Below are positions 1 to 42,706 of a stretch of DNA of 42,706 nt, piece after piece. Within the stretch, counting starts at the first letter, position 1, and every line of letters starts with the position of its first letter. A program made the position numbers and the translations under genes. The stretch comes from Flavobacteriales bacterium (GTDB taxonomy: Bacteria > Bacteroidota > Bacteroidia > Flavobacteriales_D > Sanyastnellaceae), in assembly GCA_947448135.1 (NCBI GenBank), contig CANFLZ010000018.1, forward strand, positions 1-42,706, read 5' to 3'. The notes under the pieces are model-generated. The model searched no databases. It had not been told where the DNA came from and saw nothing but the letters and a program-made list of their open reading frames with translations.

Positions 1-45
1 TAACATTTCCAGCTCTTGAGGTGATTGTGCCTTTTCGTTTTCCAT
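1..45 (-). CDS. N-terminal fragment of an unidentified protein, cut by the window edge
   Basis: Only the first 15 codons are inside the window; they read MENEKAQSPQELEML. No family can be recognised from this. It is called a gene because it starts 17 bases after the stop of the DUF151 gene on the same strand, and because a perfect TAnnTTTG box (50-57) ends exactly 4 bases before its ATG, an arrangement seen before other genes in this window. It may be the last gene of the etfB-etfA-DUF151 group or be transcribed from its own promoter. Confidence 0.55.
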   Translation of the reverse strand, partial: MENEKAQSPQELEML

Positions 46-49
46 GATT

Positions 50-82
50 CAAATATAGTTAATTAAGCACTTCTTCGTGCAA
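50..82 (-). promoter_or_regulatory. Putative Bacteroidota promoter before the partial gene at the left edge
   Basis: The -7 box TATATTTG lies at 50-57 on the minus strand and a TTG that could be the -33 element at 80-82, 22 bases apart. Known Bacteroidota promoters follow TTG-N17-23-TAnnTTTG. The box ends 4 bases before the ATG at 45, so the transcript would be leaderless or nearly so. It overlaps the end of the DUF151 coding region. Confidence 0.45.
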
Positions 83-644
83 TTTCATCTCTTAGTTGCG
101 AAGCTCGCTCGTAATCTTCATTCTGCAAGGCTTCCTCTAATGCGGACTGCAATTCTTGAATGGACAACTCTTCAGGCTCTTCTAACTCATCTTCTACTCC
201 ATCCAAATCAGCAAGACCCAGTAACTTCTCGTCATGATGGGTAATCGCATTCTCCTTCAAAATAAAATCTTGACAGAAAATAGGGCAATCAAATCGAAGG
301 GCGATGGCCACTGCATCACTTGTACGCGAATCAATTTCCACTTGACGACTGTCCTGTATGGCTATCAATTTTGCATGAAATACACCTTCCTTAAAATTGT
401 ATATTTCCACCTCCATTACTTCAATCCCAAATGATGTCGCCAGTGTTTTTATCAAATCATGCGTCAAAGGCCGCAATGGTTCGATTCGTTCCATTGCAAT
501 GGCTATTGCCTGCGCTTCTGTACCGCCGATGATAATTGGGAGTCTCCAAATGCCTTCAAGATCCACCAATACCATTTGGTAAGCACCCGACGTAGTCCCA
601 CTAGGACTAATATCAGATACATGCAATTCTACTCGGCGTGACAC
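63..644 (-). CDS. DUF151 (bifunctional nuclease domain) protein with C-terminal UVR motif
   Basis: This 193-residue protein has a DUF151/BFN domain over about residues 1-130, including the stretch LPIIIGGTEAQAIAIAMERI and the segment SRTSDAVAIALRF. A short acidic linker follows, then a UVR-like helical hairpin (about 165-190, ALEEALQNEDYERASQLRDE) of the kind found in UvrB/UvrC and Clp ATPases. Plant and bacterial BFN proteins have been reported to have nuclease activity, but the role in Bacteroidota is unknown. The start is GTG at 644; an in-frame stop lies shortly upstream and no ATG fits. It begins 5 bases after the etfA stop, so it is probably co-transcribed with etfB-etfA. The family is clear; the function is inferred. 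Confidence 0.85.
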   Translation of the reverse strand: MSRRVELHVSDISPSGTTSGAYQMVLVDLEGIWRLPIIIGGTEAQAIAIAMERIEPLRPLTHDLIKTLATSFGIEVMEVEIYNFKEGVFHAKLIAIQDSRQVEIDSRTSDAVAIALRFDCPIFCQDFILKENAITHHDEKLLGLADLDGVEDELEEPEELSIQELQSALEEALQNEDYERASQLRDEIARRSA

Positions 645-649
645 TATGA

Positions 650-1594
650 TTACTTATTTGCATTAAACTGCTTAGCGGCCTCAATCAACTTGGGAAGTAC
701 TTCAAAGGCATCACCAACAATTCCATAATCCGCAGCCTTAAAGAAAGGAGCTTCAGGGTCCTTGTTAATCACAACGATCACCTTGCTTCCATTAACTCCC
801 GCCAAATGTTGAATAGCCCCACTGATACCGATTGCGATATACAAGTTAGGACGAATAGCAATCCCAGTTTGTCCGACGTGCTCGTGGTGAGGTCTCCAAC
901 CAATATCACTTACTGGACGAGAGCATGCGGTTGCTGCTCCCAATTCCTTGGCCAATTCCTCAACTCCTCCCCAATTTTCTGGGCCTTTCATTCCACGTCC
1001 AGCGCTCACCACGATGTCAGCTTCAGGCAATGGAATTCCTGCATCGCCATGGTTGCCTTTTATTTCAACCAATTCAACCTCAGAACCAGATGCGCTCAAA
1101 CTTAATGCAGCAACCTGCGCTGTTCCGCCAATCTTTTTGACCCCAAATGAATTCGGTAAAACTGTCAGGATAGAAGATGTGGATTTTGATGACACCTCTG
1201 CGATTGCCTTTCCTGAGAACACATTGCGCTTCACTACACAACCATTCGAAAAATCGGCTAATGCAGTAACACCGCTTATCAAGGAGCAATTGTTTTTTAT
1301 TGCAACTCGAGGCATCACCTCTTTACCCAAATTATCGTGACTTGCGATTAGATAACTGTAATTTCCAGCCGTAAACTCTTGCGCGACAATGTTTGCGATT
1401 GCTCTTGAATCCAAGTTGCCAGATTGCACTTTCAACTCTCCTGCTCCACATTCACCAACACCTGCATCGCCAGCTACTTCACCAAACATGATTGCAGTAA
1501 CTTCGGCTCCCAATGCCTTGGCATAAGAAACAGCCTCTAGACCCGCTTTGGTAGACTTTCCACCATTATTTTCTACAAATACCAATACTTTCAT
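650..1594 (-). CDS. etfA: Electron transfer flavoprotein subunit alpha
   Basis: EtfA binds FAD and passes electrons from acyl-CoA and other dehydrogenases to the quinone pool through ETF:quinone oxidoreductase. The N-terminal domain begins MKVLVFVENNGGK. The C-terminal FAD domain (about residues 185-312) carries the family motifs SAGRGMKGPENW, GQTGIAIRPNLYIAIGISGA and QHLAGV, followed by a VVINKDPEAP segment. The length of 314 residues is normal. The ATG at 1594 was chosen over the in-frame TTG two codons upstream because it matches the usual N terminus. It lies 12 bases after etfB, with which it forms a heterodimer. Confidence 0.96.
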   Translation of the reverse strand: MKVLVFVENNGGKSTKAGLEAVSYAKALGAEVTAIMFGEVAGDAGVGECGAGELKVQSGNLDSRAIANIVAQEFTAGNYSYLIASHDNLGKEVMPRVAIKNNCSLISGVTALADFSNGCVVKRNVFSGKAIAEVSSKSTSSILTVLPNSFGVKKIGGTAQVAALSLSASGSEVELVEIKGNHGDAGIPLPEADIVVSAGRGMKGPENWGGVEELAKELGAATACSRPVSDIGWRPHHEHVGQTGIAIRPNLYIAIGISGAIQHLAGVNGSKVIVVINKDPEAPFFKAADYGIVGDAFEVLPKLIEAAKQFNANK

Positions 1595-1606
1595 TTCCAA
1601 AATATT

Positions 1607-2344
1607 TTAAATCACTTTAGCCTCTTCATGCAACAATTGTATCAATTGCGCCGCATCCTCAGGATTAATCATTTTACAACCCGATTTAGCAGGTGGCATA
1701 CTAAATTGTAACACCTCAGTTTGTGTTGAGGCATTAGCACTTACAACTACGTTTAAAGGTTTAGTACGAGCTGCCATAATCCCACGCATATTCGGTATAC
1801 GTTGCTCCGCCATTCCTTTGGCTGCAGAAACAACCATTGGCAATTTTGATTTAAATACTTCTACGCCAGTTGCAATCTCTCTTTCCAACACTACATCGTT
1901 ACCGTTTACCTCCAATTTAGAAGCTCCAGACAAATATGGCAATGATAACAGTTCCGCTATCATTCCAGGAACGACACCACCATTGTACTGGATTGTTTCC
2001 TTACCACATATAATCAAATCAAACGATTCTGATTTGGCATACGATACAATTTCAGAAGCCACTGAATAGGCATCAGATTCGGGAGCATCAATACGAACCC
2101 CTTCGTCCGCGCCAATTGCCAATGCCTTTCTGATGATTGGCTCATAATCTGCACCTCCAACCGAAGCAACAACAACGGTACCCCCAATGGTTTCCTTCAA
2201 TTCTAAAGCTCTCACCAACGCGTACCATTCATCATATGGATTGATAATGAATGTAACCCCACTCTCATCGTAGGTTGTTGGATTTGAAAACGCGATTTTC
2301 GCCGTGGTATCTGGTACCTTACTAACACAAACCAAGATCTTCAT
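1607..2344 (-). CDS. etfB: Electron transfer flavoprotein subunit beta
   Basis: EtfB is the AMP-binding partner of EtfA in the cytoplasmic electron transfer flavoprotein. The 245-residue product starts MKILVCVSKVPDT, typical of the family. It contains the alpha/beta nucleotide-binding core and the EtfB signature near residues 170-200 (PNMRGIMAARTKPL). It is first in the group etfB-etfA-DUF151. A TAnnTTTG box at 2367-2374, just after the rplQ terminator, suggests its own promoter, separate from the ribosomal operon upstream. Assignment to the housekeeping, beta-oxidation type of ETF is inferred from the context and length. Confidence 0.96.
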   Translation of the reverse strand: MKILVCVSKVPDTTAKIAFSNPTTYDESGVTFIINPYDEWYALVRALELKETIGGTVVVASVGGADYEPIIRKALAIGADEGVRIDAPESDAYSVASEIVSYAKSESFDLIICGKETIQYNGGVVPGMIAELLSLPYLSGASKLEVNGNDVVLEREIATGVEVFKSKLPMVVSAAKGMAEQRIPNMRGIMAARTKPLNVVVSANASTQTEVLQFSMPPAKSGCKMINPEDAAQLIQLLHEEAKVI

Positions 2345-2366
2345 TTATCCTTATTTTTTTAGACGA

Positions 2367-2374
2367 CAAAGGTA
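2367..2374 (-). promoter_or_regulatory. Putative -7 box of the etfB-etfA promoter
   Basis: The minus strand reads TACCTTTG, a perfect TAnnTTTG, 22 bases before the etfB ATG and immediately downstream of the rplQ terminator. No TTG lies at the usual 17-23 base spacing upstream, so the -33 element is weak or missing. Confidence 0.5.
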
Positions 2375-2384
2375 CTAAGGGAAA

Positions 2385-2416
2385 ACAAAAAAGCCATCTT
2401 TCGATGGCCTTTTTTC
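2385..2416 (-). terminator. Rho-independent terminator of the ribosomal operon
   Basis: On the minus strand a 6-bp stem GCCATC/GATGGC (2403-2408 and 2393-2398) closes a GAAA tetraloop and is followed by a run of six T. An A-run precedes the stem, so it could also work in the other direction. It sits 18 bases after the rplQ stop, where the ribosomal operon should end. Confidence 0.85.
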
Positions 2417-2433
2417 GTAGTATTTTATGAAGA

Positions 2434-2979
2434 TTATTCTGCAGCAGAATCATCCTTCTTTTTGCGTGGAGCACGCTTTGCTTTTGGCTTCTCTTCAGTA
2501 GCTTCAGCAGTTGCTTCCGATGAAGTTTCAACTGTTCCTTCATCTTCTTTCTTTTTAGCACCACCACGACGTGTACGTTTTTTAGCAGCAGCAGCTTTGT
2601 CAGCTTCTTTTCCATAGATTTCATTGAAATCCACCAATTCAATCATACACATATCTGCATTATCACCTGGACGGAAACCCAAACGGATAATACGTGTGTA
2701 TCCACCTGGACGATCTGCAATTTTTGGAGAAACTTCACGGAACAATTCTGTTACCGCTTCTTTGTTCTTCAAATAACTGAATACAATACGACGACTGTGT
2801 GTGCTATCTGTTTTTGATTTTGTCAAAAGTGGCTCTACATACTTTTTTAAAGCCTTTGCTTTTGCAACTGTAGTATTGATACGCTTGTGCTCGATCAAAG
2901 AGCAAGCCATGTTCATCAACAAAGCCTCGCGGTGCTCAGCTTTTCTACCTAAATGATTTACTGTCTTTCCGTGTCTCAT
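2434..2979 (-). CDS. rplQ: Large ribosomal subunit protein bL17
   Basis: bL17 is a structural protein of the 50S subunit near the exit tunnel. The N terminus [20 protein letters not shown] and the segment [19 protein letters not shown] are family signatures. The conserved core ends near residue 125. The rest, to residue 181, is a low-complexity tail rich in Ala, Lys and Glu, as is common in Bacteroidota and longer than the roughly 120 residues of the Escherichia coli protein. It is the last gene of the alpha part of the operon, 22 bases after rpoA, and is followed by a hairpin terminator. Confidence 0.98.
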
Positions 2980-3001
2980 TTCTTTACTCTATAATGATCG
3001 A

Positions 3002-3994
3002 TTAATCGCGATCTAATTTGTATTTTGATACATTCATCCCGAACTGAAGACCTTTGTTTTCAACCAATTCTTCTAATTCAGTCAATGATTTCTTACCAAA
3101 GTTTCTGAACTTTAACAAGTCATTTTTATTGAAAGAAACCAAATCTCCCAATGTGTCGATATCAGCTGCTTTCAAGCAATTCAATGCACGAACACTCAAA
3201 TCCATATCAACCAATTTGGTTTTCAACAATTGACGCATGTGCAAACTGCTCTCATCAAACTCTTCAGACTCACGTTTGATTTCCGTCTCCAATGTAATAC
3301 GCTCATCACTGAACAACATGAAATGATGAATCAAAATCTTTGCAGCCTCTTGAAGAGCATTTTTAGGAGTGATTGAACCATCCCCTTGAATTTCAAGGAT
3401 CAATTTCTCATAATCCGTCTTTTGCTCTACACGATAGTTTTCAATGCTATATTTCACATTGCGCATAGGCGTGAAGATACTGTCAATGAAAATTGTTCCT
3501 GTCGGTGCGCTGCTTGATTTATTTTCCTCAGCTGGACGATATCCACGACCTTTCTGAATTACCAGATCCATTTTAATCTTCACCTTCGGATCCATATTAC
3601 AGATCACGAAATCAGGATTTAATACTTGGAATGCAGTTGTAAAGTTTCCGATTTCACCTGCTTTGAATTGATCCTGACCACCAACAGTGACAGAAAACTT
3701 CTCATAGTCAGTACCGTCTATTTGGCATTTGAAACGTACTTGTTTCAAATTCAAAATGATCTCTGTGATATCTTCAACAACTCCTTTGATAGTAGAAAAT
3801 TCGTGATCAACACCTTCAATTTTGATTGATGTAATCGCAAATCCTTCCAAAGAAGAAAGTAGGATACGGCGCAAGGCGTTTCCGATGGTAATTCCGAATC
3901 CGGGTTCCAACGGACGGAATTCGAATGAACCAGTGAAATCATTGCTATCAAGCATGATTACTTTGTCTGGTTTTACGAAATCTAATATGGCCAT
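3002..3994 (-). CDS. rpoA: DNA-directed RNA polymerase subunit alpha
   Basis: RpoA dimerises to seed RNA polymerase assembly and contacts promoters and activators through its C-terminal domain. The 330-residue product has the N-terminal assembly domain (about 1-230, with [20 protein letters not shown]). It also has the C-terminal helix-hairpin-helix domain (about 255-320, [20 protein letters not shown] and [17 protein letters not shown]). It lies between rpsD and rplQ, the standard alpha-operon position, with gaps of 25 and 22 bases. Nothing is unusual. Confidence 0.99.
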
Positions 3995-4019
3995 TATTTT
4001 AATGTATTTAATTAAAAGA

Positions 4020-4622
4020 TTATTTGGAGTACAATTCGACGATCAATTGTTCTTTGATGTTCTCTGGGATCTGAACACGCTCTGGGTGCTTGATATAAAC
4101 ACCAGACTTGTCAGAATCATTCCAATCCAACCAATCAAAGTTTGTACGATTTGACAACGACATTACGATTGATTGCAAAGACTTTGATTTCTCACGAACT
4201 GCAATACGATCACCTGGGCGCAACATGTAAGAAGCGATGTTTACAACATCACCATTTACTGTGATATGACCATGACCTACCAATTGACGAGCTCCAGAAC
4301 GTGTAGGAGCGATACCCAAACGGTAAACGGTGTTATCCAAACGAGACTCACACAAAGTCAACAAAATCTCACCGGTTACACCTGGACGAGCTGATGCTTT
4401 TTTGTACAAGTTCTCGAACTGACGCTCAAGGATACCATAGGTATATTTTGCTTTTTGCTTTTCAGCCAACTGAATTGAATACTCAGACTGCTTTGCACGA
4501 CGCTTGTTCGGTCCATGCTGACCAGGTGGGTAATTACGCTTCTCTAATCCTTTATCAGGGCCATAAATTGCTTCACGAAACTTACGAGCAATTTTTGTTT
4601 TGGGTCCAATATATCTTGCCAT
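4020..4622 (-). CDS. rpsD: Small ribosomal subunit protein uS4
   Basis: uS4 is a primary 16S rRNA binder that nucleates 30S assembly. The 200-residue product begins [17 protein letters not shown]. Its S4 RNA-binding domain is near residues 95-135 ([20 protein letters not shown], then [11 protein letters not shown]). The zinc-binding cysteines found in some uS4 N termini are absent. It is in the standard order rpsM-rpsK-rpsD-rpoA. In enterobacteria uS4 represses this operon by translational feedback; no such leader structure is evident here. Confidence 0.98.
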
Positions 4623-4640
4623 TTCTTTACTTACTAATTA

Positions 4641-5027
4641 TTAGATACGACGGGCTTTAGGAGGACGACATCCATTGTGAGGAAGTGGAGTTGTATCAAC
4701 AATCTCTGTCACCTCAATTCCAATGGTGTGAATCGTACGAATCGCAGACTCACGACCAGCACCAGGGCCTTTTACAAATACTTTCACCTTTCTTAATCCC
4801 AAGTCGAAAGCTTCTTTTCCGCATTGTTCCGCAGCCATTTGTGCTGCGTAAGGTGTGTTTTTCTTTGACCCTCTGAAACCCATTTTACCGGCAGAAGACC
4901 AAGAGATCACTTGACCACTATTGTTGGTCAAACTGATGATAATGTTGTTGAAGGTAGATTGCACATGTGCCTGACCTACCGCCTCAACGACTACATTCTT
5001 CTTTTTCTTTTTTTCTACTTTAGCCAT
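4641..5027 (-). CDS. rpsK: Small ribosomal subunit protein uS11
   Basis: uS11 lies on the platform of the 30S subunit near the mRNA exit. The 128-residue product has a lysine-rich N terminus ([15 protein letters not shown]). The conserved core contains [34 protein letters not shown] and [11 protein letters not shown], and the C terminus is [11 protein letters not shown]. Size and order (rpsM-rpsK-rpsD) are standard. Confidence 0.98.
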
Positions 5028-5051
5028 GATCTATATCTATGGTACTATTTA

Positions 5052-5429
5052 TTATTTAACAGCCTTTTTCTTATTCGCAACTGTCTTACGCTTACCCTTA
5101 CGAGTACGAGAGTTGTTTTTGGTAGATTGTCCACGTAATGGAAGACCCAAACGGTGACGAACGCCGCGGTAACAACCGATATCCATCAATCGCTTGATGT
5201 TCAATTGTACTTCTGAGCGCAATGATCCTTCAACTTTAACTTCTTCTGTAATGAAATTACGAATCTTTGACAAATCATCATCGTTCCATTCAGAAACTTT
5301 CTTGTTGAAGTCAATACCGCCAGCACTTAAAATACGACGAGCTGTGCTACGGCCAATTCCGTAGATGTAAGTGAGTCCAATCTCACCTCTTTTGTTACGT
5401 GGTAAATCGATACCTGCAATCCTTGCCAT
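5052..5429 (-). CDS. rpsM: Small ribosomal subunit protein uS13
   Basis: uS13 forms intersubunit bridges in the 30S head and contacts P-site tRNA through its basic tail. The 125-residue product starts [20 protein letters not shown] and has the helix-hairpin-helix [11 protein letters not shown]. The C terminus is strongly basic and includes [20 protein letters not shown]. It follows rpmJ by 30 bases and precedes rpsK by 24. Confidence 0.98.
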
Positions 5430-5459
5430 TTTCTGATATTAGTTATCCCTAATTGGGGT

Positions 5460-5576
5460 TTATCCTTGTCTTTGTTTAAACTTTGGGTTTTTCTTGTTGA
5501 TTACATACAACTTCCCTTTGCGACGAACAATTTTGCAATCCGCCGAACGCTTCTTAATTGATGCTCTTATTTTCAT
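5460..5576 (-). CDS. rpmJ: Large ribosomal subunit protein bL36 (short gene)
   Basis: The 38-residue product begins [20 protein letters not shown] and ends NPKFKQRQG, matching bL36. Compared with the zinc form (ligands Cys11, Cys14, Cys27, His32) only the cysteine at position 14 remains. The others are Ser, Asn and Phe, and there is one extra residue before NPK. It is therefore a C-minus form that should not bind zinc, as is usual in Bacteroidota. It sits between infA (13 bases) and rpsM (30 bases). Confidence 0.96.
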
Positions 5577-5589
5577 GATTACTTACTTT

Positions 5590-5808
5590 CTATTTGTATC
5601 TAAAACTAATTCTTCCTTTGGTCAAGTCATAAGGGGACATTTCCACTTTCACCTTATCTCCTGGTAAAATTCGAATGTAGTGCATCCGCATTTTACCAGA
5701 TATATGTGCGATAATAACGTGACCGTTTTCCAACTCTACGCGAAACATTGCATTTGACAATGCCTCAACAATTACTCCATCTAACTCTATCGACGCTTGT
5801 TTCGCCAT
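5590..5808 (-). CDS. infA: Translation initiation factor IF-1
   Basis: IF-1 occupies the A site of the 30S subunit during initiation. The 72-residue product is a single OB-fold S1-type domain with the family sequences [39 protein letters not shown] and [14 protein letters not shown]. It is placed between map (6 bases) and rpmJ, the usual Bacteroidota order secY-map-infA-rpmJ. Confidence 0.98.
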
Positions 5809-5814
5809 TACTTT

Positions 5815-6609
5815 TTATTTTTTTAAAGCCAAAGCTTCTTCTATTTCTTTAAAACTGGATAACACCTCTGCTTTTTCTTTTCTCACCACTGTGGTATGCT
5901 CAAAATGTGCACTGGGCTTCATATCTGAGGTCACTATTGTCCACCCATCTTTCATTTGACGAATGTTTTTAGTACCCAAATTAATCATTGGCTCTATTGC
6001 CAAAACCCATCCTTCCTGCAATACAGGACCACTTCCTCGCTTGCCATAATTCGGAACTTCCGGCGGTTCGTGTAACTGAATACCGACACCATGTCCTACT
6101 AATTCACGAACGACACCGTAACCAAACGATTCTGCATGCTGCTGAATCGCATATCCGATATCCCCTATTCTATTTCCTGCCACGGCTTGTTCGATTCCAA
6201 TCAGTAAACACTCTTTTGTTACTTGTAACAAGTTGTTTACTTCATTTGAAACCTCACCTACTGCGAAAGTAAATGCTGAATCTCCCCACATGTTGTTCTT
6301 TATTACACCTATATCAACTGACACAATATCACCTGAATTCAGGGGAGTTTGTGTAGGTATGCCGTGAACAACTGCGGCATTGACACTTGCACATATGCTA
6401 TTGGGGAAACCATTGTAACCTAAAAAGCCAGGAAAGCCTCCATGATCTTTGATAAAATCATGAGCCAATTTATCTAGCTCCATCGTTGTAACCCCGGGCA
6501 AAATATGCGCGGCTAACATTGCATGTGTTTTTCCAATAAGTAAAGAACTCTCTTTGATGAGTGCTATCTCATCTTCGGTTTTAACAACCGGCTTCCCTCC
6601 CCTCGTCAC
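5815..6609 (-). CDS. map: Type I methionine aminopeptidase
   Basis: Map removes the initiator methionine from nascent proteins. The 264-residue product has the pita-bread fold with all five metal ligands visible: Asp99 and Asp110 (SVDIGVIKNNMWGDSAF), His173 (GHGVGIQLHEPP), Glu206 (AIEPMIN) and Glu237 (FEHTTVV). There is no N-terminal zinc or SH3-binding extension, so it is the type Ia form. The start is GTG at 6609, 4 bases after the secY stop; the next ATG would delete about 30 conserved residues. Location between secY and infA is standard for Bacteroidota. Confidence 0.97.
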   Translation of the reverse strand: MTRGGKPVVKTEDEIALIKESSLLIGKTHAMLAAHILPGVTTMELDKLAHDFIKDHGGFPGFLGYNGFPNSICASVNAAVVHGIPTQTPLNSGDIVSVDIGVIKNNMWGDSAFTFAVGEVSNEVNNLLQVTKECLLIGIEQAVAGNRIGDIGYAIQQHAESFGYGVVRELVGHGVGIQLHEPPEVPNYGKRGSGPVLQEGWVLAIEPMINLGTKNIRQMKDGWTIVTSDMKPSAHFEHTTVVRKEKAEVLSSFKEIEEALALKK

Positions 6610-6613
6610 TTTC

Positions 6614-7945
6614 TTAAGCAGTATAACCAGTTCCTACGGCCCCAGTATTGCTTCGACCACGGACTCTTCCAGATTTCATCAATCCATCGTAGTGACGTGA
6701 TAACAAATGACTTTCTATCTGTTGTAACAAATCCAAGATAACACCTACCGTGATCAACAATGACGTTCCGCCAAAGAATTGAGCAAACTGCTGCGTCTTA
6801 GCTAAACCCGAAATCATCAATACTGCTGGTAAAATTGCAATCAGGGCGACAAATATACCACCAGGAAGGGTAATATTGGACAATACTCTATCAATAAATT
6901 CAGAAGTTTCTTTTCCAGGCTTAACACCAGGCACAAAATTTCCGTTTCTTTTCAAGTCATCCGCAATCTGCGTAGGGTTTGTAACGATAGCTGTATAGAA
7001 AAAAGTGAAGAGAATAATCATTGTAAATAACAACAAGTTGTAACCTACACCATCTATTCTTGTCAAACTTGCCAAAACACTACTATCACGGAAAGTTTCT
7101 GAATTCTGCATGTAAAGTGGAATGAACATAATTGCTTGAGCAAAAATGATGGGCATTACACCTGCAGAATTTACGCGCAAAGGAATAAACGAACGAGCGG
7201 CCTCACCTGCAGGCATGCCTGTTGCTGATCCAGCGCTCAACCGAGCCATTTGAACAGGAATTCTTCTCACTGCTTGGATGATACCAATAGTTGCTCCAAT
7301 GATAACAACCATTGTAGCCATTTCAATTAAGAAAAAGAATGGCGTTTGTGCTCCGAATTCAGAGTAAAACCCTCTAGGAATGTCCGAAATGATACCAGTC
7401 ATGATAATCAAAGACGTTCCATTTCCAATTCCTTTGTCTGTGATCTTTTCACCTAACCACATAACAAAAAGTGTACTACAAGTCAAAATAATAACTGCAG
7501 ACACCATCCACAAAGATCCACCGTGATGAGCATTAGCAGGAACATACTGAGCAATATACCCAGGAGCCTGAACCAAACCAATTGCGATGGTCAACATACG
7601 CATCCATTGATTCAATTTCTTGCGTCCTGACTCTCCTTCACGTTGCATTTTTTGAATAGCCGGAACAGCTAAACCCAATAACTGAATGATAATCGATGCA
7701 GAAATGTAAGGCATTACTCCAAGAGCAAAGATTGATACACGACTGAACGCACCCCCTGTGAAGAGACCTAAAAATCCCAACAATCCACCTTGTGCACCTG
7801 CATCCAACTTGGATGAATCAACACCTGGCAATACGATAAATGATCCAATTCGATAAATCAACAACAACATCAATGTGTAGCCGATCTTACGACGAAGTTC
7901 TTCGTGATGCCAGATATCTTTAATCTTTTGAATAAAGCCTTTCAT
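6614..7945 (-). CDS. secY: Protein translocase subunit SecY
   Basis: SecY is the channel of the SecYEG translocase in the inner membrane. The 443-residue product has about ten hydrophobic segments, beginning after a charged N terminus (MKGFIQKIKDIW). It contains SecY signatures such as GVMPYISASIIIQLLG and the segment VPGVKPGKETSEFIDRVL before the last transmembrane pair. The C terminus is short and polar. It lies 8 bases downstream of rplO, the normal position in the spc segment. Confidence 0.98.
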   Translation of the reverse strand: MKGFIQKIKDIWHHEELRRKIGYTLMLLLIYRIGSFIVLPGVDSSKLDAGAQGGLLGFLGLFTGGAFSRVSIFALGVMPYISASIIIQLLGLAVPAIQKMQREGESGRKKLNQWMRMLTIAIGLVQAPGYIAQYVPANAHHGGSLWMVSAVIILTCSTLFVMWLGEKITDKGIGNGTSLIIMTGIISDIPRGFYSEFGAQTPFFFLIEMATMVVIIGATIGIIQAVRRIPVQMARLSAGSATGMPAGEAARSFIPLRVNSAGVMPIIFAQAIMFIPLYMQNSETFRDSSVLASLTRIDGVGYNLLLFTMIILFTFFYTAIVTNPTQIADDLKRNGNFVPGVKPGKETSEFIDRVLSNITLPGGIFVALIAILPAVLMISGLAKTQQFAQFFGGTSLLITVGVILDLLQQIESHLLSRHYDGLMKSGRVRGRSNTGAVGTGYTA

Positions 7946-7953
7946 AAATCTGA

Positions 7954-8400
7954 TTATAGTACAGTTACTACTCCACCCGCGTTCTCAATAGCAGTCTTTG
8001 CAGCTTCAGAGAAACCATGAGCAGAAACATTCATTTTTCCTTTTAACTCTCCACGACCCAAAATCTTTACTAGGTCATTTTTTGAGCAAATTCCATGTTG
8101 AACAAGAATCTCATGAGTCACTTCATTCAAATTGAACTTTTCAGCCAACATTGACAAAGTATCCAAATTGATTCCTTTGTACTCAACACGATTAAAGTTA
8201 CGGAAACCATACTTAGGAAGACGACGTTGCAAAGGCATTTGACCACCTTCGAAACCAATCTTTCTTTTATTTCCTGAGCGAGATCCAGCACCTTTATGAC
8301 CACGTGTAGAAGTTCCACCATGTCCGGATCCTTCTCCACGACCAATACGCTTGCGGTTTTTAACCGAGCCTTCCGCTGGTTTTAGTGTATTTAATTTCAT
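7954..8400 (-). CDS. rplO: Large ribosomal subunit protein uL15
   Basis: uL15 is a late-assembling 50S protein. The 148-residue product has the glycine- and arginine-rich N-terminal extension (GRGEGSGHGGTSTRGHKG) that threads into 23S rRNA. The globular C-terminal domain includes GRGELKGKMNVSAHGFSEAA. It lies between rpmD (17 bases) and secY (8 bases). Confidence 0.98.
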   Translation of the reverse strand: MKLNTLKPAEGSVKNRKRIGRGEGSGHGGTSTRGHKGAGSRSGNKRKIGFEGGQMPLQRRLPKYGFRNFNRVEYKGINLDTLSMLAEKFNLNEVTHEILVQHGICSKNDLVKILGRGELKGKMNVSAHGFSEAAKTAIENAGGVVTVL

Positions 8401-8417
8401 TGTAATCGATTTAAAGA

Positions 8418-8597
8418 TTATTTGTACTCAACTTTCAACAAATGACTCACTGCGCGAATCATTCCTTCGATATTGGGAGACAACTCCTTCTCTACTGAAA
8501 CGTTTAATTTCTTTATTCCTAAAGCTTTGATCGTTTCTTTTTGGCGCTTTGGATAGTCAATTGCGCTTCTTACTTGTGTGATAACAACTTTTGCCAT
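8418..8597 (-). CDS. rpmD: Large ribosomal subunit protein uL30 (short gene)
   Basis: The 59-residue product begins MAKVVITQVRSAIDYPKRQK and continues with TIKALGIKKLN, the typical uL30 pattern of a beta strand, a conserved basic helix and a G-[IL]-x-K-L turn. uL30 is a small 50S protein not found in all bacteria. It sits between rpsE (10 bases) and rplO (17 bases), the expected place in the spc segment. No alternative start is needed. Confidence 0.96.
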   Translation of the reverse strand: MAKVVITQVRSAIDYPKRQKETIKALGIKKLNVSVEKELSPNIEGMIRAVSHLLKVEYK

Positions 8598-8607
8598 TTG
8601 TCAAATA

Positions 8608-9120
8608 TTACCCGTTGAATACTTTATCTAGTGAAACTCCACGCATTCTTGCAATCTCTTTTGGATCACGCAAACCTGCCAAAGCATTGATGGTAGCCTT
8701 TACCACGTTGTGAGGATTGGATGAACCTTTAGATTTAGCCAATACGTCAGTAACTCCAGCAGATTCAAACACAGCACGCATAGCACCTCCGGCAATTACA
8801 CCAGTACCATGTGAAGCAGGCTTGATGAAAACACGAGCTCCACCGAATTTGCCTGAATGCTCATGAGGAATTGTTCCATGGAAAAGAGGAATACGAACCA
8901 AGTTCTTCTTAGCGTCTTCTACAGCTTTTGTAACAGCTTCCGCTACTTCCTTTGATTTACCCAAACCATGACCTACTACTCCATTTTCGTTTCCTACTAC
9001 AACAATAGCAGCAAATCCGAAAGTACGTCCACCTTTTGTTACTTTGGTTACGCGATTAACCGCAACCAATTTATCTTTTAATTCTGTTTCGCTTGAGCGA
9101 ACATTTTTTACTTCTGCCAT
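8608..9120 (-). CDS. rpsE: Small ribosomal subunit protein uS5
   Basis: uS5 acts in decoding fidelity and mRNA helicase activity of the 30S subunit. The 170-residue product has the N-terminal double-stranded-RNA-binding fold ([37 protein letters not shown]). The C-terminal domain contains [21 protein letters not shown] and [15 protein letters not shown]. It is 5 bases after rplR and 10 before rpmD. Nothing is unusual. Confidence 0.98.
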
Positions 9121-9125
9121 GATTA

Positions 9126-9479
9126 TCAGAATTTAAGCCCTGCTTCACGAGCAGCCTCGGCCAATGATTTAACTCTTCCGTGATACAAGTATCCTCCTCG
9201 ATCAAATATTACTGACTCGATACCTGCTGCCATTGCTCTTTCAGCGATTGCCTTTCCGACAACCTTCGCCTGATCGATTTTAGGCATGTTTTGAGATTCC
9301 TTGATGTATGCTGAACCAACGGACACCAAAGTTTTTCCTTGATTGTCATCGATGATCTGAGCATAAATCTGCTTGTTACTGCGGAATACAGACAAGCGGG
9401 GTCTCTCTGCTGTACCTTTAACCGTTGAACGGATACGAGTACGAATTTTTGCTCTTCTTGCTTCTTTTGTGAATGCCAT
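9126..9479 (-). CDS. rplR: Large ribosomal subunit protein uL18
   Basis: uL18 carries 5S rRNA into the 50S subunit together with uL5. The 117-residue product has the basic N terminus and the conserved [20 protein letters not shown] and [20 protein letters not shown] segments. It is in the standard order rplF-rplR-rpsE with gaps of 9 and 5 bases. Confidence 0.98.
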
Positions 9480-9488
9480 AGTCTATGA

Positions 9489-10040
9489 TTATTTAGCTGC
9501 TGATTTACCCGCTTTTTTGCGCACAAACTCACCAACGTAACGAACACCTTTTCCTTTGTAAGGCTCTGGAGCACGCAATGAACGAATCTTTGCAGCTACC
9601 TGACCTATTAATTGCTTGTCATAAGATTCCAACATGATCGTTGGGTTCTCACCTTTTTCTGCTTTTGCAGAAACTTTTACCTCTTCAGGTAATTCAAAAA
9701 TGATTGGATGGCTATAACCTAAAGTCATTTCCAATTGTTGACCCGCTGCTTTTGCACGGTAACCAACACCTATCATTTCTAAATTCTTAGTCCATCCTGT
9801 ACTAACACCAACAATCATGTTGTTGATCAACGAACGATACAATCCGTGCTTAGAGCGTGCATCTTTGTGCTCAGATGAACGAGAAACCGTAATCGTACCC
9901 TCAGCGATCTCAACACTCACAGCACCAGTAATCTCCTGAAAAAGCTCCCCTTTGGGACCTTTTACTCTTAGAACTCCATTGGTCATAGACGCTTCAACGC
10001 CTGCCGGAATGCTAATGGGTAATTTTCCTATTCTTGACAT
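9489..10040 (-). CDS. rplF: Large ribosomal subunit protein uL6
   Basis: uL6 lies near the GTPase centre of the 50S subunit. The 183-residue product starts MSRIGKLPISIPAGVE and consists of two repeated alpha/beta domains. The second domain has LEMTLGYSHPIIFELPEEVK and the conserved motif RAPEPYKGKGVRYVGEFVR. It is 12 bases after rpsH. Length and sequence are ordinary. Confidence 0.98.
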   Translation of the reverse strand: MSRIGKLPISIPAGVEASMTNGVLRVKGPKGELFQEITGAVSVEIAEGTITVSRSSEHKDARSKHGLYRSLINNMIVGVSTGWTKNLEMIGVGYRAKAAGQQLEMTLGYSHPIIFELPEEVKVSAKAEKGENPTIMLESYDKQLIGQVAAKIRSLRAPEPYKGKGVRYVGEFVRKKAGKSAAK

Positions 10041-10052
10041 GATCTAATGATA

Positions 10053-10448
10053 TTAATATACGTAACACAATACTTCTCCACCAACGTTTTCTTTACGAGC
10101 GGTTTTGTCAGTCATTACTCCTTTTGGAGTTGATACGACAGCAATACCCAAACCGTTTAAAACACGTGGCATTTCCTCAACACCAACATATTTACGCAAA
10201 CCTGGAGAAGATATACGATCGATTTTCGTAATCGCCGGTTGCTTGGTTTTAGCGTTGTATTTCAAGGCAATTTTGATAACACCAGGAGTGCCTTCTTCGA
10301 ACTTAAAGTTCAAAATATATCCTGAATCATGTAGGATACGTGTGATTTCCTTTTTCAAGTTTGAAGCGGGAATTTCCACCACCTTATGACGAGCCATCTG
10401 CGCGTTGCGGATGCGGGTCAAGTAATCTGCTATTGGATCAGTATTCAT
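10053..10448 (-). CDS. rpsH: Small ribosomal subunit protein uS8
   Basis: uS8 binds the central domain of 16S rRNA. In enterobacteria it is also the translational repressor of the spc operon. The 131-residue product starts MNTDPIADYLTRIRNAQMAR and has the C-terminal RNA-binding domain ending GIAVVSTPKGVMTDKTARKE, then GGEVLCYVY. No uS8-like regulatory structure was identified upstream of rplE, though this was judged by eye only. Confidence 0.98.
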   Translation of the reverse strand: MNTDPIADYLTRIRNAQMARHKVVEIPASNLKKEITRILHDSGYILNFKFEEGTPGVIKIALKYNAKTKQPAITKIDRISSPGLRKYVGVEEMPRVLNGLGIAVVSTPKGVMTDKTARKENVGGEVLCYVY

Positions 10449-10473
10449 TTCTATTATCCTTCTTAATCAATTA

Positions 10474-10743
10474 TTACCAACTTGCTTTTTTAACTCCAGG
10501 AATTCTACCTTCTAAGGCTAACTCACGGAATTGATTTCTGCAGATACCGAATTGGCGCATGTATCCACGTGGACGACCTGTCAATTGACAACGATTGTGC
10601 ACACGTACTTTACTACTGTTCTTAGGCAACTTTTGCAAAGCGTCCCAATCTCCAGCTTCCTTTAATGCAGCTCTTTTTACTGCGTATTTTTCAACAAGCG
10701 CAATTCTCTTACGCTCGCGGGCTTTCATTGATTCTTTAGCCAT
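10474..10743 (-). CDS. rpsN: Small ribosomal subunit protein uS14, zinc-independent form
   Basis: uS14 is in the 30S head next to uS3 and uS10. The 89-residue product is the long form with a helical N terminus ([20 protein letters not shown]) and the conserved C-terminal stretch [20 protein letters not shown] and [11 protein letters not shown]. It lacks the paired CxxC motifs of the short zinc-binding form. It lies 25 bases from each neighbour, rplE and rpsH. Confidence 0.98.
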
Positions 10744-10768
10744 TGTACTTCTTTATCTACCGTTACTA

Positions 10769-11317
10769 TTATTTCGTTAATGGGAAACCAAATCCTTCTA
10801 ATAAAGCTTTGGCCTCTTCGTTTGTTTTGGCAGTTGTCACTAGCGTGATATCCATACCATTGATCATCTTCACTTTATCCAAATCGATTTCAGGGAAAAT
10901 GATTTGTTCCTTGATACCGAAGGTAAAGTTTCCATGCCCATCAAAACCTGAGTTTCTTACTCCACGGAAATCACGAGTACGAGGTAAAGAAACCGAAATC
11001 AAACGATCTAAAAACTCATACATACGATCACCACGCAAAGTTACTTTTGCTCCGATCGGAACTCCCTTTCTTAATTTAAAGTTAGAGATATCCTTGGTTG
11101 AAACAGTTGCTACTGCTTTTTGACCAGCGATCATTGTCATCTCGTCTACCGCAGTATCTACTAATTTCTTATCAGCAGTTGCCTTTCCCAAACCTTGGTT
11201 CAAGCAAATTTTAGTAATACGCGGAACCTGCATAGATGAAGAATACTCAAAACGTTTCTTCAATTCAGAAATAATTTCCTCGTTGTACTTAGCACGAAGT
11301 CTTGGACTATAACTCAT
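10769..11317 (-). CDS. rplE: Large ribosomal subunit protein uL5
   Basis: uL5 binds 5S rRNA and touches P-site tRNA and uS13. The 182-residue product has the conserved [19 protein letters not shown] near the N terminus. Further on it has the [19 protein letters not shown] and [20 protein letters not shown] segments. Its start codon overlaps the rplX stop by 4 bases (11314-11317), so the two are probably translationally coupled. It is the only gene overlap inside the ribosomal operon. Confidence 0.98.
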
Positions 11318-11634
11318 TTGATTGCCTCCCCTGTCTTTTTAGAAAAACGCTCTAATTTACCACTTTCGTTGCGGCGACGTCCTACGCGAGTAGCGTTGCC
11401 TTTTGCATCCATCAACATAACATTGCTGATGTTGATACCTGCTTCTCTCTTTTCAATTCCTCCTTGAGGATTTTGAGCAGATGGCTTACGGTGACGAGTG
11501 ATCATATTCACACCCTCAACAATTACCGTATCCTTTTCGCGATTTACTTCGATAACACGGCCTTGCTTCCCTTTGTTATCGCCGGCAGTTACCACTACCA
11601 TATCGCCTTTCTTTATTTTTAAACGTTTAAACAT
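11314..11634 (-). CDS. rplX: Large ribosomal subunit protein uL24
   Basis: uL24 is an early 50S assembly initiator near the exit tunnel. The 106-residue product has a KOW motif at residues 8-30 ([19 protein letters not shown]) and the conserved [19 protein letters not shown] and [15 protein letters not shown] segments. It lies between rplN (12 bases) and rplE (4-base overlap). Confidence 0.98.
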
Positions 11635-11646
11635 CGCATTTAAATA

Positions 11647-12015
11647 TTAAAGCACTTCTGGTGCCAATGAAACGATTTTCATATAGTCTTTCTCACGCAA
11701 CTCACGAGCAACTGGCCCGAAAATACGTGTTCCACGCATCTCACCATTGTTGTTCAATAACACAACTGCGTTATCGTCGAAGCGAATGTAACTTCCATCT
11801 GGACGACGCACTTCTTTCTTGGTACGTACGATCACAGCCTTTGATACAGCTCCTTTCTTTACGTTACCAGATGGCAATGCATCTTTTACAGTGACTACTA
11901 TTTGGTCACCCAAGGAAGCATAACGACGACGAGTTCCTCCTAAAACACGGATTACTAACACTTCGCGAGCTCCGCTATTATCTGCCACTTTCAGGCGTGA
12001 TTCATTTTGTACCAT
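11647..12015 (-). CDS. rplN: Large ribosomal subunit protein uL14
   Basis: uL14 sits at the subunit interface and contacts 16S rRNA and, during assembly control, RsfS. The 122-residue product has the near-universal sequences [35 protein letters not shown] and [20 protein letters not shown]. Its position between rpsQ and rplX is standard. Confidence 0.98.
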
Positions 12016-12034
12016 GACTCAGTCTCCTATTTCG

Positions 12035-12289
12035 TTATTTCGCCTTTTCAATGATTTCAACCAATCTCCAACGCTTCAACTTACTCAAAGGGCGGGTTTC
12101 CATGATCTTTACAGTATCACCAATTCCACACTCTCCTTTCTCATCGTGCGCCATGAATCTTTTTGTGTGTTTCACAAATTTCCCATATTTCGGGTGACGA
12201 ATTTTCGTCTCTACCTGAACAACAATACTTTTTTCCATTTTGTTGCTGGTAACGATCCCGATACGTTCTTTACGAAGATTTCTTTCCAT
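12035..12289 (-). CDS. rpsQ: Small ribosomal subunit protein uS17
   Basis: uS17 is an OB-fold protein that binds the 5' domain of 16S rRNA. The product starts [20 protein letters not shown] and contains [11 protein letters not shown]-like sequence ([20 protein letters not shown]) and [20 protein letters not shown]. The ATG at 12289 is preferred over the GTG one codon upstream, giving 84 residues. It is 9 bases after rpmC. Confidence 0.97.
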
Positions 12290-12298
12290 CACGGCTTA

Positions 12299-12490
12299 TT
12301 ATTTATTCTTCATTTCAATTAAAACAGTTTTCATTCGAGCAATCTCACGACGTTTGTTACGAAGCGTCATTGGATTCTCAGTGCCTGCTATTTGGTGTCC
12401 AAATTTCATCTTGGCCAAAGCAGTTTCGCTTTCTCGGATTTGTTCAATCAAATCCGATGATGACATATTTCTATAATCTGCGGCTTTCAT
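12299..12490 (-). CDS. rpmC: Large ribosomal subunit protein uL29
   Basis: uL29 is a two-helix protein at the peptide exit of the 50S subunit, near the binding site of trigger factor and SRP. The 63-residue product begins MKAADYRNMSSSDLIEQIRE and has the conserved ENPMTLRNKRREIARMKTVL in the second helix. It is 7 bases after rplP. Confidence 0.97.
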   Translation of the reverse strand: MKAADYRNMSSSDLIEQIRESETALAKMKFGHQIAGTENPMTLRNKRREIARMKTVLIEMKNK

Positions 12491-12497
12491 AATTCTA

Positions 12498-12917
12498 TTA
12501 TTCAGTATAATCTGCTCTTACGATGAATTTTGTACGGCATGGCAATTTTTGAGCGGCCAAACGTAACGCTTCTTGCGCTGTTTCCAAAGGAACACCTTCT
12601 GCTTCAAACAAAATACGTCCTGGCTTAACTACAGCTACCCAATGATCAGGAGCCCCTTTACCTTTACCCATACGTACCTCGGCTGGTTTCGCTGTGATAG
12701 GTTTGTCTGGAAAAATTCGGATCCAAACTTTACCCTCACGCTTCATGAAACGAGTTAGGGCAACACGAGCAGCTTCCAATTGACGTGAAGTAATAAATCC
12801 TTCATCTAAAGTTTTGATTGCAAAACTTCCGAAAGCCAATTGAGATCCTCTGTAGGCAATACCTTTAATCTTGCCCTTCTGCTGCTTTCTATATTTTGTT
12901 CTTTTTGGTTGTAACAT
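12498..12917 (-). CDS. rplP: Large ribosomal subunit protein uL16
   Basis: uL16 is needed for the active 50S conformation and contacts A-site tRNA. The 139-residue product starts [20 protein letters not shown] and has [20 protein letters not shown], then [20 protein letters not shown]. The C-terminal part is [13 protein letters not shown]. The arginine hydroxylation region typical of proteobacterial uL16 is present as RMGKGKG. It lies between rpsC (31 bases) and rpmC. Confidence 0.98.
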
Positions 12918-12948
12918 TTTCTAATTCCTTTTAGCGATCATTTTACAA

Positions 12949-13686
12949 TTAACGGCCTTTGCGCTCTCCTCTTCTCTCGCGACGTTCTCCGCCACCTTGA
13001 GAACCACCTCTTTTTCCAGTGTTCTGCTGAGGGGCGCCAAAGTTAGGTGATAAATCGCGTTTTCCGTACACTTCTCCACGACAAATCCAAACTTTTACAC
13101 CAATTCTTCCGTAAGCAGTATGAGCTTCAGCATGATGGTAATCGATATCAGCACGCAAAGTATGCAATGGAGTACGTCCTTCTTTGTAAGATTCTGAACG
13201 AGCAATCTCTGCTCCATTTACACGACCTGAAATCGTAACTTTAATTCCCTCAGCTCCCATGCGCATTGCAGAAGCAATTGACATTTTAGTTGCACGACGG
13301 TAAGAAATACGACCTTCGATTTGACGACAAATTCCATCCGCCACTAAACGAGCATCTAATTCTGGACGTTTGATTTCGAAGATGTTGATTTGAACATCTT
13401 TTCCAGTCAACTTCTTCAACTCCTCTTTCAATTTGTCTACTTCAGTACCTGCTTTCCCGATGATTACACCTGGACGAGCTGTATTGATTGTTACAGTAAC
13501 CAATTTCAAAGTTCTTTCAATCACAATCTTTGAAACAGATGCCTTCTTCAAACGAGCCATCAAATACTTACGGATCTTGTCATCCTCAACAATGCGATCA
13601 GCATAGTTGTTTCCGCCAAACCAGTTGCTGTCCCATCCTTTGATGAAACCTAAACGATTTCCTATTGGGTTACACTTTTGTCCCAT
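12949..13686 (-). CDS. rpsC: Small ribosomal subunit protein uS3
   Basis: uS3 lines the mRNA entry channel. The 245-residue product starts [20 protein letters not shown]. It has a KH domain with the GxxG loop in [15 protein letters not shown] (about residue 75) and the C-terminal domain [20 protein letters not shown]. The last 25 residues are an arginine- and glycine-rich tail, common in Bacteroidota. It is 3 bases after rplV. Confidence 0.98.
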
Positions 13687-13689
13687 TTC

Positions 13690-14088
13690 TTATCCTAATT
13701 TTTTATCTAAAATGATGGTTACGTGGTTACTGCGCTTACGGATTTTGTGTGCACGTCCTTGAGGCGCAGCGCTGATGCGCTTCAAAGTGTGTGATACATC
13801 TACTTTAATCTCTTTTACGATGACATTTGAAGTAGTGATATCTTGACCTTCATTTTTAGCTTGCCAGTTAGCAATTGCAGAGCGCAACAACTTCTCTAAA
13901 GGAGTAGCTGTGTTACGACGAGTGAACTTCAAAATATTCAAAGCTGAAATCACTTCTTTTCCTCTAATTGTATCCGCTACCAAACGCATTTTACGCGGAG
14001 AGGTTGGAAAACTATTCAATTTGGCGAATGCAATGTTTTTGCGTTCTTCTTTTAGCCTATCGGCCATCTCTTTTTTACGAGCTCCCAT
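13690..14088 (-). CDS. rplV: Large ribosomal subunit protein uL22
   Basis: uL22 reaches into the peptide exit tunnel with its long beta hairpin. The 132-residue product begins with about 20 extra charged residues. These are followed by LNSFPTSPRKMRLVADTIRG, the usual N-terminal signature. The tunnel hairpin near the C terminus contains RISAAPQGRAHKIRKRSNHV. The ATG at 14088 is the only ATG that includes the full conserved N-terminal region with a plausible gap (29 bases) to rpsS. Confidence 0.98.
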   Translation of the reverse strand: MGARKKEMADRLKEERKNIAFAKLNSFPTSPRKMRLVADTIRGKEVISALNILKFTRRNTATPLEKLLRSAIANWQAKNEGQDITTSNVIVKEIKVDVSHTLKRISAAPQGRAHKIRKRSNHVTIILDKKLG

Positions 14089-14117
14089 GATCTATTCTTT
14101 ATCGTTGGTGCGTATTA

Positions 14118-14384
14118 TTATTTCTTGTTACCTGCGTGACCACGGAAGTTACGTGTTGGTGAAAACTCACCCAACTTGTGTCCTACCATATTCTCTGTCA
14201 CGTAAACAGGGATAAACGTTTTACCATTGTGCACTGCAATCGTCAATCCAACGAAATCTGGAGTGATGGTACTCGCGCGACTCCACGTTTTGATAACGCT
14301 TTTCTTGCCGTTTGCTTGAGCATCCTCTATGCGCTTTGCAAGCTTATAGTGGATAAAAGGTGGTTTTTTTAATGACCTAGCCAT
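14118..14384 (-). CDS. rpsS: Small ribosomal subunit protein uS19
   Basis: uS19 is in the 30S head and forms a complex with uS13. The 88-residue product begins [20 protein letters not shown] and has the very conserved [20 protein letters not shown] followed by [15 protein letters not shown]. It is 6 bases after rplB. Confidence 0.98.
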
Positions 14385-14390
14385 GGATTA

Positions 14391-15215
14391 TTACTTCTTT
14401 CTACGTTCAATGATAAATTTCGATGACGCCTTTTTAGGTTTACGCGTCTTATAACCTTTTGAAGGTGTTCCCTTACGAGAGCGTGGCAATCCTCCCGATT
14501 GACGGCCCTCACCACCACCCATTGGGTGATCGACTGGGTTCATAGCAACACCACGTACTCTTGGACGACGTCCTAACCAACGGCTACGACCAGCTTTACC
14601 AGAGCGAACCAAGTTGTGCTCAGAGTTAGATACTGATCCAACTGTTGCGATACACTTAGCCAAAACTTTTCTTGTTTCACCAGAAGGCAACGTGATAACA
14701 GCGTATTCTCCATCACGAGCTGACAATTGAGCGTAACTTCCTGCACTTCGGGCTAAAACACCACCCTTTCCAGGACGCATCTCAATGTTGTGAACAACAG
14801 TACCCAAAGGTAAATCTCTCAAAGGAACTGCGTTTCCGACTTCTGGAGCTACTTTGTCGCCTGACAAGATCACAGTTCCTACAGTCAAACCTTGAGGTGC
14901 AAGGATATAACGCTTTTCACCATCAGCATATTCTACTAAGGCGATACGAGCAGAACGGTTTGGATCATACTCAATCGTCATAACAGTAGCACTGATATCA
15001 TGCTTATCACGTTTGAAATCAATCAAACGATAGTTTCTTTTATGACCACCACCAATCATTCTCATGGTGCGCTTACCTTGGTTGTTACGACCGCCGGTCT
15101 TCTTGATTGGCACAACCAAAGGCTTATATGGCTTGTCTGCTGTGATCTCTTCAAAAGTAGGAGCTACTTTGAAACGAGTACCTGCAGTTATTGGATTTAA
15201 TTTTTTAATTCCCAT
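14391..15215 (-). CDS. rplB: Large ribosomal subunit protein uL2
   Basis: uL2 is required for subunit association and for the peptidyl transferase centre. The 274-residue product has the N-terminal domain with [20 protein letters not shown]. The C-terminal SH3-like domain carries [20 protein letters not shown] and [10 protein letters not shown], which includes the conserved histidine close to the catalytic centre. Length and order (rplW-rplB-rpsS) are standard. Confidence 0.99.
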
Positions 15216-15226
15216 TTCTTAATCTA

Positions 15227-15520
15227 TTAAATGTTGGAATAAAAGTCAATTGTTTCTCCCGCAGCCAATTTAACGATAGCCTTTTTGTAAGAAGCTGTTC
15301 GTCCAGACAAAATACCAGCTTTGGTATAACGAGATTTTGCTTTACCATCGTAACGCAAAGTGTTCAACTTGATTACGTTTACACCGTATGTGCTTTCGAT
15401 GGCCTTTTTGATTTCAATTTTGTTGGCTTTGACATCTACGATGAAGCCATACTTACCTTGCTTCTCTTGAATGGAGGTCATTTTCTCCGTGATGAGGGGG
15501 CGTATTAGAATTGGATTCAT
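15227..15520 (-). CDS. rplW: Large ribosomal subunit protein uL23
   Basis: uL23 is the docking site for trigger factor and SRP at the tunnel exit. The 97-residue product has the family pattern ILIRPLITEKMTSIQEKQGK, KYGFIVDVKANKIEIKKAIE and VIKLNTLRYDGK. It is 4 bases after rplD and 11 before rplB. Confidence 0.98.
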   Translation of the reverse strand: MNPILIRPLITEKMTSIQEKQGKYGFIVDVKANKIEIKKAIESTYGVNVIKLNTLRYDGKAKSRYTKAGILSGRTASYKKAIVKLAAGETIDFYSNI

Positions 15521-15524
15521 GTGA

Positions 15525-16154
15525 TTACTTTTTTAAGATGTCAGACAAAATTTCATGAGAGTTTCCTACGAACACGATGTGCGAACAATTCATCAAGTCA
15601 TATGTGCTAACAGCATTTGCCATTTGAACGCTTGCATTTTGAACGTTACGTGAACTCAAGTAAACATTATTGTTCTTCTCTCCGATCAAGAACAATGGTT
15701 TCTTATCTGCTACGTTCAAGCTTTTCAATACTATATTGAAAGCTGAAGTTTTCGGAGCATCCATTGCTAGAGCATCAAGAACAACGATTCCATTCTCTTT
15801 TGCTTTATAAGACAAAGCTGATGCACGAGCCAAACGTTGTGTGCTCTTGTTTACTTTGATTTCGTAGTTTCTTGGTTGAGGACCAAAGATGCTACCACCT
15901 TGACGGAACAATGGGTTTTTGATACTTCCTTTACGAGAACCACCTGTACCCTTTTGCTTGTGCAATTTACGTGTAGATCCGTGAATCTCACCTCTGTGCT
16001 TTGTTTTATGTGTACCAGAACGTTGAGCCGCTAAATAACGCTTAACATCCAAATAGATCGCATGGTCGTTAGGTTCGATTGCGAAAATTGCATCATCGAG
16101 ATCTACCTTCTTTCCGGTCTTTTGACCCTGCATATTCAATACTTCGAGCTGCAT
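15525..16154 (-). CDS. rplD: Large ribosomal subunit protein uL4
   Basis: uL4 is an exit-tunnel protein. In Escherichia coli it also represses the S10 operon. The 209-residue product has the extended loop rich in Arg, Gly and Lys (HKTKHRGEIHGSTRKLHKQK, then GTGGSRKGSIKNPLFRQGG). The globular C-terminal part contains KPLFLIGEKNNNVYLSSRN. It starts 1 base after the rplC stop. No S10-type leader was recognised upstream of rpsJ. Confidence 0.98.
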   Translation of the reverse strand: MQLEVLNMQGQKTGKKVDLDDAIFAIEPNDHAIYLDVKRYLAAQRSGTHKTKHRGEIHGSTRKLHKQKGTGGSRKGSIKNPLFRQGGSIFGPQPRNYEIKVNKSTQRLARASALSYKAKENGIVVLDALAMDAPKTSAFNIVLKSLNVADKKPLFLIGEKNNNVYLSSRNVQNASVQMANAVSTYDLMNCSHIVFVGNSHEILSDILKK

Positions 16155-16155
16155 A

Positions 16156-16776
16156 CTATTTCACGATATATACGGTTGAACCATTGAAGCCAGGAACGGC
16201 TCCTTTAACTAAGATCAAATTTTGATCTGCCAAAACTTTGATTACCTCTAAGTTTTGAACTGTACGACGTGCTCCTCCGTCGCGACCCGCCATACGCATT
16301 CCTTTGAATACACGGCTTGGATCAGATGAAGCTCCCAAAGAACCTGGTGCACGCAAACGATTGTGCTGACCGTGAGTACTTTCACCCACACCGGCAAATC
16401 CGTGACGCTTCACTACGCCTTGAAAACCTTTACCCTTTGTTGTACCTACTACGTCAACGTTCTCACCTTCTGCAAAAACGCTTTCCAACGTAATTACATC
16501 TCCTAACTTCACTTCTGATTCGAAACCATCGAATTCAGCAACGAAACGCTTTGGTTCAACTCCTGCTTTCTTGAAATGACCCAACATAGGTTTGCTGGTA
16601 TTCTTTTCTTTCTTGTTTCCGAAAGCAATTTGAACGGCGGTATAACCGTCCTTGTCTTGTGTCTTGATTTGAGTCACAACACATGGACCAGCCTCTATCA
16701 CTGTGCATGGAATATTCTTTCCAGCGGCACTGTAGACACTAGTCATCCCTACTTTTTTACCAATTATTCCTGGCAT
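16156..16776 (-). CDS. rplC: Large ribosomal subunit protein uL3
   Basis: uL3 is an early 50S assembly protein with a long loop reaching towards the peptidyl transferase centre. The 206-residue product starts [20 protein letters not shown]. The central loop has [35 protein letters not shown] and [12 protein letters not shown]. It is 19 bases after rpsJ. Confidence 0.98.
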
Positions 16777-16795
16777 GTGCTTTTGTTTTTAATGA

Positions 16796-17101
16796 TTACA
16801 CTTTAATTTCTACTTCTACTCCACTTGGCAACTCCAACTTCATCAAGGCATCTACTGTCTTAGATGATGAGCTGTAAATGTCTAACAAACGCTTGTAGCT
16901 GTCCAATTGGAACTGCTCACGAGCTTTTTTGTTAACGTGCGGTGAACGCAACACGGTGTAAATACGCTTGTGAGTGGGCAATGGAATTGGACCATTCACT
17001 ACGGCACCGGTGCTCTTCACAGTCTTTACAATCTTCTCAGCAGACTTGTCTACCAAGTTGTGATCATAAGACTTTAATTTGATGCGAATTTTTTGCGCCA
17101 T
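16796..17101 (-). CDS. rpsJ: Small ribosomal subunit protein uS10
   Basis: uS10 is a 30S head protein. As NusE it also takes part in transcription antitermination with NusB and NusG. The 101-residue product begins [20 protein letters not shown] and has the exposed loop [20 protein letters not shown]. It follows fusA directly by 22 bases with no tuf between, as is usual in Bacteroidota. The str and S10 clusters are therefore joined into one unit. Confidence 0.98.
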
Positions 17102-17123
17102 TTTATATTAATCTATGTATCTA

Positions 17124-19226
17124 TTATGCATTTTTACCTTTCACCTTAGCAATTACTGCTTCAGCGATGTTATTGGGAGCAGGAGCGAAATTGCTGAACT
17201 CCATAGTTGAAGTAGCACGACCTGATGTGATGGTTCTTAAGTCAGTCACATAACCGAACATTTCACTCAATGGAACTTTAGCATTGATTACTGTCGCTCC
17301 ATTACGTTCGTTAGTACCTTCAATCAAACCACGACGCTTGTTCAAGTCACCGATAACATCACCCATGTTCTCAGCTGGAGTTACCACTTCATGTTTCATG
17401 ATAGGCTCCATGATAATTGGACGACATTTTGGGGCTGCTTCGCGGAAGGCCATCTTAGCACACAACTCGAAAGACAATGCGTCAGAGTCAACTGCGTGGA
17501 AAGATCCATCGTTCAATTCTACTTTCAAAGAATCAATAGGATAACCTGCAAGAATACCGTTCAACATGGCTTCCTTGAATCCTTTCTCAATAGATGGGAT
17601 AAATTCACGAGGAATGTTACCACCCTTGATATTGTTAACGAACACCAAACCTGTTTTCTCTGGATCATCATTAGGACCTAAAGTGAAAACGATATCGGCA
17701 AATTTACCACGACCACCTGTTTGCTTTTTGTAAGTTTCACGGTGATCTGTAGTGCCAGTCAAAGCCTCTTTGTATGATACTTGAGGAGCACCCTGGTTAC
17801 ACTCAACTTTGAATTCACGCTTCAAACGATCGACGATAATTTCCAAGTGCAACTCACCCATACCTGAGATAATGGTTTGTCCAGAATCTTCATCAGTTCT
17901 TACACGGAATGTAGGATCTTCTTCAGCCAATTTAGCCAAGGCCATACCCATTTTATCGCTATCCGCTTGTGTTTTTGGCTCAACCGCCAAACCAATTACC
18001 GGCTCTGGGAACACCATTGATTCTAAGATAATCGGCGATTTCTCGTCGCACAATGTATCTCCAGTTTTGATATCTTTAAATCCAACAACAGCACCGATAT
18101 CACCAGCTCCCAAATATTCGATAGGATTTTGTTTCGCAGCGTGCATTTGGAAGATACGTGAGATACGCTCTTTGTTTCCTGAACGAGTGTTCAATACATA
18201 AGAACCCGCATCTAACTTTCCAGAATATGCACGAGTGAAAGCCAAACGACCTACGAATGGATCGGTTGCAATTTTGAATGCCAAACCTGCAAATGGCTCA
18301 CTGTAACTTGGCTTACGAGAAATCTCTTCCCCAGTATCAGGATGTGTACCCATGATACTTTCCTTATCCAATGGAGATGGCATTAATTCCATCACCAAAT
18401 CCAACATTGTTTGAACACCTTTGTTTTTGAAAGATGATCCGCAAACCATTGGAACGATTGTTTGATTCAAACAAGCTTTACGCAAAGCATCCAAAATCTC
18501 ACGCTCAGTGATTGTATTTGGATCATCGAAGAACTTCATCATCAAGTTATCGTCAAATTCTGAAATTGCTTCCAACAATTTTTCACGATACATTTCTGCT
18601 TCTTCTAACATATCAGCAGGAATCTCTACAACTTCGTAAGTCATCCCTCTGTCATGCTCATTCCAAATCATACCACGGAAGTTGATCAAGTCAACTACTC
18701 CTTTGAAATCATCTTCAGCTCCGATTGGCAATTGCAATGGCACAGCATTGCTACCCAACATATCTTTAACCTGCTTAACAACTTTCAAAAAGTCAGCACC
18801 TTGACGGTCCATTTTGTTAACGAAGCCGATACGTGCAACATTGTAGTTGTTTGCCAAGCGCCAGTTTGTTTCAGATTGTGGCTCTACACCATCAACTGCT
18901 GAAAACAAGAAAACCAATCCATCCAATACACGCAAAGAACGATTTACCTCTACGGTAAAGTCAACGTGACCAGGTGTATCGATGATATTGATATGGTATT
19001 TTTCACCACGGTAGTTCCAGAATACGGTAGTAGCAGCAGAAGTAATTGTGATTCCGCGCTCTTGCTCTTGAACCATCCAGTCCATAGTAGCAGCACCATC
19101 GTGAACTTCACCAATTTTGTGGTTTACCCCAGCATAGTAAAGAATACGCTCTGTGGTAGTGGTTTTACCCGCATCAATGTGCGCAGCAATACCGATATTT
19201 CTTGTAAATTTAAGGTCGCGTGACAT
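17124..19226 (-). CDS. fusA: Elongation factor G
   Basis: EF-G is the GTPase that drives tRNA-mRNA translocation. With RRF it also splits post-termination ribosomes. The 700-residue product has all five domains. The GTPase motifs are [14 protein letters not shown] (P-loop, residues 15-28), [11 protein letters not shown] (switch I), DTPGHVDF (G3) and [10 protein letters not shown] (G4). Domain IV and V sequences include [20 protein letters not shown] and [20 protein letters not shown]. The complete motif set, normal length and linkage to rpsG and rpsL favour the main translocase over a specialised paralogue. Confidence 0.98.
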
Positions 19227-19244
19227 TTTCTTTCTCTCTAAATA

Positions 19245-19712
19245 TTAAAAACGGAAATGTGAGAATGCTTTGTTGGCTTCAGCCATACGGTGTACATCTT
19301 CTCTCTTTTTGTAAGCTGCACCTTCATTTTTAGCTGCTGCGATAATTTCACCAGCCAATTTTTCAGCCATGCTCTTTTCGTTGCGCTTGCGAGCGTATCC
19401 GATCAACCACTTCATCGCCATTGAACTTTTACGTTCATCGCGGATTGGAGATGGAATTTGGAATGTAGCTCCACCTACACGACGGCTACGAACCTCTACC
19501 GCAGGCGTAACATTTTCCAATGCACGACGCCATACTTCTAAACCTTCCTCTTGTGTCTTAGCAGCTACCTTCTCGATTGCATCGTAGAAAATAGTGAAAG
19601 CAACACTCTTCTTTCCTTGCAACATGATATTGTTAACGAATTTCGTTACAACAACATCATTGAATTTTGGATCTGGAAGGACCGTTATTTTTTTCGCTTT
19701 TCTTCTTCTCAT
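19245..19712 (-). CDS. rpsG: Small ribosomal subunit protein uS7
   Basis: uS7 organises the 30S head and lies at the E site. In enterobacteria it is a repressor of the str operon. The 155-residue product has the conserved [40 protein letters not shown] and AIKW-like [20 protein letters not shown] segments. It lies between rpsL (9 bases) and fusA (18 bases). Confidence 0.98.
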
Positions 19713-19721
19713 GACTTAAGC

Positions 19722-20129
19722 TTATTTCTTTTTACCTCCTGCCGCTGGTGCTTGACCTGGCTTTGGACGTTTTGTACCATATTTTGAACGACGTTGTCCA
19801 CGACCGTTTACTCCCGCAGTGTCTAATGCACCACGCACGATGTGATAACGCACCCCTGGAAGATCCTTCACACGACCACCACGCACCAAAACGATGCTGT
19901 GCTCTTGCAAGTTATGACCCTCACCACCGATATAGGCGATGATTTCAAAACCATTCGTCAAACGCACCTTTGCTACTTTACGTAACGCCGAGTTTGGCTT
20001 CTTTGGGGTTGTTGTATAAACCTTAGTACATACTCCACGACGCTGTGGGCATGACGTTAACGCAGCACTCTTGCTGCGATACGTTTTGGGCTCGCGGCCC
20101 TTTCTGATCAATTGTTGAACTGTTGGCAT
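19722..20129 (-). CDS. rpsL: Small ribosomal subunit protein uS12
   Basis: uS12 is at the decoding centre and affects accuracy. The start was set to the ATG at 20129 ([14 protein letters not shown]), which is the conserved N terminus. A GTG 15 codons upstream is rejected. The 135-residue product keeps lysine in the [18 protein letters not shown] loop and in [13 protein letters not shown], the two places where streptomycin-resistance mutations commonly occur, so the allele looks wild type. The aspartate of VKDLPG is the residue methylthiolated by RimO in some bacteria. It is the first gene of the 17.7-kb ribosomal operon. Confidence 0.97.
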
Positions 20130-20194
20130 GTTCGTTCTAAGTTCCTTTAATTCACCTTTTTCGCTCGTAGTCACTCTACGCGAAATTCGGGATG

Positions 20195-20224
20195 CAAATG
20201 TACATCTTTATTTCACTCTTGCAA
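20195..20224 (-). promoter_or_regulatory. Promoter of the ribosomal protein operon
   Basis: On the minus strand a TTG (-33 element, 20222-20224) and TACATTTG (-7 element, 20195-20202) are 19 bases apart. This fits the Bacteroidota consensus TTG-N17-23-TAnnTTTG and is the best promoter match found in the window. The start of transcription would be near 20188, giving a leader of about 60 bases before the rpsL ATG at 20129. Confidence 0.75.
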
Positions 20225-20227
20225 GAG
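20216..20227. repeat. Perfect 12-bp palindrome on the -33 element of the ribosomal promoter
   Basis: The sequence CTCTTGCAAGAG is identical on both strands. The TTG of the -33 element of the rpsL promoter lies in it. With a one-base bulge the symmetry extends to CA at 20214-20215 and TG at 20229-20230. It could be an operator for a dimeric regulator or a chance match. No regulator is known to bind it. Confidence 0.5.
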
Positions 20228-20475
20228 GTGTTGTTGATTATTTTTCAAAATTCGCGAATTTAATTTATAACTCCCTTATTATCAATTAAATAAAATTGAG
20301 TCAAAATTGTTAGTTTTTCAACAATTTGAGCATTTACACAGACATTTTGCCCGTTTTTTATTCGCCCCATGTTCATGACGGCCGCAGAAGTGATTTTCTC
20401 AGCATTTCTGCTTATTCACTTTTGAGTTTTGATTTCTATTTTCGTTATCCCTAAAATTTCAACCTAATAATAGCT

Positions 20476-20483
20476 CATTTTTG
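20476..20483 (+). promoter_or_regulatory. Weak -7-like box before gldG
   Basis: CATTTTTG differs from TAnnTTTG by one base and ends 5 bases before the gldG ATG. No TTG lies at the expected distance upstream. It is listed because similar boxes stand 4 bases before several other start codons in the window. Confidence 0.3.
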
Positions 20484-20488
20484 CATCG

Positions 20489-22225
20489 ATGAATTTGAAA
20501 AAGAACGACTTGTTTCAATTTGGAACAATCACACTGATAACATTGGCCTTGGGATATGTCCTCCAATTTGCTTTTTTTAAATGGGATTTAACTGAAGAAA
20601 AACGACACACATTGACGGAAGCTACCAAACAGATGCTTGGTGGATTAGAAGACAAGGTATTTGTTCGTTGCTATTTACATGGCGAGTTTCCTGCCAATTT
20701 TAAGCGATTGGAGAACAGTGTTCGAGAAAAATTGGAAGAGTTTGAAGACTACAGCGATGGCAAAGTACAATTTGAATTTATTGACCCATATGCCAACAAC
20801 GACAAGAAAAGAATTGCCGATCAGGAAAAGGCTCTGGATGAAAAAGGTCTGAAATTCACAAGACTTTCTATCAAGCAAAATGGTTCTCAACAATTCAAAT
20901 TAATCTGGCCAGGCTGTATCATTGAATATAGAGGGAAAGAAACTGCAGTTCAATTTTTTAAAAGTGAAAGTCCGACGTTTACTGATGAGATGATTAATGC
21001 GTCCGTGAATAATCTCGAGTACGAATTGGCCAGCAGATTGCGATTAGCGATCAGGAAAGAGAAACCCGCCGTTGCTATTCTCGAGGGCCATAAGGAATTA
21101 CAACCCATTCAGATGAATGATTTCCTTTCTGCTGTCAATGAAAATTACGATATCGACTTTGTAGAATTAAAAGAGCAGATCAATTCACTTTCTGACAAAT
21201 TGGAAGGGTTTGAAGGTCGGAAAAATAAATACAACGCGTTGGTTGTGGCCAAGCCAGACAGCGCTATTAGCGAGAAAGACAGGGTGATCATTGATCAATT
21301 CATCATGAATGGTGGAAAGGTTTTGTGGATGGTTGATCCTGTAAAAACCGATTTGGACAGTTTGAGAACGCGCCAAGAAACTATGGCTATGTCGAACGAA
21401 AATGGGTTGTATGAGCAGCTCTTCGAATATGGTGTTCGTCTCAACCGTAATATCGTGATTGATTTTCAATGCGCTCCAATCGCTTTTGATGCAGGACCGA
21501 AGGGAAATCAAAGAGACATACAGCTTTTCAATTGGTATTACGCACCCTTAATGTTTACACAAGATATGACGCATCCTATTGTGTCACATTTGGATCCGAT
21601 TAAGCTTGAGTTTGCATCTTCTTTGGACACCGTCAATGCTGGAAAAGGAATCAAGAAGACTCCACTTCTGAGAAGTTCAATTCTGAGCAAATCTTGGAAC
21701 ACACCTGTCCGAATTAACACCTCGATTGTCAGCTTGGATCAAAATTACTTTGAGGCCAACAAAGGAACTGGAATGTTGATGGCTGTATTGATGGAAGGTG
21801 AATTTCCATCCGCCTATTATGACAAACTTCCGAATGCCATTAGAAGTGATAAAAACATAGGATTCAAAGGAAAAAGTAGCCCAACAGCCATGATTGTCAT
21901 TGGCGATGGTGATGTAGTTAGAAATGGATTGATCCCAAGTCAAACAGGATATTCACCACTTCCATTGGGATATGACCGTTACGGAAAAGATGTACTTTAT
22001 GACAATAAAGAATTTTTGCTCAATTGCATCAATTATCTTTTGGATGATCAATCACTAATCAGTGTTCGATCGCGCACCATCAAGCTCCGTAAATTGGATA
22101 CAAAAAAAATCAATCATTCCAAAGTAGGCATTCAAATGGCCAATACAGCCCTTCCATTGTCGATGGTATTGGTATTGGGCGTTGGCCAATTCATTGTGAG
22201 AAAAAGACGCTGGAGTAAAAAGTAA
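20489..22225 (+). CDS. gldG: Gliding motility-associated ABC transporter substrate-binding protein GldG
   Basis: The 578-residue protein has an N-terminal membrane segment (about 11-30), a large extracytoplasmic region and a C-terminal membrane segment (about 553-570) followed by a basic tail. Sequences such as FKWDLTEEKRHTLTEATKQM, FVRCYLHGEFPANFKRLENS and VAILEGHKELQPIQMNDFLS match GldG and related ABC-2 auxiliary proteins. In Flavobacterium, GldA, GldF and GldG form an ABC system required for gliding. Homologues also occur in non-gliding Bacteroidota. gldF normally lies just upstream but is absent here, where rpsL diverges. The gene is probably co-transcribed with the DUF4340 gene 4 bases downstream. 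Family assignment is firm; a role in motility is not shown. Confidence 0.88.
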   Translation: MNLKKNDLFQFGTITLITLALGYVLQFAFFKWDLTEEKRHTLTEATKQMLGGLEDKVFVRCYLHGEFPANFKRLENSVREKLEEFEDYSDGKVQFEFIDPYANNDKKRIADQEKALDEKGLKFTRLSIKQNGSQQFKLIWPGCIIEYRGKETAVQFFKSESPTFTDEMINASVNNLEYELASRLRLAIRKEKPAVAILEGHKELQPIQMNDFLSAVNENYDIDFVELKEQINSLSDKLEGFEGRKNKYNALVVAKPDSAISEKDRVIIDQFIMNGGKVLWMVDPVKTDLDSLRTRQETMAMSNENGLYEQLFEYGVRLNRNIVIDFQCAPIAFDAGPKGNQRDIQLFNWYYAPLMFTQDMTHPIVSHLDPIKLEFASSLDTVNAGKGIKKTPLLRSSILSKSWNTPVRINTSIVSLDQNYFEANKGTGMLMAVLMEGEFPSAYYDKLPNAIRSDKNIGFKGKSSPTAMIVIGDGDVVRNGLIPSQTGYSPLPLGYDRYGKDVLYDNKEFLLNCINYLLDDQSLISVRSRTIKLRKLDTKKINHSKVGIQMANTALPLSMVLVLGVGQFIVRKRRWSKK

Positions 22226-22229
22226 TTCG

Positions 22230-23255
22230 ATGAAAAAAAATGTAATCCTTCTTGGGATTTTGATCTTGGTAATTGGTACTGCCCTTTTCTTTTACCTCAA
22301 AGATCAAAACAGTTCAATCAAAGACAATCCATTCACGCAATTTGCGATAGAAGATACCAGCACTGTAACCAAAATATTCATTGCTGATCACGATGGAAAT
22401 ACCGCTCTATTGGAAAGATCTGGGAATTCCAGACTTTGGGATTTGAACAAAAAATACAAAGCCCGCGAAGATGCCATCATCAATTTATTACAAGTCATCA
22501 ACCGCGTGCGAGTTAGAGGGAATGTTGCTTCTACGGCTCGTGATAACATGATGAAGATAATCGCCACCAGTGGTAAGAAAGTTGAAATTTATACCAACGG
22601 ATCAAATACCCCAGATAAAATATACTATATCGGGCCAAATACTGCGGATCACACCGGTACGATCATGTTGCTGGAGATTCCCAGTGAAGGAAAATCAGCT
22701 GAACCTTATATCTGCCACATGGAAGGATTTACTGGTTTTTTAAATCCGCGCTTTTTTGCCCAGGAAATGGAATGGCGGTATACCGGCATCTTTGATTTCC
22801 CGAAGTTAGAGATCAGTAAAATAGAAGTTCAACATAGCGTTCCAGATTGGTCTTTTGAGATCAACTACCAAGGTGGAAATCAAATTCAGCTTTCGCATTT
22901 GGGACAAAACGTTCCTCAATTTGACACCAACATGGTCAAAGATTTTTTGCTGCATTTCAAAAAAGTACACTTAGAATCCTATCGTACATTTTTAAAACCC
23001 ACTGTAGAAGATTCGATTCGCCATAGCGCTCCAGTAGTAAGGCTAGTTGTTACTGACAACAAAAAAGTAAAAAGGACTTTGTCTTTGTACCTTAAGAAAG
23101 GCAAAGAAGGCACCGTTGATGCAAATGGCAAGATGACACCTTGGGATCCTGAGTATCTATGGGGGATCAATGACAAAGGAGAATTGGGACTTGCGCAACG
23201 TTATGTAATGGATCCCATTACTCTTCCGCTACAATCATTTCTCAACCGAAAATAA
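22230..23255 (+). CDS. DUF4340 domain membrane-anchored protein
   Basis: The 341-residue product has one N-terminal membrane segment (about 4-24, NVILLGILILVIGTALFFYL) and an otherwise periplasmic body. The body resembles DUF4340, with TSTVTKIFIADHDGNTALLE near the N terminus and WRYTGIFDFPKLEISKIEVQ in the middle. DUF4340 genes are often found next to GldF/GldG-type ABC transporter parts, and here it follows gldG by 4 bases, so the two products probably work together. The biochemical role is unknown. It ends exactly where the convergent RNA methyltransferase gene ends, with no base between the stops. Confidence 0.8.
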   Translation: MKKNVILLGILILVIGTALFFYLKDQNSSIKDNPFTQFAIEDTSTVTKIFIADHDGNTALLERSGNSRLWDLNKKYKAREDAIINLLQVINRVRVRGNVASTARDNMMKIIATSGKKVEIYTNGSNTPDKIYYIGPNTADHTGTIMLLEIPSEGKSAEPYICHMEGFTGFLNPRFFAQEMEWRYTGIFDFPKLEISKIEVQHSVPDWSFEINYQGGNQIQLSHLGQNVPQFDTNMVKDFLLHFKKVHLESYRTFLKPTVEDSIRHSAPVVRLVVTDNKKVKRTLSLYLKKGKEGTVDANGKMTPWDPEYLWGINDKGELGLAQRYVMDPITLPLQSFLNRK

Positions 23256-23969
23256 TCAAGCCCATTGGTGCATGATTATCGCCGCAGCAATGGCCACATT
23301 TAAAGATTCGGCTTGCCCCTTGGATGGGATATTGACTTTGTGTGTCAGTAATTCTGCTACTTGAGCCTTAATTCCGTGCGACTCACTGCCCATCACCAAA
23401 ACCACATCTGAATTGGGTGCTGTTTCTGTTAATGGAACCCCGTCCAAATCTGCACCCCAAATTTCGATGTTTTTAGAATTGCACTCAATGAGCCAATTTT
23501 GATTTTCTTCTTTAAAAATTTGCATACGAAACAAACTGCCCATTGTACTTTGAACAGTTTTGGGATTCCACAATTCGACACAATCGGAGGACAGAACGAT
23601 TTTGCTCCATCCTAACCAATCAGCGGTGCGAATGATTGTTCCTAAGTTGCCTGGATCGCGAACGCCATCCAAATACAGAATTTTACCTGAGAAATCCATT
23701 GGCTGAGTCAACGGCATATGAACTACAGCCAAATAAGAAGAAGGTGTACTCATACATGAAATCTGCGCCATTTCAACTTCAGAAATCAACTCCATCTTTG
23801 GGCTTACACTGCTGGAATCTGTTGTCAATAAATGCAATATTTTCAAACCGGAATTTATCGCCTCTTCTACAGACTTTTTACCTTCCACAATAAACAAGCG
23901 CTCTTCTTTTCTGAATTTAGATTGATGAAGAGATTTTATTTTTTTGATGTTTGCTTTGCTTATTGCCAT
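23256..23969 (-). CDS. TrmH/SpoU-family RNA 2'-O-methyltransferase
   Basis: The 237-residue protein has a basic N-terminal L30e-like substrate-binding domain (about 1-75). A SPOUT methyltransferase domain with the knotted SAM site follows. The three SpoU motifs are visible: DPGNLGTIIRTADWLG (motif 1), VVLVMGSESHGI (motif 2) and IPSKGQAESLNVAIAAAII (motif 3). It should methylate a ribose in rRNA or tRNA, but the target cannot be read from the sequence. It is divergent from tamL, an arrangement I recall from other Bacteroidota, and convergent with the DUF4340 gene with no spacer. Confidence 0.93.
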   Translation of the reverse strand: MAISKANIKKIKSLHQSKFRKEERLFIVEGKKSVEEAINSGLKILHLLTTDSSSVSPKMELISEVEMAQISCMSTPSSYLAVVHMPLTQPMDFSGKILYLDGVRDPGNLGTIIRTADWLGWSKIVLSSDCVELWNPKTVQSTMGSLFRMQIFKEENQNWLIECNSKNIEIWGADLDGVPLTETAPNSDVVLVMGSESHGIKAQVAELLTHKVNIPSKGQAESLNVAIAAAIIMHQWA

Positions 23970-23984
23970 TTAATTCGATCAGGA

Positions 23985-24016
23985 TTTGTAACTTGCGCAA
24001 AGGTATTTTCTTTTTG
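23985..24016 (+). promoter_or_regulatory. Putative promoter of tamL
   Basis: A TTTG at 23985-23988 and TCTTTTTG at 24009-24016 (one mismatch to TAnnTTTG) are 20 bases apart. The second box ends 4 bases before the GTG start at 24021. This supports that start and suggests a leaderless transcript. It overlaps the promoter of the divergent methyltransferase gene. Confidence 0.45.
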
Positions 24017-24030
24017 ATAAGTGAAAACAA
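23998..24030 (-). promoter_or_regulatory. Putative promoter of the RNA methyltransferase gene
   Basis: The minus strand has TACCTTTG (23998-24005), a perfect -7 box, with TTG at 24028-24030, 22 bases upstream. The box is 28 bases before the ATG at 23969. The -33 element would lie inside the first codons of tamL. Confidence 0.5.
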
Positions 24031-26537
24031 ATTTTCTAGTCATATGGTTTTTCATGTTGATTGTCGGATTCAGCTCGTGTTCGATTTTCAATAAAATCCC
24101 ACCTGGAAAATCCTATTTCAAAGATCAGCACATAGAATTGCATGGCGTCAATCCGCTTGAATTAGCCAAAGCCGGAGAAATCAATAAATCTGAATTGCTC
24201 TCCTTGGCCAAAATTCAACCCAATAGAAAACTTATTTTCTTTCGATTAAACATGCGTATTCACACTTGGTTTGTTCCCAACGGAGCATTGAAGCGCAGTA
24301 TCGCTCGGTCTGAAGCCCGCTGCTTACGAAAGAATCAAAGAAGATCGCTCAAAGGTAAAAATCCCACAACGTGCAACAGCTTTTGGGGATGGATGGCCTA
24401 CACAGTTGGTGAACCTCCTATCCTACTCGACTCAATCAAAGTAGAAAAGTCAGCCGATCAAATGGAAACTTTTCTGAAGAAAACGGGATACTTTCAAGCC
24501 AAAGTAAGACCGATTTACACTTTTGGAATCAATCAACGGTGGTTAAAATGGAAGAAAAATGACTGTGTCGTCACCTACCATGTGTACCCTGGAAAAGCTT
24601 CTTTTATCGGTAAGATAGAATATCAAACCGACGATCAACGCATATCGAGCTTGTTACCTGCCTACAAGGTGGAATCTACTTTGAGTTCTGGCCAAAAATT
24701 CAATGTCAATCAATTGGACAATGAGCGAGACCACTTGACCTCCTATTTCAATAATCTGGGCTACTTCGATCTTACCAAAGACTACATCATTATTGAAGCG
24801 GATAGCAATCAAACGCAGCAGAGCATCCAAATCAAATTTGTCATCAAGCAGCCTTTGATAACTGTTGACGGTAAAGACAAGGAAGTTCCGCATCGACAAT
24901 ACAGCATTGAAAACGTATTTGTTCATACGGATTACAATCCATTGATCATACACACCGAGAAGGATGATACTTTGGCATTTGATGGAATAAAAATTCATTT
25001 TCATGGCAAGAACCCGTTGAAGCCAAAGTTGTTATCTTATACAAATGTATTGGAGCGAAATAAATTGTACAGTAAAGAAAAATTAGATTTGACATACAAA
25101 CGTTTCGGGCAATTGGGCGTTACTAAAAATGTCTATATCAGTTTAACTCCACAATCACAAATTAAAAGTGACGGTACTTATCCTTTGGACGCCCACATCA
25201 ATTTAAATCTGGCTAAGAAGCAAAGTTTGATGTACCTGCAAAAGGTGACCAACCGTTCTGGATATGCTGGTATTTATGCCAATATGGGATACCATCATCG
25301 GAATTTATTGGGAGGGGCAGAGAATTTGGAGATCAAAATCTTGTCCGGTTTTGAAGCCTCTCAATTGATTGGAAACGCCACGAGCAATCAGGAAAACATA
25401 CAGAATAATTTCAAGCTAAATACATTCGAAATAGGTCCACAAGTTTCTTTGACTCTTCCGCGATTGTTTCCTTTTTCATACGGCATCAGCCATAAAAGTA
25501 GTGAGCCAAAAACCACCATTCAAGCCACGTACAATTATCAAAAGCGTCCCGACTATGAGCGATATTTAACGCAAATCAGTGCTGGATGGTCCTTCATAGA
25601 AAACCCTGACAAAGTATCAAAATTCAACGTTGAATGGGCTGAATTTTCCATTATTAAAATTGATAAGAGTGCCTCATTTGAAAATTACATTTCCAGCTTT
25701 AATGATCAATTCTTGGCCAATTCGTATCAGAATCACTTTATTGCTGCCTCCAAGATCGGTATCACTATCAACACGCAAAAAAGCAAATTTCAGCGTTTTT
25801 GCTACTATTACAACGGCCTGTTATTAGAAGGGGCTGGGAATGCTATTCGGGGACTATACAATTGGTTGGCGCCAGAAAAGAAAGACCAATTGGGCAGTTA
25901 CGAAATCAAAGAAATTCGATTTGCGCAGTATTTAAAATCTGACCATGATTTGCGTTTGTATTTCTCCAAAGATTATCGAAACACAATCGCCGTTAGGGGC
26001 TTTGCTGGTTGCGCAATGCCGCTGAAAAACTTGGAATCCATTCCATTTGAAAAAAGCTACTTTGTTGGGGGTTCGAATGGAATCCGCGCATGGCAAGCCC
26101 GGACTTTGGGGGTTGGAAGTTACCGCGATTCGATCAATCAAGTATCGTACAACAATATTGGCGACATAAAATTGGAATTCAACGTAGAGTATCGATTCAA
26201 GATTAATCAAAAAATTCAACCTGCCTTTTTTATCGATGCCGGAAATATTTGGTTATTCAACAACGACAAGTATCGACCAAATGCACAGTTCGCTCCCAAT
26301 AGATTCTACAAAGAAATAGCCGTTGGAGCGGGAGCCGGTTTGCGACTAGACTTTGATTATTTCATTGTTAGACTTGACTTCGGCCTTCCTTTAAAAGATC
26401 CACAAAAAGTTGAAGGAGAGAGATGGGCATGGCAACCAAAAACGGAGTACAATGCTTTCGTCAAAAAACATTTTGACAACGATACAGGTTACAAATTACG
26501 TGGAGTGGTTAATTTCGGAATTGGTCTTCCCTTCTAA
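24021..26537 (+). CDS. tamL: TamL-type Omp85 outer membrane lipoprotein (BamA/TamA family)
   Basis: The 838-residue protein starts at GTG with a lipoprotein signal; the lipobox cysteine is Cys20 (GFSSCS). POTRA-like repeats follow (for example SIKVEKSADQMETFLKKTGY and LDLTYKRFGQLGVTKNVYI). A C-terminal 16-strand barrel carries the Omp85 lid-lock motif GGSNGIRAWQARTLGVGSY (about residue 685). The last strand ends in phenylalanine (NFGIGLPF). A lipidated TamA homologue is the Bacteroidota TamL form, proposed to insert or transport outer membrane components with the inner-membrane protein TamB. tamB is not next to it here. It is convergent with the DUF58 gene, 2 bases apart. Confidence 0.88.
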   Translation: MKTNFLVIWFFMLIVGFSSCSIFNKIPPGKSYFKDQHIELHGVNPLELAKAGEINKSELLSLAKIQPNRKLIFFRLNMRIHTWFVPNGALKRSIARSEARCLRKNQRRSLKGKNPTTCNSFWGWMAYTVGEPPILLDSIKVEKSADQMETFLKKTGYFQAKVRPIYTFGINQRWLKWKKNDCVVTYHVYPGKASFIGKIEYQTDDQRISSLLPAYKVESTLSSGQKFNVNQLDNERDHLTSYFNNLGYFDLTKDYIIIEADSNQTQQSIQIKFVIKQPLITVDGKDKEVPHRQYSIENVFVHTDYNPLIIHTEKDDTLAFDGIKIHFHGKNPLKPKLLSYTNVLERNKLYSKEKLDLTYKRFGQLGVTKNVYISLTPQSQIKSDGTYPLDAHINLNLAKKQSLMYLQKVTNRSGYAGIYANMGYHHRNLLGGAENLEIKILSGFEASQLIGNATSNQENIQNNFKLNTFEIGPQVSLTLPRLFPFSYGISHKSSEPKTTIQATYNYQKRPDYERYLTQISAGWSFIENPDKVSKFNVEWAEFSIIKIDKSASFENYISSFNDQFLANSYQNHFIAASKIGITINTQKSKFQRFCYYYNGLLLEGAGNAIRGLYNWLAPEKKDQLGSYEIKEIRFAQYLKSDHDLRLYFSKDYRNTIAVRGFAGCAMPLKNLESIPFEKSYFVGGSNGIRAWQARTLGVGSYRDSINQVSYNNIGDIKLEFNVEYRFKINQKIQPAFFIDAGNIWLFNNDKYRPNAQFAPNRFYKEIAVGAGAGLRLDFDYFIVRLDFGLPLKDPQKVEGERWAWQPKTEYNAFVKKHFDNDTGYKLRGVVNFGIGLPF

Positions 26538-26539
26538 CG

Positions 26540-27472
26540 CTAGCACATTTTCTGTCTTTTCAAGAGATACTTCAACATAATCTCTTGATAACCGTGTCGA
26601 ATATCAACATCCATCCAATCAATTTGAAATTGTTGACACTTCAATTTCCAGTTATTTTTCCACTCAATCCACTTGGATTGATATTGCTCTTTAACACTAC
26701 ATGGATTCAATCGAATTTCTTGATTGGTTTCAGGATCGATAAACGTGTAGGGTCTGTTTTCTAAATTCAAGAAAGCCTCTGTTTGTTCATCAATCACATG
26801 AAAAATAACGACTTCATGCTTATTGAATCTCAGGTGCTGTAGCGCTGCGTAAACAGCCTCAGCATCCCCGCTCAAATCCAACATATCCGAAAAGATAACG
26901 ACCAAAGATCTACGGGGCATCTCCTCTGCAAGTTGATGCAGCGTTTCTTCTAATTTAGATTGAACTGGATTATTGATTGCTTCAGCCCCTTCTAATAAGG
27001 ATTCTAGAATGGCATACAACCTTTGAGCATGCGCCGGAGAAGTAGAAGCCTTGGTTTGCTCGACGATATGATCATCGAACAAGCAGAGGCCCACCGCATC
27101 TCGTTGTCTTTTAAACAACTCTAGCAAAATTGCGGAGGCGAAAATTGAAAATGATAATTTATTTTCCAGGATAGACTTTGATCGCAATGGAAACCGCATG
27201 GAAGGTGAAATATCCAAGACCAACTGACATCTAAGATTGGTTTCCTCTTCATAACGTTTAAGAAACATTTTATCTGTCCTCGCTAATAATTTCCAATCCA
27301 AATGTCGCAAACTATCGCCAGTATTGTACAGACGATGCTCCGCAAATTCAACAGAAAAGCCATGAAAAGGACTCTTGTGCATTCCCGTTATAAAACCTTC
27401 AACAGCCTGCTTGGCAAGCCATTCTAGACCTCCTAATGGCTCCGATAAATTACGATCAATGTTGATGGGCAC
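26540..27472 (-). CDS. DUF58 protein with vWA-like domain
   Basis: The product has the DUF58 signature GFSVEFAEHRLYNTGDSLRHL followed by DWKLLARTDKMFLKRYEEET. A von Willebrand A-like region begins with the MIDAS motif DISPS (near residue 91) and includes VIFSDMLDLSGDAE. DUF58 proteins often accompany MoxR ATPases and may help chaperone or insert metal into partner complexes; no moxR is present in this window. The open frame extends to a TTG at 27496. That codon lies inside a perfect TAnnTTTG promoter box, so the GTG at 27472 is preferred (310 residues). The start remains uncertain; the family is clear. Confidence 0.85.
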   Translation of the reverse strand: MPINIDRNLSEPLGGLEWLAKQAVEGFITGMHKSPFHGFSVEFAEHRLYNTGDSLRHLDWKLLARTDKMFLKRYEEETNLRCQLVLDISPSMRFPLRSKSILENKLSFSIFASAILLELFKRQRDAVGLCLFDDHIVEQTKASTSPAHAQRLYAILESLLEGAEAINNPVQSKLEETLHQLAEEMPRRSLVVIFSDMLDLSGDAEAVYAALQHLRFNKHEVVIFHVIDEQTEAFLNLENRPYTFIDPETNQEIRLNPCSVKEQYQSKWIEWKNNWKLKCQQFQIDWMDVDIRHGYQEIMLKYLLKRQKMC

Positions 27473-27493
27473 TATTCTCTTTTTTGGGTTCTT

Positions 27494-27501
27494 CAAATAT
27501 A
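27494..27501 (-). promoter_or_regulatory. Putative -7 box of the DUF58 gene
   Basis: The minus strand reads TATATTTG, a perfect TAnnTTTG, 21 bases before the GTG at 27472. The only nearby TTG (27516-27518) is 14 bases away, too close for a standard -33 element. Confidence 0.45.
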
Positions 27502-27577
27502 GACCACATCAGTAACAATAATTTCATAATTTGAAAAAACTGAAAACCAAAACGATTCAGACATTTGAAAAAAAAAC

Positions 27578-27748
27578 ATGAAATCAAAATCAACCATTCA
27601 AGTTAGAATGTCCAACCAAATTGAGACATTTATTGGCAGAATTGAAGGCTTGAAAAAGAGAAATAACCAGGAATGGTTAGAAATCGAAAATGGCCACACC
27701 ATCCTATTGGAGGACGTCGTGGCCATCAATAATGTCAGTTGGACTTAG
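27578..27748 (+). CDS. Small protein (56 residues), possible ROF/Sm-like beta barrel
   Basis: The frame starts [20 protein letters not shown] and continues [20 protein letters not shown], then [13 protein letters not shown]. The alternation of strands, with a G-[x]-I turn, EWLEIENG and IxLxDVVAIN, resembles the small SH3/Sm-like barrels such as the Rho-binding antiterminator ROF. That similarity is judged by eye. The composition looks like real protein rather than a shadow, and there is no overlapping gene except at the stop. Its TAG (27746-27748) overlaps the accD TAA on the other strand (27745-27747). It is divergent from the DUF58 gene. The function is unknown. Confidence 0.6.
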
Positions 27749-28596
27749 GATTTTGCTTTCATTTGTTTCAATGAAAGCGCCAGCTTCTGTTTCAATTCTT
27801 TTCTATTGACAATATAATCCAAGAATCCATGCTCTAAAACGAATTCGGAGCTTTGAAATCCTTCGGGCAAATCCTTTCCAATGGTTTCTTTTACAACACG
27901 AGGTCCAGCAAAACCGATCAATGCCTTTGGCTCTGCGATATTGATATCTCCGAGCATTGCAAAAGATGCAGTCACACCTCCTGTCGTTGGGTCTGTTAAG
28001 AATGATACATAAGGCAGTTGGTGATCCGCCAATTGTGTCAATTTAGCGCTCGTTTTTGCCATTTGCATCAATGAGAAACCTGCCTCCATCATTCGTGCTC
28101 CACCACTTTTTGAAATACAGATAAAGGGGCAATTTTCTTCTATCGCTTTGTCCACACCACGTGCAAATTTTTCGCCTACAACCGAACCCATTGATCCGCC
28201 AATGAACCCAAAATCCATACAAGCCACTACTGCCTTTTCGCCTTCGATATTTCCAAATCCAACTCTCAATGCATCTTTCAATCCTGATTTATTGATGGTT
28301 GTTTTAATACGATCCTTGTACGCTTTCGTATCAGTGAATTCCAATGGATCACCGCTGATCAAATGTGCCGCGACTTCTGAAAACTGATTTTCGTCGAAAA
28401 GAATAGAAAAATAGTTAAGCGAAGTGATCTTCTCATGGTAGTCACATTTCTCACAAAGCCAATCATTTTCTGCATGCTGATCACTTGTCATTACATGCTT
28501 GCACTCGGGACATTGGTACCACAATCCTTCTGGAATTTCTTTCTTCTCTTGGTTCTGGGTTGTGATCCCTTTTTTCATTCTCTTAAACCAACTCAT
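27745..28596 (-). CDS. accD: Acetyl-CoA carboxylase carboxyltransferase subunit beta
   Basis: AccD and AccA form the carboxyltransferase that moves carboxyl from biotin to acetyl-CoA, giving malonyl-CoA for fatty acid synthesis. The 283-residue product has the N-terminal zinc ribbon with Cys29, Cys32, Cys48 and Cys51. It has the crotonase-fold core with [40 protein letters not shown] and [20 protein letters not shown]. accA lies 1.9 kb away on the same strand, separated by a lipoprotein gene with its own terminator. A -7 box at 28617-28624 suggests separate transcription. Confidence 0.97.
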
Positions 28597-28616
28597 AGTG
28601 CCTAAAATTTAGTTGT

Positions 28617-28624
28617 CAAATGTA
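28617..28624 (-). promoter_or_regulatory. Putative -7 box of accD
   Basis: The minus strand reads TACATTTG, a perfect TAnnTTTG, 20 bases before the accD ATG. No clear TTG is found at the expected -33 distance. The box lies downstream of the terminator of the preceding gene, consistent with independent transcription. Confidence 0.5.
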
Positions 28625-28683
28625 ATAAAGTAATCTTAATTCTCGAAAGTTAATTACCGAGAATCCCGGATGAAAAGCACAAT

Positions 28684-28711
28684 AAAAAAGGGGCCTTTCA
28701 GCCCCTTTTTC
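28684..28711 (-). terminator. Rho-independent terminator after the OmpA-like/TPR lipoprotein gene
   Basis: On the minus strand a GC-rich stem GGGGC/GCCCC (28701-28705 and 28690-28694) with a 6-base loop is extended by A/T pairs and followed by a run of T. It lies 18 bases after the lipoprotein stop. Because A and T runs flank it on both sides, it may act in both directions. Confidence 0.85.
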
Positions 28712-28729
28712 AATGAAATTTTTCATTCA

Positions 28730-30427
28730 TTATTTTCCTTGGAAGTTTCTGAACTCCAAATCCGTTTTTGCTTTTTCAGCCAACTTAGCATCCTTTTCAA
28801 TCGCTTTGGCTAAATTCTCTTTAACCGCACCAGCTTCGTTCAAACGAGCGCTTACGATAGCACGCAAGTAATAACCCATAGCGCTTCCATTATCATTGTT
28901 ACAAGCATCCAAATCAGCCTTTGCTCCAGTGTAATCTTTGTTCAAGCATTTAGCCAAAGCTGAATTGTATGTTTTGTAAGAACCCATGGTATTGATGGCA
29001 GAACCATAATTACCAGACATGATATAACCCAATCCCATGTTGTATTTTGCTTCTGAAGAACCACTTTCGTTGAACATTGCCGCAGCTTTCTTCATTTCTC
29101 CCATTGCACGTTGCGCAACACCATTGTTACATGCGGTTTCTGCATTTTGACTCATACCGTAAGCTTTCTCAAATTGAGATTTTGCTTCAGTCATGCGACC
29201 TTGGTTGTAATAAATAACACCCAAGTTATTCGATGCACGATAGTCAGCCTCTGGACGAGCAGTAGCTTCTTTGTATACATTGGCTTGAACATTCATATCC
29301 GTAACCAAACTTCCAGCACGCATTAGTTCTTCATATTTCAAAGAAGAAGGATTGGAAGCCATCGCCTTTAACTCTTGGTCAGAATAACCTTCCAAAACAT
29401 AGTTGACACGGAAGATAGAACGACGCAATCCTGGGAAAATCAACTTCTCAACTTCAGAATAAGTTTTAGAGATGTTTTTGATTTCCATTTCACGAGCTTG
29501 AAGATCAGAAGTTCTTTGAAGAACACGAATGATCAAATCTTTATCTTCAATTTTAGATTTCTCCATGGCAGCTTTGAAACCAGCCCAGTCTTCACCTTTC
29601 GGATTTACTTGAACCAAAGATCCGTAAGTAGCATCCAATTTATTTTTCTTCAAGATATCCATCAAGACAGTTTTACCTGCATCACCACGACCAGTTGCCA
29701 AATCGTTGTTCAAGAAAATTTCACCTTCTGGAGAAGCGTACGATTGAACTTCGATGTTGGTGATTTTCATTCTTGGATTTGCTGGAAGAGTCTTTGACAA
29801 AAACTCAACTAAATCAGAAATATCCTTGTCTTTTAATTCCGCAGGGCGGATTTTAGAAGAGTTGTGATCGAACAAGATTTCAGCTTCGAAAGAGCCGTTG
29901 GTAGAACGAACGAACTTGTCAGAAGAAGACATCACCTTACCATCATTTTTGTTGACCAACAAAGAAGTAGTAATCACTCCTTTTGCCAAGCTTACTGCAG
30001 GTAATTCAGCCGTTTTACTTCCTTGTGCTCCTACAATTTTCAACTTCAATTCAGAAGTTGCCATTGAAGGTGCATAAGCAATTTTATCAGAGTAAGTGAA
30101 AGACTTTCCTGTTTCAAAAGGAACCACATCACCATTACCTGTCGCTTTTTCACCTTTGAAATTACGAGACTTGAATTTCACTTCGCTAGTTCCGTAAGTC
30201 AATACTGGAGTAGCTTCTACAGAAACTTTCTTAGCGAAGAATTTCTCTGGAAATTTTCCTGTGATAGAAACGGCTATAGAGTCACCGTGAACTTCCAATG
30301 GATCAGGATTTACTTTTGCGTTAAATTGAGCCATTTTCTTTTGCATTGAACCAATGTTGGAACAAGCAACCAAGAATAAAGCTGAAAGGGCTGTTGCAGA
30401 AATTGCAAATAAACTACGAGTTTTCAT
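28730..30427 (-). CDS. Lipoprotein with OmpA-like and TPR regions
   Basis: The 565-residue protein has a lipoprotein signal with Cys22 in the lipobox LVACS. The first 190 residues are beta-rich. A segment near 190-300 resembles the OmpA C-terminal domain (FEAEILFDHNSSKIRPAELK, then VQSYASPEGEIFLNNDLATG). The SPEG variant is familiar from Bacteroidota OmpA-like proteins. Residues about 390-560 form TPR-like helices (ASNNLGVIYYNQGRMTEAKS). It is likely an outer membrane or periplasmic lipoprotein that touches peptidoglycan. It has its own terminator and a possible promoter, so it is probably monocistronic even though it lies between accA and accD. The precise role is unknown. Confidence 0.8.
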   Translation of the reverse strand: MKTRSLFAISATALSALFLVACSNIGSMQKKMAQFNAKVNPDPLEVHGDSIAVSITGKFPEKFFAKKVSVEATPVLTYGTSEVKFKSRNFKGEKATGNGDVVPFETGKSFTYSDKIAYAPSMATSELKLKIVGAQGSKTAELPAVSLAKGVITTSLLVNKNDGKVMSSSDKFVRSTNGSFEAEILFDHNSSKIRPAELKDKDISDLVEFLSKTLPANPRMKITNIEVQSYASPEGEIFLNNDLATGRGDAGKTVLMDILKKNKLDATYGSLVQVNPKGEDWAGFKAAMEKSKIEDKDLIIRVLQRTSDLQAREMEIKNISKTYSEVEKLIFPGLRRSIFRVNYVLEGYSDQELKAMASNPSSLKYEELMRAGSLVTDMNVQANVYKEATARPEADYRASNNLGVIYYNQGRMTEAKSQFEKAYGMSQNAETACNNGVAQRAMGEMKKAAAMFNESGSSEAKYNMGLGYIMSGNYGSAINTMGSYKTYNSALAKCLNKDYTGAKADLDACNNDNGSAMGYYLRAIVSARLNEAGAVKENLAKAIEKDAKLAEKAKTDLEFRNFQGK

Positions 30428-30452
30428 TTTACTATTCGATTCTTATTGTTTG

Positions 30453-30485
30453 CGAAATTAAGATAAAACCAATGGTTCACCTCAA
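30453..30485 (-). promoter_or_regulatory. Putative promoter of the OmpA-like/TPR lipoprotein gene
   Basis: The minus strand has TTG at 30483-30485 and TAATTTCG at 30453-30460 (one mismatch to TAnnTTTG), 22 bases apart. The second box is 25 bases before the ATG. Confidence 0.35.
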
Positions 30486-30511
30486 AAATTCTAATTTGAT
30501 TTATAATTATT

Positions 30512-31471
30512 TTAAGCTTCTACATATTTACCCATCGCACAGAATTTTTCGATTCGTTGCTTCACCAACTCATCGTTAGAATTCTTGCGTAAATCAGCAA
30601 TCGTAGACTGGATAACATCCTTTAAAATAGATATTGCTTGTTCGTGGTTGGCATGCGCTCCACCCAGCGGTTCTCTAATGATCCCATCGATCAATCCATT
30701 CCATTTCATGTCTTCTGCGGTTAATTTCAGGGCGCTTGCAGCAGTAACTTTATAATCCCAACTTCTCCACAAAATTGAAGAACATGATTCAGGAGAAATC
30801 ACCGAATACCAAGTATTTTCCATCATTAGAACTCGATCACCGATACCAATTCCCAAAGCACCACCCGAGGCTCCTTCACCGATAATGATACAGATGACAG
30901 GGACTTTTAATCGCATCATTTCAAAAAGATTTCTAGCAATCGCCTCTCCTTGACCTCTTTCTTCTGCCTCTAATCCTGGAAATGCACCAGGAGTATCGAT
31001 CAAGGTTACAATTGGCTTGTTGAACTTCTCCGCCAAACGCATGAGGCGCAAAGCTTTTCTATATCCTTCAGGGTTGGCCATACCGAAATTTCGGTATTGT
31101 CTCATTTTGGTATTGGCTCCTTTTTGTTGTCCGATGAACATAACAGATTCTCCATTGAGCAAACCAAAGCCACCAATCATTGCTTTATCATCTTTGACTG
31201 TACGGTCTCCGTGTAACTCTATCCAAGTTCCTTCAGTCATAGCCTCGATATACTCTAAAGCATACGGACGATCAGGATGACGGCTCAATTGAACACGTTG
31301 CCATGGATCCATATTCTTGTACAAATCTTCGGTTTTAGCAATCAATGCTTTTTCCAACTCTTGTACAGCGTTTTCCACATTGACTCCTGTCTTGACGGCA
31401 CTGTCCTTCAATTTTTGAATTTGTTCATTCAATTCTTTAATGGGTGCTTCAAAATCTAGATAATTCCTCAT
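30512..31471 (-). CDS. accA: Acetyl-CoA carboxylase carboxyltransferase subunit alpha
   Basis: AccA is the second half of the carboxyltransferase and binds carboxybiotin. The 319-residue product begins [20 protein letters not shown] with the N-terminal helical region. It contains [40 protein letters not shown] and the oxyanion region [20 protein letters not shown]. It follows rdgB by 38 bases. A one-mismatch -7 box in that gap may give it its own promoter, or it may be read from the men operon. Confidence 0.97.
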
Positions 31472-31491
31472 GATGTCTAATTTTCAACTCG

Positions 31492-31499
31492 CAAATAAA
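31492..31499 (-). promoter_or_regulatory. Possible -7 box of accA
   Basis: TTTATTTG on the minus strand differs from TAnnTTTG by one base and is 20 bases before the accA ATG, the same spacing as the accD box. No -33 element was found. Confidence 0.3.
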
Positions 31500-31509
31500 C
31501 GGCAAAAGA

Positions 31510-32106
31510 TTAAAACTTGTTTTGGTTTATCCAAGTAATCCAATTTTCAAATGCTTTGGCGCGATGCGATAATTGATTTTTCTCTTCCATGTGCATTTCC
31601 GCGAAGCTTCGAGAATTGCCTGAAGGAATAAAAATTGGATCATATCCAAATCCACCCCATCCTTGCAGCTGTCGAGCCACATGTCCTTCTACACGACCTT
31701 CAATGGTAAATTCTATTTGATTAAAAACTCCTGCGAGTACTGTAATAAAATAAGATTTTCGATTGACCTCGTTCTTCATTTCATCGAGCACTTTGGCTAT
31801 GTTGTTTTGATGATTGCCATGTTCTCCTGCATATCGGGCTGAAAGAACTCCAGGTTTGCCATTCAATGCTTCCACGCAAAATCCACTATCATCCGCAATA
31901 ATATTTCCCTTCCAGAATTCCTGAATGGCTCTAACTTTCAGCCAAGCATTGCCTTTGAAATCAGGAGCATTCTCCTCTACGTCTATGTTGATTCCAGCTT
32001 CGTTCAATCCGATTATTTTCCATGGCAAACGATTGGCCAATATCCAAGCTTGAACTTCTTCCAACTTATGGGCATTGTTGGTGGCCAATAATATTTCATT
32101 TTTCAT
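31510..32106 (-). CDS. rdgB: RdgB/HAM1-type inosine/xanthosine triphosphate pyrophosphatase
   Basis: The enzyme hydrolyses dITP, ITP and XTP and keeps them out of DNA and RNA. The product shows the family motifs ATNNAHKLEEVQ, ADDSGFCVEALNGKPGVLSA, GYDPIFIPSGNSRSFAEM and LSHRAKAFENW. The ATG at 32106 was preferred because it forms the ATGA overlap with the menE stop and matches the usual N terminus (198 residues). An ATG four codons upstream (32118) is also possible. It is the gene after menE and has no known link to menaquinone synthesis. Confidence 0.95.
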   Translation of the reverse strand: MKNEILLATNNAHKLEEVQAWILANRLPWKIIGLNEAGINIDVEENAPDFKGNAWLKVRAIQEFWKGNIIADDSGFCVEALNGKPGVLSARYAGEHGNHQNNIAKVLDEMKNEVNRKSYFITVLAGVFNQIEFTIEGRVEGHVARQLQGWGGFGYDPIFIPSGNSRSFAEMHMEEKNQLSHRAKAFENWITWINQNKF

Positions 32107-33089
32107 TTTCTTATCCATTTACCATTTTCATTGCGCGGTAATTCATCTACCCTTAAAATTAATTTGGGTTTGAGTCGAGGGGTACTTGCAAACCAATCCT
32201 GCCAATTATCTGGAATAACTGTTTCCTTTTGAATGACCCAAGTTACAATCTGTCCCCATTTTTCATCTGGAGAAGCCTTCACAAATCCAGAATCTTGCAT
32301 ATAATTTTGAATGATTTTTTCGACTTCGAGTGGATTGATTTTGACACCACCCGAGTTAATGATATCATCGATTCTTCCCTCAACAACGAATTCATTCTCC
32401 CCAATCCAATTTCCCAAGTCCGATGTAACTACTCGATGTTCCAGGACATTGTCATCGATTACAATTCCTTGATCAGACAATTCGAGATGAACTCCTTGAA
32501 CCGGTTTAAAACCCATGGTTCGGTCCATTCCATTCAATTTGCGAAGGGCGATATGGGTTAATGTTTCGGCAGCACCGTAGCTCTCCCAAATTTCATTTTT
32601 TACTGCTTGTGCTCTTTTGATTAAGCTCTGCTGAACCGGTGCTCCTCCTACTAATAATTTGGCATTGGGAAGGATGGATTCGTCCAATGAAAGAAAGGCT
32701 CCCAGCATCGGAGGTGTTAATGTCCACCATTCGACTTTATCAAGACTCCGGAAATCTTTGGCCTCGAATTTAACAGCGGGAATCATTTTCCAAACCGTTT
32801 GCTTTGAGATTACAGCCCGAAGAATATTCATTCTTCCCGCCACATATTGCATGGGCAAAGAATGCAATACTTCCATTCCTTCCTGCCAATGAAAAAAATC
32901 AGCCGTTCGAAACGTACTTCTTTCTATTTGTTGTCTTGTAAAAATGATTTCTTTGGCTTTTCCAGTTGTTCCTGACGAATGAAATGTAAACGTTGAATCA
33001 CCCTCCATCCATCGCTTCACCCAGTCCCATTCTTCAGAATAATTTTTTAATGATTCTGTAGGGAGGCCATTTTTCAATATCAACTCCAT
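32103..33089 (-). CDS. menE: o-Succinylbenzoate-CoA ligase
   Basis: MenE activates o-succinylbenzoate with ATP and CoA. The product has the AMP-binding P-loop HSSGTTGKAKEI (about 37-48), the motif WESYGAAETLTHIALRKLNG and the hinge region VEGRIDDIINSGGVKINPLE. The catalytic lysine segment near the C terminus is NENGKWIRK. It is short (328 residues) compared with about 480 in Bacillus, which is common in Bacteroidota. The ATG at 33089 overlaps menC by 10 bases. An upstream ATG at 33158 would overlap menC by 79 bases and adds residues without family similarity, so it was not used. Confidence 0.9.
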   Translation of the reverse strand: MELILKNGLPTESLKNYSEEWDWVKRWMEGDSTFTFHSSGTTGKAKEIIFTRQQIERSTFRTADFFHWQEGMEVLHSLPMQYVAGRMNILRAVISKQTVWKMIPAVKFEAKDFRSLDKVEWWTLTPPMLGAFLSLDESILPNAKLLVGGAPVQQSLIKRAQAVKNEIWESYGAAETLTHIALRKLNGMDRTMGFKPVQGVHLELSDQGIVIDDNVLEHRVVTSDLGNWIGENEFVVEGRIDDIINSGGVKINPLEVEKIIQNYMQDSGFVKASPDEKWGQIVTWVIQKETVIPDNWQDWFASTPRLKPKLILRVDELPRNENGKWIRK

Positions 33090-34096
33090 GGCGCTTTCCA
33101 AATTTGCTGATCGTTCCAAGTTAACATTTGCCCTTTGATTTGCATCGGACTCATCCAATTATTGGTATACAAACTACCAGTGCCCAAACCTTGAGGCATT
33201 TTAATGTCGTATTTCTGCAACCATTGAAATATGTGATACAATCCGATATTACTTTCCAAAGCAGAAGTAGCCCACCAACCGATTTTTAATTCTTCAGCAT
33301 GCTGGATCCATTCATCACACTCTAGCAATCCTCCGTGGAGGGTAGGTTTTAGAACAATAAAATGAGGCGACATATAAGACAACAATGAAAATTGATCTTC
33401 TCGTTTGACTTGGATTAATTCTTCGTCAAGTGCTATCGCAATTGGCGATTCCGAGCACACTCTTCTCATTTGATCCCATTGGTTGGGAGCAATGGGTTGT
33501 TCTATCGAGTGTATATTCAGTTTGGATAATTCCGCCATTTTTCTGAGCGCTTCATCTGCTTCCCAAGCACCATTGGCATCTAAACGAAGCGTGAAATCAT
33601 GGCCTCGTTGATTTCTTAACGATTTGATCAAGGCCAATTCATCGTTGAAGTTCAATGCACCCACTTTTATTTTGATACAATCAAAGCCAGCATCAAGCTT
33701 TTCGATCGCTTCAGTAAACATGGTTTCGATTTCATTCATCCAAATCAAACCATTGATCGGAATAGCCTTTTCAGGTTGATTAGCCATTTGGATATCTTGG
33801 AATAAACTATCCACTGCAAATTTCAAGGATGAAGGAAGTAGATCTCTCGAAATTTCCGCTCGACACCATTGCTTCCACAAATCTGGAAGCATGTCAACCC
33901 TTTCTTTCGATAGATGAGTAAGTGGCGCGCCTTCTAACCAATGAACTTTTTCTTCATGCTCGACAGCCGCATACCAAACACTGTGCTTGGTAAGCTGACT
34001 TTTAGAAGTTTTCGCAGGTCTTTTGAAGTTGAGATCCCAAATGCGAGACTCTATTTGTTTGAATTGTCTTTGGTTGAAATGTACTTGATTACCCAT
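33080..34096 (-). CDS. menC: o-Succinylbenzoate synthase (enolase superfamily)
   Basis: MenC dehydrates SHCHC to o-succinylbenzoate. The 338-residue product has the capping domain and barrel with the catalytic pair Lys142/Lys144 (CIKIKVG). Metal ligands are Asp173 (RLDANGAW), Glu199 (SIEQPI) and Asp224 (ALDEEL), and Lys250 (VLKPTLHGG) acts from the other side. It starts inside the end of the DUF418-like gene (46-base overlap) and its stop overlaps the start of menE, so translation of the three is probably coupled. No closer ATG fits the N terminus. Confidence 0.92.
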   Translation of the reverse strand: MGNQVHFNQRQFKQIESRIWDLNFKRPAKTSKSQLTKHSVWYAAVEHEEKVHWLEGAPLTHLSKERVDMLPDLWKQWCRAEISRDLLPSSLKFAVDSLFQDIQMANQPEKAIPINGLIWMNEIETMFTEAIEKLDAGFDCIKIKVGALNFNDELALIKSLRNQRGHDFTLRLDANGAWEADEALRKMAELSKLNIHSIEQPIAPNQWDQMRRVCSESPIAIALDEELIQVKREDQFSLLSYMSPHFIVLKPTLHGGLLECDEWIQHAEELKIGWWATSALESNIGLYHIFQWLQKYDIKMPQGLGTGSLYTNNWMSPMQIKGQMLTWNDQQIWKAPWS

Positions 34097-35160
34097 TCAA
34101 TAGGAGCGTATTTGTTGACCTTCCGTTTCCAAAAAAGAACGGACCAAATGGCAACACCCATAGCCATGAAGATGAATACCAATAATAATATCGGATAAGC
34201 AAAGCCTATCACAATGGTTCCACTAAAAGCAAATCCAGCCATATAAAGCGAACCAAGGATGTACATGATCAGCAGTAAGCTGTATTTGCTTGTAGACAAA
34301 TCCTTCACCTTATCAATCCAATTTCTGGGACCTAAAAGCTCAAAGCAATGGTTTAAAAAATTAGTGATGATCCAACCCAATCCGATTGAAATCAGAATAA
34401 AGGAAGGTTGATATACAAAGTTGTTAAATGGATAAAGAAACTTGGATACGAAAGCATCGACCGGAGCATATAAGTTGACGCAATAGATGTTCGTAGCAAA
34501 TCCTAAAATCAAAATAAAAATGGCAATAAAGGACGTTGGCGGAAAGAAACCTCGAGGACGCAACACGCCTTTACCAACTGCCATACCACTCATGAATGCA
34601 GCTACCCATGGAAAAATAGAATAGTATCCATTGAAAAAAACAAATGAAATCAATTTGAATACACCATCCGATTGCACATCAAATACAAAATATTTGTATC
34701 GGAAAGGAATATCCAAATTGACCAGGACCAAAGAGATTAAAATGACGGCCAGTGAAATGGCATGAATAGTCAACGAATCAAGACGTAATAGGGCGGAAGA
34801 TATCAAGTAAGATGCACCGATAATTATAAAAATATTGATTCCCCAAACCGGCGCAAATGCCATTCCGATAGTCAATAACAATGCACCTTTTCGTTGTGAA
34901 TTCAACTTCAACTTTTGTACACTCTGAGCCTTGTTTTTCGATTGAATCGCCAAACCAACACCCAATAAAAAAAGAAAGATTGCTGGAATCCAATCGAAGT
35001 AAGAGAAGTAAACAGGGATTTGCATTTTCTTGACATCAATCAGAGAAAAAATTCCACCTATTGTGATGAAAGAAATAACTCCAGCAGTAGCCAATGCGAA
35101 AATCAACAAAGCAAAACTTACCCCATTAAAATGTGCCACCTTATTTTTAGAACTACTCAT
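34051..35160 (-). CDS. Polytopic membrane protein, DUF418/DUF1624-like
   Basis: The 369-residue protein has about nine to ten hydrophobic segments. The first is FALLIFALATAGVISFITIG, and others include FLFLLGVGLAIQ and PWVAAFMSGMAVGKG. The C terminus includes KYAPIEWVIKYIS, which resembles the GPLEWLLR-type ending of DUF418 (YeiB-like) and DUF1624 acyltransferase-related proteins. The similarity is weak and the usual catalytic His near the N terminus is not obvious. It lies between menA (12 bases) and menC (46-base overlap), so it is expressed with menaquinone genes. No function in that pathway is known. A transporter or acyltransferase role is possible. Confidence 0.65.
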   Translation of the reverse strand: MSSSKNKVAHFNGVSFALLIFALATAGVISFITIGGIFSLIDVKKMQIPVYFSYFDWIPAIFLFLLGVGLAIQSKNKAQSVQKLKLNSQRKGALLLTIGMAFAPVWGINIFIIIGASYLISSALLRLDSLTIHAISLAVILISLVLVNLDIPFRYKYFVFDVQSDGVFKLISFVFFNGYYSIFPWVAAFMSGMAVGKGVLRPRGFFPPTSFIAIFILILGFATNIYCVNLYAPVDAFVSKFLYPFNNFVYQPSFILISIGLGWIITNFLNHCFELLGPRNWIDKVKDLSTSKYSLLLIMYILGSLYMAGFAFSGTIVIGFAYPILLLVFIFMAMGVAIWSVLFWKRKVNKYAPIEWVIKYISTKDNSNK

Positions 35161-35172
35161 GATTGTTCGAAC

Positions 35173-36057
35173 TTACAAAAAAGATGTGACAATCAACAAT
35201 ATCACTGTAAAAAAACAAGCCAAGGCAAACTTCTTTAAAAAAGGATCCAATCGACTTGGCTGATTCTCCTCGATGATTGACCAAGCATTTGCTCCAAGCA
35301 AAAGGCAAGGCAGTATTGAAAACCATTGTATCCAAGATGATTTCTCTAAAAACAATAGAGAAATGCATGCTGTTATGAATAACGCAATCAAATATCGCTT
35401 GCTTCCTTTCCAACCCAATCGCAAGGCCAAGGTGTGTTTACCTGCTCTGGCATCATCATCCATGTCCCGCATGTTATTGAGGTGAAGGACAGCCACCGCC
35501 ATGCTTCCAATGAACAAAACTCGAGGCAACAAATCAATAGAAATATGATTGTAAAGAACAAAATGAGTACCTCCAACACCAACCCATCCAAAGAAAATAA
35601 ACACAGACAAATCACCCAAACCGACATAGCCATAAGGGCGAGGACCTGCGGTGTAGGTATAAGCAGCAATGATAGCGGCCACGCCAATTCCCAACATCAT
35701 CCAAAAATCTCCCCAGCGATCATTGACCAAAAGCGTTTGATAGATCAACATCGAACCCAGTAAAAGGGACAAAGCGATCATCCAAAGAATAGCAATTTTC
35801 ATTTGTGCGACAGAGATTTCGCCCGACTGCACCGCTCTGCTTGGACCGACACTTCTTACTTGATCTGCCCCATTTTGAAAATCTCCCAAATCATTGGCTA
35901 GATTAGAAAGAATTTGCAGCATTGAAGCTGTCAAAATAGCCAAAATTGTTCCTTGAATATTCCAAGATGATTCTGACAGAGGCATTGCCCCCATTAAAAT
36001 GCCAGACACCGCCAAAGGCAAGGTTCTGGGCCTAGCAGCAGAAACCCACTTTTTCAT
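35173..36057 (-). CDS. menA: 1,4-Dihydroxy-2-naphthoate polyprenyltransferase
   Basis: MenA attaches the isoprenoid tail to DHNA in the inner membrane, giving demethylmenaquinone. The 294-residue product starts [20 protein letters not shown] and has about eight to nine membrane segments. It carries the two aspartate motifs of UbiA-type prenyltransferases: NLANDLGDFQNGADQVRSVG (about 52-71) and NNMRDMDDDARAGKHTLALR (near 196). Its ATG shares one base with the menB stop (TAATG), indicating translational coupling. Confidence 0.96.
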   Translation of the reverse strand: MKKWVSAARPRTLPLAVSGILMGAMPLSESSWNIQGTILAILTASMLQILSNLANDLGDFQNGADQVRSVGPSRAVQSGEISVAQMKIAILWMIALSLLLGSMLIYQTLLVNDRWGDFWMMLGIGVAAIIAAYTYTAGPRPYGYVGLGDLSVFIFFGWVGVGGTHFVLYNHISIDLLPRVLFIGSMAVAVLHLNNMRDMDDDARAGKHTLALRLGWKGSKRYLIALFITACISLLFLEKSSWIQWFSILPCLLLGANAWSIIEENQPSRLDPFLKKFALACFFTVILLIVTSFL

Positions 36058-36872
36058 TATGGGAACTTGGGGAACTGTTGAAAATCAGGATCTCTTTTTT
36101 CCAAAAATGCCTTTTTACCTTCCTGCGCTTCTTGTGTCAAATAATACAACAAAGTAGCATCTCCGGCAAACTCCATCAAACCGCGTTGTCCATCCAACTC
36201 TGCATTCAAACCACGTTTGATCATGCGAATTGCCAATGGGCTTCGCTTCATAATGGTTTTGCACCAGTGGATAGTTGTTTCCTCAAGATCACTTAAAGGA
36301 ACAACCTTATTCACCATTCCCATATCCATGGCCTCTTGGGCCGTATACTGCTCACACAAAAACCAAATTTCACGTGCCTTTTTTTGACCCACGTGACGAG
36401 CCAAATAATTCGATCCAAACCCAGCATCAAACGAACCAACCTTTGGTCCAGTTTGACCAAAACGAGCGTTGTCCGAAGCGATTGTCAAATCACAAACGAC
36501 ATGTAAAACGTGTCCTCCACCAATCGCGTAGCCATTGACCATGGCAATGACAGGTTTTGGAATTTCACGAATTCTTTTGTGAAGATCCAAAACATTTAAA
36601 CGCGGCACCCCATTCTCATCAACGTATCCACCAACGCCCTTCACATTTTGATCTCCTCCACTACAAAACGCCTTATCGCCCATTCCGGTTAGAACGATTA
36701 CAGCAATGTCCTGACGTTCACGGCAGATATCCATGGCATCAATCATATCCACATTTGTTTGCGGACGGAAGGCATTGTAAACTTCTGGACGATTGATGGT
36801 GATTTTTGCAATCCCATCATACCATTGAAAAAGAATATCTGAATATTCCTTAATTGTTTTCCACTCTCTCAT
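36057..36872 (-). CDS. menB: 1,4-Dihydroxy-2-naphthoyl-CoA synthase
   Basis: MenB closes the ring of o-succinylbenzoyl-CoA. The product is a crotonase-fold enzyme with [51 protein letters not shown] and [20 protein letters not shown]. The QTG triplet in the last segment is typical of the bicarbonate-dependent (type I) MenB of Escherichia coli. The C terminus [12 protein letters not shown] is also typical. The ATG at 36872 ([12 protein letters not shown], 271 residues) matches homologues. An ATG 7 codons upstream is possible but lengthens the overlap with menD from 23 to 44 bases. Confidence 0.96.
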
Positions 36873-38517
36873 TTTGTTGCTTATAAAATTCAAAAAACAA
36901 ATCTAATTCATTTGGGTTCACAGCACTTGGAGTTTTAACGACCAAAACTGCGTGTTGCTTGTCTTCGAAAAAAGAACGTAAGTCCTGTTCAGATGGCTCT
37001 TCCAATTCCAATACATTCAGCCCCCAACCTCGCACCCATTGGGCGATATTGCGTTGATGTGGTGTTTCGAAAAAATAAGGAACCGAAGGTTCATTTTTGG
37101 CACCCTCGATAATTTTAAAAATACCTCCCCCCCCATTGTCCACTGCAACAATCTTCAAGTTATTTGGCCATGGCAAATGCCACAATCCATTTGCATCATA
37201 GAAAAAAGACAAATCACCCGTTACAAAAACAACAGGGCGATTGGATGCCAAAGCCGCTCCTACCGCGGTGCTCGTTGAACCATCAATTCCGCTTACACCT
37301 CTATTTCCAAAAAAGCGAAGGTCCTTTCGCTGATCAAACAACTGAATATATCGTACTGCGGAACTATTGCCCATTTGAATCATAGCTCCTTGAGGCCATG
37401 CATTGCTTAGATGGTGAAACAACTTCACATCAGAAAATGGTCGTGACTCGAAATATTGTTTCCAATTGACCGCAATCATTTCTGATTGCGTCGTAGCAAT
37501 ATTGAACTGACCACTATGGATTTCAATTGACCATTGGTCTAAAAAGTTTTCTACGGAACAGTTGAATACTGTTGGCGAAAGTCGGTAGGTATCAATTGGA
37601 TCTTTTTGCCATTGAATGGACCAATGCGACTTGGCCTTCTTTCTGATCAAGGCTTTAATTTTTCTTGAAATAATGTTGTGTCCCAGAGAAATGACAACAT
37701 CCCATTGGAGTAAATCCAGTTCCTTTTGCGACAATGACATAATCCATCGATCGATGCAATCAATGCCACCCAAACCATGCAGGTTGCTGTGTGTCTCAGT
37801 GAGAATTAAAACATTAGAAAATTGTGAAATCATCTTCACCCTTTCCACTAAATTATCATCGTTATTTTGACCAAAAAGCAACAGATATTTTTTCTCAGGA
37901 TCGAATCCAATTTTGAAGGAATCCTTTTTCTTCTCAGAATGGGCAATGGACATCTGTGTTTCCTCAATAGCAGATGGGGACTCCAGGTACAATGGCTCTT
38001 GAAATGGCACATTAATATGCACTGGACCCAAAGGAAAATTCTTCGAGCTTTCAAAAATCTCATCAATCATCTGGTGGTTTGCGATGACATCTTCAAGCGC
38101 ATTGGCTTCCTCGATTAGCGAACACTGGGATTTGATAAAATTGCTATATATACCTATTTGATCAATGCACTGCCCCTCGCTTTGATTGATGCTTTCTGCC
38201 GGCCGGTCTGCTGTTATTACGATCAAAGGAATCTCTTGATAAAAAGCTTCTGCAATAGCAGGTGCATAATTCAAAGGAGCTGTTCCAGAGGTGCATATAA
38301 GAACAACTGGAGTCTTGGTTTGTTGGGCCAAACCCAAGGCAAAAAAAGCTGCACTTCTTTCGTCCACTTTAATGTGGACCGAAAAATGAGGATTCCCATC
38401 TAAACTGATTGCAAATGGTGCATTTCTTGAACCTGGAGAATAAACGATATTTTTAATTCCACGTTCTTGAAGAAGAAACATTATAGATTGAACAGCTGTT
38501 TTATTGGAAATGCGCAT
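36850..38517 (-). CDS. menD: SEPHCHC synthase (thiamine diphosphate enzyme)
   Basis: MenD joins isochorismate and 2-oxoglutarate, the first committed step of menaquinone synthesis. The product has the three-domain ThDP fold: [19 protein letters not shown], catalytic Glu53 ([15 protein letters not shown]), [20 protein letters not shown] and [10 protein letters not shown]. The cofactor region is [18 protein letters not shown] followed by [16 protein letters not shown]. The ATG at 38517 (MRISNKTAV, 555 residues) was chosen over a TTG three codons upstream. It overlaps menF by 17 bases. Confidence 0.96.
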
Positions 38518-39427
38518 CGCCGGCAAAGATAAACGCTTGACGCTTCCACTCTGTCTCCAACCATTCCGATTGTGGTAAACTTTCTTTCATTACTCCACCT
38601 CCCACAAATCCAACGGTCTTGTCCGTTTGCCAATGACAACATCGAAGCAAAACAATCGACCAAGCATTTTCATCTACAGTGATATTGAGCAAACCCCCAT
38701 ATAAGTCCCTATGATAACCTTCATATTGGCTCAACCAATTTTGTGCACTTCGTTTGGGCCAGCCGCAAAGCGCTGGAGTTGGATGCAGCGCACTGACCAA
38801 CTGCTGCCAATTTCCATCGTAAGTGGCCGTCATCTCGGTCATCAGATGCTTGACATTTTTGTAAGGTTGTTCGAGAAGTGCCGAAACTTGAATATTTCGC
38901 GCACCGGATTGATCAAGCGTTTTTTGAATCATATCCACCACAACTTGGTGTTCTTGTAATTCTTTCGTTGTCCAATCTGAAGAATCCTCAATACTCTTCG
39001 ATCCGGCGAGAGCCATTGTCTGAATCAAGTTCTCCTTTTTGTACAACAACAATTCAGGAGATGCTCCCATCCACAATCCCCATTGGGGATGATTGAAACA
39101 GAAAATAAACGCCTCAGGGAATTGCAAAATCCAACGATGAATTTGCGACTCCCATTGCTCCAGCGCATAACCGACTTCAAATTTTCTACTGGTAACAATC
39201 TTCTGAATTTCACCCAACTCAATTTCTTTCACCGCTTGCGCAACCAAATTCTGATATTGCTCTTCCGTACAATATAACTCGTCATTGATGTCTCGACGTT
39301 TAGGGTCAAAAGAGATCACTTGATTGCTGTCATTCCAAGTCTGCAACAAAACCTCACCACCGAATTTATTGGGAAGTTTGAGCCAGATACCCCATTCATT
39401 TTCGTGAATGATTTGTGACAAATTCAT
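38501..39427 (-). CDS. menF: Isochorismate synthase
   Basis: The product converts chorismate to isochorismate. It has the chorismate-binding fold with EIQKIVTSRKFEVG, WGLWMGASPELLLYKKENLI, QTMALAGSK, LQEHQVVVDMIQ, ALHPTPALCGWPKRSAQNW and YEGYHRDLYGGLLN. The assignment to isochorismate synthase rather than anthranilate or aminodeoxychorismate synthase rests mainly on its place before menD. At 308 residues it is shorter than the 350-430 usual for MenF; the missing part is N-terminal, while the catalytic half is complete. It starts 1 base after the menI stop. Confidence 0.93.
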   Translation of the reverse strand: MNLSQIIHENEWGIWLKLPNKFGGEVLLQTWNDSNQVISFDPKRRDINDELYCTEEQYQNLVAQAVKEIELGEIQKIVTSRKFEVGYALEQWESQIHRWILQFPEAFIFCFNHPQWGLWMGASPELLLYKKENLIQTMALAGSKSIEDSSDWTTKELQEHQVVVDMIQKTLDQSGARNIQVSALLEQPYKNVKHLMTEMTATYDGNWQQLVSALHPTPALCGWPKRSAQNWLSQYEGYHRDLYGGLLNITVDENAWSIVLLRCCHWQTDKTVGFVGGGVMKESLPQSEWLETEWKRQAFIFAGDAHFQ

Positions 39428-39428
39428 T

Positions 39429-39836
39429 TTAGGACTTGGATTGTTTGATCATTGAAGTCAATTTGGCTTTGGCAATTGCATCTCCTTCTTCATCAAGGAT
39501 ATCGATGTTCCATACATGAATGTTTCTGCCAATTTTTATTGGTGTGGCAATCCCTGTCACAAAGCCATGTCTTTTGGACTTGAGGTGGGTAATATTCAAA
39601 TCAACGCCCACCGCAATGCTGTTGTTTTTTTGAGCGATCAAGAAAGATCCCACGCTGGCAACTGTCTCAGCCAAAGCAGCACTAGCTCCACCGTGTAAAA
39701 TTCCGTATGGTTGATGCGTGCGCTTGTCTACTGGCATTGTTGCAACAACTTTTGATTCTGTCATCTCCACCATCTCAATACCCAATGCCCCTAGCAAAGT
39801 ATGATTTGCCCATTCTTCCATTAACTTCTTGTCCAT
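39429..39836 (-). CDS. menI: Hotdog-fold thioesterase, probable DHNA-CoA hydrolase
   Basis: The 135-residue protein is a PaaI/YdiI-type hotdog thioesterase. The stretch MPVDKRTHQPYGILHGGASA is nearly the same as in Escherichia coli MenI (YdiI), and the catalytic glutamate is Glu57 in AALAET. Other conserved parts are VGVDLNITHLKSKRHGFV and GRNIHVWNIDILDEEGDAI. MenI releases 1,4-dihydroxy-2-naphthoate from its CoA ester, the step between MenB and MenA. Its position as first gene of the men operon, 1 base before menF, supports this function over general acyl-CoA cleanup. Confidence 0.85.
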   Translation of the reverse strand: MDKKLMEEWANHTLLGALGIEMVEMTESKVVATMPVDKRTHQPYGILHGGASAALAETVASVGSFLIAQKNNSIAVGVDLNITHLKSKRHGFVTGIATPIKIGRNIHVWNIDILDEEGDAIAKAKLTSMIKQSKS

Positions 39837-39840
39837 TCAA

Positions 39841-39848
39841 CAAAACTA
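39841..39848 (-). promoter_or_regulatory. Putative -7 box of the men operon
   Basis: The minus strand reads TAGTTTTG, a perfect TAnnTTTG, ending 4 bases before the menI ATG at 39836. No TTG occurs at the usual -33 spacing. Transcription would start at or within a base or two of the ATG, giving a leaderless message. It lies next to the box of the divergent glycosyltransferase gene. Confidence 0.45.
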
Positions 39849-39861
39849 GTCAGATATATCT

Positions 39862-39869
39862 TAATTTTG
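39862..39869 (+). promoter_or_regulatory. Putative -7 box of the glycosyltransferase genes
   Basis: TAATTTTG is a perfect TAnnTTTG and ends 4 bases before the ATG at 39874. As with the men box on the other strand, a -33 TTG at standard distance is missing. Confidence 0.45.
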
Positions 39870-39873
39870 ATAA

Positions 39874-41052
39874 ATGAGTCCAAGGCATTTGGTTGTTTTA
39901 AATTGGCAATTCCCTCCCAACAAAGGAATTGGCGGAAGACGCACCTCCCTTTTGGTGAAGCATTGGCTCAAGATGGGATATCACGTATCCGTTATTTGTC
40001 AAAAGCCAGAAACTGAAACTAAAACCAGCGATTGGATTGATACTGAAACGATGTCCAAAATCGAATATCATTTCATCGATCAGAAAAACGATTACAATGC
40101 TCTGTTCTTTGAAAAAGGTTTAATCGCCAAAATTAAAATCAAAATTTTGGGAACCTATTTCAAATTCTTCGGGAAAGGCAATCCCATTGACGAAACTTAT
40201 TTTTGCGGACAAACCATTTTCAAAGCCATTCAATCGATCGATCAAAAAAAGAATATAGATTTCATCTTCACTTCTGGGGCTCCATTTTACTTGGGATATT
40301 GGGCCTCACTTTTCAAACGAGAAAAACCACACGTAAAACTCTGGTGCGATTTCCGGGATCCGTGGACCCAAGCTATCAACTATGGTATTCCCCAATTGAG
40401 CCCACATCAGCGAAAAAAAGACCAATTCATTCACCAAGAAATTGAATCGAATGCAGATTTTATTTCGGCTCCCTACCCTGAAATTCTGGATGAATTTACC
40501 CTTTCAGCCGGTCATAAAATTGAAATACCTCATTTTCATGATCAACTGAAGATTGAGAATTTAGATCACTTGCCCATTTGGATTTATGCTGGAGAAATAT
40601 ACGAGGGAACTTCAAAAGATTGGGACAAAGCCATTGCATCGACCGCAGAAAAATGTAGTCCCAATCAACTTCACATCTATAGCCGACATATCGATCGATT
40701 GAAGCGATTTGCAGCCCACAAAAACGTTGTTTTACATCCTGATATTGGAGAGAAGGTAAAAGACGAATTGAGAAGATGTTCTGCCATTATTATTAGTTTG
40801 GGAGAGCACAATAAAGATTTTTTCACAACAAAATTTTACGATCACCTCACCTATCAGAAACCTTACCTTTATATTGGTCCAGAGGGAAAAGTTCTCCGAT
40901 TCATTCGTGCCAATGGCCTAGGAGAACGCATTGAAAATTGGCATCCTGAACAATTTTCTTACAATGCTCAATTCGCCGAAAAATTGTGGTCTTCACATTA
41001 CGCAGAAAAATGGGCGAAGACAATTATTCAAAATTTGGAAGCCCGTGCATAA
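39874..41052 (+). CDS. Glycosyltransferase, family 4-like (GT-B fold)
   Basis: The 392-residue product begins with LVVLNWQFPPNKGIGGRRTS, the glycine-rich N-terminal loop typical of GT4-type enzymes. It has DFIFTSGAPFYLGYWAS and WCDFRDPWTQA in the N-terminal Rossmann domain. The C-terminal domain has LPIWIYAGEIYEGTSKDW near its start and a region corresponding to the donor-binding EX7E site (EHNKDFFTTKFYDHLTYQKP), though the spacing is only roughly conserved. It likely adds a sugar to a cell-surface glycan or lipid carrier. Donor and acceptor cannot be told. It overlaps the following GT2 gene by 8 bases. Confidence 0.8.
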   Translation: MSPRHLVVLNWQFPPNKGIGGRRTSLLVKHWLKMGYHVSVICQKPETETKTSDWIDTETMSKIEYHFIDQKNDYNALFFEKGLIAKIKIKILGTYFKFFGKGNPIDETYFCGQTIFKAIQSIDQKKNIDFIFTSGAPFYLGYWASLFKREKPHVKLWCDFRDPWTQAINYGIPQLSPHQRKKDQFIHQEIESNADFISAPYPEILDEFTLSAGHKIEIPHFHDQLKIENLDHLPIWIYAGEIYEGTSKDWDKAIASTAEKCSPNQLHIYSRHIDRLKRFAAHKNVVLHPDIGEKVKDELRRCSAIIISLGEHNKDFFTTKFYDHLTYQKPYLYIGPEGKVLRFIRANGLGERIENWHPEQFSYNAQFAEKLWSSHYAEKWAKTIIQNLEARA

Positions 41053-42004
41053 AATTTCGATCATTATCCCCAATTACAACAAAGGTGAATTCTTGCATGA
41101 GACATTGGATTCGGTGTTGCGCAACACCTACACCAATTGGGAGATTTGTTTGATTGATGATGGATCGACCGATAACAGTTGGGAAATTATCGAAACATAC
41201 TCTCAACGAGACGATCGGATTAGGGCTGTCCGTCAAACTAATTTGGGAGGAGGTGCAGCGCGAAACAAAGGGATTGAAATGGCATCTGGAGAATACTTGA
41301 TATTCTTGGATTCAGATGATTTGCTGGATATAAATTGTCTATCGCGAAGAATAGAAAATGCGCAAAAAGATGGGGATGGAGATGGATGGGTATTTCCACT
41401 TTTGCCATTCGAAGGCGCATTTGATGCGCATCAATGGAAAAATCCTTGGATACCACCCAAAGGGAATTTTTTAGAGAAACTCGTGCAACATGAAATAACC
41501 TGGACCAGCATGTCACCTATGTGGCGCACTTCATTCCTAAAAGAAAACGTACGCTGGAATTCAAATTACCCACGATTACAGGATATCGAATTTCACACCC
41601 ATATTTTATTGAAAGGCGCCAAAATATATACCTACCCAATGGCGATTCCTGATTGCTATTACCGATTGGATGAGAACAAATTGGTTCTGGGCAACAGATT
41701 CAATTACCTTAAAAAATGGGTGGATGCATGCGCCCTTTACATCACCGAGTTTTCACCCCTTTTACCCCCACCACTTGACCGGAAAATTTTCAAAACTTCG
41801 CTGGCTTGTCTTGAAGTTGTCGGTCATTATTATCGATCAAAGAAAATATCAAAGGGCCAATTCATTTCACTTTTTCGAGGGCTCGTTGAACCTGTTCAAT
41901 ACCGCTGGTTTCGCTTTGTTTTTCAATGTTATTTTATAATCCTCATCACTATACCCTATCATATTCCCGGAACTGCGCGGTTTTTCAAAAATTGCATACG
42001 CTAA
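41045..42004 (+). CDS. Glycosyltransferase family 2
   Basis: The product has a GT-A fold with KISIIIPNYNKGEFLHETLD at the N terminus, ICLIDDGSTDNSWEII, VRQTNLGGGAARNKGIEMAS and the DxD metal site in LIFLDSDDLLD (near residue 90). The C terminus has a hydrophobic stretch that may contact the membrane. The open frame extends upstream to an ATG at 40931. The GTG at 41045 was chosen because it falls right before the conserved first strand and gives an 8-base overlap rather than 122 bases (319 residues). It probably acts with the preceding glycosyltransferase in surface polysaccharide or glycoprotein synthesis. Confidence 0.9.
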   Translation: MHKISIIIPNYNKGEFLHETLDSVLRNTYTNWEICLIDDGSTDNSWEIIETYSQRDDRIRAVRQTNLGGGAARNKGIEMASGEYLIFLDSDDLLDINCLSRRIENAQKDGDGDGWVFPLLPFEGAFDAHQWKNPWIPPKGNFLEKLVQHEITWTSMSPMWRTSFLKENVRWNSNYPRLQDIEFHTHILLKGAKIYTYPMAIPDCYYRLDENKLVLGNRFNYLKKWVDACALYITEFSPLLPPPLDRKIFKTSLACLEVVGHYYRSKKISKGQFISLFRGLVEPVQYRWFRFVFQCYFIILITIPYHIPGTARFFKNCIR

Positions 42005-42020
42005 GCATTGCTACATGTTG

Positions 42021-42028
42021 TATTTTTG
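42021..42028 (+). promoter_or_regulatory. Putative -7 box of the GWxTD-like gene
   Basis: TATTTTTG is a perfect TAnnTTTG ending 4 bases before the ATG at 42033. The nearest suitable TTG upstream (41992-41994) is 26 bases away, slightly beyond the usual range. Confidence 0.4.
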
Positions 42029-42032
42029 AAGG

Positions 42033-42706
42033 ATGAAAAAATTGTTTCTTTTCTTATTCTTGAGCCTCTTGATGTCCCCAATTTGGGCATTGAGATGCTT
42101 CACAGACTATAGAGTTTTTCATTTACCCGCCTCGATCAATGAAGGCAAAGATGAACCTTACATCGAATTCTACTTTGATTTGGATGGGTATTCATTCACA
42201 ACCACAGGAGAAGGCAATGAAAAAACCATCGGAGCTGAATTTTTAATTACCATCTCCAAAGACCAAAAAATTATTGGGTACAAAAAGTTCAAAGCTTCGT
42301 ACCCTTGGACCAATGAAACGCAGCAAAAACAGCAATGCATGGCCATCGAGCGCATTCCCGTTTCCAATGGTAATTTAGAAATTGATATTGAAATTTCTGA
42401 TTTGGGAAATGTGAACCTTACAGCGCAAAAACTACACGACGAAATCCAAGTCATTAACCTCGACAAAGGAGCATTTATTTCTGACATCAATTGGATAAAA
42501 GCATACTCTGTTACTACAGAGCCCAATGGATTTTCAAAATCCGGTTACGACATTTTTCCGTTGCTTTCTGACACTCGATACGATGAAGAGGAAAAGATGG
42601 ATTTTTATTGTGAGGTATACAACACTGACCTTTACTTTGGAGCCGATCCTTTTATTGTTCAATATCAAATTCTGGACAAAAATTTACAGGTAGTTCAAGG
42701 ATTTCA
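42033..42706 (+). CDS. Secreted protein resembling the N-terminal half of GWxTD-domain proteins (partial)
   Basis: About 224 codons are visible and the gene runs off the window. A signal peptide (about residues 1-19, MKKLFLFLFLSLLMSPIWA) is followed by a beta-rich region with EPYIEFYFDLDGYSF, IISKDQ-like hydrophobic strands and AFISDINWIKAY, then DIFPLLSDTRYDEEEKMDFY. This layout resembles the N-terminal part of Bacteroidota GWxTD proteins (short PYxE-type strand, then a later ISDI and an FYxExYN segment). The defining GWxTD region would be beyond the edge. It follows the GT2 gene by 28 bases and has its own possible promoter box. Confidence 0.6.
   Translation, partial: MKKLFLFLFLSLLMSPIWALRCFTDYRVFHLPASINEGKDEPYIEFYFDLDGYSFTTTGEGNEKTIGAEFLITISKDQKIIGYKKFKASYPWTNETQQKQQCMAIERIPVSNGNLEIDIEISDLGNVNLTAQKLHDEIQVINLDKGAFISDINWIKAYSVTTEPNGFSKSGYDIFPLLSDTRYDEEEKMDFYCEVYNTDLYFGADPFIVQYQILDKNLQVVQGF

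Follow-up and report, generated by a model that had tools for sequence, protein, structure and literature searches.

Why should a gene for a multi-pass membrane protein stand between menA and menC, and does its product have any part in menaquinone synthesis? The question is raised by a stretch of 42,706 nucleotides from a Flavobacteriales bacterium, referred to here as the window, in which this place is taken by an ORF of 369 aa with an ATG start (34051..35160, minus strand). The protein is called X in what follows. The original prediction had described a membrane protein between the two genes with a 46-base overlap into menC, and both features were borne out.

The X gene and its operon

The setting of X is a classical menaquinone operon, read on the minus strand in the order MenI-like thioesterase, menF, menD, menB, menA, X, menC, menE, rdgB and accA. 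The men genes and rdgB were named via Pfam and NCBIfam. NCBIfam matches over the cut-off were obtained for menD (36850-38526), menB (36057-36893) and menA, the DHNA polyprenyltransferase gene (35173-36057; TIGR00751, 230.5 bits). Those of the MenI-like thioesterase (39429-39836) and menF (38501-39427) fell below the curated cut-offs. Matches below the cut-off were also given by menC, for o-succinylbenzoate synthase (33080-34096; TIGR01927, E 5e-33, curated cut-off), and by menE, for o-succinylbenzoate-CoA ligase (32103-33158; TIGR01923, E 4.7e-32). All four of these genes fit by E-value and gene order. The gene rdgB lies at 31510-32118 and is followed by an ORF that we take to be accA (30512-31471); the two are found downstream of menE in many operons of the family, whether X is present or not. 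The MenE of the window is short (351 aa), and its TIGR01923 match covers positions 108-439 only, the N-terminal part of the model being unmatched.

The stop of menA is separated from the start of X by 12 nt, and the 3' end of X overlaps the start of menC by 46 nt (34051..34096, minus strand). A menC start at -46 is present in three further species of the window's genus (L023-L025), and 6 of 16 further loci have one at -40, all of them candidate, unmapped starts.

Occurrence of X and its linkage to men genes

Of 60 relatives examined by protein search, 21 carry X, every one of them within the window's own family group (f1), and a profile search across the family retrieved it in 39/114. Twenty homologue regions and three more were fetched and the men genes mapped there by tblastn, and a further 26 named loci came from scanning the contigs of GTDB genomes, 13 of them duplicating regions already fetched. 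When every locus in hand is taken, with identical proteins counted once and the window included, there are 38 distinct X.

Directly downstream of X, menC was found in 35/35 assessable loci of this set, and menA was directly upstream in 26 of the 34 assessable for it. In the eight loci without menA in front of X (L101, L102, L104, L105, L107, L110, L115 and L118) the operon is broken just upstream of X, and menC still lies behind X in the seven where it would be visible, the contig of L115 stopping before menC. In L105, menD-menB-menA is located elsewhere on the contig. The constant partner of X is therefore menC and not menA (35/35 vs 26/34), and menA was dropped as its primary link given the eight of 34 assessable loci in which X stands without menA in front. 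The expectation that linkage to menA-menC would be conserved across relatives thus stands for menC and only in part for menA. The X-menC linkage recurs across genera, so that it is not the peculiarity of a single genome on which the original prediction was to fall.

Some further features of these loci were recorded. In five of the menA-less loci (L102, L107, L118, L115 and L101) a pair of genes stands ahead of X at a distance of 30-92 nt, the first of the two being MBOAT O-acyltransferase-like by eye, and in four of the five a uvrA-like gene on the opposite strand is ahead of that pair. The gene before X in the remaining menA-less loci, also read by eye, is a divergent uvrA-like gene (one locus) or a secreted-protein gene (two). 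Even in broken operons rdgB keeps its place behind menE. No menB match was found in the stretches examined of L038, L040, L132, L134 and L135, though menD and menA are present there. The X of G067 has one in-frame TAG; its contig is short and the genome 71% complete. The X frame of L112 is broken after 73 aa.

With regard to absence, 18 family genomes were searched for menA and menC, 14 of which have no X by profile. In 11 of these 14, menA and menC adjoin, six of them having been checked in larger stretches; in G064, menC is at the contig start and there is no menA; and in G006 and G020 neither menA nor menC was found and X is missing as well. The last two genomes carry MenG over the cut-off and have a completeness of 92% and 96%, which leaves an assembly gap or a loss of the classical pathway as explanations. 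The other families of the order were represented by 24 genomes, and none of these was found to have X in the menA-menC slot. In 16 of them menA adjoins menC without X, and in the other eight menA was not within the stretch fetched around menC. Profile searches outside the family covered 305 genomes of the order (at most 6 candidates each) and 392 of the phylum (at most 5 candidates each); as the phylum was sampled in part and the candidates per genome were limited, cases of X could be missed. X as a men gene of wider distribution in Bacteroidota was rejected, as the matches fetched or located outside the family had no adjoining menA or menC. Of the loci outside the family, L125 and L169 carry weak menE-like matches and L123 an rdgB match.

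A tree was built from six operon proteins by a quick search, with SH-aLRT support only. Ten of the 11 X-less family rows form one clade beside X-bearing genera (support 100), and only this clade is relied on here: the outgroup does not form one side of a branch, L155 has a long branch, and several rows have an odd composition or less than half of their positions filled. The X-less G023 and the X-bearing G011 and G030 fall among the outgroup rows. The presence of X needs four changes on this tree, whose root and event count are provisional, and may reflect an early entry of X into the menA-menC junction and later loss. Since one family clade has intact men genes without X, X is dispensable there.

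X was also considered as a replacement for MenH or MenG, and this was rejected, the patterns of both being identical with and without X. MenG (TIGR01934) is over the cut-off in 24/24 genomes of the family group and MenH (TIGR03695) in 0/24; the latter model is strict and passes in only 3 of 14 control genomes, so that its silence means little. With this strict model, no clear gene for the SHCHC synthase step was seen in the 24 genomes.

Fold, residues and constraint of X

The window X gave no useful match in Pfam (best E 0.16) or NCBIfam (0.069), the best matches in both being to unrelated families. Four orthologues were scanned with HMMs of the TmAT clan (DUF418, PF04235; HGSNAT_cat, PF07786; Acyl_transf_3, PF01757). 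The syntenic orthologue L036 scored 42.9 bits with DUF418 (cut-off 23.6) and 34.8 with HGSNAT_cat (cut-off 22), and a second one, L038, passed the HGSNAT_cat cut-off with 26.4 bits; L028 and L030 gave no TmAT-clan match. An AlphaFold (AF2) model was obtained from alignment A3, which comprises the window protein and 25 of the 26 named loci (L112 was dropped), with a pTM of 0.85 and a mean pLDDT of 79. Foldseek placed human HGSNAT at the top (probability 1.00, E 0.02), with no match at E <=0.001. In VIA-align the model reached Z 21.8 over 294 residues against HGSNAT and Z 15.2 against GWT1, the best non-TmAT folds being unrelated transporters at Z 5.7 or less, and the core of 10 TM helices of the TmAT fold is found in X. 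In sequence searches of the PDB, the X profile (A1) retrieved nothing up to E 10 and one relative nothing up to E 1, and the profile of the relatives (A4) retrieved HGSNAT as its sole match (E 0.006). The Z values for HGSNAT and GWT1 are far above that of the next fold, and with the matches of the orthologues they give X a TmAT fold and an origin in the HGSNAT/YeiB branch, an assignment that we hold to be almost certain. The term DUF418/DUF1624-like used at the outset was therefore right in substance, with two of four syntenic orthologues over the DUF418 and/or HGSNAT_cat cut-offs and the fold in agreement.

The positions that TmAT proteins have in common, located for the most part in the acyl-CoA site, are described in PMC12423673, where the TMH1 Arg is reported as essential in HGSNAT, OafB and OacB. 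X was aligned with six DUF418/HGSNAT relatives, the register of HGSNAT (D272, R275, N286) being counted by eye. The tally comprised 49 distinct sequences, the 38 X and 11 relatives outside men loci, split by profile score (at least 176.8 vs at most 135.1) and without use of the Arg; TMH1 was counted over 33 X, five N-terminally cut sequences being left out. All 11 relatives read D, R, N, Y and H at the five positions. The TMH1 Arg is present in 0/33 X vs 11/11 relatives. Among X, the TMH1 Asp is found in 21/33, the TM1 Asn in 7/33 (one genus group), the TM9 Tyr in 13/38 and the TM9 His in 5/38. By alignment to the relatives and to HGSNAT D272/R275, the DxxR position is S-F-A-L in the window X (codons 15-18, 35107..35118, minus strand), so that DxxR is lacking in TMH1. 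In the window's genus the TMH1 Asp is gone too, as is the TM9 Tyr, whose position is Leu in the window X and in four other aligned members of the genus. In the region of the TMH3 Arg the window X has R-K vs K-R in the relatives, in an uncertain register. The position of HGSNAT Asn286 is Ile in the window X, and its Asp56 is in the D307 register with no His in that loop (by eye); the combination of Asn286 with His297-Asp307 given for HGSNAT in PMC11199644 is thus not found in it.

Other features were kept. The TM6 Gly is present in 38/38 X and 11/11 relatives, the FxxxxG of TMH2 is found with both F and G in the window X (F in 28/33 and G in 30/33 of X overall), and among the X that reach them the C-terminal Pro is found in 36/36 and the Glu in 35/36. 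Asp at the D307 register is present in 16 of 18 rows of A3, and the site has therefore not been wholly erased. By eye, a His is seen close to the H297 register in some X; it is not fixed in register and for this reason was not counted as kept. It must also be considered that GWT1, a TmAT acyltransferase, works without the D of DxxR and without the catalytic His, according to PMC12423673, so the missing residues do not prove X inactive. As it falls short on the Arg, Tyr and Asn features, X does not qualify as a TmAT acyltransferase. Judged from its sequence, canonical acyl transfer by X appears unlikely, not impossible; X is probably no longer a canonical acyltransferase, and the X lineage would be a good candidate for a pseudoenzyme of TmAT fold. 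The suggestion of an unrelated acyltransferase carried along in the operon is weakened for a canonical acyltransferase, the Arg being absent in 33/33, and may otherwise hold.

The conservation tally of A3, in which a redundancy and length filter removed 7 of 26 rows, points to three stretches on the minus strand. The best conserved one is N-G-Y-Y-S at the break of TM6 (codons 177-181, 34618..34632). RPRGFFPPTS (codons 201-210, 34531..34560) is in the loop after TM6, which is predicted to be cytosolic because TmAT proteins have the DxxR end of their TMH1 on that side; the loop motif RPRG..PPSS is absent from the older orthologues L036-L040. The third, PIEWVIKYIS (codons 353-362, 34075..34104), is in the C-terminal helix and matches the GPLE..mRkiS end of DUF418. 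This P.EW..K helix is well conserved in A3 and extends into the menC overlap.

Pairwise comparison of L023, L024 and L025, three species from the genus of the window, gave X a dN/dS of 0.020, 0.024 and 0.026, with dS >1 in two of the pairs and agreement of the third (dS 0.35). The neighbouring genes gave 0.077-0.138 (menA), 0.143-0.157 (menC), 0.088-0.119 (menD), 0.132-0.210 (menE), 0.103-0.129 (menF) and 0 to 0.006 (menB), and within this one genus, of the seven men-operon genes compared, menB alone is more constrained than X. The menC overlap (about 46 nt of X) is too small to account for these low values. In the window's genus, X is a functional protein and not a decaying passenger. The link with menaquinone genes that had been predicted is supported by the linkage across genera together with this strong purifying selection.

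Possible roles and comparison with known systems

Computation establishes the fold and descent of X and the genes to which it is linked, and also that none of the members examined keeps the Arg and that X is constrained within the window's genus. On this basis we propose that a TmAT descendant of the HGSNAT/YeiB branch may have entered the menA-menC junction in one Flavobacteriales family and been retained by selection. X would no longer perform canonical trans-membrane acyl transfer and could be a membrane-embedded accessory, either an anchor or a reshaped pocket for a lipid or CoA thioester. Through it the soluble stage of MenC and MenE, with o-succinylbenzoate and its CoA ester, would be drawn to the membrane at which DHNA would later be prenylated by MenA, and the NGYYS break, the cytosolic loop and the C-terminal helix may form the pocket and the docking faces. 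Strong selection and menC linkage suggest, in this regard, an unrecognised helper in menaquinone (vitamin-K2) synthesis. That X acts in or for menaquinone synthesis we consider rather probable, and that it is a non-catalytic accessory rather than an enzyme falls somewhat short of an even chance. The statement as a whole, of a TmAT descendant kept by selection as a membrane accessory of menaquinone synthesis nearest MenC/MenE, is put forward tentatively. Its most detailed form, an accessory stripped of its acyl-CoA grip that holds the CoA-thioester stage of MenC/MenE, channels intermediates to MenA and was lost in one clade, is doubtful. The joint absence of menA, menC and X from G006 and G020 was counted in favour of the accessory reading; the X-menC overlap, which could mechanically hold the pair together, counts against it. 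Taken together, the rival readings outweigh this favoured one.

Hitch-hiking in the operon is a serious rival. X would then be a passenger, or act elsewhere in membrane biology, and would keep its place in a stable housekeeping operon because its translation is coupled to that of menC. In agreement with this, rdgB and accA, for which we know of no menaquinone role, are likewise stable in the operon, so that linkage alone is no proof of X function. Additionally, X overlaps or abuts menC in the loci measured, and rearrangements splitting the pair would therefore damage menC; X is also cleanly missing from one clade. However, X is second only to menB in constraint among the seven men-operon genes of the genus, and the 11 stronger profile matches outside men loci are Arg-bearing DUF418/HGSNAT relatives and not X, and we consider this reading unlikely, though by no means negligible.

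X could also be a working acyltransferase with altered acyl-CoA recognition, like GWT1, that uses a membrane or periplasmic substrate and is merely co-expressed with the men genes. The fold is kept, together with the Phe and Gly of TM2, the Gly of TM6 and the D307-register Asp (D56 in X), and GWT1 sets the precedent for activity without the full DxxR or the His; the His near the H297 register of some X and the MBOAT-like pair ahead of X in five loci, both read by eye, are in line with it. These points are set against the absence of the TMH1 Arg, the scarcity of the Asn, Tyr and His, the further loss of the TMH1 Asp and the Tyr in the window's genus, and the company of menC in every assessable locus, and we judge such an enzyme unlikely, if well short of far-fetched. 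Finally, the old acyl-CoA pore might let X carry or flip a precursor of the quinone (OSB, DHNA), or the product itself, from one side of the membrane to the other, HGSNAT having a through-membrane acetyl-CoA pore (PMC11199644). X adjoins menA in most loci, and transporters are the best non-TmAT matches of its model, yet at the low Z values given above. We know of no need for precursor transport in the menaquinone pathway, and this reading is improbable.

The TMH1 Arg is gone in every member of X examined, yet in the genus measured X is more constrained than most of the adjoining enzymes. To our knowledge there is no membrane-embedded accessory factor of classical menaquinone synthesis; if X serves this pathway, it would be the first accessory factor of it that we know of. 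The existence of clades with and without X, with operons otherwise similar, makes the question testable. In the open-licence literature, no paper joining menaquinone biosynthesis with DUF1624 or heparan-alpha-glucosaminide was found.

Among known systems, UbiJ and UbiK of the ubiquinone metabolon, as accessory proteins of quinone synthesis (PMC9499169), resemble X in concept only. UbiJ has an SCP2 domain (PMC9499169), and the pathway is a different one. GWT1/PIG-W shares the TmAT fold and also deviates from DxxR and lacks the catalytic His; unlike X, it is a eukaryotic inositol acyltransferase, solved with palmitoyl-CoA according to its entry title, and no sequence match to X was found. HGSNAT (HGSNAT_cat, PF07786) is like X in the TmAT fold, the D307-register Asp of most A3 rows and the TM6 Gly. 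It differs in that X is without the TMH1 Arg (R275 in HGSNAT) in 33/33 and without the Asn (N286) in 26/33, that the window X has no His at H297, and that X is bacterial and lies in a menaquinone operon. The DUF418/YeiB-type proteins (PF04235) share with X the PW..F..G..gR core, a GP.E end at the C-terminus and, in the case of several older orthologues, the R..G.D start, and L036 exceeds the Pfam cut-off; in contrast, the window X is below detection, all or most X no longer have the R, N, Y and H found in the relatives, and the location of X is tied to menC. What is new here is a TmAT-fold protein without the acyl-CoA Arg that is tied to a menaquinone operon, the fold itself being known.
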